Shown piece by piece: positions 1 through 64,000 of a stretch of DNA of 64,000 bases (the first letter of the stretch is position 1; each line of letters starts with the position of its first letter). The notes under the pieces are model-generated. The model saw nothing but the letters and a program-made list of their open reading frames with translations. It did not search any database and was not told where the DNA came from. The position numbers were made by a program, and so were the translations under genes. Source of the DNA: Pseudomonas serboccidentalis (GTDB taxonomy: Bacteria; Pseudomonadota; Gammaproteobacteria; Pseudomonadales; Pseudomonadaceae); the NCBI RefSeq assembly GCF_028830055.1, contig NZ_CP101655.1, forward strand, positions 5,052,262-5,116,261. Direction: 5' to 3'.

Positions 1-2
1 TT

Positions 3-704
3 GCAATCACGTTCCCCAGTGTCATGTGGCTCAGTGGAAAAATCATGAGCCTGGCTGTTCCGGAAATGAAAGGCGCCCTGGCCACCATTCCCTGGGTCGC
101 AGGGTTCGTGTTGTTTCTAGTACTGGATGACATGACTCAATACTGGTGGCATCGACTGACACATCGGGTCCCGGCACTTTATGCGCTGCACCGCGCTCAC
201 CACTCCGCGCCCTACATGAGTGTCCGCATCGTTTATCGAAACAACAGCTTCTACTACATGCTGATGCCCAGCATCTGGCTGTCCGGCATACTGATCTATC
301 TAGGGCTTGCGCATATTTACTATGTTTATCTGATCCTGAAGATGATCGTCATCTTCGCAGCGCACAGCAGCGTTGCGTGGGATGACAAACTGTATGGCAT
401 CCGTGTGTTGCGTCCTGTTGTCTGGGTTCTGGAGCGAACGATCTCCACCCCCTCCACTCATTCAGCCCATCACGGCTTGACTGCCGAGGATGGTGTCACG
501 CATTACAAGGGCAACTTCGGCAACCTGTTGTTCTTCTGGGACATCCTGTTCGGAACGGCCAAAATTACCCGCCGGCGCCCGCCCTTATACGGTATCGAAC
601 ACTTGTCGCCGATCAGCTGGAAAGAAGAGTTGTTCTGGCCCATCGTGCGTTCACGCCGCGTCGCCCCCAAAGCACACAACGCTAAACAGAAGGTGGCGCA
701 ATGA
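3..704 (+). CDS. Sterol desaturase / fatty acid hydroxylase family protein, 5' end cut by window
   Basis: Integral-membrane di-iron oxygenase of the fatty acid hydroxylase superfamily, expected to hydroxylate or desaturate a lipid substrate that the sequence does not reveal. The three family histidine clusters are visible: HRLTH and HRAHH in the first third, and HSAHH near residue 145 counted from the ATG at 24. Hydrophobic segments separate them. The frame is open leftward to the window edge with no stop, and the ATG at 24 falls inside a hydrophobic stretch, so the true start most likely lies outside the window. The stop overlaps the next gene's ATG by 4 nt, indicating translational coupling with a flavin reductase. 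That neighbour could supply electrons, but this is inference. Confidence 0.8.
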   Translation, partial: AITFPSVMWLSGKIMSLAVPEMKGALATIPWVAGFVLFLVLDDMTQYWWHRLTHRVPALYALHRAHHSAPYMSVRIVYRNNSFYYMLMPSIWLSGILIYLGLAHIYYVYLILKMIVIFAAHSSVAWDDKLYGIRVLRPVVWVLERTISTPSTHSAHHGLTAEDGVTHYKGNFGNLLFFWDILFGTAKITRRRPPLYGIEHLSPISWKEELFWPIVRSRRVAPKAHNAKQKVAQ

Positions 705-1294
705 GCCGTCATATCGTTCTGCTGTCTGGATCGAATAGAGCAAACAGCCAATCACTCAAAGTCGCTAAATATTTGCGCGACCGATTAGAGCTACTTGGTC
801 TTTGTGATTCAGGCGAACTGCTGAACCTGGCTTCTAGTCGGCTACCGCTGTGGCCAGAAGAAGACATTGATGGAATCTGGAGTGTCCAGCAATCCATCCT
901 CAAAAAAGCAACCGCACTGATCGTGATCAGCCCGGAGTGGAATGGCATGGCTTGCCCGGCGCTGAAAAATTTCTTTTTATACGCGGGACTCGGCGAACTT
1001 GGACACAAGCCAGCGCTCCTGGTGGGGGTTTCGGCTGGGCTCGGGGGAGCCTATCCAATGACTGAATTGCGTGCTTCGAGCTACAAAAACAGCCGGATCC
1101 TGTATTTGCCTGAACAACTCATCATAAGAAATGTTGAATCGATGTTGAATGGCGAAATTCCCTCAGACGAAAATGATATTCGCATCCGCACACGTACCGA
1201 CTGGGCTTTGCATTTACTTTGTCAGTACGATAATGCCTTGCGCACGATACGACCTTCAATCAAACACCCACCTGAGTTTTCTACGGGGATGTAA
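701..1294 (+). CDS. NAD(P)H-dependent FMN reductase-like flavoprotein
   Basis: Flavodoxin-fold NAD(P)H:flavin oxidoreductase, about 197 residues, the usual size for the NADPH-dependent FMN reductase family. An N-terminal beta strand runs into a GSNR-type phosphate-binding loop (residues 10-13). A central SPEWNG...PALKN segment matches the family's flavin-contacting SPEYN...PGVLKN motif. Cytosolic, with no signal peptide. The ATG overlaps the stop of the membrane hydroxylase, so the two form an operon. A hairpin just downstream should end the transcript. Substrate unknown; it could be a quinone or azo reductase rather than a dedicated partner of the hydroxylase. Confidence 0.75.
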   Translation: MSRHIVLLSGSNRANSQSLKVAKYLRDRLELLGLCDSGELLNLASSRLPLWPEEDIDGIWSVQQSILKKATALIVISPEWNGMACPALKNFFLYAGLGELGHKPALLVGVSAGLGGAYPMTELRASSYKNSRILYLPEQLIIRNVESMLNGEIPSDENDIRIRTRTDWALHLLCQYDNALRTIRPSIKHPPEFSTGM

Positions 1295-1320
1295 AACCGT
1301 CGCTGTTACGGAGTAACTAT

Positions 1321-1350
1321 GAGACAGCCCCGAATACTCAGGGCTGTCTC
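1321..1350. terminator. Bidirectional hairpin terminator between convergent genes
   Basis: Perfect 10-bp inverted repeat, GAGACAGCCC and GGGCTGTCTC, with a 10-nt loop, followed by ATTTCT. It lies between the stop of the flavin reductase and the stop of the TonB receptor that runs towards it. The U-tract is short on both sides, so efficiency is uncertain, but the position fits a shared terminator. Confidence 0.6.
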
Positions 1351-1383
1351 ATTTCTGACGCGTGAGATTTGCCTTCCTCCCTT

Positions 1384-3510
1384 TTACAAGGTGTAGGAAA
1401 CACCCACTTGCACGGTTCGCGGCGCCCCCGGGTAGGCGTAAACGTTGCCGAATGCACCTTCTTCATAATCACGATCAAACAGGTTTTTCACGTCAAGGTT
1501 GAGCCGCACCTTGTCATTGATCTTGTAAAAGCTGAGCAAGTCGACAACGGTGTAGCTGCCCATCGAGAACGCGGTGTTGGCGGTTTGTCCGGCGCGCTCG
1601 TCGACGTACTTGAGGCCAGTGCCCAGACCCAATCCCTTGAGGGTGCCGTCCTGGAACTCATACATATTCAGCAGGCTGAAGCTGTTTTTCGGGATGTTCA
1701 GTAGCCGCGTGCCAGAGCGCAGCACGTTGTCCTTGGTCACTTCGGCATCGACATAGGCGTAGCCGCCAATCACGCGCCATTCGGGCGTGAGGTTGCCGGC
1801 AACGTTGACGTCGAAACCACGGCTGCGTACCTCACCGGCCGCAACGCTGAAGGTCGAATCAACAGGGTCGGTGGTCAACACGTTACGCTTTTCGATCTGA
1901 TAGACCGCCGCATCAACACTCAACTGCTGATCCAGTGCTTCCCACTTGATACCCATTTCGTAAGACTTGCCCTTCTCCGGCGCAAATCCACCACCCTGGC
2001 GACTTGCCCCGGTGTTCGGCTTGAAGGAGCGCGCGGTGTCGGCATAGACCGCCAATGTCTCGGTCAGGTCGTAGGTCACGCCGATGCGCGGGGTCACCGC
2101 GTTGTCACTCGCCTGCCAGCTCTTGGCGCCGGGCACATAGGTGTCGTAATCATGTTCGAAGCGTTCGAAACGCGCCCCGGCCAGCACCTTCAGTTTGTCG
2201 GTCAGTGCCACCTGATCCTGCACGAACGCGGCATAAGTCTTGAGGTTTTCCTTGTCATGAGTCGGCGTGCGGGTGAGTGCCGGGCGCGGCTGGCCGTACA
2301 CCGGATCGAAGATGTCGATCGGGTACGCGCCGACAGCACCGCTGGAGCGTTGAATGATCGACTTGTAGTCGTAATCCTCATACTCGATGCCGGTGAGCAA
2401 CGTGTGCTGTAAACCAGCGGTATCGAAATGGCCGGTCAGATTGAGCTGGGTATCCTTGTCGGTCCACTCCAGCTTGCGATAGTTGAAGTTGCGCCCCAGG
2501 GTGCGGCCGTCAGCGGCAATACCGTTGGCCTCGATTGCGTTGCCCTTGAGCGAACCATCAAGCCACTGGAAGCCGCCCCCCAGCGTCCAGTCGTCGTTGA
2601 GCATGTGCTCGAAACGCAGTTGCGCCATGTTGTTGTCGTTATGCAGTTTGCCCGCGTCTTTCTCGCCGAAAAAACTGTCGCGCGAGGCGGTACCTGTCTG
2701 CTTCGCATAACGTGTCACGCCTCGATCCAGAGGCGCGTTGTTACGCATGAAATCGCCTTCGAAAATCAGCTTGGTCGCGTCGGTTGCCTGCCAGGTGAGC
2801 ACCGGCGCGATGCCGTAGCGCTCGGTTTCGACGTGATCGCGGAAGGTGTCGCCACCCTCGCCCACCACGTTCAGTCGATAGGCCAGGCGCCCTTCTTCGT
2901 CGAGCGGACCGGAAGCGTCCAGGGTGCCACGCTTCATGCCCTGATCATTGAGTTGGCTGCCCAAGGTGACGGTGCGCTCGGGCAACGGCTGTTTGGAAAC
3001 CACGTTGAAGGTACCGCCAGGATCACCCCGACCATAGAGCATGGTGGCCGGGCCGCGCAGCACTTCGAGGCGCTCAATCGTGTTGGCATCCGGCATGTTC
3101 GGATAGCCGCGGTTGATCGGAAAACCGTTGCGATAAAACTCGCCAGTGGTGAAGCCGCGAACGGTAAACGTGGTCAGGCCCTGGCCACCAAAATTGTTCG
3201 CCCGCCCCACGCCCCCGGCGTAGTCCAGCGCGTCCTGCAAACGGGTGGCGCCCAGATCCTCGACTGCATCCTTCGAGACCACACTGATCGATTGCGGGGT
3301 TTCGTGGATCGACGTATCGGTGCGTGTGGCGCTGGCCGAGCGCGTCGCCCGATAACCCTGGACCGGGCCGTCCGCCCTTTCGTAATTCGCAGTACCGATA
3401 ACATCGGTGGCGTCCAACTCGAGGGTTGAGGGTGATCCCCCCGTTTGTTCAGCCCATGAGGCAGGCGACAATGCTTGCAGCACACAAATGGAAAGCAGGG
3501 TTCGACGCAT
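1384..3510 (-). CDS. TonB-dependent siderophore receptor
   Basis: Outer-membrane ferric-siderophore receptor, 708 residues. A Sec signal peptide (about residues 1-20) is followed by a short N-terminal region and the plug domain. The plug contains the family signature ETPQSISVVS, the VRGF segment and LRGPATMLYGRGDPGG. A C-terminal 22-strand barrel follows, with the NLFDRDYE motif near the end. There is no N-terminal signalling (STN) domain, and no FecI/FecR pair lies next to it, so it is unlikely to act as a transducer. A candidate Fur site lies about 70 nt upstream. The barrel ends in Leu rather than the usual aromatic residue. Overall it resembles hydroxamate-type receptors, but the ligand cannot be named from sequence. 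Confidence 0.9.
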   Translation of the reverse strand: MRRTLLSICVLQALSPASWAEQTGGSPSTLELDATDVIGTANYERADGPVQGYRATRSASATRTDTSIHETPQSISVVSKDAVEDLGATRLQDALDYAGGVGRANNFGGQGLTTFTVRGFTTGEFYRNGFPINRGYPNMPDANTIERLEVLRGPATMLYGRGDPGGTFNVVSKQPLPERTVTLGSQLNDQGMKRGTLDASGPLDEEGRLAYRLNVVGEGGDTFRDHVETERYGIAPVLTWQATDATKLIFEGDFMRNNAPLDRGVTRYAKQTGTASRDSFFGEKDAGKLHNDNNMAQLRFEHMLNDDWTLGGGFQWLDGSLKGNAIEANGIAADGRTLGRNFNYRKLEWTDKDTQLNLTGHFDTAGLQHTLLTGIEYEDYDYKSIIQRSSGAVGAYPIDIFDPVYGQPRPALTRTPTHDKENLKTYAAFVQDQVALTDKLKVLAGARFERFEHDYDTYVPGAKSWQASDNAVTPRIGVTYDLTETLAVYADTARSFKPNTGASRQGGGFAPEKGKSYEMGIKWEALDQQLSVDAAVYQIEKRNVLTTDPVDSTFSVAAGEVRSRGFDVNVAGNLTPEWRVIGGYAYVDAEVTKDNVLRSGTRLLNIPKNSFSLLNMYEFQDGTLKGLGLGTGLKYVDERAGQTANTAFSMGSYTVVDLLSFYKINDKVRLNLDVKNLFDRDYEEGAFGNVYAYPGAPRTVQVGVSYTL

Positions 3511-3580
3511 GGAGGGAGAAACCTTTACGAATAGGCCAATGCAGGGAGTGAAACCGCCAAAAAACTCCCGCGCATGCTAT

Positions 3581-3602
3581 ACAAAACCATTCGCAATTAA
3601 TA
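3581..3602 (-). promoter_or_regulatory. Candidate Fur box upstream of the siderophore receptor
   Basis: On the minus strand this stretch reads TATTAATTGCGAATGGTTTT, which resembles Pseudomonas Fur boxes built on GCGAATnATTnTCATTnGC but is imperfect in the right half. It is about 70 nt upstream of the receptor ATG, in an AT-rich patch suited to a promoter. Iron repression of TonB siderophore receptors is general; this exact site is inferred. Confidence 0.4.
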
Positions 3603-3666
3603 CAAGATCCCATTAACGCCTTATGCCGCTCCTTGGTACCGACGATCGCGATCGTCCGCAAAGTTT

Positions 3667-3888
3667 CTATGTTCCGCCCGAAAGCCCCTCAATGGCCTGG
3701 GCGAACCTCGCGCCGGCCTTGCGCACTAGCTGACGCCATTCAGTTGCTGTAATCAGCCCTTCCTGCTCCATCGTATCGGCCATTTTCAGCAGCTCGTCAT
3801 ATTGATCCTCGATGTCCATACGGATCTCTGGCTCTTCAAGTAATTTTCGCCAGGCGGCCAACGCCTGCTCCTTCCGACCGTCGCTCAT
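3667..3888 (-). CDS. Small hypothetical protein
   Basis: Short cytosolic protein of about 73 residues, rich in charged residues and probably all helical, with many A/L/E/K/R positions. I do not recognise a family. Two in-frame ATGs exist (3894 and 3888). The G-rich ribosome-binding tract abuts the first but sits about 7 nt from the second, so I prefer 3888. It is a single gene between the receptor, which runs the same way, and a long non-coding stretch. No operon partner is evident. Confidence 0.55.
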   Translation of the reverse strand: MSDGRKEQALAAWRKLLEEPEIRMDIEDQYDELLKMADTMEQEGLITATEWRQLVRKAGARFAQAIEGLSGGT

Positions 3889-3894
3889 GGTCAT

Positions 3895-4271
3895 GCCCCC
3901 CGGGTGACTTGTTAGTCGGTAGAGGGCTGCGATTCTGGAGTGTTCAGTGGCGGCGACTGACGGCGCGACAGATGGTTTCGCAGGTCATCAATGAAGTTGC
4001 CGTTGCAGGTGACCGACCGGTTTCCACCTTGAACGCAAGGTCCAGGCGTGTCGATATCAGGCACGGTTGTGGCGCAATCAGGCTACTGAGGCGTCGGACA
4101 GGCCGGGTAAGGTGACGGTGTTTTACGTCAAAATAACCACATCATGATGATGCGGTTGATAAGAACTGCGGCGGTTGAAGGGGACTTCTTTCGGGGATCT
4201 CGATCGGCAACGAGGGTGATCGATTGCCCCGTCAACTCGCTTAAATGTCGACCAGCAGAGAATAAAAACCA
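3895..4271. other. Intergenic region upstream of the permease, 377 nt
   Basis: Separates the small minus-strand gene from the plus-strand permease. No convincing reading frame, RNA gene or strong hairpin is seen. It presumably holds the promoters of both divergent genes; an AT-rich patch at about 4120-4165 is the likeliest promoter area for the permease. Confidence 0.4.
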
Positions 4272-5672
4272 ATGATCAGCCCGAACTCCATGGATTCGAG
4301 TAGCCAATTGGCGCAGGGCTTCAAGCCTCGTCACGTAACAATGCTGTCCATCGCCGGCATTATCGGCGCCGGTTTGTTCGTAGGCTCGGGACATGCCATT
4401 GCGGCGGCAGGGCCGGCGGTGCTTCTGGCTTATCTGTTCTCGGGTTTGCTCGTGGTTCTGGTCATGCGCATGCTCGGCGAAATGGCGGTCGCCAATCCCG
4501 ACACAGGCTCGTTCTCCACCTACGCCGATCAGGCCATCGGGCGCTGGGCTGGCTTTACCATCGGCTGGCTTTACTGGTGGTTCTGGGTTTTGGTGATTCC
4601 CATCGAAGCGCTGGCGGCCGGCCATGTACTGAACCAATGGTTTGTGCAGGTCGATGCCTGGCTGTTCGCATTGGGATCGATCATCGCGCTGGTGGTGACC
4701 AACCTGTTCAGCGTGTCCAAATATGGTGAATTCGAATTCTGGTTCGCCATGGCCAAGGTCGTGGCGATCATCGGGTTCATCGCCGTGGGGTTTGCCGTGT
4801 TGATGGGCTGGGTGCCCGACCGCGAAGTCAGCGGTTTGAGCGGCCTGATGGCCGAGCACGGCGGATTTGCACCCAATGGCCTGTCAGCGGTCGTCGGCGC
4901 CTTCATCACCATCATGTTCAGCTTCATCGGTACTGAAGCGGTCACCATCGCCGCCGCCGAATCCAGCAACCCGGCGCAGAACATTGCCAAGGCCACACGC
5001 TCGGTGATCTGGCGTATCGGCGTGTTTTACCTGCTTTCGATCTTCGTGGTCATCTCCGTGGTGCCCTGGAACGATCCGTTGCTGGCTTCGGTAGGCTCTT
5101 ATCAGCGCGCTCTGGAAATCATGAACATTCCCCATGCCAAGTTCATGGTCGATGTCGTGGTATTGATCGCCGTGGCCAGTTGCATGAACTCCTCGATCTA
5201 CATTGCCTCGCGCATGTTGTATTCGCTGGGCCGTCGCGGCGATGCACCGAAGGCACTGAAGGCGACTTCTGCAGAAGGCGTTCCACGTGCAGCCGTCATT
5301 GCCAGCACTGTGCTCGGCGCGTCGATCACCGTTTGGAGCTACTTCATGCCCGCCGGGTTGTTCGAGTTCCTGCTGGCCAGCTCCGGGGCGATTGCTTTGC
5401 TGGTGTACCTGGCGATTGCGGTATCGCAGTTGCGCATGCGTCGGATATTACGTCGACGCAATGTCGAACTGACCTTTCGCATGTGGCTGTTTCCATGGCT
5501 GACGTGGCTGGTGATCGGGTTCATCTGCGCAGCGCTGGCGGTCATGATGATCACCCCGGAGCACCGCACCGAAGTCACCACAACCATTGGCCTGGCACTG
5601 GCGATTTCCTTTATCGGCCTGATGACGTCGCGTCACCCGGTGCCGGCGGCAGGGGCAACGTCGGCGGGATAG
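4272..5672 (+). CDS. GabP-like amino acid permease (APC superfamily)
   Basis: Inner-membrane amino acid:proton symporter of about 466 residues with 12 predicted membrane segments. The N-terminal LKPRHVTM-like start (here FKPRHVTM) leads into the APC signature IAGIIGAGLFVGSG, followed by GPAVLLAY and NPDTGSFSTYAD. All of these closely match gamma-aminobutyrate permeases of Pseudomonas. Loops with FEFWFA and GTEAVTIAAAESSNP complete the family pattern. It stands alone with no gabDT genes beside it, so GABA as substrate is a family-based guess. Beta-alanine or another small amino acid is also possible. A second in-frame ATG six codons in (4290) is an alternative start. Confidence 0.8.
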   Translation: MISPNSMDSSSQLAQGFKPRHVTMLSIAGIIGAGLFVGSGHAIAAAGPAVLLAYLFSGLLVVLVMRMLGEMAVANPDTGSFSTYADQAIGRWAGFTIGWLYWWFWVLVIPIEALAAGHVLNQWFVQVDAWLFALGSIIALVVTNLFSVSKYGEFEFWFAMAKVVAIIGFIAVGFAVLMGWVPDREVSGLSGLMAEHGGFAPNGLSAVVGAFITIMFSFIGTEAVTIAAAESSNPAQNIAKATRSVIWRIGVFYLLSIFVVISVVPWNDPLLASVGSYQRALEIMNIPHAKFMVDVVVLIAVASCMNSSIYIASRMLYSLGRRGDAPKALKATSAEGVPRAAVIASTVLGASITVWSYFMPAGLFEFLLASSGAIALLVYLAIAVSQLRMRRILRRRNVELTFRMWLFPWLTWLVIGFICAALAVMMITPEHRTEVTTTIGLALAISFIGLMTSRHPVPAAGATSAG

Positions 5673-5812
5673 ATGTTTGCGCGTCGATGCCACCCATTCA
5701 AAGGGCACAAAGGCCGGGCAGCAAGGATTTTTTTGCCCACGGGAGCAAGTCGCGTAGGCTGGCGCTTTTGCGCAAACAATTTGCCCCCGCAAGGACGCAC
5801 AGGACGGCCCCA

Positions 5813-7159
5813 ATGAACACGACACAAGACTGGCTGGCCCGGTTGGTACGCAAGCAAGGCCAGCCTTGCACTTATGAAGATTATCGGCGCAATGAGGCGC
5901 TGGAGATACTCAGCCGCCTCGGCAACACCGGGACTTGGGCAGACGTGAGCAATGACTCGAACGGCTTCGTTCGAGAAGTTGCGGTGCGAGAACTGTGCAG
6001 GCAGCCGTCGCCCGAAGCACTGACGGTGTTGATCGAACGCCTGAACGATTGGGTACCTCAGGTTCGCGATTTGGCAGCGGCGGGCCTGAAGCACTACTTG
6101 TCGCCTGCTCATACCCACGCATGGCTGTTCGCACTTGAACCCCTGATGGCATTGGCTGCACAACGCCGTGTCGACCACGGTCAGACACTGTCGACGGTAC
6201 GTGCGATGCTGCAATCGGTGGATTGCCGGGATGAAGTCTACGCCGACTTTTTGAATCGCCAGGGCAAAACCGCGCGCTACCTGTTTACGCTTTTGCTGGA
6301 AAACCCCGAGGCTCCCGAAACGCTGATACGCAGCGCTCTGGCTCATCGCGAATCGACCGTCCGGTTGATGGCGGTGTCGGCAAGTCTGACGTTGCCGAAG
6401 GCGCAAAGTCTGCCACTGCTGCTTGAAGCCATGTCACGCCCGGGTGCCAGGATCCGCGTGCGCGTGCTGTATGCGCTGCTACCGCTCCTGTCCGATCCGA
6501 AACCTGTACTGCGCGAAGCCTTATTGGATGTGTCGCCGGCAGTGCGCAATCTGGCACTTTGGGCTGCGCCTCGTAACGGTGTTGATCCGCACACCGTTCT
6601 GGCAGAGCGCTTGAACCAGCCTCTGCCCACGGCAAAACAGCACTGGCTGGGCGTGATCGGCCTGACCGCTGAGCTGGCTGCAGAGTTGCCAGAGCGCTGG
6701 CACACACCAGCATTACGCTCGGCCTGTGTCACCGTGCGCCAGGCAGCAGCGCGCCTGCTTCGCGATGATCAACTGCCGGAATTGTTCGAGGCACTCGATG
6801 ATCCGTCGGATAAAGTGTTTTCGGCGGTGATTGCGCAACTGGACAAAGTATCGTGGCCTTTATTGCGTAGCGCATTGACGGCCAAACTCGATGGAGACTG
6901 GCATGAACTCACGCTGATGCGCCGCCGTGCCATTTTTCGACTGCTCCCGACATGGCAGCAACTGGGCTACTTATTGGCGCGCCTCGACACGGGGCACGCC
7001 GGACAAACCTACTGGCTCGGCCAGATCGAATCGTGGTGCGACAGACAATATCTCGTCGTTGATCCTATAACGCCCAAGACAGAGCGCGAAGCATTGCGGG
7101 AAAAACTTCGAGCGTTAACGGCAAAGGGGCTGATCCGCTCGGGAACGCGCTTGTCATGA
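5813..7159 (+). CDS. HEAT-repeat domain protein
   Basis: Cytosolic protein of about 448 residues made of alpha-helical HEAT-type repeats: recurring VREVAVRELC, VPQVRDLAAAGL, ESTVRLMAVSASL and SPAVRNLALWA units, each with the conserved V/R/A pattern. Such solenoids act as protein-binding scaffolds; no catalytic domain is visible and the function is unknown. The frame is open further upstream into the permease gene, but that part only shadows the permease. The ATG at 5813 has an AGGAC-like ribosome site and begins the repeat-like sequence. No obvious operon partner. Confidence 0.7.
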   Translation: MNTTQDWLARLVRKQGQPCTYEDYRRNEALEILSRLGNTGTWADVSNDSNGFVREVAVRELCRQPSPEALTVLIERLNDWVPQVRDLAAAGLKHYLSPAHTHAWLFALEPLMALAAQRRVDHGQTLSTVRAMLQSVDCRDEVYADFLNRQGKTARYLFTLLLENPEAPETLIRSALAHRESTVRLMAVSASLTLPKAQSLPLLLEAMSRPGARIRVRVLYALLPLLSDPKPVLREALLDVSPAVRNLALWAAPRNGVDPHTVLAERLNQPLPTAKQHWLGVIGLTAELAAELPERWHTPALRSACVTVRQAAARLLRDDQLPELFEALDDPSDKVFSAVIAQLDKVSWPLLRSALTAKLDGDWHELTLMRRRAIFRLLPTWQQLGYLLARLDTGHAGQTYWLGQIESWCDRQYLVVDPITPKTEREALREKLRALTAKGLIRSGTRLS

Positions 7160-7309
7160 CGCGCCTCAACAAACTCCTGTTGATCCTCTTCAACTGATCC
7201 GCCGCATCGAAGCTCGAACGCACGCCTCTGGCTCAGACGCGCCGGGTTCGCGGGCCTGGAAACAGGCGACGACGCCGTTTCAGATGCGTCTATTCTTCTG
7301 CGGATCAGA

Positions 7310-8023
7310 TCACTCCACGCACTGTTTGGGCGTGATGCGGATCGCTTGATTTACCCTGTCGCCACCTGACTCCTCTGCACTCAAGGCAGGCTCTTTGCGG
7401 CTGGTCAATTCGACAGGATAAGGTCCGGTCGGGGCCAAGACGGTGTGTATTTGGGTGATAAATACAGCATCGTTCCGGGCGTAGAAGATCCACTCCCGTT
7501 GATGTACACCGGTCACCGTACACACCCACTTCGCCAATCCGTTATCCGTCGCGGCTGATCGAATCAGGCTTTCCATTTCAGCCATTCGCGCACGATCCCG
7601 AGACTTCAGCATCGCGGTGGTCGGGGCATGTTTCCAGGTGACTCTGACTTTGAACGGCAGCGCCTGCCTTTCGCGCGCGGATATCGAATCAGCAATGCGA
7701 AAAGTCGCGGGGATGGGCGAGTCTGGAAAGTCGGATAATTGAAAGGAGTTTTCGTCGGGCTCGGCAAGTTGCAGTTGCCGGTGATCGGCGGGGTCATCGC
7801 TGAGAAGGACACGGAGTGCTTGCGCTTTGCGCTCTTCCCGATCAGCCACACAACTATCGTAGGCCGTGCTTTTGACCGGGCCGGCGTCCAGGCACGGGTC
7901 GCGCTCTACTGGCGGGGGGTTATGGGAGCACCCAGCGGTGATCACGGCTGCCAATGTCAATAACAGAGCGAATGGCCCTGCGGCCATTGGTTTCTTTGCA
8001 TCGTTGGTTTGGGTGTGCTTCAA
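7310..8023 (-). CDS. Hypothetical lipoprotein
   Basis: Secreted lipoprotein of about 237 residues. A lipobox (ITAGC) puts the lipidated Cys near residue 32, after a hydrophobic stretch starting around residue 17. The remainder has two further cysteines in the N-terminal part and no family I recognise. The start is TTG at 8023, preceded by a strong GGGAAGGTAAC ribosome site; an ATG 12 codons later (7987) is the alternative and would give a more typical signal length. It converges with the HEAT-repeat gene, leaving 150 nt between them with no clear terminator. Confidence 0.6.
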   Translation of the reverse strand: MKHTQTNDAKKPMAAGPFALLLTLAAVITAGCSHNPPPVERDPCLDAGPVKSTAYDSCVADREERKAQALRVLLSDDPADHRQLQLAEPDENSFQLSDFPDSPIPATFRIADSISARERQALPFKVRVTWKHAPTTAMLKSRDRARMAEMESLIRSAATDNGLAKWVCTVTGVHQREWIFYARNDAVFITQIHTVLAPTGPYPVELTSRKEPALSAEESGGDRVNQAIRITPKQCVE

Positions 8024-8217
8024 GTTACCTTCCCTGGAAAGTGTGGCGAAATGAGGACAGGATTTGATGTTTAGCGGAGTGATATTACTATGCTATCGCT
8101 CTTGTGTTCGCGATGTTAAGTTGCGGCCGACGGATCGATAAGTTGCTGAACGTTCGTCAGGACTCATCTGATCGCCACCCATCAAGGCTTCTCCATACCC
8201 TTTAAGGAAAAAGGCTC

Positions 8218-8709
8218 ATGTCCATGAGAAAACTGACGCTGGCCATATTGCTGTCAGTAACGCTAAGCGCCTGTGGCGCCGGCAAAGACAAGGCCCGTGA
8301 GTTGATCGAGGCCAGCCCAGCCAACGATAAGTTCCAGGCTATCGTCGACATGGCAGTGCAACACTACTCGCCGCGTTTCGAAGATGTAATGGATCAGGAC
8401 ATTTACGATGTCGTGATGGCAAAAATCGATCTGAACGAATTGAAAAGCATGGCGGTTGACCTCTATGCCGCACATTTCAGTGATGAAGAAATGGACGTGA
8501 TGATGCGCGCCAACAGGAATCCTGAAAAAGCCGAGAGCATTCTGAGCAGTTCCAGCGAAGGCCAGGCGCTGCTCGACAAGGTGCTGGAGGTTCAGGAAAT
8601 CTCCGATCAACAGACACACGACAAGTTGCTGGCCTGGGACAGTGTCATTGTCGATACGCTCACTAAAATGAACGATGACGCGAGACGCCAGGGGATGTCG
8701 ACTCAGTGA
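8218..8709 (+). CDS. DUF2059-like lipoprotein
   Basis: Small exported protein of about 163 residues. The signal peptide ends in a lipobox (LSAC, Cys near 19). The mature part is acidic and helical, with a repeated 'hydrophobic-D-x-Y/F' pattern and the segment YAAHFSDEEMDVMM, which matches the DUF2059 family often seen in proteobacterial periplasmic proteins. Function unknown. The AAGGAAAAAGG ribosome site is well placed. It is divergent from the lipoprotein at 7310-8023 with a 194-nt gap, and is a single gene. Confidence 0.65.
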   Translation: MSMRKLTLAILLSVTLSACGAGKDKARELIEASPANDKFQAIVDMAVQHYSPRFEDVMDQDIYDVVMAKIDLNELKSMAVDLYAAHFSDEEMDVMMRANRNPEKAESILSSSSEGQALLDKVLEVQEISDQQTHDKLLAWDSVIVDTLTKMNDDARRQGMSTQ

Positions 8710-8840
8710 TCATCAAGGCATGGAGCGAGCTACGCTAAATGCGACCCACCGTAGCCGTTTCGTTGAGCCTCTGCGCCACCGCAATCACCGATGCATCTCG
8801 ATAGTAGCCGGCGCTTCGAAAGCCGCGTCTGCCGATCTCG

Positions 8841-10037
8841 TCAGGCTGTCGCGCTCGTCTCGCCAAGATGAACTTCCGTGGCTTTGCGCCCCGCCAGCCA
8901 GGCAAGCACAGACGCGGCAACCAGGACAGCAGCACTCAGCTCAAATGTGGCTTTATAACCGCTCAGGTCAAATGCCAGCCCCCCAACGATGGCCCCTGCC
9001 GCGATCGCCAGTTGGACAATGGCCACGAGCAAGCCGCCACCCGCCTCCGCATCATCGGGAAGCGTTTGCGCCAGCCAGGTCCACCAGCCGACCGGCGCGG
9101 CGGTGGCAACCAGCCCCCAGAGTCCGAGCAACACGGCGGTCAGCACGGGTGATTTGCCGAAGCTGACCAACGCCAGCGCGATGGCCGCCATGATCAACGG
9201 GATGACAGTCAACGTGCGGTAGAGGCCGCGGCCCATAAACCGTTCGATCAAAAAGGTGCCGATAAAACCGGCCAGGCCCAGCCCCAGCAGCATGAACGAC
9301 AAGGTTGAGACACTGACGCCAGTCACGCCTTCGAGAAATGGCCGCAGGTAGGTGAACAGCATGAACTGGCCCATGAAAAAGACGCTGACGGCGACCATGC
9401 CCAAGGCCACTGGCAACTGCTTCATCAGCCGCAGAACGTTGCCGCTACCGGCCTGGCGCTCGGCCTTGAAAGACGGAAGGCTTATCAGCAGCCACACGGC
9501 CGCCAGCGCTGCGACAGGAACCACACAGAAGAATGCACCGCGCCAGCCAATCAGCGAGCCAAGGAAGCTGCCCGCCGGCGCGGCGATAACCGTCGCCAGA
9601 GCGTTACCGCCATTGACGATGGCCAGCGCACGGGAAACCTGCTCGGGCTGCACCAGACGCATGGCGGTCGCCGCCGAGAGTGACCAGAAACCGCCAATCG
9701 CGATCCCGATCAAGGCACGCCCGAACATGAATGAAGGGTAGCCCGGGGCGAACGCGACGATCGTACCGGAGACGATCATCAGCAAGGTCAGGCCCAGCAG
9801 CAACGTCTTGCGTTCGATGCGAGCGGCGACCGAGGCAATCAGCAGGCTGGTGATCAAGGCGAAGGCACCGGACACGGAGATCCCCTGCCCGGCCTGGCCT
9901 TCGGTGATGTGCAGGTCTGCCGCAATCGGCGTCAGCAGGCTGACGGGCATGAACTCTGAAGCGACCAGGGCGAATGCGGCCAACGACATGGCCAGCACGG
10001 CGCTCCAGCCGCGTTTTTCTGTAGAAAGAGAAGTCAT
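8841..10037 (-). CDS. MFS exporter, NepI-like
   Basis: Twelve-segment major facilitator of the drug:H+ antiporter-1 group, 398 residues. It aligns through its length with E. coli NepI, the purine ribonucleoside exporter. Shared stretches include EFMPVSLLTPIA, GRALIGIAIGGFWSLSA, APAGSFLG...IGWR and WGLVATAAPVGWWTWL. The first segment starts near residue 13. It is a single gene upstream of the aldehyde reductase on the same strand with about 90 nt between them, so co-expression is possible. Substrate is not fixed by sequence; many relatives are annotated simply as sugar or drug exporters. Confidence 0.75.
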   Translation of the reverse strand: MTSLSTEKRGWSAVLAMSLAAFALVASEFMPVSLLTPIAADLHITEGQAGQGISVSGAFALITSLLIASVAARIERKTLLLGLTLLMIVSGTIVAFAPGYPSFMFGRALIGIAIGGFWSLSAATAMRLVQPEQVSRALAIVNGGNALATVIAAPAGSFLGSLIGWRGAFFCVVPVAALAAVWLLISLPSFKAERQAGSGNVLRLMKQLPVALGMVAVSVFFMGQFMLFTYLRPFLEGVTGVSVSTLSFMLLGLGLAGFIGTFLIERFMGRGLYRTLTVIPLIMAAIALALVSFGKSPVLTAVLLGLWGLVATAAPVGWWTWLAQTLPDDAEAGGGLLVAIVQLAIAAGAIVGGLAFDLSGYKATFELSAAVLVAASVLAWLAGRKATEVHLGETSATA

Positions 10038-10125
10038 TGGAACTACCTGTGGGGCAGAGGCGTGTTGGCTTTGCTTGGGGACAAAAGAGGAACGCGTCCG
10101 GACGATTGCCCGGACGCGTGATTTT

Positions 10126-11175
10126 TCACGGTGCCAAGGTCGCGTTGTCGATCACGAAACGGTATTTGACGTCACCCTTGAGCATGCGCTCGTACGCCTC
10201 ATTGATCTGCTCGGCGCGTATCAGCTCGATGTCCGAAACGATGCCGTGCTCGGCGCAGAAATCGAGCATCTCCTGGGTCTCGGGGATGCCGCCGATCATC
10301 GATCCAGCCAGGGTGCGCCGCTTCATGATCAGGTTGAACACGTTGGGCGATGGATGCGGCGAGGCCGGCGCGCCCACCAGGGTCATCACGCCGTCGCGCT
10401 TGAGCAGAACCAGCAGTGCGTCCAGGTCATGCGGGGCGGCGACGGTGTTGATGATCAGGTCGAAGCTTTTCAGGTGCGCGGCCATTTGCTGCGCATCGCT
10501 TGAGACGACCACTTCATCGGCACCCAGGCTTTTCGCGGCTTCACGCTTGGATTCAGAGGTGGTGAACGCCACCACCTGCGCGCCCAGCGCATGGGCCAGT
10601 TTGATGCCCATGTGACCCAGGCCACCGATGCCCACCACGCCGACTTTCTTGCCGGGGCCGGCGTTCCAGTGGCGCAGCGGCGACCAGGTGGTGATGCCCG
10701 CGCACAGCAGCGGCGCCACGGCAGCCAGTTGTGCCTCGGGGTGGCGAATGCGCAAAGCGTAGCGCTGATGCACGACGATCGCCTGCGAGTAACCACCGAG
10801 GGTCCAGCCGGGTGCGTCCGGGGTCGGAAAGTTGTAGGTGCCGATCATGCCGTCGCAGTAGTTCTCGAGGCCCTCGGCACACTCTTGGCAATGCTTGCAG
10901 CTGTCGACGATGCAGCCCACTCCGACCAGATCGCCCGGGGCGAACCCGGTGACTTTCTGGCCGACAGCGGTGACCCGACCGACGATCTCGTGACCGGGCA
11001 CACAAGGGTATTGCGTCCCTTCCCATTCGGCGCGTACCTGGTGCAGGTCCGAGTGGCAGATACCGCAATAGGCAATCTCGATCTGCACATCTTCCGGGCC
11101 GGGATCACGGCGAGTGATACGCAGGGGTTCAAGCGGTTTGTCGCCCGCATGGGCACCATAAGCGAAGACTTGCAT
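10126..11175 (-). CDS. Zinc-dependent NADP(H) alcohol dehydrogenase / aldehyde reductase, YahK-like
   Basis: Medium-chain dehydrogenase of 349 residues, near identical in pattern to E. coli YahK, a broad-range NADPH aldehyde reductase. Catalytic-zinc region CGICHSDLH and GHEIVG are present. Structural zinc is marked by four cysteines in the CIVDSCKHCQEC...YC stretch, and the Rossmann glycines are GIGGLGHMG. Start chosen at 11175 because AAAGGAGAG lies 8-9 nt upstream and the family begins there; the longer frame to 11232 is rejected. It is divergent from an AraC regulator of the YqhC type, a group known to control aldehyde reductases, so induction by toxic aldehydes is likely. Confidence 0.88.
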   Translation of the reverse strand: MQVFAYGAHAGDKPLEPLRITRRDPGPEDVQIEIAYCGICHSDLHQVRAEWEGTQYPCVPGHEIVGRVTAVGQKVTGFAPGDLVGVGCIVDSCKHCQECAEGLENYCDGMIGTYNFPTPDAPGWTLGGYSQAIVVHQRYALRIRHPEAQLAAVAPLLCAGITTWSPLRHWNAGPGKKVGVVGIGGLGHMGIKLAHALGAQVVAFTTSESKREAAKSLGADEVVVSSDAQQMAAHLKSFDLIINTVAAPHDLDALLVLLKRDGVMTLVGAPASPHPSPNVFNLIMKRRTLAGSMIGGIPETQEMLDFCAEHGIVSDIELIRAEQINEAYERMLKGDVKYRFVIDNATLAP

Positions 11176-11365
11176 AGGGGCTCTCTCCTTTAAGGGCTTT
11201 CCTGTAAGGACTTTCCTGTAACAGTTGGACACATTCTCCCGGTCGATCGACCTCTGCCCTAGCGCATTCCTCTTGAATGCTTGCCTGATCCTCTGAGGAT
11301 GCAGGGTGATGGATAGGAAACACCTCGGTAGCAGACTAGAGTTCGATCAACAGGAGTGACCTGAC

Positions 11366-12298
11366 ATGATCGATACCCCCCTGCGCCATGAATCACCTTT
11401 GGCGTTGAACATAGACCCGCGCGTGAGCGCACCGGGTGACTTCGCCACCGCCATACCCGGGTTGGCGCTGTTTCGTCGCGACCAGCCGGCGCCGCCCGTG
11501 GTGTGCATGATCGAGCCGAGCCTGATTCTGGTGGGTCGTGGCGAAAAGCGTCTGTGGGTCGGTGGTGAGGGTTACAGCTATGACCCTTCACGGTTTCTGG
11601 TCACGTCGCTGGACCTGCCCGCCAACTCCGAAGTGATGCTTGCCAGCCCCGACCAGCCCTGTGTCGGGCTGGTGCTGAAACTGGATGTCGGCATGCTCGC
11701 CGAGATCCTCAGCAAGGGGGGCTTGCCTGCGAAACGGCAGCCGTCCATGAGCACAGGCGCGGGCATCGGCAACATGTCGTCCGCCCTGGAAGAAGCGCTC
11801 GATCGCCTGCTGGCGTTGCTCGATGAGCCTGAAGCGATCCCGGTGCTGGCGCCGCTGATCCTGCGGGAAATCCACTATCGGCTGCTCAATACCGATCAAG
11901 GGCCACGGCTGCGACAGATCACTGCCGTCGATGGTCAGGGGTATCGCATCGCCAAAGCCATCGACTGGCTCAAGGTCAATTACACCGAGGCGTTGCGTAT
12001 CGATGAGCTGGCGGCGCGGGTGCAGATGAGCGCGCCGACCTTTCACCATCACTTCCGCCAACTCACCGGCATGAGCCCCCTGCAATACCAGAAGTGGCTG
12101 CGGCTCAACGAGGCCCGCCGGCTGATGCTGACCGAGCACCTGGACGTTTCGCGGGCGGCGTTTGCGGTCGGGTATGAAAGCCCTTCGCAGTTCAGCCGCG
12201 AATATGGCCGCCTGTTCGGCACCGCGCCCAGCCGTGACCTTGCGCTGCTGCGCGGGCAGCCACTCGAGGCAGAAGCGCTCGGCAACGCGGCCAGTTGA
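11366..12298 (+). CDS. AraC-family transcriptional regulator (YqhC-type)
   Basis: DNA-binding regulator of 310 residues. The N-terminal AraC_N effector domain carries the typical EPSLILVGRGEKR...YDPSRFLVTSLDLP sequence. Two helix-turn-helix motifs follow in the last 100 residues (ELAARVQMSAPTFHHHF and AAFAVGYESPSQFSREYGRLFG). An AGGAG ribosome site lies upstream. It is divergent from the YahK-like reductase and directly upstream of the molybdenum-hydroxylase operon on the same strand. It could control either or both; the relationship to E. coli YqhC (activator of an aldehyde reductase) favours the divergent gene at least. Confidence 0.85.
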   Translation: MIDTPLRHESPLALNIDPRVSAPGDFATAIPGLALFRRDQPAPPVVCMIEPSLILVGRGEKRLWVGGEGYSYDPSRFLVTSLDLPANSEVMLASPDQPCVGLVLKLDVGMLAEILSKGGLPAKRQPSMSTGAGIGNMSSALEEALDRLLALLDEPEAIPVLAPLILREIHYRLLNTDQGPRLRQITAVDGQGYRIAKAIDWLKVNYTEALRIDELAARVQMSAPTFHHHFRQLTGMSPLQYQKWLRLNEARRLMLTEHLDVSRAAFAVGYESPSQFSREYGRLFGTAPSRDLALLRGQPLEAEALGNAAS

Positions 12299-12385
12299 GC
12301 GAAAGACACGCTTTACCGTGATGCGCCTCGCCGCGTGTCACTGCTGATAACAATACACGTCAACCGATGATCAAGCGGGTGAACC

Positions 12386-12841
12386 ATGGAACTACGAATC
12401 AACCAGAAGACCTATCAGGTCGATGCCGACGCCGATACGCCCTTGCTGTGGGTGATCCGCGATGACTTGGGCATGACCGGGACCAAGTACGGCTGTGGCC
12501 TGGCGCAATGCGGCGCCTGCTCGGTGTTGGTGGACGGCAACGTCGTGCGCTCGTGCGTCACGCCGGTGGCCGGTGTGGTCGGCCGCGAGGTCACCACGAT
12601 TGAGGCCATCGAGGCCGATGACGTGGGCAAACGGGTCGTCTCGACCTGGGTCGATCTGCAAGTCGCGCAGTGCGGCTACTGCCAGTCCGGGCAGGTGATG
12701 GCGGCCACCGCGTTGCTCAAACAGAACCCCAAGCCGAGTGACGCGCAGATCGAGGCGGCGATGGTCAACCTGTGCCGCTGCGGCACGTACAACGCCATTC
12801 ATGCTGCTGTGCATGAGCTTGCCAGCAAGGGAGACGCCTGA
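12386..12841 (+). CDS. 2Fe-2S subunit of a molybdenum hydroxylase (IorA-like)
   Basis: Small electron-transfer subunit, 151 residues, of the xanthine dehydrogenase family. The plant-type 2Fe-2S cluster is bound by C37, C42, C45 and C57; the second cluster by C96, C99, C130 and C132. This is the full ligand set. It carries electrons from the molybdopterin subunit, whose ATG overlaps this stop by 1 nt, towards the cytochrome encoded two genes on. No signal peptide, so it would be carried out with the Tat-exported large subunit. Relatives include isoquinoline 1-oxidoreductase alpha and aldehyde dehydrogenase small subunits. Confidence 0.9.
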   Translation: MELRINQKTYQVDADADTPLLWVIRDDLGMTGTKYGCGLAQCGACSVLVDGNVVRSCVTPVAGVVGREVTTIEAIEADDVGKRVVSTWVDLQVAQCGYCQSGQVMAATALLKQNPKPSDAQIEAAMVNLCRCGTYNAIHAAVHELASKGDA

Positions 12842-15093
12842 TGAACGTTCGTATCGACCCTTCTCTGCAAGCATCGGCACTGGCTCTGCATGATCCGGTC
12901 AACTTGTCGCGCAGACGATTCCTGACCGGCACCGCCGTCGGCGCCCTGGTGCTCGGCTTCGGCCTGCCGCTGGGGGTGACACGCGTGCAAGCTGCAGTAG
13001 CGACGGCCACTGCCGAGCGCGGCACGCAGGTGCCCGCGTTTCTGGAAATCCGCCCGGACAACCGCGTACGCCTGCTCTGCCCGTTCATGGAGGGCGGCCA
13101 AGGTACGTTCACCGCGATGGCGCAAATCGTCGGTGAGGAGCTGGATGCCGATCCGGCGACCTTCCTGGTCGAAGCCGCCCCGCCCGGCGAAGCCTATGTG
13201 GTCATGGACAACGGCATGCGCATCACCGGCGGCAGCATGTCGGTGCGCATGAGCTACCCGGTCATGCGCCGCCTCGGCGCCCTCGCACGCGCCATGCTGC
13301 TGCAGGCCGGCGCGCAGAAGCTTGGGGTACCGGTGAGCGAGCTGACCACTGAGCCTGGCAAAGTGGTGCATGCCAAGTCGGGACGTTCGTTGGCCTACGG
13401 TGAACTGGCCGAGCAGGCGATGGATCTGCCGGTGCCCGATCCTACTTCTGTGAAGCTGCGTGATCCGAGTCAGTTCCGCTGGATCGGCAAACCGGTCAAG
13501 CGCGTCGATGCCTACGACAAGTCCACGGGCAAGGCGCTGTACAGCATCGACCTGAAGGTCGACGACATGCTGCACGCCGCCGTTCAACATGCCCCGCGTC
13601 TGGGCATGACGGTGGGCAACCTGCGCAACGAAGACCAGGTCAAGGCGATGAAAGGCGTGCATTCCGTGCATCGCCTGCCGGGCGCCGTGGCGGTGGTTGC
13701 CGAACGCTGGTGGCACGCCAAACGTGCGGTGGAAGCAATTCAGGTCGACTGGCAGGAACCCACCGCAGACAGCCAAGTGCGGCCGATGCCCGCCGACTTT
13801 TCCAGCGATGCCTGGCTCAAGCGACTCGCTGACGATAAAGGGCCAGCCCGGGATGATGAAAATGAAGGGGACGTGGCGTCGGCTCTGACCGGGGCCAAGA
13901 CCCGGATCGACGCCACTTACCACAACCAATACCTGAACCACGGGCAACTGGAACCGCCTTCTGCGCTGGCCCGATTCAACCCGGACGGTTCGCTGGAGGT
14001 CTGGCTGCCGAATCAGGCGCCGGACATGTTCCGTGCGGACATCGCCAAACGCACGGGGCTGGATCCGTCGCGCATCACCTTGCATTCACCACTGCTGGGT
14101 GGATTCTTCGGTCGGCATTTTCTCTACGACTCGGCCAGTCCCTATCCTCAGGCGATCGCCCTGTCCAAGGCGGTGGGCCGCCCGGTCAAACTGATCTGGA
14201 GTCGCGAGGAAGAGTTCCTGCGTGACGTGCTCCGTCCGGTTGCCGCGGTGAATTTCCGCGCGGCGCTGGACAACGATGGCTGGCCGCTGGCAATCGAAGC
14301 GATCAGTGCCACCGAAGGCCCGACCGAGGCCCTCGCCGGCAAGCAGGGTGAGAAGCTCGACCCCACGGCGCTTGAAGGGTTGTCGGGCAAGTCCTACGCG
14401 ATCCCCAACAAGCGGATCGCGCAGATCTACGTCAAAGGTCCGGCGATGCTGGGTTACTGGCGTTCGGTGGGCAACTCCCTCAACGACTTCTTCTATGAAT
14501 CGTTCCTTGACGAACTGGCGGACAAGGGCGGCAAAGACCCGTTCGAACTGCGCCTGCACCTGCTGCGTGACAACCCGCGGCTGACCACGCTGCTGCACGC
14601 GGTGGGCGAGCTGTCGGGCGGCTGGAAGCGCGGGCCGTTTACCGCCGAGGACGGGACTAAACGTGCGCGAGGCGTGGCGATGGCTTCGCCGTTCGGCACG
14701 CAGACGGCGGTGATCGCCGAGGTGTCTATCGAGAACGGCCAGGTCAAGGTGCACGACATCTGGCAGGCGATTGACCCGGGCAGCATCGTCAATCCGGCGA
14801 TTGTCGAAGCGCAGGTCAATGGCGCGGTGGCGCTGGGGCTGTCGCAGACGCTGGTGGAGGAATCCGTCTGGGTGGATGGCAAACCTCGGGCGCGCAACTA
14901 CGACTTGTATCCGATCCTGCCGCCTGCGCGGATGGCCCGGGTGCACGTGCGTGTTGTCGAGAGCGGAGAAAAAATGGGTGGCATCGGCGAACCGCCATTG
15001 CCCGCCGTCGCGCCTGCCGTCGCCAATGCGGTGGCGACGCTGACCGGTCAGCGGGTGCGCAGCCTGCCCATGAGCCGACACACTTTCACCTGA
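12841..15093 (+). CDS. Molybdopterin-binding subunit of a periplasmic aldehyde / N-heterocycle dehydrogenase (IorB-like)
   Basis: Catalytic subunit of 750 residues. A twin-arginine signal (SRRRFLTG then a hydrophobic stretch) starts near residue 24, so the folded enzyme should be exported by Tat. Two molybdopterin-binding domains follow, with the family stretches GGFFGRHFLYD and GYWRSVGN and the C-terminal GGIGEPPLPAVAPA, whose Glu matches the catalytic Glu of this family. There is no FAD domain, so electrons must leave through the 2Fe-2S subunit to the cytochrome encoded downstream. Substrate could be an aldehyde or an aromatic N-heterocycle; the aldehyde-reductase/AraC neighbourhood makes aldehydes more likely. 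Confidence 0.88.
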   Translation: MNVRIDPSLQASALALHDPVNLSRRRFLTGTAVGALVLGFGLPLGVTRVQAAVATATAERGTQVPAFLEIRPDNRVRLLCPFMEGGQGTFTAMAQIVGEELDADPATFLVEAAPPGEAYVVMDNGMRITGGSMSVRMSYPVMRRLGALARAMLLQAGAQKLGVPVSELTTEPGKVVHAKSGRSLAYGELAEQAMDLPVPDPTSVKLRDPSQFRWIGKPVKRVDAYDKSTGKALYSIDLKVDDMLHAAVQHAPRLGMTVGNLRNEDQVKAMKGVHSVHRLPGAVAVVAERWWHAKRAVEAIQVDWQEPTADSQVRPMPADFSSDAWLKRLADDKGPARDDENEGDVASALTGAKTRIDATYHNQYLNHGQLEPPSALARFNPDGSLEVWLPNQAPDMFRADIAKRTGLDPSRITLHSPLLGGFFGRHFLYDSASPYPQAIALSKAVGRPVKLIWSREEEFLRDVLRPVAAVNFRAALDNDGWPLAIEAISATEGPTEALAGKQGEKLDPTALEGLSGKSYAIPNKRIAQIYVKGPAMLGYWRSVGNSLNDFFYESFLDELADKGGKDPFELRLHLLRDNPRLTTLLHAVGELSGGWKRGPFTAEDGTKRARGVAMASPFGTQTAVIAEVSIENGQVKVHDIWQAIDPGSIVNPAIVEAQVNGAVALGLSQTLVEESVWVDGKPRARNYDLYPILPPARMARVHVRVVESGEKMGGIGEPPLPAVAPAVANAVATLTGQRVRSLPMSRHTFT

Positions 15094-15110
15094 TCAGCGA
15101 CGGAGCGTCC

Positions 15111-16463
15111 ATGAATAACAGCCGATTCGCAAGAACCGCAGGCTGGCTGGCAGTGCCGTGCCTGGTCGCGGCAGGCCTGCTGGCCTGGTATGTCACCCGC
15201 GAGCCTGTCTCGCGCCTGGAAAACCATCAGATCGCCGTGGCCGACATCGACCCGGCGCTGGTCACCCGTGGCGAATACGTCGCTCGGCTCAGCGATTGCG
15301 TGGCCTGTCACAGCGTGCCGGGCGGCGCGCCGTTCGCCGGCGGCCTGGAAATGGCCACACCGCTGGGCGCGATCCATGCGACCAATATCACCCCGGACAC
15401 GGAAACCGGCATCGGCCACTACAGCCTGGCGGATTTCGACCGTGCCGTGCGTCACGGCGTGGCCCCCGACAGTCGCCGTCTGTATCCGGCGATGCCCTAC
15501 CCGTCCTACGCCAAGCTCAGTGACGACGATGTGCGTGCGCTGTATGCGTTCTTCATGAAAGGCGTGGCGCCGGTCAAACAGGCGAACATCCCGAGTGCCA
15601 TTCCCTGGCCGTTGAACCTGCGCTGGCCGATTGCAATGTGGAACGGCATGTTTACCGACACCGAGCCCTACGTGGCCAAACCGTCGCAGGATGAACTGTG
15701 GAACCGCGGCGCGTATCTCGTTCAAGGCGCCGGGCACTGCGGCAGTTGCCATACGCCCCGTGGCCTGGCGTTCAACGAGAAGGCACTGGATGAATCCGGC
15801 ACGCCATACCTCGCCGGCGCCTTGCTCGATGGCTGGTACGCGCCAAGCCTGCGCGATGATCACAACACCGGCCTGGGCCGCTGGAGCGAAGCGCAAATCG
15901 TGCAGTTCCTCAAGACCGGGCGCAACCAACACGCGGTGGTTTACGGCTCGATGACCGAGGCGTTCAACAACTCCACGCAGTTCATGAGCGACGCTGATTT
16001 GACCGCGATCGCCCACTACCTGAAATCGCTGCCCGGCGACCGCGCGCGCGATGGCGCGCCCTGGCAGTATCAAAACGCATCGGCAGCGGAACGTCCGGAC
16101 ACGCCCGGTGCTCATACCTACGTGACGCGCTGCGCCTCGTGCCATGGCCTGGACGGCAAGGGCCAGCCCGAATGGATGCCGCCACTGGCCGGTGCGACTT
16201 CTGCACTGGCCGGGGAAAGCGCCTCGGCGATCAACATCACCCTCAACGGTTCGCAGCGGGTCGTGGCGGCCGGAGTGCCCGACGCTTATCGCATGCCGGC
16301 CTTCCGTGAGCAGTTGTCGGATCAGCAGATCGCCGAAGTGCTGAGCTTCATGCGCAGCGCCTGGGGCAATCAGGGCAGTGCTGTGGATGCGCAGACGGTG
16401 GGCAAGCTGCGTGAACGCACCGATCCGGCCAGCAGCAGCCCGATCATCCTGCAGATGCGCTAG
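15111..16463 (+). CDS. Triheme cytochrome c, electron acceptor subunit
   Basis: Membrane-anchored cytochrome c of 450 residues with three CxxCH haem sites, beginning at C63 (CVACH), C210 (CGSCH) and C341 (CASCH), and an uncleaved or signal-like hydrophobic N-terminus (residues 11-27). This is the architecture of the cytochrome subunit of periplasmic alcohol/aldehyde dehydrogenases, which passes electrons to ubiquinone or oxidases. A GGAG ribosome site precedes the ATG and the gene starts 17 nt after the molybdopterin subunit. It therefore acts as the third subunit of the enzyme encoded by the two genes upstream. Confidence 0.88.
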   Translation: MNNSRFARTAGWLAVPCLVAAGLLAWYVTREPVSRLENHQIAVADIDPALVTRGEYVARLSDCVACHSVPGGAPFAGGLEMATPLGAIHATNITPDTETGIGHYSLADFDRAVRHGVAPDSRRLYPAMPYPSYAKLSDDDVRALYAFFMKGVAPVKQANIPSAIPWPLNLRWPIAMWNGMFTDTEPYVAKPSQDELWNRGAYLVQGAGHCGSCHTPRGLAFNEKALDESGTPYLAGALLDGWYAPSLRDDHNTGLGRWSEAQIVQFLKTGRNQHAVVYGSMTEAFNNSTQFMSDADLTAIAHYLKSLPGDRARDGAPWQYQNASAAERPDTPGAHTYVTRCASCHGLDGKGQPEWMPPLAGATSALAGESASAINITLNGSQRVVAAGVPDAYRMPAFREQLSDQQIAEVLSFMRSAWGNQGSAVDAQTVGKLRERTDPASSSPIILQMR

Positions 16464-16474
16464 AGGAGAAACGG

Positions 16475-17479
16475 ATGGAAAGTATCGACTTGCTGGTCCT
16501 GCGCACGGCGCGGGACTGGCTGGCCGCCGGCGAGCGCGTGCTGCTCGCCACGGTGGCGCGTACCTGGGGTTCTTCGCCGCGCCCGACAGGGTCGATGATG
16601 GCCCTGCGGGACGACGGTCGCGTGGTGGGCAGCGTGTCCGGCGGCTGCATCGAGGATGACCTGATCCATCGCTACACCACGGCCCATGGCGGCAGCGGTT
16701 TCAGCGACAGCGCACCGCAAGTGGTGCGTTATGGCGTCAGCGCCGATGAGGCGCATCGCTTCGGCTTGCCCTGCGGCGGCACGCTTGAACTGATCCTTGA
16801 GTTCAACCCCGCGTGGCCGTCACTCGACGAGCTGCTGGCGCAACTGGACGCCGGGCAACTGGTTCGCCGTCAGCTCACGTTGGCGACCGCTCAGGTCACG
16901 CTCGAACCCACCGCGACGCCGGAACAATTCAGCTTTGATGGCGCGCAGATGCTCAACACCCTGGGGCCGGGCTATCGGATGCTGATGATCGGTGCCGGCG
17001 CGCTGGCCGAGTATCTGGCGACCATGGCGTTGTTCAACGGCTTCAAGGTCGCGGTGTGCGACCCGCGTCCCGAGTACATCGAGACCTGGGCGGTAGACGG
17101 CGTGGAGCGCATCGTCGGCATGCCGGATGACGTGGTCCGCGATTTCGCGGTGGATCTGCGCACCTGCATTGTCGCCCTGAGCCATGACCCCAAACTCGAC
17201 GATCTGGCCTTGCTCGAAGCGCTCCACGGCCCGGCGTTCTATATCGGTGCCATCGGCTCGCGGCGTAACAGCCAGCTGCGCCGCGAACGCCTGATCGAGC
17301 ATTTTGGTGAGACCCAGGCGTCACTTGAGCGCCTGCACGGGCCAATCGGCCTCTACATCGGCAGCAAGACACCTGCGGAAATCGCGGTCAGCGTGATGGC
17401 CGAGATTCTTGCGGCGAAGAATGGCGCCCGCCTGCCGAAAGCGTTTTCCATCGCCAGGGCCAAAGCGCTCGCAGAATGA
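16475..17479 (+). CDS. XdhC/CoxI family molybdenum-cofactor maturation protein
   Basis: Cytosolic protein of 334 residues. The N-terminal XdhC/CoxI domain carries VSGGCIEDD; the C-terminal Rossmann-like domain carries the IGAIGSRRNSQLRRERL and IGLYIGSKTPAEIAVSVMAE family stretches. XdhC proteins bind and sulfurate the molybdenum cofactor and insert it into the apo-enzyme before Tat export. The gene starts 11 nt after the cytochrome with AGAGGAG upstream, so it is the last gene of the operon. It ends 9 nt before the stop of a convergent TetR gene. Confidence 0.88.
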   Translation: MESIDLLVLRTARDWLAAGERVLLATVARTWGSSPRPTGSMMALRDDGRVVGSVSGGCIEDDLIHRYTTAHGGSGFSDSAPQVVRYGVSADEAHRFGLPCGGTLELILEFNPAWPSLDELLAQLDAGQLVRRQLTLATAQVTLEPTATPEQFSFDGAQMLNTLGPGYRMLMIGAGALAEYLATMALFNGFKVAVCDPRPEYIETWAVDGVERIVGMPDDVVRDFAVDLRTCIVALSHDPKLDDLALLEALHGPAFYIGAIGSRRNSQLRRERLIEHFGETQASLERLHGPIGLYIGSKTPAEIAVSVMAEILAAKNGARLPKAFSIARAKALAE

Positions 17480-17488
17480 GCCGCGCGG

Positions 17489-18076
17489 CTACTGCGCGTC
17501 GACGTCATCGGCCGGCAATGAAGCCAGCATCTGCGCGCGGCACACCTCAAGAATCTCGTCCGCCAGCGCGGAATCATCCGGGCAGGCGCGCGACAGGATA
17601 ATCGCGCCGACCGCCCGTGCCAGCAGGTCGATCATCTTCCTTCGCCCCTCACCCGCTTCGGCATCCGGCCCCGTCGGGTATTTGTCTCCCAGGGTTTGCA
17701 GGGTGTGCTCAATGCCCTCGGCAAACGTCGCCTTCACTTCGTCCGACTGACGCGCTGCGTCGCCGCCCAACGCGGCCAGGGTGCATCCGCAGCCACGACC
17801 GTCCCGATGTTCCCTCGTCAGATAGACGTTGAGGAAACCTGGCACATCCAGCGCTTGGGCGGCGTCCAGCGACTTGGCAAGACTGCAGGCCGAGGCTTCG
17901 GCCATGAGATCGGCCTTCGACCCGAAGTGTTTGTAGAAGCCTCCGTGGGTGAAGCCGGCGGCCGCCATGAGATCCGCCACACCGACGCCGTCAAAACCAC
18001 GTTCACGGAACATCTCAGAGGCCGTCTCAACGATGTGTTCTCGATTGGCCTGCGCCTGGGCCTTGGTCACTCTCAC
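17489..18076 (-). CDS. TetR-family repressor of the divergent reductase cluster
   Basis: About 195 residues. The N-terminal helix-turn-helix reads GVADLMAAAGFTHGGFYKHFGSK; the C-terminal part contains the conserved RGCGCTLAALGGDAAR segment of the group controlling old-yellow-enzyme and SDR genes. I chose the GTG at 18076 because GAGG lies 8 nt upstream and relatives begin RVTKAQAQANREHI; the frame could extend to 18148. It is divergent from the OYE gene, the classical arrangement for a repressor of detoxification enzymes. The CGC pair could sense electrophiles, as in NemR, but this is inference. Confidence 0.85.
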   Translation of the reverse strand: MRVTKAQAQANREHIVETASEMFRERGFDGVGVADLMAAAGFTHGGFYKHFGSKADLMAEASACSLAKSLDAAQALDVPGFLNVYLTREHRDGRGCGCTLAALGGDAARQSDEVKATFAEGIEHTLQTLGDKYPTGPDAEAGEGRRKMIDLLARAVGAIILSRACPDDSALADEILEVCRAQMLASLPADDVDAQ

Positions 18077-18129
18077 GTGCAATACCTCGTGTTTACCGGG
18101 AAATCCTGCGTTCGATGATACATAGATGT

Positions 18130-18153
18130 TGTCCATAATCAAAACCATTGACA
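18130..18153. promoter_or_regulatory. Candidate TetR operator overlapping a -35 box
   Basis: Imperfect inverted repeat TGTCCAT-N10-ATTGACA (6 of 7 positions pair) in the intergenic space between the TetR gene and the OYE gene. The right arm contains a perfect TTGACA at 18148-18153 pointing towards the OYE gene, though the matching -10 is weak. Repressor binding here would block that promoter. Confidence 0.35.
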
Positions 18154-18225
18154 GTTTAGATTTCGATCATCATCCTAATTGCACGCATCACCGATTTCCA
18201 TCAACGGGCACGGAAGATTCATCAG

Positions 18226-19326
18226 ATGACCCAGCAGACTTTGTTCACCTCTTACTCGCTCGGCAGCCTCACACTGTCGAACCGCGTCGTTCTCGCACCG
18301 CTGACACGCAACCGCGCAGGCCAGGGCTTTGTCCCCAGCGAATTCGCGGCCACCTACTACAGCCAACGCGCCAGCGCCGGCTTGCTGATCAGCGAAGCCA
18401 CCCAGATTTCCCGACAGGGCCAGGGTTACCAGGACACCCCGGGGATCTACACGCAGGCGCAGATTGACGGCTGGCGTGCAGTGACCGATGCCGTGCATGC
18501 CAAGGGCGGAAAAATCTTCCTGCAACTGTGGCATGTCGGCCGCGTGTCACATGTTGATCTACAAGAAAACGGCGCCGCCCCCGTGGCCCCTTCTGCGCTG
18601 CGTGCCGCCACCAAAGTGTTCGTCAACAATCGCTTTGAAGACGTCTCCGAGCCGCGCGCACTGGACATCAGCGAACTGCCGGGGATCGTCGCCGATTTCC
18701 GCCAGGCTGCGGCCAACGCGGTCGCTGCCGGGTTCGATGGCGTGGAGATTCATGGCGCGAACGGCTATTTGCTGGATCAGTTCCTCAAGGACAGCGCCAA
18801 TCTGCGTACCGATGCTTACGGCGGCTCGATTGAAAATCGTGCGCGTCTGTTGCTCGAAGTGACGGCGGCCGTGATCAATGAAATCGGCGCGGATCGCACC
18901 GGTGTGCGCCTGTCTCCGGTGTCGCCGGCCAATGGCGTATCCAGCAGTGATCCGCAGGCGCAATTCGATTACGTCGTCGAGCAACTCGACGCCCTCGGCG
19001 TGGTTTACCTGCACATGGTCGAAGGTGCGACCGGTGGCCCGCGTGACGTGGCGCCCTTCGATTTCGGCGCCCTGCGCCAGCGCTTCAAAAACACCTACAT
19101 CGCCAACAACGGCTATGACCTGGACCTGGCGACTGCAAGGCTCGCTGACGACCAGGCCGACCTGATCGCCTTCGGTCGCCCGTTCATTGGCAACCCGGAT
19201 CTGGTGGAGCGCCTCAAGCGTGGCGCGCCGCTGTCCGCGTTCAATCCCGCCACCCTCTATGGCGGCGGTGCAGCAGGCTACATCGACTACCCGACATTGG
19301 CTGAATCGAGCGCCAGCGCAAGCTGA
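18226..19326 (+). CDS. Old yellow enzyme family ene-reductase (NemA-like)
   Basis: FMN-dependent alkene reductase of 366 residues, single TIM-barrel domain. Typical features are LAPLTRNRA near the N-terminus, GGKIFLQLWHVGRVSH, the substrate-binding H176/N179 pair in HGANGYLLDQF, the YGGSIENRARLLLE segment and AFGRPFIGNPDLV near the end. These enzymes reduce activated C=C bonds, nitro compounds and N-ethylmaleimide with NADPH. It is the first gene of a same-strand run with an SDR, a hydrolase and a quinone oxidoreductase, under a divergent TetR. The run fits detoxification of reactive electrophiles. Confidence 0.9.
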   Translation: MTQQTLFTSYSLGSLTLSNRVVLAPLTRNRAGQGFVPSEFAATYYSQRASAGLLISEATQISRQGQGYQDTPGIYTQAQIDGWRAVTDAVHAKGGKIFLQLWHVGRVSHVDLQENGAAPVAPSALRAATKVFVNNRFEDVSEPRALDISELPGIVADFRQAAANAVAAGFDGVEIHGANGYLLDQFLKDSANLRTDAYGGSIENRARLLLEVTAAVINEIGADRTGVRLSPVSPANGVSSSDPQAQFDYVVEQLDALGVVYLHMVEGATGGPRDVAPFDFGALRQRFKNTYIANNGYDLDLATARLADDQADLIAFGRPFIGNPDLVERLKRGAPLSAFNPATLYGGGAAGYIDYPTLAESSASAS

Positions 19327-19365
19327 ACGCTTTCTATTTCTCACACCCTGAAAAAGAGATACCCC

Positions 19366-20154
19366 ATGAGCACTCGCCCTACTGTTCTTGTCACTGGCGC
19401 CTCCACCGGCATTGGCGCGGTCTACGCCGAGCGCTTCGCGCAACGCGGTCACGATCTGGTCCTGGTCGCCCGCGATCAGGCTCGCCTGGACGCACTGGCC
19501 GCGCGCTTGCGCAGCGAACACGGCGTCGCCGTCGATGTCATTGCGGCGGACCTGACCCAACCCGGCGATCTGACAAGCGTCGAATCCCGCCTGCGCGACG
19601 ACGCCCGTATCGGCATCCTCGTCAATAACGCCGGCGCCGCGCTGTCCGGCAACTTCATCGATCAAAGTACCGACAGCGTTGCGCAACTGGTTGCCCTCAA
19701 CACCACGGCGCTGGTGCGGCTCGCCAGCGCCATCGCCCCGCGCCTGGCCAAAGCCGGCGACGGTGCGATCATCAACATCGGTTCGGTGGTGGGCCTGGCG
19801 CCGGAGTTCGGCATGACGGTCTACGGTGCGACCAAGGCCTTTGTGCTGTTCCTTTCCCAGGGCCTGAGCCTGGAGCTCTCGCCTCAGGGCGTCTACGTGC
19901 AGGCCGTGTTGCCGGCCACCACCCGCACGGAAATCTGGGATCGCTCCGGCGTCGACATCAACACCCTGAGCGAAATCATGGAAGTGGGCGATCTGGTAGA
20001 CGCTGCACTGGTCGGTTTCGATCGTCGCGAACCGGTGACCATTCCGCCGCTGCACGAAGCTGAACGCTGGGATGGCCTGCAGACTGCACGTCAGGGCCTG
20101 CTGCAGCAGATCCGCCAGTCGGCGGTTGCCGAGCGCTACCAGAGCCAACCGTGA
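19366..20154 (+). CDS. Short-chain dehydrogenase/reductase
   Basis: Cytosolic classical SDR of 262 residues. The cofactor loop TGASTGIG is at residues 10-17, with NNAG at 87-90. The catalytic set is S140, Y153 and K157 (YGATK). An arginine after the second beta strand (VARD) suggests NADP(H) preference. It starts 39 nt after the OYE gene with an AAGAGA ribosome site, so it is probably co-transcribed. Substrate unknown; a carbonyl product of the OYE or an aldehyde is plausible from context. Confidence 0.88.
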   Translation: MSTRPTVLVTGASTGIGAVYAERFAQRGHDLVLVARDQARLDALAARLRSEHGVAVDVIAADLTQPGDLTSVESRLRDDARIGILVNNAGAALSGNFIDQSTDSVAQLVALNTTALVRLASAIAPRLAKAGDGAIINIGSVVGLAPEFGMTVYGATKAFVLFLSQGLSLELSPQGVYVQAVLPATTRTEIWDRSGVDINTLSEIMEVGDLVDAALVGFDRREPVTIPPLHEAERWDGLQTARQGLLQQIRQSAVAERYQSQP

Positions 20155-20232
20155 TCTTTCAGTAGCGAGCATTCGCGACGGATTCGATGCAGGAAGATAC
20201 GGCATCGAATCCGGCCGCTGTCCGGAGTAGAC

Positions 20233-21102
20233 ATGAATTCAATGCAGACAAATCCCCCCTCGGCTTCGTCGAGGTCGTTCATCAACGCGGCGAACCAGTC
20301 GATCACGGTCAACGGTGTTCGCTTTGCCTATCGCGACAGCGGCCCCGCAACCGGCGTGCCCCTTGTGCTGTTCAACCATTGGGGCGCCGTACTGGACAAC
20401 TTCGACCCCGTAATCATCGATCATCTGGCGCAAACCCGGCGCGTCATCATCACCGACTATCGCGGCATCGGCGGCTCGGGTGGCACCGCTCCACTGACCG
20501 TCGGTGAAATGGCTGACGATGCCATCCGGTTGATCCAGGCGCTGGGGCTGGTAACCGTTGATGTGCTCGGTTTCTCCCTCGGCGGCTTCGTCGCTCAGGA
20601 CATCGCCCTGAAAGCACCTGATCGGGTGCGGCGTTTGATTCTCACCGGCACCGGGCCGGCCGGCGGCAGCGGTATCGACAAGGTCGGCCCGGTGTCGTGG
20701 CCATTGATTCTCAAAGGCTTGCTGACCCTGCGCGATCCCAAGTTCTACCTGTTCTTTACTTCGACGCTCAACGGTCGTCGAGCCGCTTCGCAGTATCTGC
20801 AACGCCTGAAAGCACGCAAAAACAATCGCGACAAAGGCCCGACACCCCGCGCGTTCCTGCGGCAGTTGAAAGCCATCACCGCGTGGGGCCAGCAGGCGCC
20901 GCAAGACCTCGGGCGTTTGCGCGCGCCGACGCTGATCGTCAACGGCGACACCGACATCATGGTGCCCAGCGTCAATTCGTTTGAGCTGGCCAAGCGTATC
21001 CCCAACGCAGAGCTTGTGATTTATGAGGACGCCGGGCACGGCGGCATTTTCCAGCATCACACTGATTTTGTGGCCAAGGCCCAGGCGTTTCTCGATGCCT
21101 GA
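20233..21102 (+). CDS. Alpha/beta hydrolase
   Basis: Cytosolic serine hydrolase of 289 residues. The nucleophile elbow is GFSLGG with Ser near 115; the oxyanion segment reads FNHWG in place of the usual HG; the C-terminal catalytic His sits in EDAGHGG. Acid residue probably in NGDTDIMVP. Ribosome site CGGAG lies just before the ATG at 20233; a second ATG three codons later is possible. It stands 78 nt after the SDR and 46 nt before the quinone oxidoreductase, so it is likely part of the same transcript. Substrate unknown. Confidence 0.85.
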   Translation: MNSMQTNPPSASSRSFINAANQSITVNGVRFAYRDSGPATGVPLVLFNHWGAVLDNFDPVIIDHLAQTRRVIITDYRGIGGSGGTAPLTVGEMADDAIRLIQALGLVTVDVLGFSLGGFVAQDIALKAPDRVRRLILTGTGPAGGSGIDKVGPVSWPLILKGLLTLRDPKFYLFFTSTLNGRRAASQYLQRLKARKNNRDKGPTPRAFLRQLKAITAWGQQAPQDLGRLRAPTLIVNGDTDIMVPSVNSFELAKRIPNAELVIYEDAGHGGIFQHHTDFVAKAQAFLDA

Positions 21103-21148
21103 CCACGCACCGGCTACCCTCCTTACAACCGACAAGAGCCGCACCCCG

Positions 21149-22147
21149 ATGAAAGCCTTTCTGATTGATCGCTATGGCAAGCACCCCGGACGCATCGGCG
21201 AAGCACCCGCCCCCGTCGTGGGTGCCCACGACGTCTTGATCGAGGTCCATGCCAGCAGCGTCAACGTGCTGGACTCGAAGATCAGCAAAGGCGAATTCAA
21301 GTTGATCCTGCCCTACTCGTTTCCGCTGGTCATGGGTAACGACCTGGCAGGCGTGGTGATTGCGGTGGGCTCGCAGGTGACACGCTTCAAAGCGGGAGAC
21401 GCGGTGTACGCCCGCCCGCCAGAAACGCGGATCGGTACGTTCGCTGAGTTGATCGCCGTGAACGAAAACGCGATCGCCCTGAAACCGGCCAATACCAGCA
21501 TGGCGCAAGCCGCTTCCCTGCCCTTGGTGGCATTGACGGCCTGGCAAGTGCTGGTCGACACCGCCCGACTGCAAAAGGGCCAGAAAGTGCTGATTCATGC
21601 CGGCTCCGGTGGCGTCGGCACCGTTGCCATTCAGCTCGCCAAACACCTTGGCGCCTTCGTCGCGACCACCACCAGTACCGCGAATGTCGAATGGGTCAAG
21701 GCGTTGGGGGCCGATCAGGTGATCGACTACACCCGGCAGAACTTCGAAAGTGTCTTGCACGGCTACGACGTGGTGTTGAACAGCCTCGGCGCCGATGTCC
21801 TGGCAAAATCACTCAAGGTGCTCAAGCCCGGTGGCCAGCTGATTTCCATCTCTGGGCCGCCCACCGCGCAATTCGCCCAGGAGCAGGGTTTGTCCTGGCC
21901 GTTGCAGCAAGTCATGCGCTTGCTGAGCCTCGGTATACGGCGCAAGGCACGCAAGCAGGACGTCAGTTACAGGTTTGTGTTCATGCGCGCCAACGGCGCC
22001 CAACTGCAACAAATCAGCGCACTCGTCGAGGCCGGCATCATCAAACCGGTGATTGATCGCGCCTTCACTTTTGAGGCAACGGCAGAGGCGCTGAAGTACG
22101 TCGAACAGGGACGGGCCAAGGGCAAGGTGGTTGTCACGATCAAATGA
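21149..22147 (+). CDS. Zinc-independent quinone oxidoreductase-type MDR protein
   Basis: NADP-dependent medium-chain reductase of 332 residues, quinone oxidoreductase branch. It has no zinc cysteines. The nucleotide loop is HAGSGGVGTVAIQLAK and the family DQVIDYT segment follows. Such enzymes reduce quinones or alpha,beta-unsaturated ketones. I start at the ATG at 21149, where the family begins MKAF; the frame is open further upstream but that part overlaps the hydrolase. Last gene of the OYE-SDR-hydrolase run and convergent with the diguanylate cyclase gene. Confidence 0.87.
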   Translation: MKAFLIDRYGKHPGRIGEAPAPVVGAHDVLIEVHASSVNVLDSKISKGEFKLILPYSFPLVMGNDLAGVVIAVGSQVTRFKAGDAVYARPPETRIGTFAELIAVNENAIALKPANTSMAQAASLPLVALTAWQVLVDTARLQKGQKVLIHAGSGGVGTVAIQLAKHLGAFVATTTSTANVEWVKALGADQVIDYTRQNFESVLHGYDVVLNSLGADVLAKSLKVLKPGGQLISISGPPTAQFAQEQGLSWPLQQVMRLLSLGIRRKARKQDVSYRFVFMRANGAQLQQISALVEAGIIKPVIDRAFTFEATAEALKYVEQGRAKGKVVVTIK

Positions 22148-22212
22148 CTACGCCGGGTTTCGGTGAACCCAGCGTGCAGTGCAAACGCATCCAGGCGCGC
22201 CGAAAACGCAGC

Positions 22213-23718
22213 TCACCCATGCCCCTTCACAAACTGGTTACGCCCCAGCGCCTTGGCGGTGTACAGCGCCTGGTCTGCCACCTCGATCAGCCCTTGCAGA
22301 TGATCCAGTTGCGACCCCGTGGCCGTCGCGATCCCGATGCTCACACTCAGTCGCCCGAACGGACTGGCGTGGTGCGGGATGTTCTCTTGCTGCAGGCGGT
22401 CGAGGATGAGCTGCGCCACCACCGCAGCGCCGTCCCCGTCGGTGTCCGGCATGATCACGCCCATCTCCTCGCCACCATAACGCGCCACCAGATCCGACGG
22501 GCGTCGCACGCAGGCCTCGAGGATTTTGCCCACAGCTTGCAGACAGGCATCGCCGGCGACATGCCCGAACGAGTCGTTGTACAGCTTGAAGTAGTCGATA
22601 TCGATCATCAGCAACGCCAGCGTCGTGCGGTCACGTTTTGCCCGCCGGGCTTCCATCGCGAGGCTCTCGTCAAAGCAGCGCCGATTGGCCAGCCCCGTCA
22701 GGGCGTCTTTCATCGCCAGTAACTCAAGCTGGCGATTGGATGACAGCAACTGCTGCTGCGTCCCGCGCAACTGATCCTCTGCCTTGGTGCGCCGACGGAT
22801 ATCCAGGATCAGGAACCAGCCGATCAGGCCGGTCAGCCCCAGCAGCCCGGTCACCACCACCGCCGACAGCCATGCCTCCATGCGCCACGCCGCGAGCGCT
22901 TCGTGCTTGCCAAGGGCGACGGTGGTGATCAATGGCAGCCGATCGCTCTTGCGGAAGGCGTAGAGCCGCTCGACGCCATCCAGGCTGGAGGTATACGACG
23001 CCGTGCCGACTGAACGATCGACGAGGTACTTGGCATAGATCGGCGATTTGGAAAAGTTGCGCCCCATGTCCTGCTCGCGGAACGGATAGCGCACCAGCAA
23101 CGTACCATCGGTATAGGACAAGCCGATGGCGCCCTCCTGCCCGACGTCGATCTGGCCAAACAGGCGCAGGAAGTTTTCGACCCCCAGGGTAACCGCCACC
23201 ACGCCGGCAAACTCGCCACCGGGACCATTGAAACGGCGGCTGACGGTGATCACCCATTCCTGATTGGAGCGGCTCTGAATCGGTGGACCGATAAAGGTCT
23301 CGCGGGAGGGATCGTCGCGATGATGGATGAAATAGACCCGGTCACGGCTGTTCGCCCCGGCGGGAATCGGCTGGTTGGAAGACATCAGCCAGCGCCCCTG
23401 ATTATCGTAGATGGTGATGCCACTGAGCTGTGGCATCAACGGCTCCTGACGGTTGATCAGAGCACTCAGCCGCTCGATCTGCGCCGGACCACTGCCTTCG
23501 GTTTCCAGACGTTCGACGAGGCCGAGCAACAGCAACGAACTTTGCCGGACGATGCCTTCGGAGTACGTCGCAAGCGCCTGAGTCAGGTTCAAGCCATGGA
23601 CGTTGACTTCCTCCAGTGCCCGTTCACGAGAGGCCAATACTTTCCAGACCGTCAGTGACGCCAGGGAACAGCCGATCACCAACAACAAAAGTACTACCAG
23701 ATGGGTGTCACGCTTCAC
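22213..23718 (-). CDS. Membrane diguanylate cyclase with periplasmic Cache sensor
   Basis: Makes the second messenger c-di-GMP from GTP, if active. About 501 residues: a membrane segment (residues 7-25), a periplasmic dCache-like domain (about 30-280, with typical FIHHRDDPSRETFIGPP and NQEWVITVSRRF), a second membrane segment (WLSAVVVTGLLGLTGLIGWF), then a GGDEF domain. The active-site loop reads GGEEM (about 415-419) instead of GGDEF/GGEEF. The inhibitory RxxD site (RPSD) is intact five residues before it. Start GTG at 23718 is chosen because AAAGG lies 8 nt upstream and the longer frame adds non-family sequence. No operon partner. Confidence 0.85.
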   Translation of the reverse strand: MKRDTHLVVLLLLVIGCSLASLTVWKVLASRERALEEVNVHGLNLTQALATYSEGIVRQSSLLLLGLVERLETEGSGPAQIERLSALINRQEPLMPQLSGITIYDNQGRWLMSSNQPIPAGANSRDRVYFIHHRDDPSRETFIGPPIQSRSNQEWVITVSRRFNGPGGEFAGVVAVTLGVENFLRLFGQIDVGQEGAIGLSYTDGTLLVRYPFREQDMGRNFSKSPIYAKYLVDRSVGTASYTSSLDGVERLYAFRKSDRLPLITTVALGKHEALAAWRMEAWLSAVVVTGLLGLTGLIGWFLILDIRRRTKAEDQLRGTQQQLLSSNRQLELLAMKDALTGLANRRCFDESLAMEARRAKRDRTTLALLMIDIDYFKLYNDSFGHVAGDACLQAVGKILEACVRRPSDLVARYGGEEMGVIMPDTDGDGAAVVAQLILDRLQQENIPHHASPFGRLSVSIGIATATGSQLDHLQGLIEVADQALYTAKALGRNQFVKGHG

Positions 23719-24037
23719 ATTACTACCTTTGGGAAAGTCCGGTTTTCCGTTCCAGCGACTAATGGGTCGACTCAATGGCTGCAGCCGCCTGTCCTTGTCG
23801 TGAGCAAGGATACAAGCAGCGGTGAATCGCTGCAGCAACAGATTATGTGGCGGACTAAAGTACATTTCTGCTGCGCGGCGCCTCGTCCAGACGAGACGCG
23901 TCAGAGACTTCAAGAGAGAGGATTCGCACCGGGCGAAACGACAACAAGCATGCCAGCCCAAACTATCGCCAGGCTTTCAGGATTTGATTTGCCCGGGAAT
24001 ACCGAGGCAACGGGCGCGGGCTGTACCCGCGAAGGGC
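23719..24037. other. Intergenic region between the diguanylate cyclase and the RND operon end
   Basis: About 320 nt upstream of the cyclase start and downstream of the RND permease. I see no convincing gene; the frame that continues the cyclase leftward lacks family features. It presumably carries the cyclase promoter. Confidence 0.4.
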
Positions 24038-24062
24038 AAAGAGGCCTGCCGGAGCAGGCCTC
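24038..24062 (-). terminator. Rho-independent terminator of the RND operon
   Basis: Perfect 9-bp stem GAGGCCTGC / GCAGGCCTC with a 4-nt loop, followed on the minus strand by TTT. It lies 19 nt past the RND permease stop. Confidence 0.7.
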
Positions 24063-24080
24063 GATTTCAGGCGTCTGGAT

Positions 24081-27000
24081 CTAAGCCGGGCTGACTGTTT
24101 TGATCTGCCCATTATCGTCAGGACGAATCTTGAACCAGATCGAGTACATCGCTGGCAGGAACACCAGCGTCATGATGGTTCCGACGAACGTGCCGCCGAT
24201 AAGGGTATAGGCCAGCGTCCCCCAGAACACCGAGTGTGTCAGGGGAATAAAGGCAAGGATCGCCGCCATCGCCGTTAACAGCACCGGTCGGGCACGTTGC
24301 ACCGTGGCTTCGACAACCGCGTGAAACGGGTCCAGCCCTTCTTGCGTGTTGTGATGAATCTGCCCGATCAGAATCAGCGTATTGCGCATCAGGATCCCCG
24401 ACAGTGCAATCAAACCGACCAGCGCATTGATGCCAAACGGCTGATTGAAGATGAGCAGCGTCGGCACCACACCAATCAAGCCTAACGGCGAGGTGAGGAA
24501 CACCATGATCATCGCCGAGATCGAACGAACCTGCACAATGATGATGATCAGGGTCATGGCGATCATGATCGGCAGCAGTGGCAGAATCGCCTTGCCCGCC
24601 TTGCCGGACTCCTCGATGGCGCCCGCCTGCTCAATCCGGTAACCGGAAGGCAGTTGCTCGATGATCGGCTGCAACTGCTTGAGGATCACACTCGACACAT
24701 CCGGTGGCTGCAAGCCTTCGGCAATGTCGCCACGCACCGTGATGGTCGGGGTGCGATCACGCCGGCGCAGGATCGGATCCTCCATGCGCACATCGACCTC
24801 GCCTATCTGCGACAGCGGGATACGCTGGCCCGACGCGCCGACTAACGTGAAGCCTCTGATCTGCTCGGGGTCGAGCCGGATATCGCCCGCTGCCCGCCCC
24901 ACGACCTGCACTGAACGAATATCCTCACGCACCACCGTGATCGGTACTCCACTCAGCAGGAACTGCAATTGCTGTGCAACCGCATTCGATGTCAGCCCCA
25001 CCGCCTGCAAGCGATCCTGATCCAGGCTGAAATGCAACGCCGGGGTCAGCGGGCCCCAGTCAGTGTTCACGGTTCTCATCATGGGGCTATCCTGCATCAC
25101 GCTCCTCACCTGCTCGGCGATCACGCGCAATTTCGCCGGATCAGGCCCCATCACCCGGTAGGCCACTGGAAATGGCGAGTAAGGACCGAACACGATTTGC
25201 GAGGCCCTGAGGCGAGCTTCCGGGGCGAGCCCTTCGGCAACGGCTTGACGAAAACGGACCTTGAGGGTTTCCCGTGCTTCCTGACTGTCGGTCAGCACCA
25301 CGATCTTGGCGAACGACGGATCGGGCAGTTCCGGCGCCATCGCCAGGAAGAAACGTGGTGCACCCTGGCCGATATAGGCCGTGACGATTTTTGCCTCTTC
25401 CTGCTGGTGCAGCCAGGCCTCAACCTTGGCAGCCGTGGCACTGGTCTGCTCGATGGAAGTGCCGTAGGGCATTTGCACCTCGATCATCACCTCGGGCCGG
25501 TCAGACGTCGGGAAGAACTGCTTCTTCACCAGGCCCATGCCTGGAACCGCCACCAGGAACAGCATGACAACCGTGCCTGCGACCAGCCATTTGCGGGCGA
25601 TGACCCCTGTCAGAATCCGGCGGAAACGGTTGTAGCGCGGCGTGTCGTAGATTGCCGCATGCCCACCTTCGACCGTCTTGATGTCTGGCAACAATTTCAC
25701 GCCCAGATACGGCGTGAAAGCCACCGCGACGACCCAGGAAGCGATCAGGGCAATACCCACGATCCAGAACATGTTGCTGGTGTATTCGCCGGCAGTGGAC
25801 TGAGCGAAACCGTTCGGCAGAAAACCGATCGCCGTCACCAGGGTACCGGACAGCATCGGCGCCGCCGTATGACTCCAGGCATAGGCCGAAGCCTTGATGC
25901 GATCGTAGCCCTCCTCCATTTTCACCACCATCATTTCAATGGCAATGATGGCGTCATCGACCAACAGCCCGAGCGCCAGGATCAATGACCCGAGGGTGAT
26001 ACGGTCGAAATTCTTGCCGGTGGCCGCCATCACCACAAACACGATCGCCAGGGTCAACGGCACGGCCGCAGCAACCACGACGCCGACACGCCAGCCCATA
26101 CTCAGAAAGCAGACCAGCATGACCACCAGCAGCGCGACAAAGAACTTGACCATGAACTCGCCGACGGCCGAGTCGATATTCACCGCCTGGTCAGTGACCT
26201 TGGAGAGGCTCATGCCCAAGGGCATTTCCTCATTGATCCTGACGGTCTCTGCATCCAGCGCCTTGCCAAGATCAAGACCATTCCAGCCCTCGCGCATCAC
26301 AACGCCCAGCAACAGCGCATCTTCGCCGTTATTGCGCACCCGAAAGGTGGCTGGGTCTTCGTAACCGCGCTCAACCGTCGCCACATCCGAGAGCTTGAGT
26401 GTCCGCCCCTGCACGATCACAGGGGTGTCGCGAATTTTCTGCAGCGTGTCGAACGCGCCATCGAGACGCAGAAAAACCTGTGGCCCACTGGTGTCGATGG
26501 ATCCAGCCGGGGTCAGTACGTTCTGACTGTTCAGCGCAGCGAAGATATCCTGCGGTGACAAGCCCAAGGTCGCCAACCGGTCATGCGAGAACGAAACAAA
26601 TATCCGCTCGGCTTGCTCGCCAATGATGTTGACCTTCTTCACCCCCGGCACATGCAGCAGGCGCTGTCGCATGGACTCCGCATCGCGTACCAGCAGGCGC
26701 TGCGGCTCGCCTTTGGCTTTGAGGGCGAACAGCGCAAAGGTCACGTCCGAATATTCATCGTTGACCATCGGCCCGATGACGCCCGCCGGCAACTTGATGG
26801 CTTCGTCGTCGAGCTTTTTACGCGCCTGATAAAACTCCTCCTGCACTTGCGAAGGGGGCGTGCTATCGAGCAACGAGACCATGGTGAAAGCCAGCCCTGG
26901 CCGCGTATAGGTTTCCGAGCGGTCGTACCACTTGAGTTCTTGCAGGCGCTTTTCCAGTGGCTCCGCGACCTGATCCTGCATCTCCTGCGCAGTCGCTCCC

Positions 27001-27170
27001 GGCCACGCGGTAATGACGGTCAACTGCTTGACCGTAAACGGAGGATCTTCGGCACGCCCCAACTGGAAGAACGACAAGATGCCGGCAACGGCGATCAGAA
27101 AAATCAGAAAGACCGTGATCGCTCGCTCGCGAACGGCGATGGCGGAAATGTTGAATCGTCCCTCGTTCAT
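24081..27170 (-). CDS. RND efflux pump inner-membrane permease (TriC-like)
   Basis: Proton-driven exporter of 1029 residues with the two-fold RND layout: 12 membrane segments and two large periplasmic loops. Signatures include GRAEDPPFTVKQLTV, WPGATAQEMQDQVAEPLEKRL, and the proton-relay Asp pair in LGLLVDDAIIAIEMMV of the fourth membrane segment. NGFAQSTAGEYTSNMFWIVG places it near P. aeruginosa TriC rather than MexB. It overlaps the adaptor gene by 4 nt. TriC works with two adaptors, but only one is encoded here. The outer-membrane partner is the divergent gene at 28491. Substrates unknown; co-regulation with a FadL porin points to hydrophobic compounds. Confidence 0.9.
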   Translation of the reverse strand: MNEGRFNISAIAVRERAITVFLIFLIAVAGILSFFQLGRAEDPPFTVKQLTVITAWPGATAQEMQDQVAEPLEKRLQELKWYDRSETYTRPGLAFTMVSLLDSTPPSQVQEEFYQARKKLDDEAIKLPAGVIGPMVNDEYSDVTFALFALKAKGEPQRLLVRDAESMRQRLLHVPGVKKVNIIGEQAERIFVSFSHDRLATLGLSPQDIFAALNSQNVLTPAGSIDTSGPQVFLRLDGAFDTLQKIRDTPVIVQGRTLKLSDVATVERGYEDPATFRVRNNGEDALLLGVVMREGWNGLDLGKALDAETVRINEEMPLGMSLSKVTDQAVNIDSAVGEFMVKFFVALLVVMLVCFLSMGWRVGVVVAAAVPLTLAIVFVVMAATGKNFDRITLGSLILALGLLVDDAIIAIEMMVVKMEEGYDRIKASAYAWSHTAAPMLSGTLVTAIGFLPNGFAQSTAGEYTSNMFWIVGIALIASWVVAVAFTPYLGVKLLPDIKTVEGGHAAIYDTPRYNRFRRILTGVIARKWLVAGTVVMLFLVAVPGMGLVKKQFFPTSDRPEVMIEVQMPYGTSIEQTSATAAKVEAWLHQQEEAKIVTAYIGQGAPRFFLAMAPELPDPSFAKIVVLTDSQEARETLKVRFRQAVAEGLAPEARLRASQIVFGPYSPFPVAYRVMGPDPAKLRVIAEQVRSVMQDSPMMRTVNTDWGPLTPALHFSLDQDRLQAVGLTSNAVAQQLQFLLSGVPITVVREDIRSVQVVGRAAGDIRLDPEQIRGFTLVGASGQRIPLSQIGEVDVRMEDPILRRRDRTPTITVRGDIAEGLQPPDVSSVILKQLQPIIEQLPSGYRIEQAGAIEESGKAGKAILPLLPIMIAMTLIIIIVQVRSISAMIMVFLTSPLGLIGVVPTLLIFNQPFGINALVGLIALSGILMRNTLILIGQIHHNTQEGLDPFHAVVEATVQRARPVLLTAMAAILAFIPLTHSVFWGTLAYTLIGGTFVGTIMTLVFLPAMYSIWFKIRPDDNGQIKTVSPA

Positions 27171-28276
27171 GGACGACTCCCGGCAACCGTCGTTTCACTC
27201 TGCGCAGGCATTCTCACGGTCTCCCCTTCGCGCAACAGATGAGCGCCCAGCGCGACAATCTGCTCGCCGACGTTGAGATCGCCGACCACTCGCGCCGAAT
27301 CGTCGCTCAACCCCAACACCTGAACCCGTCGCCAGGTCACTGTTGGCGGTGTGCCGGCGATGACCCACACGCCAGGACCTTTACCCGGGTCGTAAACCGC
27401 AGCGATGGGCACTCGCAACGACACCACGGGTGCGGAGCCCTCGGCGATACTGAGGGTGACGGTCGAACCGATCGGTGCATTGGCCAATGCGCCCTCCAGT
27501 ACATACCGCGCCTCAAACGTGCGCGTCGTACGGTCTGCCGAGTCCGACAGCAACCGCAGTTTTGCTGTCACGGCACCCGAGACGTCGCCATAGAGCGTGG
27601 CTTGCGCGGTGGATCCTGCTGCGGGACGCACGGTCTCGGGCAGGTGCACGATGGCCTCGCGCTGCCCTGCCCGCGCCAGACGAACCACCGGTTGGCCCGG
27701 GCTGACGACCTGCCCTGGCTCGGCGAGTGTTTCCACCACAACACCGTCAGCATCGGCGACCAACACCGCATAACCCGAGGCATTGCGGGCGACGTCCGCT
27801 TGCGCTTCAGCGGCGCTGAGCTGCGCCTTGGCCGTGTCTGCGGCCGCTTTGATCTGATCGTAGGCCGATGCCGAAATAGCGCCGGCGGCAACCAGATCGC
27901 GATAGCGGGCCTCGTCGTCGGCTGTCTGCCTGGCACGGGCTCGAGCGGCGATGACTGACTCCTGCTGTGCTCGCGCTTGCAGCCCGAGGTCGATGGGGTC
28001 GAGACGCATCAGCGGCTGACCACGCTTGACGGTCTGCCCCGTATCAACCAACCGTTCGAGCACCTTGCCCGATACGCGAAACCCCAGGTCACCCTGGACG
28101 CGCGCAGCCACCACGCCGGTGAAAGACCGAGCACCGTCAGACGAAGCCTGAACAGCAGTGGTCCTGACCAAAGGCGCCTGCGTACGCGGGTCTGCAACGG
28201 AGGAGGAATCACCGCACGCCGCCAGGGCGAGAGGCAACAGGCATGCGGCAATGGGAAAAGGTCGGAGCCGGCGCAT
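27167..28276 (-). CDS. RND periplasmic adaptor (membrane fusion) lipoprotein
   Basis: Bridges the inner-membrane pump and the outer-membrane channel. 369 residues: signal peptide with lipobox LAAC (Cys21), then barrel-sandwich/lipoyl halves (VSGKVLERLVDTGQTVKRGQPL and ADGVVVETLAEPGQVVSPGQPV). These flank an Ala-rich alpha-hairpin (about 95-150), with beta-barrel and proximal domains after them. Ribosome site TAAGGG upstream of the ATG. First gene of the operon with the permease (ATGA overlap). The promoter just upstream is covered by a copy of the 24-bp palindrome. Confidence 0.9.
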   Translation of the reverse strand: MRRLRPFPIAACLLPLALAACGDSSSVADPRTQAPLVRTTAVQASSDGARSFTGVVAARVQGDLGFRVSGKVLERLVDTGQTVKRGQPLMRLDPIDLGLQARAQQESVIAARARARQTADDEARYRDLVAAGAISASAYDQIKAAADTAKAQLSAAEAQADVARNASGYAVLVADADGVVVETLAEPGQVVSPGQPVVRLARAGQREAIVHLPETVRPAAGSTAQATLYGDVSGAVTAKLRLLSDSADRTTRTFEARYVLEGALANAPIGSTVTLSIAEGSAPVVSLRVPIAAVYDPGKGPGVWVIAGTPPTVTWRRVQVLGLSDDSARVVGDLNVGEQIVALGAHLLREGETVRMPAQSETTVAGSRP

Positions 28277-28308
28277 AGGTTCCCTTACTGAAATAGGATG
28301 AGCATCAT

Positions 28309-28337
28309 ATTCTCAGCCTAGTGACCAGCATCGTCAA
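28309..28337 (-). promoter_or_regulatory. Predicted promoter of the RND adaptor-permease operon
   Basis: On the minus strand TTGACG (28337-28332), a 17-nt spacer, then GAGAAT (28314-28309). The -35 box lies inside the 24-bp palindrome, so repressor and RNA polymerase would compete. Confidence 0.5.
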
Positions 28338-28344
28338 TAGTCAC
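28321..28344. promoter_or_regulatory. 24-bp palindromic operator, copy 1 (RND operon side)
   Basis: Arms GTGACCAG and ATAGTCAC around 8 nt; 6 of 8 arm positions pair. It has the same length and geometry as the three copies at 28444, 31371 and 32168. It covers the predicted -35 of the RND operon. The presumed ligand is the TetR protein encoded at 31503-32129. Confidence 0.65.
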
Positions 28345-28433
28345 AAGCAGTGAAGTGTTTTGCGCCTTAGGAAAATCGCTCAATATTTCCAGCATCCATT
28401 AAGGATCATTCCAATCAGCGCGAACAGGGTTAA

Positions 28434-28461
28434 TTGACACAAAGTGACCATTGCGTAATAT
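28434..28461 (+). promoter_or_regulatory. Predicted promoter of the outer-membrane factor gene
   Basis: TTGACA (28434-28439), a 16-nt spacer, then TAATAT (28456-28461). The spacer and -10 lie within the 24-bp palindrome. The same TTGAC-N16-TAATAT arrangement occurs at the FadL gene. Confidence 0.55.
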
Positions 28462-28467
28462 GGTCAC
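28444..28467. promoter_or_regulatory. 24-bp palindromic operator, copy 2 (outer-membrane factor side)
   Basis: Perfect arms GTGACCAT and ATGGTCAC with an 8-nt spacer. It overlaps the spacer and -10 of the predicted promoter, 23 nt before the start codon at 28491. Confidence 0.75.
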
Positions 28468-28490
28468 AAACATCCCACTAAGGAACTCCA

Positions 28491-29951
28491 ATGCCTCCCC
28501 TCCGCCCAATTGCTCTTTTGGTTACCGCCGGCTTGATGGCAGGTTGTGCGGTGGGTCCGGATTACCAGCGTCCAGACGCCCCGCTTTCGGACCATTACCT
28601 GGGGCAGCGAGCTGTCGAACCGCACTCCGAATCGACGCCGAGCAGCCTTGTCGCCTGGTGGGAAAACTTTAATGATCCGGTGCTGACCACCCTCATCACC
28701 CAGGCACTGCAGCAGAATCTGGACCTGGCGCAGGCATCGGCGCGAGTCACCCAGGCACGGGCCGGACTGGGTGCGGCAAACGCAGCACTGCTGCCCTCGG
28801 CAGACATCGGCGCACAGGCCGCACGCTCTTATCAGTCAGTCGAGACGCCACTGGGCCAAGTGTTGAATTCAACCCCTGGCTATGACCGTTACGGAAATGC
28901 CTACGAGGTCAACCTTGAGGCTGGCTGGGAGATCGATGTATTTGGAGGACTGCGCCGAGGGCGTGAGGCTGCACTGGCTGAATACCAGGCCTCAGCCGCA
29001 GGTTTCACGGCGACACGCCTGGCGATCGCTGCGCAAACGGCTGATATCTACATCACCCTGCGCGGATTACAGGCACGGCTGGATATTGCCAACCAGCAAG
29101 TCAACACCCGGCGCGCGTTGCTGGAGAAGGTCCAGTTGCTTTACAGCAAAGGCCTGGCCGCGACCTACCAGGTTCGTCAGGCTGAGGGAGAACTGTCGCA
29201 GGTCCAGGCGAGCGTTCCGGTACTGCAGAGCGGTCTGGAGGCAGCCATGAACGCAATGGATGTGCTGCTCGGCACGCCTCCCGGCACGCACCGTACGCAA
29301 CTGGCACGAGAGGGAAGCATTCCTGTTGCGCCGCCGTTAAATGCGCTGGGAACACCGGCCGAACTGTTGCGACGCAGACCGGATCTGATCGTGGCCGAGC
29401 GCCGTCTTGCAGCCTCCAACGCGCGCATCGGTGAAGCGATTGCCGAGTACTACCCGAAGTTTTCCCTCAGCGCATTGCTGGGCAGCGCGACGGCTGTATC
29501 CGGCGGTAATCTTTTTACCAACGGCGCGAGCCAATCGAGCGGTGTTCTGGGCCTGCGCTGGAGGCTTTTCGACTTTGGACGCATCAACGCCCAGATCGAT
29601 CAGGCCAAAGGTCAGGAAGCTGAGGCGTTGGCCGCGTACCGTCAGTCGGTGCTGCGCGCAACAGAAGATGTAGAGAACGCGCTGTCCTCACTGGTGAATC
29701 GGCAAGCCCAGACCACCACCCTCACCGGCGGCGAGGCGGCGCTGACACAAGCCCGCCAGTCCTCGTTCACCGCCTATGAAAAAGGCACGGCCAGCCTGAT
29801 CGATGTCCTGCACGCCGACGAGACGTTGCTGCAGACCTCCGATGCCAGAGCGCAGGCGCGAACGGAATCGGCCCGCGCGGCGGTGGCGGTATTCAAATCG
29901 CTGGGGGGTGGCTGGCAACCCGAAGAGTCGCGGTCTGTAGCGGCGCGCTGA
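28491..29951 (+). CDS. Outer-membrane efflux lipoprotein, NodT/OprM family
   Basis: Trimeric outer-membrane channel of an RND pump, 486 residues. The lipobox MAGC gives a lipidated Cys19, followed by the typical VGPDYQRP. Two OEP repeats each supply a coiled coil: the first covers LAQASARVTQARAGL and later LALRG-like ITLRGLQARLDIA; the second covers LLRRRPDLIVAERRLAASNARIGEA and LRWRLFDFGRINAQI. It is divergent from the adaptor-permease operon with 214 nt between them that hold two operator copies. It therefore completes that tripartite pump. Confidence 0.9.
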   Translation: MPPLRPIALLVTAGLMAGCAVGPDYQRPDAPLSDHYLGQRAVEPHSESTPSSLVAWWENFNDPVLTTLITQALQQNLDLAQASARVTQARAGLGAANAALLPSADIGAQAARSYQSVETPLGQVLNSTPGYDRYGNAYEVNLEAGWEIDVFGGLRRGREAALAEYQASAAGFTATRLAIAAQTADIYITLRGLQARLDIANQQVNTRRALLEKVQLLYSKGLAATYQVRQAEGELSQVQASVPVLQSGLEAAMNAMDVLLGTPPGTHRTQLAREGSIPVAPPLNALGTPAELLRRRPDLIVAERRLAASNARIGEAIAEYYPKFSLSALLGSATAVSGGNLFTNGASQSSGVLGLRWRLFDFGRINAQIDQAKGQEAEALAAYRQSVLRATEDVENALSSLVNRQAQTTTLTGGEAALTQARQSSFTAYEKGTASLIDVLHADETLLQTSDARAQARTESARAAVAVFKSLGGGWQPEESRSVAAR

Positions 29952-29990
29952 ACAGCAACGCCAGACAGTTTTCAGATCCAGCTTTGGAGA

Positions 29991-30016
29991 GTCGGGAGAC
30001 AACACGTACTCCCGAC
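29991..30016. terminator. Hairpin between convergent efflux-channel and FadL genes
   Basis: Perfect 8-bp inverted repeat GTCGGGAG / CTCCCGAC with a 10-nt loop, placed between the two stop codons. No U-tract, so it may need help or simply protect 3' ends. Confidence 0.4.
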
Positions 30017-30034
30017 CCGCTTAACAGCGCTCGA

Positions 30035-31306
30035 CTAGAAGCGGTAGCTCACCGAAGTACCGAAGCCGCTGGCACTGTTCTTGTACTTGGCACTGTACGC
30101 ACCTCGGGTGGCCGAAGTGTCGTTGATCTGTACGCTTTCCTCCCACAGATAGGAATACGCGAGGTCGATCGTGACATTGTCCACGGGCGTCCAGCCGGCA
30201 CCGAAGCTGACAACCTTACGGTCGCCCGTAGGAATGCGCGGCCCGCGATTGGTATTGTTGGTGGGTGACTGATCCACCGAAAACCCGCCACGCAGCACCC
30301 ACTGGTCATTCAATTGATAGGCCGCCCCGATCGCGTGAGCCCACGTGTCATGCCAGTTCTGCTCTTCGCTGATCGTTCCCAATTGGCCGCTGAGTAATGG
30401 CGGCAAGCCGCTGTTCTCAATCGTCAGCTCCTTGAAGCGGCTCCAGCGCGTCCAGGTACTGCCCGCGTAGAGTGTCCAGTCGTTATTGAGTTGATGCGTC
30501 ACCGAAAAGTCCACCGACTCCGGCGTGTCCACATCCAGCGATGCGTCGTAGCTACGGCCGCTGACACCCAGCACGCTGAAGATGCCATCGGTGACCTTGG
30601 TTTTGGCATCCAGGTGGTAACTGACTTTGGAGTGATACGTCAGGCCCAGGCGGGTCTGATCGGTCGCCTGCACCAGCACGCCGGCGTTGAAGCCCAGTGC
30701 GGTGTCATCGCCCGTGCTTTTGAGCTTGCCGTCATTACGCCCCGGACTTAGCGGGTTGGGCACCATGCCCGATATCTCTCCGCCGATACGGTTAATGGTC
30801 GGCCCGAATCCGATCGAGACTTTTTCGTTGAAGGCGTAGCTGATAGTGGGTTGGAAGGTCAGCGTGGTGACTTCACTCTTGTTGGCGTAATAGCGCCCGG
30901 CAAAACCACTGCCGTAGTCGGTGATCAACCCGAAAGGCACATAAAACCCGACGCCGAATGCCCAATGCTCGTCGATGGGTTTGACGTAATACCCCATCGG
31001 TACAGTGGTGGTGGGAACCATGTCGCCGTCTTCCTTCCCCCCAAACGTACTGCGTGTCTGGCTGATGTCAGACTTGGCGAACAGCGTCGCCGCCCCCACG
31101 CTGGCCTGCTCTCGTTTAAGCCGCGCCATACCCGCCGGATTACCGAAGACCGTACTGGCGTCTTCGGCAGATGAAGATCGACCGGCGAAACCGGAGCCCA
31201 TCCCGCTGATGCTTTGTTCGTTGAGTGCAAAGCCACCGGCCAACACATTGGAGGACGCCAGCACGACGGCCAGGCCAACGGGACTCTTGAGCGTTATTTT
31301 TTTCAT
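30035..31306 (-). CDS. FadL/TodX-family outer-membrane transporter
   Basis: Outer-membrane porin for uptake of hydrophobic molecules (long-chain fatty acids, alkanes or aromatics), 423 residues. The signal peptide ends near ...NVLAGG. The mature N-terminus carries the family pattern GFALNEQSISGMGSGFAGRSSSAEDASTVFGNPAGMA, which forms the hatch. The barrel ends with Phe (VSYRF), the usual outer-membrane signature. Start set at 31306: the predicted promoter lies inside the longer frame, so translation cannot begin at 31387. Its control region carries the best copy of the 24-bp palindrome, tying it to the RND pump and the TetR gene. Confidence 0.88.
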   Translation of the reverse strand: MKKITLKSPVGLAVVLASSNVLAGGFALNEQSISGMGSGFAGRSSSAEDASTVFGNPAGMARLKREQASVGAATLFAKSDISQTRSTFGGKEDGDMVPTTTVPMGYYVKPIDEHWAFGVGFYVPFGLITDYGSGFAGRYYANKSEVTTLTFQPTISYAFNEKVSIGFGPTINRIGGEISGMVPNPLSPGRNDGKLKSTGDDTALGFNAGVLVQATDQTRLGLTYHSKVSYHLDAKTKVTDGIFSVLGVSGRSYDASLDVDTPESVDFSVTHQLNNDWTLYAGSTWTRWSRFKELTIENSGLPPLLSGQLGTISEEQNWHDTWAHAIGAAYQLNDQWVLRGGFSVDQSPTNNTNRGPRIPTGDRKVVSFGAGWTPVDNVTIDLAYSYLWEESVQINDTSATRGAYSAKYKNSASGFGTSVSYRF

Positions 31307-31359
31307 TGTCTGGACTCTATGGGTCGCTGAAAAAGAACATCGAAAACTGCAGCGAAGCC

Positions 31360-31387
31360 ATATTATCCAAGTGACCATTTCAGTCAA
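31360..31387 (-). promoter_or_regulatory. Predicted promoter of the FadL-type gene
   Basis: On the minus strand TTGACT (31387-31382), a 16-nt spacer, TAATAT (31365-31360). The -35 lies inside the 24-bp palindrome. It places the transcript start after the first in-frame ATG of the longer frame, supporting the start at 31306. Confidence 0.55.
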
Positions 31388-31394
31388 TGGTCAC
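31371..31394. promoter_or_regulatory. 24-bp palindromic operator, copy 3 (FadL gene)
   Basis: Perfect 9-bp arms GTGACCATT and AATGGTCAC with a 6-nt spacer; the best of the four copies. It covers the -35 box of the FadL gene. Confidence 0.78.
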
Positions 31395-31416
31395 AAACAG
31401 CTAAATTGAATGCCCT

Positions 31417-31436
31417 CCCGGCACGAAGGTGCCGGG
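31417..31436. terminator. Hairpin downstream of the TetR gene
   Basis: Perfect 8-bp stem CCCGGCAC / GTGCCGGG with a GAAG loop, 66 nt past the TetR stop. No U-run follows on the minus strand, so the terminator call is tentative. Confidence 0.35.
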
Positions 31437-31502
31437 AACAGGAGACGAATGAGAGGGATGTCGGCTTGACTCGAATCAGCTGAATATTGGGTCAGCGCCG
31501 GG

Positions 31503-32129
31503 TCAAGGCATGAGGCTGCGCAAGATAAGGTTGGAGGTCAGCGTGGGCGCTACGTCAATAAAATCCAGATTGTGCTGCAGCAGCAACGGGTTGACGAAGG
31601 GACGCAGGGCCAGATGGATCGCTTCGACGGTCTCGTCCAGTGGGGTCTTGCGCTCGAACTCTCCAAGCTCTCGCCCTTCACGCACGATATCGAAGATAAA
31701 GCGCTTGATCTGTTCCTCATAAACCTGGGCACTGGGCCAGCGCTCCGACGCGGAAAATGCCGCGATGTCGTAGAGCTTGCGATCATTGAAGAACAGGTTC
31801 ACACCCGTAGCAATCACGGTTTTCACCAGTCTGCGCAAACGCTCGGTCGGTGAAATCGCCTCTGCGTTAACCGCCAGTTCGACTGCTGCAACGATTTGCC
31901 CCAAACAGTTTGAGCAGATCGCTTCGCCGATCGCCTGTTTGGAATCAAAGAATTTATAGATGTACGCCTTGGAAAAACCGATGGCCCTGGCCAGATCGGA
32001 AACCGTGGTTTTACCGTAGCCATACTGGCTGAAATGCTCGTTGGCAGCCGCGACAATCTGATCGCGAATGTCATGATCGGCGGGGCCACGAGTGCTGGGC
32101 GCAGATGAAGTGATAGATGGCTGATTCAT
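31503..32129 (-). CDS. TetR-family repressor of the efflux/FadL regulon
   Basis: DNA-binding repressor of 208 residues. A disordered N-terminal 17 residues precede the TetR helix-turn-helix (TTVSDLARAIGFSKAYIYKFFDSKQAIGEAI), followed by a helical ligand domain with a CSNC pair near the domain junction. It lies beside the FadL-type gene and the RND system, and a copy of the same 24-bp palindrome found at those genes sits 38 nt before its own start. Autoregulation and control of the whole 24-32 kb block is therefore likely. Ligand unknown, presumably a hydrophobic substrate of the pump or the porin. Confidence 0.85.
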   Translation of the reverse strand: MNQPSITSSAPSTRGPADHDIRDQIVAAANEHFSQYGYGKTTVSDLARAIGFSKAYIYKFFDSKQAIGEAICSNCLGQIVAAVELAVNAEAISPTERLRRLVKTVIATGVNLFFNDRKLYDIAAFSASERWPSAQVYEEQIKRFIFDIVREGRELGEFERKTPLDETVEAIHLALRPFVNPLLLQHNLDFIDVAPTLTSNLILRSLMP

Positions 32130-32167
32130 GAGAGCAGCTTACTCACCCTCTCGTGGGCTGACAACGT

Positions 32168-32191
32168 GTGACTGACACTGAATACAGTCAC
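32168..32191. promoter_or_regulatory. 24-bp palindromic operator, copy 4 (TetR gene)
   Basis: Arms GTGACTGA and ACAGTCAC with an 8-nt spacer; 7 of 8 positions pair. It sits 38 nt upstream of the TetR start codon, as expected for autorepression. Confidence 0.65.
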
Positions 32192-32529
32192 GCATCCTCG
32201 AACAAAACTACTTGTCCCCAGATACCCGGCCGAACGCTTGACGGGTTCTCGGGCTGCATATTCCTTGCGCCTTGACCGCCAAACGAGCTGTCGGCGCTCT
32301 CCGGGTTGTTGCTATCGGCAGATTCCGCTCCTTGGCTATGAAACGGCATTTTCCGAGGTCTCGGCGCCCCTCGAAAGCCAAGTTTCTGACGCCTGTTTAA
32401 CGACCCTTTGCGCAGGTTTCTTCAAGCATAAAAAATTGGCACTTTTGCACAACAAGTTGACATCCAAAAGCATGCCATGGGCGGCCGATATCATTAGAGT
32501 ATGCGCCCTTAAAAAGGAAAGGACTCTTG
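32192..32529. other. Intergenic region upstream of the SDR gene, about 340 nt
   Basis: Lies between the TetR operator and the SDR gene. No convincing gene or RNA seen; a TTGACA-like box (TTGACA at 32457) lies about 70 nt before the SDR start and may be its promoter. The ribosome site AAAGGAAAGGA ends the region. Confidence 0.4.
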
Positions 32530-33225
32530 ATGACTCAGTCACTCTCACGGCGCGTTGTGGCGATTACCGGCGCCCTGGGGAATCTCGGCGAGACCCTGGC
32601 GGACATGGCCGCGGCCCAGGGCGCAGATCTGGTGCTGATCGATCAGGCGACAATTGCGCTGCCCAGTTCGCACAATCGACTGGTCCTGTCTGGCGTGGAT
32701 CTGGCCTCCCTTGCCGATTGCCAGGAGATCGCCCGGCAGATCAACCGCTATTTCGGCCGCCTCGATGCGCTGGTCAATGGCGCCGGCGGCTATGCGTGGG
32801 AGCCGTTGCTCGGCGGGACGATAGACGCCTGGGATCGGCTCTACACGCTGAATCTTCGAACCGCATTGAACGCCAGCAAAACCTTGCTGCCGTTACTGCT
32901 GCAGTCCTCGGCGGGGCGCATCGTCAATATCGGTGCGAGCATGGCGGCGAAGGCCGGGCTGGGCATGGGCGCCTACGCCGCGTCGAAATCCAGCGTGCTG
33001 CGCCTGACCGAAAGCCTGGCCGAAGAGCTCAAGGACATGAGCATCACCGTCAATGCCGTGCTGCCCAGCATTCTCGACACCCCGCAAAACCGTGAAGCCA
33101 TGCCCGACGCCGAGCATCAGCGTTGGGTAACGCCGGCCCAGTTGGCGGCGGTCATTCTGTTTCTGATCTCGGAACAAGCTTCGGCGGTCACCGGCACCGG
33201 CATTCCGGTCATCGGGCGCATGTAG
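32530..33225 (+). CDS. Short-chain dehydrogenase/reductase
   Basis: SDR of about 231 residues. The cofactor loop is degenerate (ITGALGNLGE), followed by NGAGGY in place of NNAG. The catalytic Tyr and Lys are intact in YAASKSSVLRLTESLAEEL, with Ser in NIGASMA. The C-terminal VTGTGIPVIGRM matches the usual VTGQ..PV.GG end. A TTG codon precedes the ATG at 32530, but the AAGGAAAGGA ribosome site fits the ATG. Substrate unknown. It is followed closely by an AraC-type gene that may regulate it. Confidence 0.85.
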   Translation: MTQSLSRRVVAITGALGNLGETLADMAAAQGADLVLIDQATIALPSSHNRLVLSGVDLASLADCQEIARQINRYFGRLDALVNGAGGYAWEPLLGGTIDAWDRLYTLNLRTALNASKTLLPLLLQSSAGRIVNIGASMAAKAGLGMGAYAASKSSVLRLTESLAEELKDMSITVNAVLPSILDTPQNREAMPDAEHQRWVTPAQLAAVILFLISEQASAVTGTGIPVIGRM

Positions 33226-33315
33226 GGTCTATTGACGCCGCGCGCCTTGGCGACGTCGCTTTCTTCATCTTTCGGAAAAGCAAGATCACCGGATTACCGG
33301 ACTTCCCCTCCCCCC

Positions 33316-34335
33316 ATGCGACCCGCCACTTCCAGCGCTGCCTTCGTTAACCACGTCCTTGATGTCGCCGAACAACACGGCTGCGATGGCGAGTGGCTGT
33401 TGCACCAGACCGGACTGTCACGCGAGCAGTTGTCCGACTCCATCGTGCGCATCCCCATGAAGCAACTGCGTGCCCTGCTGGAACTGGCGGCGCGCAGCAG
33501 CAACCTGAGGCATTTCGGCCTGCTGGTCGGCGCCGCCGCGCGCCCAGGCACTTACGGTGTGTTGGGTTATGTACTGATGACCAGCGCGACGCTGGGTGAC
33601 TCGCTGAACATGATTCTGCGTTTCGGCAAGATCGTTTACGACAGCCCGTCCAGCCAGACCCGGATCGTCATCGGCGACGGCCGCGTGACCCTCGAAGATC
33701 AGCGCACCAATGAACTGGAACCTTACTGCGCCCTGCACCAGGAAGCCTTGATGGTCGGCTGGGCCGCGTTCGGGCGCTGGTTGATCGCCAGCCACCCACC
33801 GCTGCTGGAAGTGCGAATGATGCATGCCGCGATCGGCGAACCGGCACTGTACGAGCGCTTTTTTGGCTGTCCGGTGCAGTTCGAGGCCGGCAGCAATGCG
33901 CTGGTGTTTGCCGAGTCGGCACTCGCGACGCGAATCCAGGGCGCCGACCCGCGCATGCATCGCAGCATGCTGCTGGAAGCCGACTGGCAGTTGTGTCTGT
34001 CGTACCCGGCATTTTCGGTGACCGACCGATTGCGCGCCCTGCTCACCGAACAGTTGCCGACCGGCGATTTCAGCCTGAAAAGCCTGGCCCGGCAATTGGC
34101 GATTTCGCCGCGCACCTTGCAGCGCAAACTCGCGGCTGAAGGGGAAAACTTCAATCAGGTGCTGGAAACCATGCGCATGGAACTGGCCGACCATTACCTG
34201 CGTCGCACCGATACCAGCATCATGAACATCGCCCTGATGCTGGGTTACTCGCAGGCCAGTTCTTTCAGCCATTCCTTCCGCCAGGCACGCGGGATCTCAC
34301 CGGTGGATTACCGCAAATTGCTGCGGGCCAGATAG
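33316..34335 (+). CDS. AraC-family regulator with Arabinose_bd-type sensor domain
   Basis: About 339 residues. The N-terminal two-thirds match the PF12625-type effector/dimerisation domain (LRHFGLLVGAAARPGTYGVLGYVLMTSATLGDSL and HHPPL-like ASHPPLLEVRM). The C-terminal 100 residues contain the AraC DNA-binding domain (SLKSLARQLAISPRTLQRKLAAEG and IALMLGYSQASSFSHSFRQARGISP). Relatives include OruR and other catabolic activators. The start is uncertain: the ATG at 33316 begins the family-like part but lacks a clear ribosome site, and the open frame extends to a TTG at 33232. Confidence 0.82.
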   Translation: MRPATSSAAFVNHVLDVAEQHGCDGEWLLHQTGLSREQLSDSIVRIPMKQLRALLELAARSSNLRHFGLLVGAAARPGTYGVLGYVLMTSATLGDSLNMILRFGKIVYDSPSSQTRIVIGDGRVTLEDQRTNELEPYCALHQEALMVGWAAFGRWLIASHPPLLEVRMMHAAIGEPALYERFFGCPVQFEAGSNALVFAESALATRIQGADPRMHRSMLLEADWQLCLSYPAFSVTDRLRALLTEQLPTGDFSLKSLARQLAISPRTLQRKLAAEGENFNQVLETMRMELADHYLRRTDTSIMNIALMLGYSQASSFSHSFRQARGISPVDYRKLLRAR

Positions 34336-34340
34336 GCCGG

Positions 34341-34754
34341 TCATGGCTTCAACTGCAACAACGACTCGCCCTTGTTCACGACATAGGTCGCCAGTTCGAC
34401 GCCCTTGTCGCTGCCGACGTTTTTCGCCACATGGGCAACGCCTGCCGGGATGAACAGCGAATCCCCGGCCTTTAGGGTCACCGCTGGCCGGCCCTCGAGC
34501 TGGTATTCCAGGGTTCCGCTGATCACGTACGCCACCTCGACACCCGGATGTGCATGCCGTGGCGCAGTCACCCCCGGTTCGAAATCGATACGCGCCTGTA
34601 TCACTTCGCGATCCGCCGCGCCCAGGTCCTGACGGATCAGGTCGGTACGGCTTAGGCCTTGCTGCCAGCTCATGGCCTGAGCGTCCGCGGCCTGCGCCAG
34701 GCCGGTGAATGAAACCAGTGCGGCCACGGTGGCCAGAATCAGTGTGCGTTGCAT
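34341..34754 (-). CDS. Exported cupin-domain protein
   Basis: Small beta-barrel protein of 137 residues with a Sec signal peptide (about 1-22, ending LAQA). The single cupin domain has the metal-binding motif HAHPGVEVAYVISG (two His and Glu) and the second motif with PAGVAHVAKN, so a bound metal is expected. Start at 34754 has AGAGGG upstream; a longer frame to 34859 is rejected. Periplasmic cupins of this type have no established reaction. It converges with the AraC gene, 5 nt between stops, and is divergent from the exported hydrolase. Confidence 0.8.
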   Translation of the reverse strand: MQRTLILATVAALVSFTGLAQAADAQAMSWQQGLSRTDLIRQDLGAADREVIQARIDFEPGVTAPRHAHPGVEVAYVISGTLEYQLEGRPAVTLKAGDSLFIPAGVAHVAKNVGSDKGVELATYVVNKGESLLQLKP

Positions 34755-35057
34755 GGGAGTGCCCTCTCGACAGTCGTGGTGTGAAGGCCACGACTGTGCG
34801 TGCGGCGTGTAGCGGCGATGTGTCAGGAGGTGGGCGTTTAGTCTCGGCGTGTGTCGCACGCACGGCTGGATACACAGCCGTACAAAGCAACGCCGCCACC
34901 GGGTCGGCTGTGTATCACAGTGTGTACAGACGCCTCAGCGATACATGTGCTTGAGTCAAAGCGCTTTTTCGACATGGGCCAGATACGTCCCGGCGCTCAA
35001 ATGCCTGCACGGGTTGCAGAACCTCCCCCCACAAAGGCTTGCCAAGGAGACATCACC
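34755..35057. other. Divergent control region between cupin and exported hydrolase genes
   Basis: About 300 nt with the ribosome sites of both genes at its ends. Short open frames run through it on both strands but none has a ribosome site and family-like sequence. No strong hairpin noted. Confidence 0.4.
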
Positions 35058-36113
35058 ATGAAGATCGTTGAGAAGAACCGCAAAACCGCTAAAGCCCCTA
35101 GACATTCGATCCTGGCCCTCGCACTGTTTGGCGCGGCTGCAGTCGCTCAGATACAGACGGCCACCGCCGCACAACCTGAATCCAGTGACCAGGCCATCAC
35201 CTACTCCGCGCCCTCGCCGTTCGGCCCACTCAAGCACGTGAAGGCCGGATTGTTGGACGTGGCGTACGCCGAAACCGGCCCTGCGCAAGGTCCGGTGGTG
35301 ATTCTGCTGCACGGCTGGCCTTACGACATTCACAGTTATGACGCGGTGGCGCCGTTGCTCGCCGCCAAGGGCTATCGGGTGTTGATGCCGTATGCCCGGG
35401 GTTATGGCGACACGCATTTCCTCTCGGAAAAAACCCTGCGCAACGGCCAACCCGCAGCGCTGGCCAGCGACGTGATCGACTTCATGGATGCCCTGAACAT
35501 CAAGCAGGCTGTGCTCGGCGGCTACGACTGGGGCGCACGCTCGGCAGACATCGTCTCTGCCCTGTGGCCGGAGCGGGTCAAGGCGCTGGTGTCGGTCAGC
35601 GGCTACCTGATCGGCAATCAGGCCGCCGGCCAGACCCCGTTACCACCCAAGGCCGAGTTGCAGTGGTGGTATCAGTTCTACTTCGCCACCGAGCGTGGCC
35701 GCGAGGGCTACCGGAAAAACACCCACGACTTCGCCAAATTGATCTGGCAGCTCGCCTCGCCGAAGTGGGCGTTCGATGACGCCACGTTCGAGCGCAGCGC
35801 CAAGGCCCTGGAAAACCCCGATCACGTCGAGATCACCGTGTTCAACTACCGCTGGCGTCTGGGCCTGGTGCAAGGCGAAGCGCAGTACGCGGCGCTTGAG
35901 CAGAAACTCGCCGGCGCACCGTCGATCAACGTGCCGACCATCACCCTTGAGGGCGACGCCAACGGCGCACCGCACCCGGCGCCCGAGGATTACGCCAAGC
36001 GTTTCACCGGCAAGTATCAGTTCCGGCTGATCAACGGTGGCATCGGCCACAACCTGCCGCAGGAAAATCCACAGGCGTTCGCTCAGGCGGTGATCGACGC
36101 CGACCACCTCTGA
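35058..36113 (+). CDS. Exported alpha/beta hydrolase with Asp nucleophile (epoxide hydrolase/haloalkane dehalogenase-like)
   Basis: 351 residues. A charged N-terminus and a hydrophobic stretch (18-38, ending TATAA) form a signal peptide, so the enzyme is periplasmic or secreted. The oxyanion motif is LLHGWP, and the nucleophile elbow is GGYDWGAR, an Asp in the position used by epoxide hydrolases and dehalogenases rather than the Ser of esterases. A cap domain follows and the catalytic His lies in GGIGHNLPQENP. Start at 35058 has AAGGAGA upstream. A GlxA-type regulator is encoded convergently downstream. Confidence 0.85.
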   Translation: MKIVEKNRKTAKAPRHSILALALFGAAAVAQIQTATAAQPESSDQAITYSAPSPFGPLKHVKAGLLDVAYAETGPAQGPVVILLHGWPYDIHSYDAVAPLLAAKGYRVLMPYARGYGDTHFLSEKTLRNGQPAALASDVIDFMDALNIKQAVLGGYDWGARSADIVSALWPERVKALVSVSGYLIGNQAAGQTPLPPKAELQWWYQFYFATERGREGYRKNTHDFAKLIWQLASPKWAFDDATFERSAKALENPDHVEITVFNYRWRLGLVQGEAQYAALEQKLAGAPSINVPTITLEGDANGAPHPAPEDYAKRFTGKYQFRLINGGIGHNLPQENPQAFAQAVIDADHL

Positions 36114-36138
36114 AGCCACCGGCAGACAATGGCTCGGG

Positions 36139-37161
36139 CTATTTGACCAGGCGTTTTTCCTTGGACGGTCGATAGCCGAAAAACGCGCTGTAGCATTTGC
36201 TGAAGTGGCTCGGCGAGACAAAACCGCAGGCCACCAGCACTTCCATCTGCGACAGCTCGGTGTGCTGCAACAGACGCCGGGCTTCGGTGATGCGCAGTTC
36301 CAGGTAATAACGCTGCGGTGTGGTGCCCAGTTGCTCCTTGAACAGACGCTCCAGTTGCCGCCGCGAGCGGCCGGCGTACACCGCCAGTTGCTCCAGCTCC
36401 AGCGGTTCTTCGAGGTTGGCGTCCATCAGTTTGACCACCTCGCGCAACGGCGCGCTGACGCAGAGGTTTTCGTCCGGCTTGATCCGCCGATAGCGCGATT
36501 CCTCGAACGCCAGAATGTCCTCGATGCCTTCGACCAGCGCCTTGCCGTGCAGGCTCTTGATCCAGTCCAGCGCCATGTGGAAAGCCCCGGACGGACTGGA
36601 CGCCGTGAGCCGGTCGCGATCGATCACATAAGGTTCGCTGCTGACCTGAGTGGACTTGGCAATCTCCGTGAGCGCGGGACGGTGTTCCGGGTGAATCGCG
36701 CAACGATAACCATCGAGCAAGCCGGCGCGCCCGAGAAACCACGCCCCGTTCCACAAACCGGCCAGACTCACCCCGCGCTCCGCGGCCCCGCGCAGCAGAC
36801 TGATCAACTCCTCGCTCGCCTTCAGTTCCGTCCGGTAACCGCCACACACCACCAGCAAATCCAGTTCGGCGAGGCTGGCCGGATCAATCCGTGCATCGGG
36901 GCGAATGACCAGGCCCAGATCGCTGATCACTTCCTCCTCACCCAAGCCGAACGTGCGCGAGGCAAACAGCCCGGCGCGCAACAGGTTGGCGGTGATGATG
37001 GTGTCCAGCGCCTGGGTGAAGGCCGGTAATGAAAAGTGTTCCAGCAGCAGGAAACCGGTGCGGGTGAGGCGCGAATCTGCAGATTGTTCATTCAGATAGC
37101 GGAGGTTTTTGCCCTTCATGCCTCCGCTGAATTGACGTCGTTCGATCAAGGTCTGGCCCAT
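36139..37161 (-). CDS. GlxA-family AraC-type regulator (DJ-1/PfpI-like sensor)
   Basis: 340 residues. The N-terminal class-I glutamine amidotransferase-like domain runs from about residue 35 to 200, with DLLVVCGGYRTE and LAGLWNGAWFLGRAG; the nucleophile position reads W-N-G rather than Cys, so it is a sensor rather than an enzyme. The C-terminal AraC domain reads LEQLAVYAGRSRRQLERLFKEQLG and VLVACGFVSPSHFSKCYSAFFGYRP. Members of this group regulate catabolism of quaternary amines and amino acids in Pseudomonas. Target unknown; convergent with the exported hydrolase. Confidence 0.85.
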   Translation of the reverse strand: MGQTLIERRQFSGGMKGKNLRYLNEQSADSRLTRTGFLLLEHFSLPAFTQALDTIITANLLRAGLFASRTFGLGEEEVISDLGLVIRPDARIDPASLAELDLLVVCGGYRTELKASEELISLLRGAAERGVSLAGLWNGAWFLGRAGLLDGYRCAIHPEHRPALTEIAKSTQVSSEPYVIDRDRLTASSPSGAFHMALDWIKSLHGKALVEGIEDILAFEESRYRRIKPDENLCVSAPLREVVKLMDANLEEPLELEQLAVYAGRSRRQLERLFKEQLGTTPQRYYLELRITEARRLLQHTELSQMEVLVACGFVSPSHFSKCYSAFFGYRPSKEKRLVK

Positions 37162-37227
37162 CGGTCATGTTGTTATCCGCCGATAGTTGGCGCGATGGGC
37201 CAAAGAGTCAATCACGCTTGCGGCTGA

Positions 37228-38154
37228 TCACTCACCTCGGCGAGCAATGACCGGCGCATGTTGCGCCATCAACTCGACGATCCAGTCGATGAACACCCGC
37301 AGTTTCAGGCTGACATGCCGGTTCGGCGGGTACGCCACGTAGAGCGGCATCGGCTCCAGTTGCCAGTCCTCGAACAGCGGCACCAACTCGCCCCGAGCCT
37401 GATGTGAGTCCGACATGTATTTGGGCAACCACAGCACGCCCATGCCGGCCAGCCCTGCCGCGAGATAGGCATTGCCGTCATCGACTGCCAGCACGTGGCG
37501 CCCCTTGATCTGCAGGTGTTCGCCGCCCCTGTGCAAGGTGTAAGGCACCGGTTTGCCGGTACGCGCCCAGATAAAACCGACCACCCGATGATCGGAATCT
37601 TCCAGCTCCTGCGGGTGCACAGGCGTGCCGACGCGGGCCAGATAACTCGGCGCAGCGAATACCCCGAGCTGCAGATCGGCCACCCGCCGGGCCATCAGCG
37701 ACTGATCCAGCAACTCTCCGCCGCGCACCACGCAATCGACGTTCTCATCGATGATATCGACGATGCGATCGCTGACGCCCATGTCGATCTGAATGTCCGG
37801 ATAGCGCTGGTGAAAATCCGGCAACGCCGGCATCAGAATCAGCCTCGCCAGCGGACTCGGCACATCCACCCGCAAGCGCCCCCGGGGTAACGCCGAGGCG
37901 CCGGACAAGCCCGTCTCGGCATCGTCCAGATCGGCCAGCAAGCGAATTACCCGCTCGTAGTAAATCGCGCCATCGGCGGTGACGTTGACCTTGCGTGTGG
38001 TGCGATTGAGCAACTTGACCCGCAGCCGGGCTTCCAGTTGCTGGACGAGTTGGGTCACGGTGGTCTTGCTCATGTGCAAGGTCTCGGCGGCTTTGGTGAA
38101 GCTACCCGCCTCGACCACCCGGGCGAACGCCTGCATTGCATCGAAACGGTCCAC
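37228..38154 (-). CDS. LysR-family transcriptional regulator
   Basis: 308 residues. The winged helix-turn-helix at the N-terminus reads AFARVVEAGSFTKAAETLHMSKTTVTQLVQQLEARL. A LysR substrate-binding domain follows (about 90-295) with RGRLRVDVPSPLARL and CVVRGGEL. Start GTG at 38154 is chosen because GGAGG lies 7 nt upstream and relatives begin DRFDAMQAFA; the frame runs on to 38226. It is divergent from a RidA gene with 124 nt between them, so control of that gene is likely. Confidence 0.87.
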   Translation of the reverse strand: MDRFDAMQAFARVVEAGSFTKAAETLHMSKTTVTQLVQQLEARLRVKLLNRTTRKVNVTADGAIYYERVIRLLADLDDAETGLSGASALPRGRLRVDVPSPLARLILMPALPDFHQRYPDIQIDMGVSDRIVDIIDENVDCVVRGGELLDQSLMARRVADLQLGVFAAPSYLARVGTPVHPQELEDSDHRVVGFIWARTGKPVPYTLHRGGEHLQIKGRHVLAVDDGNAYLAAGLAGMGVLWLPKYMSDSHQARGELVPLFEDWQLEPMPLYVAYPPNRHVSLKLRVFIDWIVELMAQHAPVIARRGE

Positions 38155-38278
38155 TTTTCGACCTCCGATTGTTTGGAATCTGCAAACAGTGAACGCCAAG
38201 GTTGCGCGTTTATCGGCGCTGCGCAAGCCCCTACAGTCGCTCCATCGTCAACACTCAAACAATGATGGAGACACAGCC

Positions 38279-38677
38279 ATGACCCAACGTGATGCCGTTT
38301 TCCCACCCGCCCGCCATGCCCTGTACGAGCGCCATCGCTACTCGCCGGCGATTCGCTCCAACGGTTTCCTGTTCGTCTCGGGGCAAGTCGGCAGCCTTGA
38401 AGACGGCTCACCCGAGCCGGACCTGCAGAGTCAGGTGCGCCTGGCCTTCAACAACCTGAATGCAATCCTCGATGCCGCCGGTTGCAGCTTCGATGATGCG
38501 GTGGACGTGACCGTGTTCATGGTCGATCCGCAAGCGACGTTCGAAACCATCTGGGAAGTGGTGCCGGAGTTCTGGGGCCAGGCGCCCTATCCGACGATTA
38601 CCGCGGTGGGCGTGACCTGGCTGGCGGGCTTTCGCTTCGAGATCAAGGTGATCGCCAGATTGCCGGAAAACACCTGA
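38279..38677 (+). CDS. RidA (YjgF/YER057c) family protein
   Basis: Small trimeric enzyme of 132 residues that typically hydrolyses reactive enamine/imine intermediates. The family pattern is clear: GFLFVSGQVG, QVRLAFNNLNAILDAAG, VDVTVFMVD, and a C-terminal TITAVGVTWLAG segment. In canonical RidA an Arg sits in the RxxxxV motif near residue 105; here that region reads TAVGVTWLAGFRFEIKV, so the imine-binding Arg appears absent and a different activity is possible. Ribosome site GGAG before the ATG at 38279. Divergent from the LysR gene. Confidence 0.85.
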   Translation: MTQRDAVFPPARHALYERHRYSPAIRSNGFLFVSGQVGSLEDGSPEPDLQSQVRLAFNNLNAILDAAGCSFDDAVDVTVFMVDPQATFETIWEVVPEFWGQAPYPTITAVGVTWLAGFRFEIKVIARLPENT

Positions 38678-38834
38678 TCGTAACCTGGGGTAAAACATCG
38701 CAAGAGACCACCGCTGGCCTTTAACTGCCCGGCTGCGTATAACCTCGCCGTTTCGTCTAACCTGATTGAGCGCACGGGCGCGACACCTCGCCCCGTGGCG
38801 CTTAGAATGCGACGCTCATGAAACGGAGATTTCC

Positions 38835-39704
38835 ATGCTCAAACGCACCCTCGCACTGACCGCTGGCCTGGCCCTGTCTTTTTCCGCTCTGGTGACGCAC
38901 GCCGCCGATGTGCTGCGGGTCAGCGCGATTCCCGATGAAGCACCGACCGAGTTGCTGCGCAAGTTCGAACCGCTGGGGGCTTATCTGGAGCAACAGCTGG
39001 GCATGAAAGTGCAGTTCGTGCCGGTGGCCGACTATCCGGCGGTGGTCGAGGCACTGGCGACCGATCGCCTCGACATGGCCTGGCTGGGCGGTTTCACCTT
39101 TGTTCAGGCGCAGTTGAAGACTCAGGGCGAAGGCAAGACCCCGGTGATCCCGCTGGTGCAGCGCGAGCAGGATGCGCAGTTCACCAGCAAGTTCATCACC
39201 GCCGACCCGAACGTGAAGAGCCTGGCCGACCTCAAGGGCAAGACCTTTGCCTTCGGCTCGGTGTCGTCCACGTCCGGCAGCCTGATGCCGCGTTACTTCA
39301 TGCTGAAAAACGACAACATCAAACCTGAAGCCTATTTCAGTCGTGTCGCCTATTCCGGCGCCCATGACGCCACCGTCGCCTGGGTCCAGGCCGGCAAAGT
39401 CGATGCCGGTGTGCTGAACGCCAGCGTCTGGCAGAAACTGGTGGACGCCGGCAAGGTCGACACCAGCAAGGTTCATGTGTTCGCCACCACCCCGGCCTAC
39501 TTCGATTACAACTGGACCGTACGCGGCACCCTCGACCCGGCGCTGGCAGCGAAGATCAAAAAAGCCTTCCTCGACCTCGACCCGGCCAACCCTGAGCAGA
39601 AGAAGATTCTTGATCTGCAGGCGGCCAGCCGTTTCATCGACACCAAGCCCGAGAACTACAAGGGCATCGAGGAAGCTGCTCGCGCCGCCGATCTGTTGAA
39701 ATGA
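38835..39704 (+). CDS. ABC transporter substrate-binding protein, PhnD-like (putative selenate type)
   Basis: Periplasmic binding protein of 289 residues with a cleaved signal peptide (about 1-23, ending THA). Features of the phosphate/phosphonate-binding PhnD superfamily include SAIPDEAPTELLRKFEPLGAYLEQQLGMKV, DRLDMAWLGGFTFVQAQ and GSVSSTSGSLMPRYFM, the last forming the oxyanion pocket. This subgroup is commonly annotated as putative selenate binding protein; phosphite or phosphonate are alternatives. Ribosome site CGGAG. First gene of a four-gene operon; overlaps the ATPase gene by 4 nt. Confidence 0.85.
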   Translation: MLKRTLALTAGLALSFSALVTHAADVLRVSAIPDEAPTELLRKFEPLGAYLEQQLGMKVQFVPVADYPAVVEALATDRLDMAWLGGFTFVQAQLKTQGEGKTPVIPLVQREQDAQFTSKFITADPNVKSLADLKGKTFAFGSVSSTSGSLMPRYFMLKNDNIKPEAYFSRVAYSGAHDATVAWVQAGKVDAGVLNASVWQKLVDAGKVDTSKVHVFATTPAYFDYNWTVRGTLDPALAAKIKKAFLDLDPANPEQKKILDLQAASRFIDTKPENYKGIEEAARAADLLK

Positions 39705-40498
39705 CCCTGAGCCTCACACAAGGCCGCCTGCACCACACCAACGGGGTCGATGCGCTACGCGGCGTCGACCTGCAGATTGGTGCCGGTGAACAGGTGGCGA
39801 TCATCGGTCCGTCCGGGGCCGGCAAGTCGAGCCTGTTGAACCTGCTGGCCACGGCTATACGCCCCAGCAGCGGCGATATCGAGGTGCTGGGCGAACGCCC
39901 CTGGCACCTCTCCGCCCACCAGCGCCAACGCCTGCGCGCGCGTATCGGTCTGGTCCATCAGGCACCACCGCTGCCGCCGCGCCAACGCGTGGTAACGGCG
40001 GTGCTGGCCGGCAAGCTCGGGCAATGGAGCCTGGGCAAGAGCCTGTTGAATCTGCTGCATCCGCTGGACATTCCCGGTGCCCGCGCGGCACTCGCACGAC
40101 TGGATCTGGGCGACAAACTGTTCGCCCACTGTCAGCAACTGTCCGGCGGTCAATTGCAGCGCGTGGGCATTGCCCGGGTGCTGTATCAGGCGCCGGAGAT
40201 TCTGCTGGCGGACGAACCCGTTTCTGCGATGGACCCGGTACTGGCCGGGCACACCCTGTCGATCCTCTCGCAGCATGCCCGGGCGCATCGCGTGACGCTG
40301 GTGGCGAGCCTGCACGCGGTGGAATTGGCGCTGGCGCATTTCCCGCGCATCATCGGTTTGCGCGACGGCCAGATCCTCTTCGACAGCCCTGCCGAACAGG
40401 TCAGCCGCGACATGCTCGACACGCTGTACGCCAACGAACAACTGCAAAGCCCGACGACACCGAGTGCGCCACTGATCGTGCAGATTCCGCGATGCTGA
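39701..40498 (+). CDS. ABC transporter ATPase, PhnC-like
   Basis: Cytosolic energy subunit of 265 residues. Walker A is GPSGAGKSS (about 33-41), the signature LSGGQLQRVGIA, Walker B ILLADEP, with an H-loop LVASLHAVE. It powers import through the two permeases encoded next, with which it overlaps (7 nt with the first). The translation coupling across all four genes indicates one transporter. Confidence 0.9.
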   Translation: MTLSLTQGRLHHTNGVDALRGVDLQIGAGEQVAIIGPSGAGKSSLLNLLATAIRPSSGDIEVLGERPWHLSAHQRQRLRARIGLVHQAPPLPPRQRVVTAVLAGKLGQWSLGKSLLNLLHPLDIPGARAALARLDLGDKLFAHCQQLSGGQLQRVGIARVLYQAPEILLADEPVSAMDPVLAGHTLSILSQHARAHRVTLVASLHAVELALAHFPRIIGLRDGQILFDSPAEQVSRDMLDTLYANEQLQSPTTPSAPLIVQIPRC

Positions 40499-41319
40499 GG
40501 GCCGATTCACGAGACCCGGCTAGCGCGCCGCGACTGCTGCTGACCTTGTTGGCGATCGCCTTGCTGTGGCCGGGCATTCAGCTCAGCGAACTGGATTTGG
40601 GCGTGCTGCTGCACAGCGACAGCCAGACGGAAATGGGCCGCTTCATCGCCGGCTTCTGGCCACCGGCCCACGACGCCGATTTTCTCCAGCTGCTGCTTAA
40701 AGCCACCCTGCAAACCCTGGCCATTGCCACCGCCGGTATGGCCTTGGCTTTGCTGCTGGCGGTGCCGACCAGCCTGATTGCCAGTCGCGCGCTGTCGCTG
40801 TCGGCGGCGTCGCGCGGCGGCATTCCGAGCCGGGTCGGGCGCTTGTTGCGCTGGCCGGTGCGCGGGCTGCTGATCTTCCTGCGCAGCGTGCCGGAAATCG
40901 TCTGGGCGCTACTGTTCGTGCGCGCTGTGGGCCTCGGCCCGGCAGCGGGTGTGCTGGCGATCGCCATCACCTACAGCGGCATGCTCGGCAAGGTCTACGC
41001 GGAAATTTTCGAGTCCACCGACCAGCGTCCGGCGCATGCCCTGATGCAGGCTGGCAGCGGACGGCTCGCAGGTTTTGCCTACGGGATTGTGCCGAATGTC
41101 GCGGCGGAGCTGCTGTCGTACACGGTCTATCGCTGGGAGTGCGCGATTCGTGCGTCGGTGGTGATGGGGTTTGTCGGGGCTGGAGGTCTCGGGCAGCAGA
41201 TCGACCTGTCGCTGCGCATGTTCGCCAGCGGTGAAGTGGCGAGCATGTTGCTGACCTTCCTGATCCTGGTGCTCGGCGCCGATCAACTCAGCCGCCTGCT
41301 GCGCTGGAGGCTGACATGA
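40492..41319 (+). CDS. ABC transporter permease, PhnE-like, first copy
   Basis: Inner-membrane permease of 275 residues with about six segments. The EAA loop reads YAEIFESTDQRPAHALMQAGSGR, with the PhnE-type lead RSVPEIVWALLFVRAVGLGP. The start is the ATG at 40492, inside the end of the ATPase gene; the frame is open further upstream but only shadows the ATPase. It overlaps the second permease by 4 nt. The pair presumably forms a heterodimeric channel. Confidence 0.88.
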   Translation: MLRADSRDPASAPRLLLTLLAIALLWPGIQLSELDLGVLLHSDSQTEMGRFIAGFWPPAHDADFLQLLLKATLQTLAIATAGMALALLLAVPTSLIASRALSLSAASRGGIPSRVGRLLRWPVRGLLIFLRSVPEIVWALLFVRAVGLGPAAGVLAIAITYSGMLGKVYAEIFESTDQRPAHALMQAGSGRLAGFAYGIVPNVAAELLSYTVYRWECAIRASVVMGFVGAGGLGQQIDLSLRMFASGEVASMLLTFLILVLGADQLSRLLRWRLT

Positions 41320-42083
41320 ACCGCCTGATCAATCTGTTGCTGATCGTCGGTATCGGCGTCGCCGTCATCGCCTCGTTCGGCTATCTGCAACTCGACCTGA
41401 GTGACCTGGGCAGCAGCGCCAGCCTCAAGCAGATGGGCGCCTACGCGCAGCGCTTTCTCAGCCCGGACCTGAGCGCCACACACCTGCAAGCGATTGCCAA
41501 AGGCGCAATGGAAACCCTCGCCATGTCGGCCCTCGGCACCCTGCTCGCGGCGGTGTTCGGCATTGTGCTCGCGCTACCGGCCGCCGGGCGTTTCGGCTGG
41601 CCGCTGCAAAGCGCCTCGCGGTTGTTGCTCAACGGTCTGCGGGCGATTCCGGAGCTGGTGTGGGCGGCGCTGATGGTGCTCGCCGCCGGCCTCGGCCCGA
41701 ATGCCGGCACCCTGGCGCTGTCCCTGCACACCACCGGCGTGCTCGGCCGATTGTTCGCCGAAGCGCTGGAAAACACCCCACCCGAGCCTGCCGAAGCGAT
41801 CCGTTTGCAGGGCGGCAATCCGGTTCTGGCGTTCTGCTACGGCACCCTGCCCAACCTCGCCCCGCAGTTACTCGCCTATTGCCTGTACCGCTGGGAAAAC
41901 AACATCCGCATGGCCAGCGTGCTGGGCTTCGTCGGCGCCGGTGGACTGGGGCAGATGCTGTATGTCAGCCTGAGCCTGTTTCAGGAGGCGCAGGCGAGCA
42001 CGGTGATTCTGGCGATGCTGATTCTGGTGTTGGGCGTGGATTCGCTGAGTGCATGGAGTCGGCAGCGATGGGTCAAGGCCTGA
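41316..42083 (+). CDS. ABC transporter permease, PhnE-like, second copy
   Basis: Inner-membrane permease of 255 residues, related to the one just upstream (shared RAIPELVWAALMVLAAGLGP and VLGFVGAGGLGQ stretches). The EAA loop is FAEALENTPPEPAEAIRLQGGN. Translationally coupled to the first permease by ATGA. Last gene of the operon; its stop is 9 nt from the stop of the convergent LhpR-like gene. Confidence 0.88.
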   Translation: MNRLINLLLIVGIGVAVIASFGYLQLDLSDLGSSASLKQMGAYAQRFLSPDLSATHLQAIAKGAMETLAMSALGTLLAAVFGIVLALPAAGRFGWPLQSASRLLLNGLRAIPELVWAALMVLAAGLGPNAGTLALSLHTTGVLGRLFAEALENTPPEPAEAIRLQGGNPVLAFCYGTLPNLAPQLLAYCLYRWENNIRMASVLGFVGAGGLGQMLYVSLSLFQEAQASTVILAMLILVLGVDSLSAWSRQRWVKA

Positions 42084-42092
42084 CGAGAAGCC

Positions 42093-42866
42093 TCATTGCC
42101 CCGTCGCTAACCGATACTGGCGCGGGGTAAATCCGGTCGAGGCCTTGAACTGCCGAGTAAACGCGCTGTGGTCGGTATAACCGCACTGCAGCGCCACCTC
42201 GGTGATCGGCAAGTCGCCGTGCAACAGCCGGTGCGCATGCTCAAGACGCACTTTCTGGATCATCTGCCGCGGCGTCAGGTGGAACACCCGTTTGCAGTAA
42301 CGCTCCAGTTGCGCCACTGAAATCCCGGCGATGCGCGTCAGTTCGCCGAGGCTGACGCGACGATTGAAGTTCGCCCGAATGTATTCATCCACCGCCGCCA
42401 GACGCTGATAGGCCGGATGGGTTTCGCTGGCGGTTTGCAGATCAACGGAGATTCCCGCCAGGCCGATGATCCGATTGTTGCGGTCGTACAACGGACGCTT
42501 GTGAGTCAGGCACCAGCCCGGTTCGCGGCTGCCGTACAGATGCAGTTCCAGCTGATCCTCCAGCACCCACCCCTCCTCCAGCACCCGTCGATCCTGCTCG
42601 GTGTAGCCCGGGCCCAATTGCGCCGGAAACACTTCGGCGCTGGTCTTGCCGAGCAACGGGCGCAGGTCTTTCAAACCACAGCGCTGCACCAGCGTACGGT
42701 TGGCCATGACGTAGCGCGCCTGCAGGTCCTTGATGAAGATCGCCGCGTTGGGAATCACGTCCAGCATCGGTAGCAGCAGCGCCATGCCCGCCAGCAGATC
42801 GTCAAGCGTCTGCGGCCGGCTCGCCTCGTTGTGTTGGCTCAGGATTGCAAACGCGTTCTGCGGCAT
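42093..42866 (-). CDS. lhpR: AraC-family activator with PAS domain, LhpR-like
   Basis: About 257 residues. A PAS-type sensor (about 30-140, with IPNAAIFIKDLQARYVMANRTLVQRCG and RIIGLAGISVDL) is followed by an AraC DNA-binding domain (LGELTRIAGISVAQLERYCKRVF and EVALQCGYTDHSAFTRQFKASTGFTPRQYR). This is the layout of P. aeruginosa LhpR, which activates hydroxyproline catabolism in response to D-hydroxyproline. It is divergent from the hydroxyproline cluster with 200 nt between, supporting that role. ATG at 42866 has AGAGGT upstream; a GTG at 42881 is the alternative start. Confidence 0.8.
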   Translation of the reverse strand: MPQNAFAILSQHNEASRPQTLDDLLAGMALLLPMLDVIPNAAIFIKDLQARYVMANRTLVQRCGLKDLRPLLGKTSAEVFPAQLGPGYTEQDRRVLEEGWVLEDQLELHLYGSREPGWCLTHKRPLYDRNNRIIGLAGISVDLQTASETHPAYQRLAAVDEYIRANFNRRVSLGELTRIAGISVAQLERYCKRVFHLTPRQMIQKVRLEHAHRLLHGDLPITEVALQCGYTDHSAFTRQFKASTGFTPRQYRLATGQ

Positions 42867-43065
42867 ACCTCTGACTCCCACTCGGTTTTGTCACTTGCAC
42901 GCAGATTGCCCCAAGGCTGACAGCCTGTCGAGCCGGGGCTTTGATGTGGGTCATTATGCTGATTTCGTCATCGCTGCCGGCAAAAAACATCAATCGCGCC
43001 GCGCTTGATGAGTTCACTGTAGCGCCACTGCACGCCCCTCCAACAACCAACAAGAAGGCGACGCT

Positions 43066-44694
43066 ATGACAGGCCAAGGCAAGTTCAAGAAACAACTTTC
43101 ATTGATAGACCTCACGTTCATCGGACTGGGGGCGATCTTCGGTTCGGGCTGGTTGTTCGCCGCCAGTCACGTGTCCGCCATCGCAGGTCCCGCGGGGATT
43201 TTTTCCTGGCTGCTCGGCGGGTTCGCCGTGTTGCTGCTGGGCATTGTCTACTGCGAACTGGGTGCCGCGCTGCCCCGTGCCGGCGGTGTGGTGCGCTACC
43301 CGGTTTACTCCCACGGGCCGCTGCTCGGCTACCTGATGGGTTTCATCACACTGATCGCGTTTTCCAGTCTGGTGGCGATCGAAGTGGTCGCCTCACGGCA
43401 GTACGCGGCGGCGTGGTTTCCCGAACTGACCAAGGCCGGTTCCAGTGACCCGACCGTACTCGGCTGGTTCGTGCAATTGGGTCTGTTGTGCCTGTTTTTC
43501 CTGCTCAATTACCGCAGTGTGAAAACCTTCGCCATGGCCAACAACCTGGTCAGCGTGTTCAAGTTCATCGTGCCGTTGCTGGTGATCGGCGTGCTGTTTA
43601 CCTTCTTCAAACCGGCCAACTTCGACGTGCATGGCTTTGCGCCGTTCGGCCTGTCCGGCATCGAAATGGCGGTGTCGGCCGGCGGTGTGATCTTCGCTTA
43701 TCTGGGCCTGACGCCGATCATTTCGGTGGCCAGTGAAGTGAAGAATCCGCAACGCACGATTCCGATTGCGCTGATTCTGTCGGTGCTGCTCTCCACTGCT
43801 ATCTACGTGCTGCTGCAAACCGCGTTCCTCGGCGGCATCCCGACCGAAATGCTCGCCAATGGCTGGGCGGGCGTTGCCAAGGAACTGGCCCTGCCGTATC
43901 GCGATATCGCCCTGGCACTCGGCGTCGGCTGGCTGGCGTATCTGGTGGTGGCCGATGCAGTGATCTCGCCCAGCGGCTGCGGCAACATCTACATGAACGC
44001 CACCCCACGGGTGATCTACGGCTGGGCGCAAACCGGGACCTTCTTCAAGATCTTCACCCGCATCGATGAGAAGTCCGGCATCCCGCGTCCGGCGCTGTGG
44101 CTGACCTTTGGCCTGTCGGTGTTCTGGACCCTGCCGTTCCCGTCGTGGGAAGCGCTGATCAACGTGGTTTCCGCCGCGCTGGTATTGAGCTACGCCGTGG
44201 CCCCGGTGACGGTTGCCGCATTGCGCCGCAACGCGCCGGACATGCCGCGCCCGTTCCGGGTCAAGGGCATGAACGTGCTCGGGCCGCTGTCGTTCATTAT
44301 CGCTGCGCTGATCGTCTACTGGTCGGGCTGGGGCACCGTTTCATGGCTGCTCGGCCTGCAAATCCTGATGTTTGTCATCTACCTGTTGTGTGGCCGCCTG
44401 GTGCCGACCGCGCACCTCAACCTCGGCCAGCAAGTGCGCTCCTCGGCGTGGCTGATCGGCTTCTACGCGGTGACCATCGTCCTCTCCAAGCTCGGCAGCT
44501 TCGGCGGTATCGGTGTGCTCAGCCATCCGTTCGACACGGTGATCGTCGCGGTCTGCGCACTGGGCATCTACTACTGGGGCGCCGCCACCGGCGTACCGGC
44601 GCACCTGATTCGCCTGGAAACCGAGGACGACGAAAGCGAAGCCGCCGAATCCTCCGCCAGCACCGCCACCGGTCAACGCCCGGCTCACGCCTGA
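43066..44694 (+). CDS. APC-superfamily permease, probable hydroxyproline transporter
   Basis: Inner-membrane transporter of 542 residues with about 12 to 14 segments. The first segment carries the APC pattern [14 protein letters not shown], followed by [12 protein letters not shown] and [19 protein letters not shown] conserved [13 protein letters not shown] loop follows the sixth segment. The closest known type is the YveA-like amino acid:proton symporter group. As the first gene after the regulator's divergent promoter and only 22 nt before the epimerase gene, it most likely imports hydroxyproline. Ribosome site AAGAAGG. Confidence 0.82.
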
Positions 44695-44716
44695 CTTTCA
44701 CGCAAGGGACGAGTTC

Positions 44717-45643
44717 ATGAAACGAATACACATCATCGATTCCCACACCGGCGGTGAGCCTACGCGTCTGGTGATGCAAGGCTTCCCCGAGGTGCATGGC
44801 AACAGCATGGCCGAGAAGCGCGACAGCCTGCGCACCCACCACGATCAATGGCGCCGCGCCTGCCTGCTGGAGCCGCGTGGCAACGACGTACTGGTCGGCG
44901 CGCTGTACTGCGAGCCGGTCTCGCCGGATGCGACCTGCGGGGTGATTTTCTTCAACAATGCCGGCTACCTCGGCATGTGCGGCCACGGCACCATCGGCCT
45001 GATCAACTCGCTGCATCACCTGGGCCGTATCGAACCGGGCGTACACAAGATCGACACCCCGGTCGGCCCGGTCAGCGCCACTTTGCACGAGGACGGCACC
45101 GTGACCCTGCGCAACGTGCCCGCCTACCGCCATCGCAAACAGGTGCCGGTGGAAGTGCCGGGCTTCGGTCGCGTGTTCGGCGACATCGCCTGGGGTGGCA
45201 ACTGGTTTTTCCTCGTCTCCGAGCACGGCCAGGACCTGCAGATGAGCAACGTCGAAGCCCTGACCGATTACACCTGGGCGATGCTCAAGGCCCTGCAAGC
45301 CCAAGGCATCCACGGCGAGGATGGCGCCCTGATCGATCACGTCGAACTGTTTGCCGACGACGACCAGGCCGACAGCCGCAACTTCGTCATGTGCCCGGGC
45401 AAGGCCTACGACCGCTCGCCGTGCGGCACCGGCACCAGCGCCAAACTGGCCTGCCTGGCCGCCGACGGCAAACTCGCCGAAGGTCAGGTCTGGGTCCAGG
45501 CCAGCATCACCGGCAGCCAGTTCGAAGGCCGCTTCGAATGGGAAGGCGAGCGCGTGCGCCCGTTCATCACCGGCCGCGCCTACATGACCGCCGACGCCAC
45601 CCTGCTAATTGACGAACAAGACCCTTTCGCCTGGGGCATCTGA
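44717..45643 (+). CDS. lhpA: 4-hydroxyproline 2-epimerase
   Basis: Converts trans-4-hydroxy-L-proline to cis-4-hydroxy-D-proline, the first step of the pathway. 308 residues of the proline racemase fold. Both catalytic cysteines are present: C88 in MCGHGTIG and the second near residue 235 in [14 protein letters not shown]. That Cys/Cys pair separates active epimerases from the Thr-containing dehydratases. N-terminal [10 protein letters not shown] is typical. Ribosome site AAGGGA. It sits with the deaminase, semialdehyde dehydrogenase and D-amino-acid oxidase genes that complete the pathway. Confidence 0.93.
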
Positions 45644-45694
45644 CCTGCCCCGCTTTTTAACCGATCTGAATGAATGTCCCGAGGAGCTACAACA

Positions 45695-46642
45695 ATGAGC
45701 GATAACATCTTCACTGGCTGCATTCCGGCCCTGATGACCCCGTGCACCGCCGCACGCAAACCTGACTTCGACGCCCTGGTCGCCAAGGGCCGCGAGCTGA
45801 TCGATATCGGCATGAGCGCCGTGGTTTACTGCGGTTCGATGGGCGACTGGCCGCTGCTGACCGAGGCCGAACGTCAGGAAGGCGTGGCGCGTCTGGTGGC
45901 GGCTGGCGTACCGACCATCGTCGGCACCGGCGCGGTCAACAGCCGTGAAGCGGTGGCCCACGCGGCCCACGCTGCGAAAGTCGGCGCCCACGGCCTGATG
46001 GTGATTCCACGCGTGCTGTCCCGTGGCGCTTCAGCGACCGCGCAAAAGGCCCACTTCGCCGCCATTCTCCAAGCCGCACCGAACCTGCCGGCGGTGATCT
46101 ACAACAGCCCTTACTACGGCTTCGCCACCCGCGCCGATCTGTTCTTCGAACTGCGTCGCGAATACCCGAACCTGATCGGCTTCAAGGAATTCGGTGGTGG
46201 CGCTGACTTGCGCTATGCCGCCGAAAACATCACCTCACAGGACGATGCCGTGACCCTGATGGTCGGCGTCGATACGCAAGTGGTGCACGGTTTCGTCAAC
46301 TGCAACGCCACCGGCGCCATCACCGGCATCGGAAACGCCCTGCCCCGCGAAGTCCTGCAACTGGTGGCGCTGAGCAAGCAAGCGGCCAAGGGTGACGCCA
46401 AGGCCCGGCGCCAGGCCCGCGAACTGGAAGCGGCGCTGGCAGTGTTGTCGTCGTTCGATGAAGGCTGCGATCTGGTGCTGTATTACAAGCACCTGATGGT
46501 CCTCAACGGCGACCGCGAATACGCCCTGCACTTCAACGAAACCGATGCCCTGAGCGACGCTCAGCGCCGCTACGCCGAGACCCAGTACGCGCTGTTCCGC
46601 CAGTGGTACAAAAACTGGTCCGCCGAACAGAACCTCGCCTGA
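45695..46642 (+). CDS. lhpC: 1-pyrroline-4-hydroxy-2-carboxylate deaminase (DapA superfamily)
   Basis: Deaminates and dehydrates pyrroline-4-hydroxy-2-carboxylate to alpha-ketoglutarate semialdehyde, the third step of hydroxyproline breakdown. 315 residues, a dihydrodipicolinate-synthase TIM barrel with Schiff-base Lys164 in IGFKEFGG and the catalytic Tyr in [17 protein letters not shown] and [12 protein letters not shown] replace the DapA start and GTTGE loop, as expected for this branch. I start at 45695, which has GAGGAG upstream; an ATG 7 codons earlier is rejected. A hairpin lies after the stop. Confidence 0.9.
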
Positions 46643-46653
46643 CCGCTGTCCCT

Positions 46654-46676
46654 GCCCCGGTATCACATACCGGGGC
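46654..46676. other. Intra-operon hairpin between deaminase and dehydrogenase genes
   Basis: Perfect 10-bp inverted repeat GCCCCGGTAT / ATACCGGGGC around a CAC loop, 12 nt after the deaminase stop and 26 nt before the next ATG. There is no U-tract, so it is more likely an mRNA-stability or partial-attenuation element than a full terminator. Confidence 0.6.
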
Positions 46677-46701
46677 TTCACTTGAATTATCAGGAAGCGC
46701 C

Positions 46702-48279
46702 ATGACTCTGACAGGCCACATGCTGATCGGCGGCCAAGCCATCGCCGGCAGCCGTGAAGCGATCTTCGCGATCAACCCCGCCACCGATGCCGTGCTGGAA
46801 CCGGCCTACGCCGGCGGCAGCGCTGAGCATGTCGAACAGGCCTGCGCCCTGGCGTGGCAAGCGTTTGATCGTTATCGCGAGACGTCCCTGAGTGCTCGCG
46901 CCGAATTTCTCGAAACCATTGCCGACGAGATTGAAGCCCTCGGCGATGAGCTGATTGAGCGTGCGGTGGCCGAAAGCGGCCTGCCGCGTGCACGTATTCA
47001 AGGCGAACGCGGGCGCACCTGCGGGCAACTGCGCACCTTCGCCCGTACCGTACGCGCTGGTGAATGGCTGGACGTGCGGGTCGATCAGTCGCAACCACAA
47101 CGCCAGCCGCTGCCGCGTTCGGATTTGCGCCAGCGGCAGATCGCGCTGGGACCGGTGGCGGTGTTTGGCGCCAGCAACTTTCCCTTGGCGTTCTCCGTCG
47201 CCGGTGGTGACACCGCTTCGGCACTGGCCGCCGGTTGCCCGGTGATCGTCAAGGCGCACAGCGCGCATCCCGGCACCAGTGAACTGGTGGGCCGAGCGCT
47301 GACCCGGGCGGTGAAAAAATCCGGTTTGCCGGAAGGCGTGTTCTCGCTGCTGTTCGGTTCCGGCAACGAAGTCGGCATCGCGTTGGTCAGCGATTGGCGC
47401 ATCAAGGCCGTGGGCTTCACCGGTTCGCGCAGTGGCGGTCTCGCCCTGAGCAAAGCGGCGCAGGCGCGGCCCGAGCCGATTCCGGTGTACGCGGAAATGA
47501 GCTCGATCAATCCGCTGCTGCTGTTCCCGGCGGCCCTTGCGGCGCGGGGCGAAGCGCTGGCGCAGGGCTTCGTCGCCTCGCTGACCCAAGGCGCCGGGCA
47601 GTTCTGCACCAATCCCGGATTGGTCATTGCTCGCCAAGGGACGGCGCTGGACAGTTTCATCGCGGCGGCCGCTGAGCATGTCCAGCGCAGCCCGGCGCAG
47701 ACCATGCTCACACCGGGCATTTTCCGCGCCTACGCAAGCGCTGTCGGCGCGCTGGCCGAACACCCGCAAGCGCAGCGCGTGGCCAGCGGTCTCCCGGCCG
47801 AAGGGCCGAACCCGTGTCAGGCGCAGTTGTTCGTCACCCGGGCGCAGGACTTCCTCGCCGACGCACGTCTGCAAGGTGAAATCTTCGGCGCGGCGTCGCT
47901 GATCGTACAGTGCGCCAACGACGATGAAATCCGTCAGGTTTGCGAGCATCTTGAAGGCCAGTTGACCGCCACCTTGCACCTGGATGACGCCGATCTGGAC
48001 CGCGCCCGGGCCTTGTTGCCGACACTGGAGCGCAAGGCCGGACGCCTGCTGGTCAACGGCTGGCCGACCGGGGTCGAAGTGTGTGATGCGATGGTGCATG
48101 GCGGGCCGTTTCCGGCCACTTCGGACTCGCGCAGCACCTCGGTGGGCACGGCGGCGATCCAGCGTTTTCTGCGCCCGGTGTGCTATCAGGACTTCCCCGA
48201 CAGTCTGCTGCCGTCAGCGTTGCAAAAAGCCAATCCGCTGCACCTGCGGCGCTTGCTCGACGGTCAGAGGGAAGCCTGA
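46702..48279 (+). CDS. Alpha-ketoglutaric semialdehyde dehydrogenase
   Basis: NAD(P)-dependent oxidation of alpha-ketoglutarate semialdehyde to alpha-ketoglutarate, the last pathway step, feeding the citric acid cycle. 525 residues of the aldehyde dehydrogenase superfamily. The cofactor loop is GFTGSRSGG, the general base Glu lies in YAEMSSINP and the nucleophile Cys in [10 protein letters not shown]. The length and the [27 protein letters not shown] stretch match the hydroxyproline-type KGSADH group. Start at 46702 has AGGAAG upstream; the longer frame overlaps the deaminase. Four nt before the oxidase gene. Confidence 0.9.
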
Positions 48280-48282
48280 ACC

Positions 48283-49548
48283 ATGCCCGACAACCTCACA
48301 GCGGACAACGCCGACATCGCGGTGATCGGCGCCGGCATCATCGGCGTCGCCTGCGCCCTGCAACTGGCGCGTCAGGGCCGGCGGGTGGTGGTCATCGACC
48401 GTCAGCCGCCGGGCCATGGCGCCTCGTTCGGCAACGCCGGGCATCTGGCCACCGAGCAGGTGTTTCCGATTGCCGACGCATCGATCCTCAAGCGCCTGCC
48501 GGCGATGCTGATGGACCCGATGGGCCCGCTGCGCCTCGACTGGAAATACATGCCGCGCGCCGTGCCGTGGTTCACCCGTTTGTTGCTGAACCTGCGCCCG
48601 GCGCCGTTCCAACGCACCATCGCCGGGCTGCGTGCACTCAACGAAAGCAGCTTCGCCGCCTGGAATCGCTTGCTGCAGAGCATCGACCAGACGGGTCTGC
48701 TCAAAGAGGACGGCTCGCTGCTGGTGTTCGAGCGCGCCGAATCGCGGCAAGCCATCGAAGCCCTGCAGGCGCGCATGCGCCAGCAACAGGTGCCGGTGGA
48801 TTTCTGGTCGGCCAGTACCGTGCAGAACAGCGCGCCGCAACTCAGCGCGCAGATTCAGGGCGGCTTGTTTTTCCCGCGCACCGGGCACTTTCTCGACCCG
48901 TATCGAGTGGTGTGTGAACTGGTGAGCGCCGCCAAAGCGGCCGGCGTGCAGTTTCTCGAGCAAGAGGTGCTGGGCGGCCAGTTGCAGGAACATGGTGTGT
49001 CGCTGATCACCCATCAGGGCCGCTTCACCGCGCGCCAGGTGCTGATCGCCTGTGGCGCGCACTCGGCAAAACTCACGGCTGCACTGACCGGCAAACAAGT
49101 ACCGCTGGACACCGAACGCGGCTATCACCTGATGCTGCCGCATGAGCACGAGCGGCTGCCATTCGCGGTCACCTCGCTGGAGCGCAAGTTCATCATGACG
49201 CCGATGGCCGGCGGCTTGCGCCTGGCCGGCACCGTCGAGTTCGCAGGTCTGGAGCACCCGCCGTTCATGGAACGCGCCTGGCAGTTACACCGCTTGAGCA
49301 AGGGCCTGTTCCGCCGCGACTTGAATGCTGAAGACGCGACGCCATGGATGGGCTTTCGCCCGTCGCTGCCGGACTCGCTGCCGATCATCGACAAGGTCTG
49401 CGACGGCAAGGTGCTGCTCGCGTTCGGGCATCAGCATTTGGGGCTGACGCAGGCGGCGATTACGGCGGAACTGGTCGCGCAACTGGTCTCGCCGGGAACA
49501 CATTCCGGCTTGCCGGCACTGGCGGCCTATCGACTGGCTCGCTTCTGA
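48283..49548 (+). CDS. FAD-dependent D-hydroxyproline dehydrogenase (DadA-like, single chain)
   Basis: Oxidises cis-4-hydroxy-D-proline to pyrroline-4-hydroxy-2-carboxylate, the second pathway step. 421 residues of the DAO/DadA family: FAD-binding GAGIIGVACALQLARQG at about residues 16-32, GHGASFGNAGHLATEQVFP, and a C-terminal GFRPSLPDSLPIID...LAFGHQHLGLTQA. It is a single polypeptide; P. aeruginosa uses a multi-subunit enzyme for this step. It starts 4 nt after the dehydrogenase gene and ends the cluster. Confidence 0.87.
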   Translation: MPDNLTADNADIAVIGAGIIGVACALQLARQGRRVVVIDRQPPGHGASFGNAGHLATEQVFPIADASILKRLPAMLMDPMGPLRLDWKYMPRAVPWFTRLLLNLRPAPFQRTIAGLRALNESSFAAWNRLLQSIDQTGLLKEDGSLLVFERAESRQAIEALQARMRQQQVPVDFWSASTVQNSAPQLSAQIQGGLFFPRTGHFLDPYRVVCELVSAAKAAGVQFLEQEVLGGQLQEHGVSLITHQGRFTARQVLIACGAHSAKLTAALTGKQVPLDTERGYHLMLPHEHERLPFAVTSLERKFIMTPMAGGLRLAGTVEFAGLEHPPFMERAWQLHRLSKGLFRRDLNAEDATPWMGFRPSLPDSLPIIDKVCDGKVLLAFGHQHLGLTQAAITAELVAQLVSPGTHSGLPALAAYRLARF

Positions 49549-49577
49549 GATATCGATGAACCGTTTTTGGTTTCATA

Positions 49578-50585
49578 ATGAGCGCCGATCTTAGCCCTGC
49601 GCACATGGAACCGACTATGACCTCATCAATGGAAACTCAGACACCCGAGCCGCAAGCCATCTGCAACCCGATCACCAGCGCCGCGATCTTCATCGTCGCC
49701 ACGCTGATGCCCGGTAGCGACGCCGCCAGCCAGGTGCGCGGCTGGTGCGGCGACATCGCCGCCCTCACCCGTTCGGTCGGCAAGCGTGTGCCCAACGGCA
49801 ACCTGTCGTGTGTCTGCGGATTCAGCGCCAATGCCTGGGACGCCCTGTTCGGCAGCCCACGCCCGGTGTCGCTGCATCCGTTCCGTGAGTTTGGCGTCGA
49901 GGGGCGCCGTGCGGTGGCGACCCCGGGGGACATCCTGCTGCACATCCGTGCCGACCAGATGGACCTGTGTTTCGAACTGGCGACGCAGTTGTGCAGCGCA
50001 CTTAATGGCGCGATCACGGTGGTGGATGAGGTACAGGGTTTCCGCTACTTCGACATGCGCAGCATCATCGGTTTCGTCGATGGCACCGAGAACCCGGTGG
50101 GGCGCAAGGCGGACCATTTCACCCTGATCGGCAACGAGGACCCGGCGTTCGAATCCGGCAGCTATGTGCTGGTGCAGAAGTACCTGCACAAGATGGATGC
50201 GTGGAATGCGCTGAGCGTCGAGGCTCAGGAAAAGGTGATCGGTCGTACCAAGCTGGCCGACATCGAACTGGGTGAAGAGGTGAAACCGAGCAACTCCCAC
50301 AGCGCCCTGACAACCATTACCAAGGACGGCCAGGAGCAGAAGATACTGCGCGACAACATGCCGTTCGGCCGCCCAGGCGCCGGCGAATTCGGCACCTATT
50401 TCATCGGTTACGCGCGCTCGCCGGAACCGATCGAGCAGATGCTGGAGAACATGTTTGTCGGCAACCCCGTCGGCAACTATGACCGGTTGCTGGACTTCAG
50501 CACGGCGGTCACCGGGGGTCTGTTCTTTGTGCCGTCAGCCGACCTGCTCGAAGCGCTGGCGGATCGCGAGCCGGAGCAGGCGTGA
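49578..50585 (+). CDS. Dyp-type peroxidase, YfeX-like
   Basis: Haem peroxidase of about 335 residues. The family motif GFVDGTENP supplies the distal catalytic Asp, and the proximal haem His lies in KPSNSHSALTTI; FGTYFIGYARSPEPIEQML and TGGLFFVPSADLLEAL complete the pattern. No signal peptide. The start is uncertain: several ATGs occur in the first 20 codons, and the one at 49617, with GGA about 8 nt upstream, may be used. It converges with rlhA and lies 29 nt after the hydroxyproline cluster, but is probably unrelated in function. Confidence 0.87.
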   Translation: MSADLSPAHMEPTMTSSMETQTPEPQAICNPITSAAIFIVATLMPGSDAASQVRGWCGDIAALTRSVGKRVPNGNLSCVCGFSANAWDALFGSPRPVSLHPFREFGVEGRRAVATPGDILLHIRADQMDLCFELATQLCSALNGAITVVDEVQGFRYFDMRSIIGFVDGTENPVGRKADHFTLIGNEDPAFESGSYVLVQKYLHKMDAWNALSVEAQEKVIGRTKLADIELGEEVKPSNSHSALTTITKDGQEQKILRDNMPFGRPGAGEFGTYFIGYARSPEPIEQMLENMFVGNPVGNYDRLLDFSTAVTGGLFFVPSADLLEALADREPEQA

Positions 50586-50612
50586 CACCGTAGCGCCACG
50601 CCCGCCCGTCAC

Positions 50613-52601
50613 TCAGTGTGGCGCGCGCGGGATGGTTTTCAGCAGGTCTTCCGGGCTGATGTGGCCGACCACACTGCCCGGTTGCGGCATGTTGAGGATG
50701 TGGCCTTTCATCTTGCCAATGATGTGCATCTCGCACGGCTTGCAGTCGAACTTCAGGGTCAGCACTTCGTCGCCGTGAATCAGCTGCATCGGCGCGACCT
50801 TGGTGCGCACACCGGTCACGCCCTTGGCCTGTTTCGGGCACAGGTTGAACGAGAAACGCAGGCAGTGCTTGGTGATCATCACCGGCACTTCACCAGCCTC
50901 TTCGTGGGCCTCGTACGCCGCATCGATCAGCTTCACGCCGTGACGGTGATAGAAGTCGCGCGCCTTCTGGTTGTAGACGTTGGCCAGGAACGACAGGTGC
51001 GACTCCGGGTACACCGGCGGCGGCGTGGTTTCGGCCTTGCGGCTGCCACGCGGGTGCGCCGCGACACGGGCGGCAGTCAGGGCTTCGATCACTTCACGGC
51101 GCAAGGCCTTGAGCTGCGAGTTCGGGATGAAGAACGCCTGCGGTGCATCCAGTTTCACGTCGATGGCGTGGTACTGGGTGGTGCCGAGCTGACCGAGCAG
51201 ATCCTGCAGTTGCTCAAGCGCCTGCTCCGGCTTGTTGGCGACACCGAACGGACCGTTCAGGGTCACGCTGGCACTGATACCCTCTTCACTGGTGGCGGTC
51301 ACTTCCAGTTGCTCTTCACGCAGACGCGCCACCCAGCTCAGGGCCACGCGGCGCTCGGCGGAAGTCTTCTGCAGCGCCTGTTGCCAGTTGTGGTCGAGGT
51401 TACGGTTCAGCGGATGATTCGGGCGCAGCTTGTACAGGCCTTCCGGCATCTCGTTCGGCTCGACGCGGTAGCGATAGCGCTTCTCGCCATCCTCTTCGAA
51501 CTCGCCCTTCGGTTCGGCGATGTTGGCGCGAAAACCCACCACTTCACGCTTGACCAGCACGTTCAGGCCATCGCCGTTGGACAGCGGCTCCTGGGTCACG
51601 ACCTGCATGTCACGCTTGCCGACTTTCTCGACCGTGCCCACTGGCAGACCGGTGAAGGTCGGCGAGTCGAACGCGCCGATGTCGATCTTGCGATCGGTGA
51701 CGAAGTAGTCGGTGCTGCCACGGTGGAAGGTCTTTTCCGGGTCCGGCAGGAAGAAGTGCGCGGTGCGGCCGCTGGAGGCGCGAGCCAGGTCCGGGCGGTC
51801 TTCGAGCACGTCATCGAGGCGCTGGCGGTAATAGGCGGTGATGTTCTTCACATAGCCCATGTCCTTGTAGCGACCTTCGATCTTGAACGAGCGCACACCG
51901 GCCTCGACCAGCGCGCGGATGTTGGCGCTCTGGTTGTTGTCCTTCATCGACAGCAGGTGTTTTTCGTAGGCGATCACCCCACCCTTTTCGTCTTTCAGGG
52001 TGTACGGCAAGCGGCACGCCTGGGAGCAGTCACCACGGTTGGCGCTACGGCCGGTCTGCGCGTGGGAGATGTTGCACTGCCCGGAGAACGCCACGCACAG
52101 GGCGCCGTGAATGAAGAACTCGATGGCGGCATCGGTTTCGTCGGCAATGGCGCGGATTTCTTTCAGGTTCAGCTCACGGGCCAGCACCAGTTGCGAGAAA
52201 CCGGCCTGATCGAGGAACTTCGCCCGCTCCAGCGTGCGGATGTCGGTCTGGGTACTGGCATGCAGCTCGATCGGCGGGATATCCAGTTCCATCACGCCCA
52301 GATCCTGGACGATCAGCGCGTCGACACCGGCGTCGTACAACTGGTGGATCAGCTTGCGCGCCGGCTCCAGTTCGTTGTCGTGCAGGATGGTGTTGATGGT
52401 GGTGAAAATGCGCGCGTGATAACGGCGGGCAAACTCCACCAGCTCGGCAATTTCGCTCACCTCGTTGCAGGCGTTATGGCGCGCGCCGAAGCTCGGGCCA
52501 CCTATGTACACGGCGTCGGCGCCGTGCAGGATGGCTTCACGGGCAATGGCCACGTCACGGGCGGGGCTGAGCAGTTCCAGGTGATGCTTGGGCAAGGACA
52601 T
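50613..52601 (-). CDS. rlhA: 23S rRNA 5-hydroxycytidine C2501 synthase
   Basis: Iron-sulfur protein of the U32 family that hydroxylates C2501 of 23S rRNA in the ribosomal peptidyl-transferase centre. 662 residues, close to E. coli RlhA (YdcP) throughout: LELLSPARD, HGADAVYIGGPSFGARHN, the Cys-rich GQCNISHAQTGRSANRGDCSQACRLPY, TSAERRVAL and the C-terminal FSFNLCPKQ...FDCKPCEMHIIG cysteines. The conserved cysteines bind the cluster and the hydroxylation depends on prephenate in E. coli. No operon partner. The long open frame on the opposite strand is a composition artefact. Confidence 0.93.
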   Translation of the reverse strand: MSLPKHHLELLSPARDVAIAREAILHGADAVYIGGPSFGARHNACNEVSEIAELVEFARRYHARIFTTINTILHDNELEPARKLIHQLYDAGVDALIVQDLGVMELDIPPIELHASTQTDIRTLERAKFLDQAGFSQLVLARELNLKEIRAIADETDAAIEFFIHGALCVAFSGQCNISHAQTGRSANRGDCSQACRLPYTLKDEKGGVIAYEKHLLSMKDNNQSANIRALVEAGVRSFKIEGRYKDMGYVKNITAYYRQRLDDVLEDRPDLARASSGRTAHFFLPDPEKTFHRGSTDYFVTDRKIDIGAFDSPTFTGLPVGTVEKVGKRDMQVVTQEPLSNGDGLNVLVKREVVGFRANIAEPKGEFEEDGEKRYRYRVEPNEMPEGLYKLRPNHPLNRNLDHNWQQALQKTSAERRVALSWVARLREEQLEVTATSEEGISASVTLNGPFGVANKPEQALEQLQDLLGQLGTTQYHAIDVKLDAPQAFFIPNSQLKALRREVIEALTAARVAAHPRGSRKAETTPPPVYPESHLSFLANVYNQKARDFYHRHGVKLIDAAYEAHEEAGEVPVMITKHCLRFSFNLCPKQAKGVTGVRTKVAPMQLIHGDEVLTLKFDCKPCEMHIIGKMKGHILNMPQPGSVVGHISPEDLLKTIPRAPH

Positions 52602-52697
52602 AGTTTTTTTAGTCAGGCTGTCACGGTTAAGGCACGCATTGTAGCTGCGAAACGCCCGGCCGGCACGCCTGTGCTGCCAAGTGGCAACTCAATCCGC

Positions 52698-52790
52698 CTC
52701 TGTAGGAGCTGCAGCACGCTGCGATCTTTTGACTTTGATTTTCAAGATCAAAAGATCGCAGCCTCGTTGCACTCGACAGCTCCTACAGAG
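52698..52790. repeat. Palindromic intergenic repeat of P. fluorescens type
   Basis: Nested inverted repeat. Outer perfect 14-bp arms CTCTGTAGGAGCTG (52698-52711) and its complement (52777-52790); inner perfect 15-bp arms GCTGCGATCTTTTGA (52718-52732) and its complement (52748-52762). The TGTAGGAGCTGC/GATCGCAGC vocabulary matches a REP-like element scattered through fluorescent Pseudomonas genomes. It lies between rlhA and a RidA gene and could also form a terminator-like structure. Confidence 0.75.
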
Positions 52791-52805
52791 AGATGCGGCA
52801 TTACA

Positions 52806-53186
52806 TCAGGCCTTGGCGGCCATCGCGGTGACTTCCACACGCATGCCTTCAACCGCCAGCGATGCCACGCCCACAGCGGCGCGAACCGGCCATGGCTTGG
52901 CGAAGAAGCGCTTGTAGACTTCGTTGAACGCCGCGCGGTCAGCCATGTCGGTGAGATAGATAGTCAGGTGCATGACCCGATCCATCGAACTGCCCGCCCG
53001 CTCCAGCGCCACTTTCAGCGCTTGCAAGGTGCATTCGCTTTGCAGGGTGATGTCGCCCAGCTCCAGGCTGCCGTCGGCGCGAGTCGGGATCTGGGTCGAA
53101 ACCAGAATGCCGTTGAAACCGACAACGTCGGAGGAAATCGAATCCACATCCGGATCAGGGGTGAAGCTGAGGTCTTGATTAGCCAT
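52806..53186 (-). CDS. RidA (YjgF/YER057c) family protein
   Basis: Small protein of 126 residues of the RidA superfamily: GFNGILVSTQIPT, LQALKVALERAGSSMDRVMHLTIYLTD and a C-terminal VRAAVGVASLAVEGMRVEVTAMA. The Arg of PVRAAVGV fits the imine-binding position of canonical RidA, so imine/enamine deaminase activity is plausible. It lies upstream of rlhA on the same strand, but the palindromic repeat separates them. Preceded by a tRNA-Gln gene on the same strand. Confidence 0.87.
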   Translation of the reverse strand: MANQDLSFTPDPDVDSISSDVVGFNGILVSTQIPTRADGSLELGDITLQSECTLQALKVALERAGSSMDRVMHLTIYLTDMADRAAFNEVYKRFFAKPWPVRAAVGVASLAVEGMRVEVTAMAAKA

Positions 53187-53316
53187 GTAAGTCTCTTGTC
53201 TGGAGAGAGTGAGGGTCGCCGGCGAACAACCTGCCGGGACTTTTCGCGGGGGAGTTTACAACAGTCCCCCGCTCCGGCTCAGGCAACCGTCGCGGCCAGA
53301 CACAAATCGCACGCAT

Positions 53317-53350
53317 AAAAAAACGCCAGCCCTTTCGGACTGGCGTTTTT
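53317..53350. terminator. Terminator after tRNA-Gln
   Basis: Stem AACGCCAG / CTGGCGTT, extended by a few pairs around a CCCTTTCGGA loop, with an A-run before and a T-run after, so it works in both directions. It lies 9 nt past the tRNA 3' end. Confidence 0.8.
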
Positions 53351-53358
53351 CTTGAATA

Positions 53359-53433
53359 TGGCAGGGGCGGCTGGATTCGAACCAACGCATGGCAGGATCA
53401 AAACCTGCTGCCTTACCGCTTGGCGACGCCCCT
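53359..53433 (-). tRNA. tRNA-Gln (anticodon UUG)
   Basis: 75-nt tRNA on the minus strand. The acceptor stem AGGGGCG pairs with CGCCCCT, followed by discriminator G and an encoded CCA. The D arm contains GCCAAGCGGTAAGGC. The anticodon stem GCAGG/CCTGC holds loop TTTTGAT with anticodon TTG. The T loop reads GGTTCGAATCC. All cloverleaf arms are intact. Its terminator follows. Confidence 0.93.
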
Positions 53434-53569
53434 GTATCTCAAGCTCTGTAACAAGCTCTGCGAGAATGGGCCGCAATTTACCAACCTTTTTCTGATCTGG
53501 GAAGCCCCAAGTGCAAAAAAATTGTTTTAAAACAGCCAGTTATTTATGAATCAGGGCAAACGCCGCGTT

Positions 53570-53953
53570 TCACGTCGACAAATTCAACGCAATCGCCTCG
53601 CGAATCAGCGCTTTCAAGGCCTGCTCATCGAGCTGATCGCCCTCGTGAATATCAATCGCCCGCCGGGTGTTGCCCTCCAGGCTGGCGTTGAACAACCCCG
53701 CAGGATCGGTCAGCGCCGCGCCCTTGGCGAAGGTCATTTTCACCGCGGCCTTGTAGGTCTCGCCGGTGCAAATGATGCCACCCCGCGACCACACTGGAAC
53801 CCCCCGCCACTTCCACTCCTCCACCACCTCGGGATCGGCCTGGTGAATGACCTTGCGGATCTCGCCGAGGATGGCGCCGCGCCAATCGGCCAGTTCAGCG
53901 ATTCGTGCGTCGATCAGGGCCGAGGCGTCGGTGAGCGGTGTTTCGGGTTTCAT
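53570..53953 (-). CDS. DUF1801 domain protein
   Basis: Cytosolic protein of about 127 residues of the DUF1801/YdhG-like group: RGAILGEIRKVIHQADPEVVEEWKWRGVPVWSRGGIICTG is the typical helix-strand core, followed by YKAAVKMTFAKGAALTDPAGLFN. Function unestablished; structures of the family resemble the iron chaperone frataxin fold. Start at 53953 has GGAGAA upstream; the longer frame to 54049 adds nothing family-like. Downstream of the small periplasmic protein gene on the same strand with 38 nt between. Confidence 0.78.
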   Translation of the reverse strand: MKPETPLTDASALIDARIAELADWRGAILGEIRKVIHQADPEVVEEWKWRGVPVWSRGGIICTGETYKAAVKMTFAKGAALTDPAGLFNASLEGNTRRAIDIHEGDQLDEQALKALIREAIALNLST

Positions 53954-53991
53954 GGCGGAGGTTCTCCATGGCGTCGTTTGAATCGGTTCGA

Positions 53992-54387
53992 TTACAAGCC
54001 GATTTGCTTGAGTCCCTCGCGCATTCCCTGATCCGCTTGCTCGCACCATTGCTTGAGGCTCAGATCCGGCGGGAGGTTACCTTCCAGGCTCTTGTATTGA
54101 CCGTCGGCCAACACTTCGCCCTTGCGCCCGAAACCTTCGTTCTTGTCGCCATCGGCCTTGTCGAACTCGCCCGGCATATTGGCAACGAACGCCACCATTT
54201 TGTTGGCGTTTTCAGTGCTGTCCGCTTTCAGATAGCCCTTGTCGACGCAATGCTTGATCAGGCCGGACATGTTGCGACCGGTGTCGTACATGCCTTTCAG
54301 GGTAGCGGGATCTGGCGTTTCTGCGCGAGCCAGGCCGGAAAGGCCGATAGTGGTGGTCAGAGCGAGGATCCAAGACGTGGCTTTCAT
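53992..54387 (-). CDS. Small periplasmic protein of unknown function
   Basis: 131 residues with a Sec signal peptide (about 1-22, ending ARA). The mature part is helical with two cysteines (HCVDKGY and KQWCEQAD) that probably form a disulfide. I do not recognise the family. AAAGGAATT ribosome site before the ATG at 54387. It probably shares a transcript with the DUF1801 gene downstream. Confidence 0.65.
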   Translation of the reverse strand: MKATSWILALTTTIGLSGLARAETPDPATLKGMYDTGRNMSGLIKHCVDKGYLKADSTENANKMVAFVANMPGEFDKADGDKNEGFGRKGEVLADGQYKSLEGNLPPDLSLKQWCEQADQGMREGLKQIGL

Positions 54388-54493
54388 ATTAATTCCTTTA
54401 AGATTAGAGCGATTTAAGTTCCATCATGGCTTCAATTACTTCTTACTCAAACAACTTATGGGCTGAGCACAGCCATCCCATTGTCCTGCCGTT

Positions 54494-55111
54494 TCAAACT
54501 CTTCTGATCCCGGACCATTGAACGGAGTCTAACGGGTTGAACTCAACTCCTTTGAATCCCTCCGCCAACTTTTTGAATATTTCAGAGCAGACCAGACTGT
54601 CGCTACCAGAAATCAGCCGTTTATATTTGAACAGGTCCAACTTCCAATCATCAGGAAGAACCAGCTTTTTAAACCTGATCGGCCTGCTATTTTCCTCTAC
54701 AAATGTGGATCTCGGATCACTGTTAGCCCGCACATCCAGTTCCTCAAACAACACGGCGTGGTAATCTTTTTTCGAGATCCTCTCACCCGCCTCTGACAGA
54801 ACCTGGATTTTCACGCTGTCGACAATATTGACTTCAACCTGACGACAGGCAGCCAGAAACTCGTCACTCACGAAATAAAAGAACTTTGAAACGCTACGGA
54901 CATCGAAGTCATAAAACTTGTCCTTGGATATAAGAACCATACCCTCCGGAAAAGGAGTGCGCGGCCCGGATTTTCCTCTTTCTGCGTACCAAGGGAAAAA
55001 GCCGAACTCCACACCCTTTGTATCTGCATAGAATTTATCAAAAAGGTCGGCATATAAAATCCCTGACGGGCAACCCGGCGCTTCTTTCTGAGACAAAACA
55101 TAATAATTCAT
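54494..55111 (-). CDS. Second paralogous immunity-protein candidate of the AHH Rhs module
   Basis: 205 residues, clearly homologous along its whole length to the gene just upstream (55132-55746). Shared stretches include YVLSQKE, PEGMVLISKDKFYDFD, AVLFEELDVR, FKKLVLP and LISGS. The LFKYKRLISGSDSLVCSEIFKKLAEGFKGVEFNPLD end resembles the DUF1629/Imm11-Imm43 type of polymorphic-toxin immunity protein, but I hold that loosely. It is the last gene of the Rhs module and visibly AT-richer than the surrounding genes. Start at 55111, where the paralog begins; an extension to 55156 exists. Cytosolic. Confidence 0.72.
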   Translation of the reverse strand: MNYYVLSQKEAPGCPSGILYADLFDKFYADTKGVEFGFFPWYAERGKSGPRTPFPEGMVLISKDKFYDFDVRSVSKFFYFVSDEFLAACRQVEVNIVDSVKIQVLSEAGERISKKDYHAVLFEELDVRANSDPRSTFVEENSRPIRFKKLVLPDDWKLDLFKYKRLISGSDSLVCSEIFKKLAEGFKGVEFNPLDSVQWSGIRRV

Positions 55112-55131
55112 CGTATTGCAACCAGCCATAC

Positions 55132-55746
55132 TCAAACTGGCTTGATAGCCGACCAAACCACATCTTCCAAAGGCGTAAAGTTCACCCCTTTTATATCTTT
55201 TGCAAGCGCCTTGAACTCACCCGAGCAAATAAGTGTATTACTTCCTGAAATCAACCCTTTGAACTTGAACAGGTGACGTTTGAAGTCGGTAGGCAGCACT
55301 AACTTCTTGAACCTGAAAATCAATCCATCCTCTTCTATAAAAGTAGAAGCAGGATCGGTCTCCGAGCGCACATCCAGCTCTTCAAAAAGTACGGCATTGT
55401 AATTTTTTGATGAGATTTTTTCCCCGCCCTTGGAAACCACCTGAATGGCTACAGCATCAGTAACGCCTACGTCTAAATCGCTGCAAACAGACATGAAGTC
55501 GTCACTAACTATGTAAAATCGCGCCACGCTCCTTATATCAAAATCATAGAATTTGTCTTTAGAAATAAGCACCATCCCTTCAGGATAGGGCGTGTGTGTT
55601 TTGTAATGGATTTTCTCCGCATACCACGAAAAAAAACCATGCTCGACAGCTTTGGTATCCGAGTAAAATTTATCGTAAAGATCGGCTTGCAAGAAGCCTG
55701 TCGGGCAACCAGGCTCTTCCTTTTGAGAAAGCACATAAAATTCCAT
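55132..55746 (-). CDS. Immunity-protein candidate directly downstream of the AHH Rhs toxin
   Basis: 204 residues, cytosolic, paralogous to the next gene. It starts 15 nt after the Rhs stop, which is the classical position for the cognate immunity protein of an Rhs tip. The C-terminal HLFKFKGLISGSNTLICSGEFKALAKDIKGVNFTPLEDV pattern resembles DUF1629/Imm11-type immunity proteins (loose match). AT-rich composition (for example 23 G+C in bases 55381-55440) against a G+C-rich core Rhs gene is a usual mark of mobile toxin-immunity cassettes. Confidence 0.78.
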   Translation of the reverse strand: MEFYVLSQKEEPGCPTGFLQADLYDKFYSDTKAVEHGFFSWYAEKIHYKTHTPYPEGMVLISKDKFYDFDIRSVARFYIVSDDFMSVCSDLDVGVTDAVAIQVVSKGGEKISSKNYNAVLFEELDVRSETDPASTFIEEDGLIFRFKKLVLPTDFKRHLFKFKGLISGSNTLICSGEFKALAKDIKGVNFTPLEDVVWSAIKPV

Positions 55747-55761
55747 ATCAACTCTCCCTGC

Positions 55762-58700
55762 TTATCGAAGTCGGCGTTGTCTTGTTCCGCGCACTGACAG
55801 ACTTGCTCTTAATCTTGTCTGAATCGCGGATATCTGAGCTCGCGCCTGAGCTTCATCGATGACACCAGCCTCATATTTGCTCCTGACGGTCGTCACCATG
55901 TTGTTAACCATCGGGCTATAAACCTTACCATGCGATCCGCAATGATAAAAAACGCGCTTGGTTTGTTTCGCCTTATCCGCACTGTCAGGCATCAATAACC
56001 CGTTTGCCTTTTTATCGCGGTCTGCGCCCATCCCGATATCCGAGAAGAAGCTGGCTTGCCTTCCCCACACTTCCTCAGGAATGAGGTGATGCGCCTGCAT
56101 TTTGTCATGGGTTGTGCCGCCGAGCGCTCGATTGAGCGCAGTACTGCACAACCCGTTCGGGTCGACCCACTGCGTGGGGCTGACCGCATACTGATAGAAA
56201 TTGATCCCCCCGGCGTAGCTGATCGGATCGCGAGAAATGAAGCGGCCGACCTCCGGGTCATAGTACCGATGCCGGTTGTAATGCAGGCCGGTCTCATGAT
56301 CGTGGTACTGCCCCATAAAGCGGATCGGGTTAGTCAGCCCTTGTTGATGAGCTGAGGGCGAGTGATGCTCGATTGCGCTGCCCCACGCTTTATATTGCGC
56401 GCTCCACGCCACTTCGCCTTGCTGGTCGGTAAGTTCCTGCGGTGTGCCGAGGTGGTCACACTGGTACCACGCGATGGCATCAAAGGCTTGCGCAATCGGC
56501 TTGTGATTCCACAGTGGGTCTTCTTCCTGAGCGTAGGCATCATCATAGGTGGGTTGATTGGCAAGACTGATCGGCCTGTGACTCAATGCCTGGGCAACGG
56601 GAGCGAATGTCGCCGGCTCGAATACATAATGGACAGTACGGCCCGTATCACCATCATGTTGAACCGGACTGCTTTCCCATGCCAGATGGTCACCATCCCA
56701 GCCAAACAGCGTGAAACCGCAGCCCAATTCACGCTGTTTGCGGGCATGCTCATTGCGGTTCCAGAGCGAACCGGCCTCTGGACGCTGTTTGTAGTGAGCG
56801 CTGGAGTTTTTATGCAAGCGGCGACCGAGTGGGTCGTACGCATAATCCACCACCAGGCGGTCGTCTTCGAAACGCACCAGACGATCGAACAGATCCCATT
56901 GCATCTGACTATGACGGCCGTTTTGCCAACGTTTGATCAGGTTTCCACGCGCGTCGTATTCATAGTGCGTCCCGGCATACTCACGCAACAGGTTGTCGAG
57001 AAGTTTGCTGCGGGGCGCCGACTGGTCCAGCGGCCTGATGATTTCAAAAGCCGTGTCATCCAGAAGATTACCGGCCGGATCGAATGCGAAGGTTTCCACG
57101 CCAAGACGGGAAACAGCACCGATCAGCCGACCGACTGGATCGTAACGATAGGACAACGGGCCACGGCGACTGTCATTGATATCGGTCAGTTGACCAGCGG
57201 CATCATATTTATAGTCTCGTTTGAGCAGCACAGATTTATCGTCGCTACGCCCGAGCAACTGTTCGAGCAGCCGACCTGCCGGATCCCACTTCTGTGTTTG
57301 CAACAAGTGATTGCCTTGATGTCGTGCCACTTCACGATGCAAATCGTCTCGCTCGTAACCGATCAACTCGTGGTCGTCCAGACGCATCCCCAGCAAGTGC
57401 CCACTGCCATAGGTGAGCCAGCTGACGCGATGCCCGTCAGGGCGGATAGTCGCAACCCGCTGATTGAGCACATCGTACTCATGCTGCCAAACCGCGACTT
57501 TCGGACGCTCCAACTGCAGATAGTGTTGATGTTCACGCACCAGGTTGCCAGCCAGGTCATGGAACCATTGCAGGCGGCTATCGGTATTGCTTGCAAAAAT
57601 GAGGTGGCCGTTGCCGTCATAGGCAAAGGTCTCGCTCTGCTGCTGATCACCCAGAGTGGCGCGACGCTCAATCACGCGGTTCATCGGATCGTAACGCAGC
57701 TCGATGCACCGCTCCCCGTTGTACATACTGGCCAGGCGTCCGGATTCCGGCTCATACACATAGCGAGTGGAACGGCCATCGAAACCGGTTTCGTCAAGCA
57801 GCCGGCCGATCGGATCGTAGGTGAAATGCGCACGGCGTTCGTTTTCGTTTTCCAGGGCGACCAGACGACCAAGCTTGTCCCAGCGATACCGGACCGCATG
57901 CTCCAGCGCATCAACCCGTTCAGCAATCAATCCTGCGGCGGTGTAATTCCAGGTGGTGCAACGATCCAGGCCATCGACATGAGCCAGCAAACGGCCTTCC
58001 GCATCGCGCTCAAAACGCTCTTCGGTCTTGTCCGGGTGCTTGATCAACATCAGTTGCCCGGCGTTGTACGCGTACTCGGTGCTCTGACCGGCGGCATCTG
58101 TGAAGCAAACCATTTGCCCACGTTCGTTGTACTCCCAAGCACTGGTCTTGCCTGAGCAGTCGACGTACTCCACCAGTTGCCCGGAAGTATTGTAGGAAAG
58201 CTTTTTTTCGTTGCCGTTGGCGTCTTTGACGGCGACCAACAAGCTCGCCGGGCTGTAGGCGTATTCGGTCTTGTTGCCCAGGGGGTCGACACTCTCGACA
58301 AGATTGCCTTTATCGTCGTAAGCCCTCACCCACTGGCCGCCCTCGGCATCGCTGATCTTGATCAGTTGGTCGAGATCGTCGTAGGCATAGTGCACCACCG
58401 TGTCATCGGCACGAATGTGCTCGAGAAGATTGCTTCGCTCGTCGTAGCTGTAGCGTTCAGAACGCCCATCAGCACGAACGTGGCGAATGACGTTCTTGGC
58501 GTCATCGCGGAAGAACCAATCGGAGCGATCATCGGCGTGCCGGATGCGGTAGGTATAACCAAGGCTGTCAAAGTAGTGCCAGGTTTCGTGACCGAGCGCA
58601 TCTGTGACATACACCAGACGAATGTTTTCATCCCATTCCAGACGCGTATCGAAACTGCCGTCATCAGCCCACTCGCGAACAGCCTTCGCGTCGGCGCCGT

Positions 58701-60468
58701 CGCCTTGCCACTGCAAATTCATACCCCGGCCAGTGCGGTCGGTGTAACGGGTGATCAGGTGGTGTTGATACTGATAACGCCAGGCAGCACCATTTTCATC
58801 CTGGGCCTGAACCAGATCGCCTGCCGAATCGTACACATAGGAACAAAGCTGACGCAGAGGTTCACCGTCACGAATCTCCCAGAGCCCGGTCAAACGCCCC
58901 TGTTCGTCAATCATCGTGCCGAGATGCAGATGCACCTTGCCCGGTTCACCTTCATACGTGATCAGGTCAGACAGTACTGTCCGGTCACCCTGCTGGTGCT
59001 CGTAATGCAACATGAGGCCGGCGCCGCTTCGCAACTCCACACCGACCAGCAAAAATTGTTGACCACGACGCACATAGGTTTCCTTGCGTTCGAAACCACG
59101 GCAGAGCAGCAACTTGTCGTCACTCACCCGAACAACGGTGAGATTTTCAATCGCATCGTAGTGAAACAGCCCGATTTCAGGCAGCGGATAGTCATGGCTA
59201 CGCCCATCCGCATCATGGAACTGCAAGGCACCGTCGACGAGGTCGAAGCGTGTTGTGAATGACGTAATCCATCGTGCACCCAGATCGCCCTGGTCATAGG
59301 CCTGCAGGTCTGAGCTGTAGATGCGCGTCCACTCGATCGGGAATGGGCCGGTCAGGTTGAAATCCGTGTGAGCAATACTTTCGGAACCGACCGCAAAGCT
59401 GATGCTGTCGCAAGTACCAGGACACGTACCATTTTTTTCCGCATTGGGTTTCTTCTTCGCCGGGACTTCCGTTTTCCTGACTTCGGTTCTGCCCTCGCCC
59501 GCCCGGTGTTTGGCTTGGCTCGTACCCCCCACCTTCACGTGCCCCGCGACACCACGCCTGTTACGCAGATGCCAGGCTTTCACAGCCTTGGCCAATACGA
59601 TCAAGAGCGCACCGATAGAAAACGGCATGTTCGGATCGCTGAGTTTTTTTAACTGGGTCCGTAACTCCGGCCCCATGGCAACCAGAATTTTTGTCTGATC
59701 GTGGACGAGTTTCTTGGCCTCCTTAGGCAACAAGTGCTTGGCAGCACTGTTCACTACGCCCTTCCCGGCCGCTTTATAGACATCGCAGGCAGCATCAAAA
59801 ATATTGCTGATAGCTTTGCTGGGGTCATGCAGGAGTTGTCCTCCCACACCGTCCATTTTTTTCCCTGCTCGCTTGAGGTCAACACCCGAATCAAGATCAG
59901 CGTCTACGACCGCGTTCAACCCCGTGGCAATCTGCTTCAGGAACTCCTCACCCTTTTGCCCGGCTTTATCCAGTAAATCCGGCAAGGCGGATTGGGCCGT
60001 CTTAACGAAATGATCAATCTCGCCAACAATCGTCGCGTTCAGGTGACCGGCAATCACGTTGATCAACGCATCGCCCAAGAGAGCCTTGCCAGCGACCTTC
60101 ATTTCCTGCCTGACCAGGTAAAGCGTCGGTCGCAGGCTCATGCGTGCGGCAGCCATATTCGCCGGCACAGGTATGACGCCAATAAGGTCGATGCCAAGAC
60201 TGACCCAATCCAGCGGATCACGCTTTTGACTACGCGATAAAACGGCAATGTCATTCAATACATCGACCAGCGCCATGATGTTGCCGACTACGGGCAGGGC
60301 TCCGGCGAAATACTTGATCCGTTCAAGCGTTACATAACCACCACTGACTTCCTGCAGCCATGCATCGAACTTGGCAGCATCGCGTCCGACGTCCGCTACT
60401 TGAATCTGATTAAGCGGTACAACAGCGACCTGGGATTCTCGTTTTACCGCAGCAGTTTCAGTCGTCAT
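55762..60468 (-). CDS. Rhs polymorphic toxin with C-terminal AHH nuclease
   Basis: About 1568 residues. N-terminal 330 residues hold hydrophobic helical stretches (VVGNIMALVDVLNDIAVL and DWVSLGIDLIGVIPVPANMA) of the type that follows a PAAR spike. The Rhs shell follows from TCPGTCDSISFAVG, with dozens of YD repeats, up to the conserved boundary RFISRDPI...WVDPNGL. The variable tip is 128 residues (55765-56148) with the AHH motif in QAHHLIPEEVW, an HNH-type nuclease expected to cut DNA or RNA in rivals. A PAAR gene lies just upstream and immunity candidates downstream. Start is ATG 60468; a TTG four codons earlier is possible. Confidence 0.9.
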   Translation of the reverse strand: MTTETAAVKRESQVAVVPLNQIQVADVGRDAAKFDAWLQEVSGGYVTLERIKYFAGALPVVGNIMALVDVLNDIAVLSRSQKRDPLDWVSLGIDLIGVIPVPANMAAARMSLRPTLYLVRQEMKVAGKALLGDALINVIAGHLNATIVGEIDHFVKTAQSALPDLLDKAGQKGEEFLKQIATGLNAVVDADLDSGVDLKRAGKKMDGVGGQLLHDPSKAISNIFDAACDVYKAAGKGVVNSAAKHLLPKEAKKLVHDQTKILVAMGPELRTQLKKLSDPNMPFSIGALLIVLAKAVKAWHLRNRRGVAGHVKVGGTSQAKHRAGEGRTEVRKTEVPAKKKPNAEKNGTCPGTCDSISFAVGSESIAHTDFNLTGPFPIEWTRIYSSDLQAYDQGDLGARWITSFTTRFDLVDGALQFHDADGRSHDYPLPEIGLFHYDAIENLTVVRVSDDKLLLCRGFERKETYVRRGQQFLLVGVELRSGAGLMLHYEHQQGDRTVLSDLITYEGEPGKVHLHLGTMIDEQGRLTGLWEIRDGEPLRQLCSYVYDSAGDLVQAQDENGAAWRYQYQHHLITRYTDRTGRGMNLQWQGDGADAKAVREWADDGSFDTRLEWDENIRLVYVTDALGHETWHYFDSLGYTYRIRHADDRSDWFFRDDAKNVIRHVRADGRSERYSYDERSNLLEHIRADDTVVHYAYDDLDQLIKISDAEGGQWVRAYDDKGNLVESVDPLGNKTEYAYSPASLLVAVKDANGNEKKLSYNTSGQLVEYVDCSGKTSAWEYNERGQMVCFTDAAGQSTEYAYNAGQLMLIKHPDKTEERFERDAEGRLLAHVDGLDRCTTWNYTAAGLIAERVDALEHAVRYRWDKLGRLVALENENERRAHFTYDPIGRLLDETGFDGRSTRYVYEPESGRLASMYNGERCIELRYDPMNRVIERRATLGDQQQSETFAYDGNGHLIFASNTDSRLQWFHDLAGNLVREHQHYLQLERPKVAVWQHEYDVLNQRVATIRPDGHRVSWLTYGSGHLLGMRLDDHELIGYERDDLHREVARHQGNHLLQTQKWDPAGRLLEQLLGRSDDKSVLLKRDYKYDAAGQLTDINDSRRGPLSYRYDPVGRLIGAVSRLGVETFAFDPAGNLLDDTAFEIIRPLDQSAPRSKLLDNLLREYAGTHYEYDARGNLIKRWQNGRHSQMQWDLFDRLVRFEDDRLVVDYAYDPLGRRLHKNSSAHYKQRPEAGSLWNRNEHARKQRELGCGFTLFGWDGDHLAWESSPVQHDGDTGRTVHYVFEPATFAPVAQALSHRPISLANQPTYDDAYAQEEDPLWNHKPIAQAFDAIAWYQCDHLGTPQELTDQQGEVAWSAQYKAWGSAIEHHSPSAHQQGLTNPIRFMGQYHDHETGLHYNRHRYYDPEVGRFISRDPISYAGGINFYQYAVSPTQWVDPNGLCSTALNRALGGTTHDKMQAHHLIPEEVWGRQASFFSDIGMGADRDKKANGLLMPDSADKAKQTKRVFYHCGSHGKVYSPMVNNMVTTVRSKYEAGVIDEAQARAQISAIQTRLRASLSVRGTRQRRLR

Positions 60469-60586
60469 GACAACATCCAACAGACCGGAGGTCTCTTCGG
60501 GTGGTTATTGAAGGTGCAGACCTCTGGCGACCAGGCGATACAACGCCCCTGATCGGAGATCCGGTTCCCTATCGAAATTCAGTGGC

Positions 60587-60850
60587 TCAGCTGACAACCG
60601 CCCCTTTCGGGCCGCTGGCAATGAGTGCCGCACCGCAGGCGGTTTTCATGCCGTCGAGCGCGATGGGCACGCCATCGACGGTGTAGGTGCTGCTGCCCTC
60701 GGCAATCGGGAAAATCCCCTTGCACAACGGGCAACTGACCTTGTGACCGAGCCCGGCAATCGGCTTGCCGTTGAGATCGGTCCGGGAGAACGCTTCGAGC
60801 ACCTTGCCACCGTGAGTGGTGGAGTCGCCCAAGCGAATGGCGTCTTTCAT
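60587..60850 (-). CDS. PAAR-domain spike protein
   Basis: 87-residue protein that sharpens the type VI secretion spike and carries effectors. It has the PAAR fold pattern: IRLGDSTTHGGKVLEA at the start, CPLCKG, then VDGVPIALDGMKTACGAALIAS, with His and Cys residues placed to bind the tip zinc. Located 118 nt upstream of the full-length Rhs gene, which it likely delivers, and 67 nt downstream of the small immunity candidate. No VgrG gene is in the window. Confidence 0.88.
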   Translation of the reverse strand: MKDAIRLGDSTTHGGKVLEAFSRTDLNGKPIAGLGHKVSCPLCKGIFPIAEGSSTYTVDGVPIALDGMKTACGAALIASGPKGAVVS

Positions 60851-60917
60851 GTTGTCACTCCTTTGACCTTGGCCTGTCTATTGGCACGGATGCACGATGC
60901 AGACATTCAAGCGCTGT

Positions 60918-61247
60918 TCAAACAATGCCCTTGATGCGAAATGCTTCCTTGAGCTGCACCTCTTCATCTTCCTCACCATCCTCAAGACATCTATAGGCAC
61001 TGTCACCCAGCGCCGAAAGCATGGTCTGGTACAGGCTCAATGATTTGAAATTGACCTGAAGCCACAGAACGCTCTCGTTTTCATGGATCAATCGAGCGTC
61101 ATAATCAGCGCTGCTGTTGAGCGACCGATCTTTCAAGTAGAGATCACCGGGCTGCACGCGAACACACGCGTCGCTGCCCTCTACTTCGCTCATTACCTTA
61201 CTGGCAGAGGTGGTGTCGTCGAACACCAGTTTGTATTCGTAACTCAT
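60918..61247 (-). CDS. Immunity-protein candidate for the partial Rhs toxin
   Basis: 109 residues, acidic (HENESVLW and CLEDGEEDEEVQL segments), cytosolic, no family I recognise. Its ATG overlaps the stop of the Rhs toxin gene by 4 nt (ATGA), so the two are translated together. That coupling, its small size and its position directly after the toxin tip are the evidence for an immunity role. An acidic partner suits a basic tip. AT-rich compared with the Rhs core. Confidence 0.75.
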   Translation of the reverse strand: MSYEYKLVFDDTTSASKVMSEVEGSDACVRVQPGDLYLKDRSLNSSADYDARLIHENESVLWLQVNFKSLSLYQTMLSALGDSAYRCLEDGEEDEEVQLKEAFRIKGIV

Positions 61248-64000
61248 GATCCGTGTGGCCTGTTTCGAACCGTCGGTAGGTCGGCAGGATTGCGCATGCC
61301 GATGTGTGTTTTGTTTGGATCGGTGGATATTGATCCACGATCGTCCAGCTGATTTCCGGATGGATCTTCTTTATGGATATGCGCGTTATTGCCTGACTTG
61401 TAAGGGCAGGGATTCTGGTTCCCGTACTTATGAACCCTGACCTCGGACCCGTCGGGATGCTTCCACTTTTGATTGACACCATTGTCGTTGGTTTTTGTGA
61501 ACCCGGCATTAGTCAATGTAGTGCCTGCGCGACGGGTGTTCGTGCCCTTCATGCGAGGCAGATCCGAAGATGCCGAGAGACCCAGCGGATCGACCCAACT
61601 CAATGGGTTAAGCACGTATTGATACAGGTTCAAACCACCTGCAAGGCCAATCGGATCCTTACTGATGAAACGGCCCGTTTCGGGTTCATAGTAGCGATAG
61701 CGGTTTAAATGCAGCCCAGTCTCATGATCATGATACTGACCCTGGAACCTTATCGGATTCTTGATCCCGTTCTGTCGCGCCCATTCTGAACGCTGCTCAC
61801 TGGCAGCCCCCCAAACCTTGTACTGCGCACTCCAGGCAATCTGGCCCTGAGCATCCGTCAGTTCCTGCGGTGTGCCCAAGTGGTCACACTGGTACCAGGC
61901 CAACGCATCAAACGGTTTCGCGGTGGGTTCGTCATTCCAGACGGGGTCATTTTCCAGACTGTATTCACCGTTGAATTCGGTCACACCAGACAGACTTATC
62001 GGTGCATGACGCACCGCCTGCGCCAGGGGAACATAGGTTTGCGGTTCAAAGACATAGTGAACCGTTCGACCGGGTGTGCCATCCAATTCATCCGGACTGC
62101 TCTCCCAGGCCAAATTATCACCGTCCCAGCCATAGAGGGTGAAACCGCAACCATGTTCACGCTGTACGCGACTGTGTTCATTGCGATTCCACTGAGAGCC
62201 CGCCTCCGGACGGCGTTTGAAGTGCGCAACGGAGTTTTTGTACAGGCGTCTGCCCAGCGCGTCATAAGCAAAGTCCACCGCAAGGCGGTTGTCTTCGAAA
62301 TGCACGAGGCGATCAAACAGATCCCATTTCATCTGGCTGCGATTGCCGCTTTTCCAGCGCTGAATCATGTTGCCGCGATCGTCATACTCGAAATGAGTGC
62401 CTGCGTACTCCAGCAACAAATTGTCGACCAGTTTGTCGCGCGGCGGGGTCAGGTCCAGCGGCCCACGCATTTCCATGGCTTTGTTCTCTAACAGATTGCC
62501 CGCTGGATCGAACGCGAATGTTTCCTCACCATGGCGAGTAAGCGCGCTGAGCAACCGCCCGACGGGGTCGTAGAGATAAGCGTGAGCACCACGACGCGAA
62601 TCACTGATGCCAGACAGTTGGGTGGCCGCGTCATATTGATATTCACGTTTGAGCAGGGTCGCTTTGTCATCACGTCGACCGACCAACTGCTCCTGGAGGC
62701 GCCCCAACGGGTCCCACTTTTGCGTTTGCAGCAAAAAGTTGCCTTGATGCCGTGCCACCTCTCGATGCATGTCATCGCGTTCATAGCTGATCAGCTCGTG
62801 ATCATCAAGCCGCATACCCAACAGATGACCGCTGCCATACGTAAGCCAGCTGACACGATGCCCGTCCGGACGGAGGGTGGAAACACGTTGATTCAACGCA
62901 TCGTAGTCGTGTCGCCAGACAGCGACGGTTGGCTTTTCCAATGAAAGATAGTAATGGTGCTCGCGCTGAAGGTTACCGGCCAGATCATGAAAGAACTGCA
63001 GGCGACTGTCAGCGTTTTCGGCCAACACCATTTTGCCGTTACCATCGTAGGCGAACGCCTCACTCTGCACCTGGTCCCCAAGACTGGCTCGACGCCCCGT
63101 CACTCGCCCCATCGGGTCGAAGCTAAATGAAACTGCGCGTTCACCGTTGATGATGCGTGCCAGACGGCCGGTTTCAGGATCGTACTGATAGTAAGAAGTG
63201 TGACCATCTACTCCGGTTTCGGACAACAGGCGCCCAAGCGAGTCATAGCGAAATAGCGTGGAGCGACCATTCTCGTTTTCCACCTCGGTCAACCGACCCA
63301 ACGTATCCCAGCTGTAACGCTGGATCTGTTCTGCTGCGTCGACTCGTTCAATCACCAACCCTGCGGCGTTGTAACGCCAGGTAATGCAATGGTCGAGGCC
63401 ATCGGTATGTGCAAGCATCCGGCCTTCGGCGTCACGTTCGAAACGCTCTTCGGTCTTGTCGGGATGCCTGATCAGTACCAATTGACCTGCGCGGTATTCG
63501 TACTCTGTACTTTCGCCGCAGGCGTCCGTGAAACAAATCATCTGCCCACGTGAGTTGTATTCCCAGGCACTCGTCTTGCCAGAACAGTCGGTGTATTCGA
63601 CCAGCTGCCCAAGGTCATTGTATTCAAGGGCTTTTCCGTTTCCGTTGGCGTCTTTGATGGCGACTGGTACACCCGCCGAGTTATAGGCGTACTCGGTCTT
63701 GTTCCCTAGCGGGTCGGTCGCCTCAACGAGATTGCCTTGATCGTCAAAGCCGTGTTGCCATTGTCCACCCTCGGCATCACTGATCTTGATCAACAGGTCT
63801 TGATCGTCATAGGCGAAATGCACTTCGGTGTTGTCGGCCCGGATGTGTTCGAGGAGATTGCCTCGCTCGTCGTAGCTGTAACGGTCTGTGCTGCCATTGG
63901 CATGCACGTGTCTGATCAGGTTTTTTGCGTCATCACGGAACAGCCACTCGGAACGTTCGTCGGGATGACGGATGCGGTAGGTGTAGCCAAGGATGTCGTA
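61244..64000 (-). CDS. Rhs polymorphic toxin, 5' part beyond the window, unassigned C-terminal tip
   Basis: The frame is open to the right window edge, so the N-terminal part is missing. About 919 residues are visible: YD-repeat shell very similar to the other Rhs gene (for example GYTYRIRH, FRDDAKN, HVSWLTYGSGHLLGMRLDDHEL-like segments), then the boundary RFISKDPI...WVDPLGL. The tip is 110 residues (61247-61576), unrelated to the AHH tip of the other copy. It has a KWKHPDGSEVRVHKYGNQN segment, an HIHKED motif and a C-terminal HIGMRNPADL...RPHGS. The His/Arg/Asp-rich pattern suggests a nuclease-type toxin, but I cannot assign the family. Confidence 0.88.
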   Translation of the reverse strand, partial: YDILGYTYRIRHPDERSEWLFRDDAKNLIRHVHANGSTDRYSYDERGNLLEHIRADNTEVHFAYDDQDLLIKISDAEGGQWQHGFDDQGNLVEATDPLGNKTEYAYNSAGVPVAIKDANGNGKALEYNDLGQLVEYTDCSGKTSAWEYNSRGQMICFTDACGESTEYEYRAGQLVLIRHPDKTEERFERDAEGRMLAHTDGLDHCITWRYNAAGLVIERVDAAEQIQRYSWDTLGRLTEVENENGRSTLFRYDSLGRLLSETGVDGHTSYYQYDPETGRLARIINGERAVSFSFDPMGRVTGRRASLGDQVQSEAFAYDGNGKMVLAENADSRLQFFHDLAGNLQREHHYYLSLEKPTVAVWRHDYDALNQRVSTLRPDGHRVSWLTYGSGHLLGMRLDDHELISYERDDMHREVARHQGNFLLQTQKWDPLGRLQEQLVGRRDDKATLLKREYQYDAATQLSGISDSRRGAHAYLYDPVGRLLSALTRHGEETFAFDPAGNLLENKAMEMRGPLDLTPPRDKLVDNLLLEYAGTHFEYDDRGNMIQRWKSGNRSQMKWDLFDRLVHFEDNRLAVDFAYDALGRRLYKNSVAHFKRRPEAGSQWNRNEHSRVQREHGCGFTLYGWDGDNLAWESSPDELDGTPGRTVHYVFEPQTYVPLAQAVRHAPISLSGVTEFNGEYSLENDPVWNDEPTAKPFDALAWYQCDHLGTPQELTDAQGQIAWSAQYKVWGAASEQRSEWARQNGIKNPIRFQGQYHDHETGLHLNRYRYYEPETGRFISKDPIGLAGGLNLYQYVLNPLSWVDPLGLSASSDLPRMKGTNTRRAGTTLTNAGFTKTNDNGVNQKWKHPDGSEVRVHKYGNQNPCPYKSGNNAHIHKEDPSGNQLDDRGSISTDPNKTHIGMRNPADLPTVRNRPHGS

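Follow-up and report, generated by a model that had tools for sequence, protein, structure and literature searches.

The window, the whole 64-kb stretch of DNA that was analysed, contains a cluster at 24081-32129 that was delineated from open reading frames and profile searches (Table 1), with a permease and an adaptor gene on the minus strand, a channel gene on the plus strand, and genes for a FadL-family porin and a TetR-family protein again on the minus strand. Permease, adaptor and outer-membrane channel are encoded together, the composition of an RND tripartite pump, and the adaptor and permease genes share 4 bp. The TetR protein has an N-terminal TetR helix-turn-helix domain, which is almost invariant among 17 aligned proteins, and an all-helical TetR fold. 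The ORF caller extends the FadL frame to 31387, and we prefer the ATG at 31306 because the second FadL of this genome, 62% identical to the first, aligns from the same start; the best solved relatives of the window FadL are 3dwo and 1t16. An anti-phage role was set aside, as the four proteins that were compared include none of the PADLOC families.

Table 1. Genes, palindromic sites and predicted promoters of the cluster (window coordinates)
Feature	Position	Strand	Evidence
RND permease	24081..27170	-	ACR_tran 493 bits; best solved relatives MexK 848 bits, 6vej 756 bits
RND periplasmic adaptor	27167..28276	-	TIGR01730 179 bits, cut-off 94.9; ORF
Outer-membrane efflux channel, NodT type	28491..29951	+	TIGR01845 325 bits, cut-off 210
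FadL-family outer-membrane porin	30035..31306	-	PF03349 (Toluene_X) 395 bits, cut-off 29.7
TetR-family repressor (putative)	31503..32129	-	PF00440 48.1 bits (cut-off 24); PF17935 38 bits, above cut-off
Putative operator 1 (adaptor-permease)	28321..28344	.	exact GTGAC-N14-GTCAC; arms pair 6/8
Putative operator 2 (outer-membrane channel)	28444..28467	.	exact GTGAC-N14-GTCAC; arms pair 8/8
Putative operator 3 (FadL)	31371..31394	.	exact GTGAC-N14-GTCAC; arms pair 9/9
Putative operator 4 (TetR autoregulation)	32168..32191	.	exact GTGAC-N14-GTCAC; arms pair 7/8
Predicted adaptor-permease promoter	28309..28337	-	-35 TTGACG within operator 1; promoter scan
Predicted channel promoter	28434..28461	+	TTGACA-N16-TAATAT, -10 within operator 2; promoter scan
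Predicted FadL promoter	31360..31387	-	TTGACT-N16-TAATAT, -35 within operator 3; promoter scan
Promoter-like pair, TetR gene	32136..32164	-	TTGTCA-N17-TAAGCT, 6 nt before ATG

The first-pass annotation of this DNA had described four 24-bp palindromes of the form GTGAC-N14-GTCAC, referred to below as operators 1 to 4. All four are exact at the positions given in Table 1, a recount of the paired arms agrees with the earlier one, and no other exact match occurs in the window. With up to one mismatch allowed, the window holds 7 sites against 2.36 expected, a number reached by one of 100 shuffles. The whole genome (one contig of 5,997,322 bases) has 7 exact sites versus 9 for a reversed control pattern; four of the seven are clustered within 3.9 kb, and the three outside the cluster all lie inside mechanical open frames. 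A scoring matrix built from 198 sites of relatives (the best 80 of at least 577, see below) and the four window sites gives operators 1 to 4 scores of 23, 32, 34 and 20 bits, so that operators 1 and 4 are weaker than 2 and 3, and gives the other three exact sites 9, 9 and 2 bits. Searched against the genome at 0-2 mismatches, a longer consensus matches operators 1-3 and nothing else, and on this ground a wider genomic regulon was rejected; operator 4 has 4 mismatches to this consensus and is missed by the scan. At 3 mismatches there are 10 further one-strand sites, versus 6 with 3 or fewer mismatches for the reversed control, and nine of the ten are internal to mechanical open frames. The remaining one (L150) overlaps the beginnings of two divergent frames, one for a LysR-type regulator and the other for a flavodoxin-fold protein.

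Predicted promoters at the four sites

A simple scan of positions 28250-32300 for sigma-70-like promoters found three, against a shuffle mean of 1.5, and all three overlap operators 1-3. The overlap at three sites that had been proposed earlier therefore holds, as does the placing of a -35 box inside or flush with the operator at the adaptor and FadL genes, but not at the channel gene, where it is the -10 box TAATAT that lies within operator 2 and the TTGACA box ends 4 bp before the operator. A TTGAC-N16-TAATAT layout, noted earlier as common to the channel and FadL genes, is present at those two only; in the adaptor-permease promoter the boxes are 17 nt apart and the -10 box, GAGAAT, is poor. 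The fourth site does lie just before the TetR start, as first described: a gap of 3 bp separates it from the -35-like box downstream, which belongs to a promoter-like pair that is below the threshold of the scan.

Conservation of the sites and their association with the TetR gene

A scan of named genomes yielded at least 577 relatives of the TetR protein, and the loci of the best 80 were analysed: 69 from Pseudomonas and 11 from elsewhere (Pseudogulbenkiania, Methyloversatilis, two Dechloromonas, Sedimenticola, Aromatoleum, an Azonexaceae, Litchfieldella, Zoogloea, Vreelandella and an uncultured beta-proteobacterium). Counts in this and the next three paragraphs refer to these best 80 of at least 577 unless another set is named, and they are non-independent, with 69 of the loci from one genus. 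Every one of the 80 loci has at least one exact site (198 sites in 1.56 Mb), including all 11 non-Pseudomonas loci with 2 or 3 each. The 14-bp spacer accounts for these 198 sites, versus 11 for the other 12 spacers (8 to 20) combined, and the reversed motif has none in the same loci; on these spacer and reversed-motif controls, together with those from the genome, we reject a chance origin of the sites. Orthologs of the TetR protein (E <=1e-70) were found in 15 of 35 other same-genus genomes, with 1-4 exact sites at each of the 15 loci, and the loci of 14 other TetR genes comprise none with an exact site and one with a one-mismatch site. A check suggested at the outset, that the sites should persist at orthologous loci, was run and came out in favour of the earlier proposal, as exact sites are kept at the same promoters in all of the 80 best loci and all 15 same-genus loci.

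Sites were assigned to genes by a 250-bp rule, under which one site between divergent genes can count for both. An exact adaptor-side site is present at 76 of the 77 loci with an adaptor (in the other, the start was not seen), and a channel-side site is exact at 62 of the 64 with a channel, with one further one-mismatch site and one start not seen. Among 32 loci with FadL the FadL-side site is exact in 19, has one mismatch in 2 and is absent in 10, the start not being seen in 1; upstream of TetR it is exact in 59/80 and has one mismatch in 11, with none within 250 bp in 10. Eight of the 198 exact sites were left unassigned to a gene, and one went to a FabF-like gene at 367 bp. TTGAC occupies positions 8-12 in 76/78 adaptor-side sites, 18/19 exact FadL-side sites and 4/4 thioesterase-side sites, and TAATAT occupies positions 13-18 in 38/52 channel-side sites, with a consensus TTGACA just upstream. 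Judged from these predicted boxes, the register of the promoter within the operator is set by the target gene.

Gene content around the TetR gene varies. Similarity searches with a single query per gene, in flanks of up to 10 kb, find adaptor and permease each at 77/80 loci, the channel at 64/80 and FadL at 32/80; a FabF-like synthase is found at 26, a first short-chain dehydrogenase (SDR) at 21, an acyl-CoA thioesterase at 12 and a second SDR at 5. None of the 11 non-Pseudomonas loci has FadL in the flanks examined. Of the 12 thioesterase genes, 4 have an exact site of their own, and a one-mismatch site accompanies the second SDR in 3/5 and the first in 1/21. The best reading of these sequences is that the core unit would consist of TetR and pump, with FadL as an optional addition that carries its own copy of the operator, likewise the thioesterase in some relatives and perhaps an SDR in others. 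All 11 examined loci that lack FadL behind TetR retain a site there (7 exact, 4 with one mismatch), 70-113 bp behind TetR and near the position of the FadL site; at L065, L081, L086 and L101, four of the 11, a distinct adaptor site comes after the retained one. The retained site may be a scar, or it may predate the arrival of the gene.

These patterns bear on whether FadL belongs to the regulon at all, since the repressor could control pump, channel and its own gene only, the FadL site being a leftover without effect. The many loci without FadL, the 10/32 FadL genes without an upstream site and the sites kept behind TetR where FadL is missing would all fit such a leftover. Against it, nearly every exact FadL-side site covers a TTGAC box, and the window FadL site scores highest of the four by the matrix, so we consider this alternative very improbable.

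The sites could also serve a different regulator whose gene lies elsewhere, with the neighbouring TetR gene incidental. A stricter motif, GTGACYR-N10-YRGTCAC, is present in all 16 same-genus genomes that have a TetR ortholog (the window's included) versus 3 of the 20 that lack one, and 34 of the 37 stricter sites of the 16 genomes are at the cluster, two of the 34 on a second contig of one genome (G004) beside adaptor and channel genes. The three TetR-less genomes with the motif, which have one site apiece, are what this alternative can point to; the reversed control of the stricter motif gives 22 sites in the 16 genomes and 18 in the 20, and a background of about 1 per genome is therefore normal. 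Since motif and TetR gene also go together in all 11 non-Pseudomonas loci, and the 0-2 mismatch sites of the longer consensus in this genome are confined to the cluster, a regulator other than the neighbouring TetR is very hard to credit.

The association reaches beyond the genus. A phylum sample of 398 genomes contains 27, including that of the window, with a TetR relative at E <=1e-30. In addition to the window locus, 27 loci from this sample (L176-L202, each of about 3.6 kb) were searched: an exact site is present in 18 of 20 loci scoring at least 197 bits and in none of the 7 below 120 bits. The two exceptions, L193 and L202, score at least 197 bits yet have no exact site within the roughly 3.6 kb examined. 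Changes in the helix-turn-helix do not track site loss cleanly, as L194 has an altered TetR helix and yet two sites.

A putative autoregulated repressor and its mRNA

From the sites, their overlap with predicted promoters, their conservation and their co-occurrence with the TetR gene, all established by comparison of sequences, we infer binding, repression, ligand release and a leaderless start, and we hold it highly probable that a local, autoregulated TetR repressor blocks RNA polymerase at the four promoters until a ligand releases it. The layout is of a familiar kind, and repression with release by a ligand is general in the TetR family. A TetR dimer would bind the four 24-bp operators, covering the -35 box at the adaptor-permease and FadL promoters and the -10 box at the channel promoter, and at its own gene would sit against the upstream side of the -35 box. 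A small molecule exported by the pump, or its product, would release the repressor, whereupon pump, channel and FadL would rise together; the repressor would rise too and close the loop, probably weakly translated from a leaderless mRNA. The earlier proposal that one repressor acts on pump, channel, FadL and TetR genes is supported about as firmly as a comparison of sequences permits.

The same protein might instead act as an activator at some of the four promoters. Operator 4, upstream of its own -35-like box, occupies a position that is possible for activators; three of the four sites, though, cover -35 or -10 boxes, the usual position for a repressor, and activation is in our estimation a very slim prospect. 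That the palindromes act as terminators of transcription or as RNA hairpins is extremely improbable and was rejected, for although operator 2 is terminator-like on the minus strand, the sites sit upstream of gene starts and keep their outer half-sites and 14-bp spacing while the inner bases are variable and hardly any other spacing occurs.

For the TetR mRNA, 69 of 81 sequences with an aligned ATG were used, and 12 in which the aligned first codon is not a start were dropped. TAA[GC]CT occurs within 19 nt before the start in 65/69, TTGTCA upstream in 62/69 and a Shine-Dalgarno (SD)-like motif in 1/69. An mRNA without a leader is therefore predicted, the ATG following 6 nt after the -10-like hexamer in 64/69 and an SD-like motif being found in the single case. 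Upstream of the non-Pseudomonas TetR genes that were inspected a different hexamer (TATTGT in several) is seen by eye at a similar distance. A parallel is AcuR of Rhodobacter sphaeroides, which in the part of the published account that describes it is a TetR repressor whose operator overlaps its own promoter and whose mRNA is leaderless by RACE (PMC3017554). The window TetR shares these traits, the leaderless mRNA by prediction only, and differs from AcuR, as that part presents it, in the operator (TAATAGAC-n6-GTCTATTA) and in the acrylate pathway that AcuR serves (PMC3017554).

Pump identity, precedents and a possible lipid theme

Two known pumps of P. aeruginosa come closest. MexL/MexJK resembles the cluster in that a TetR gene adjoins the adaptor-permease pair and the permease has MexK as its best solved relative, and TriABC in that 6vej, which we take to be TriC, is the second-best. 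Both differ in the same respect, because this genome encodes elsewhere a much closer relative of each, scoring 1876 bits with MexK and 1756 bits with 6vej; the window permease is 42% identical to the MexK-like and 39% to the 6vej-like protein. These comparisons place the window permease on a third branch, next to those of MexK and TriC. The closer MexK relative has its own adjacent TetR gene, presumably MexL, going by gene order, and identity of the window cluster with MexL-MexJK was rejected accordingly. That TetR belongs to the TetR_C_7 C-terminal family and is 32% identical to the window TetR over 73 aa, and no site with 0-1 mismatches was found at its locus. The relevant part of one source assigns MexL to the TetR family and gives no operator there (PMC6018408), and the motif of PA3973, as given in part of another, differs from the window operator (PMC9736018). 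No prior description of the operator or study of the pump branch was found in the open-licence literature searched, and no literature match to the motif strings bears on the operator, judged by title.

Joint control of uptake and export had been called unusual. The regulon part of that claim is supported by the comparisons above; the unusualness is weakened, because FadL is optional and because the toluene cluster of P. putida offers an earlier example. There todX and the sep/ttg genes are under common regulation, and the cluster differs from ours in its two-component control by TodST and in its catabolic genes, none having been found among the window genes scanned with profiles. The solved TodX, itself FadL-like, appears in the structure comparison of the window FadL. 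A FadL-family gene near RND pump genes is the point of likeness, todX and the sep/ttg genes being close in locus number in the part of the source that covers them (PMC3056050).

FadL, thioesterase, FabF-like synthase and SDRs share a lipid theme, which suggests a fatty-acyl-like signal or substrate, and our guess is a hydrophobic, fatty-acyl-like ligand. Nothing about the ligand follows from structure, where Bacillus FadR, PfmR, EthR and KstR2 tie. It is conceivable, though on balance doubtful, that an acyl-sensing repressor governs a lipid-exchange regulon of proteobacteria, in which this third MexK/TriC-type branch exports a fatty-acyl-like compound while FadL, acyl-CoA thioesterase, FabF-like synthase and short-chain dehydrogenases come and go as modules; FadL, thioesterase and probably one dehydrogenase would bring their own 24-bp operator, and operators could stay behind as scars. 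Because the operator and regulon of this widespread pump branch are now predicted precisely, the hunt for ligand and substrate becomes direct, and the FadL and thioesterase operators and the gene-less sites offer a natural case of genes joining and leaving a small regulon. PP_3300-3303 of P. putida is a candidate that may be related. Part of a published account terms PP_3302 an RND family transporter and reports a minor growth effect of its deletion (PMC10715066).

Start of the TetR mRNA

The placement of a TAAGCT hexamer relative to the TetR start codon is conserved in 64 of 69 aligned sequences, and a Shine-Dalgarno-like motif precedes the start in only one of the 69. As judged from sequence, the TetR mRNA seems to be leaderless.

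Coordinates of the features discussed
Locus	Position	Feature
Window	32127-32164	TetR start region, with TAAGCT 6 nt ahead of ATG
L065 (relative)	10724; 10841	Predicted operators behind TetR; FadL missing
L194 (phylum sample)	1402; 2148	Sites with outer half-sites retained, inner bases differing
L150 (window's genome)	1501-1524	Three-mismatch site
L154 (window's genome)	7885-8572	Peptide repeated within ORF adjoining MexK-like locus (by eye)
L156 (window's genome)	2788-3591	ORF directly behind second FadL gene

TetR proteins and predicted operators in relatives

Clusters with two TetR paralogs occur at seven loci (L046, L090, L094, L118, L119, L120, and L121), where the second copy shares 55%-60% identity with the window TetR and sits between the channel and adaptor genes. 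Like L065, ten other FadL-less loci carry a predicted operator behind TetR (L064, L081, L085, L086, L093, L096, L098, L101, L107, and L113). The TetR of L194 is a distant relative with an altered recognition helix; together with the inner-base changes, this may reflect a shift in specificity.

Other loci of the same genome

The L150 site spans the starts of two divergent genes, LysR-type and flavodoxin-fold. By eye, the L156 ORF looks like a transposase, and the repeated L154 peptide suggests a tandem DNA repeat.
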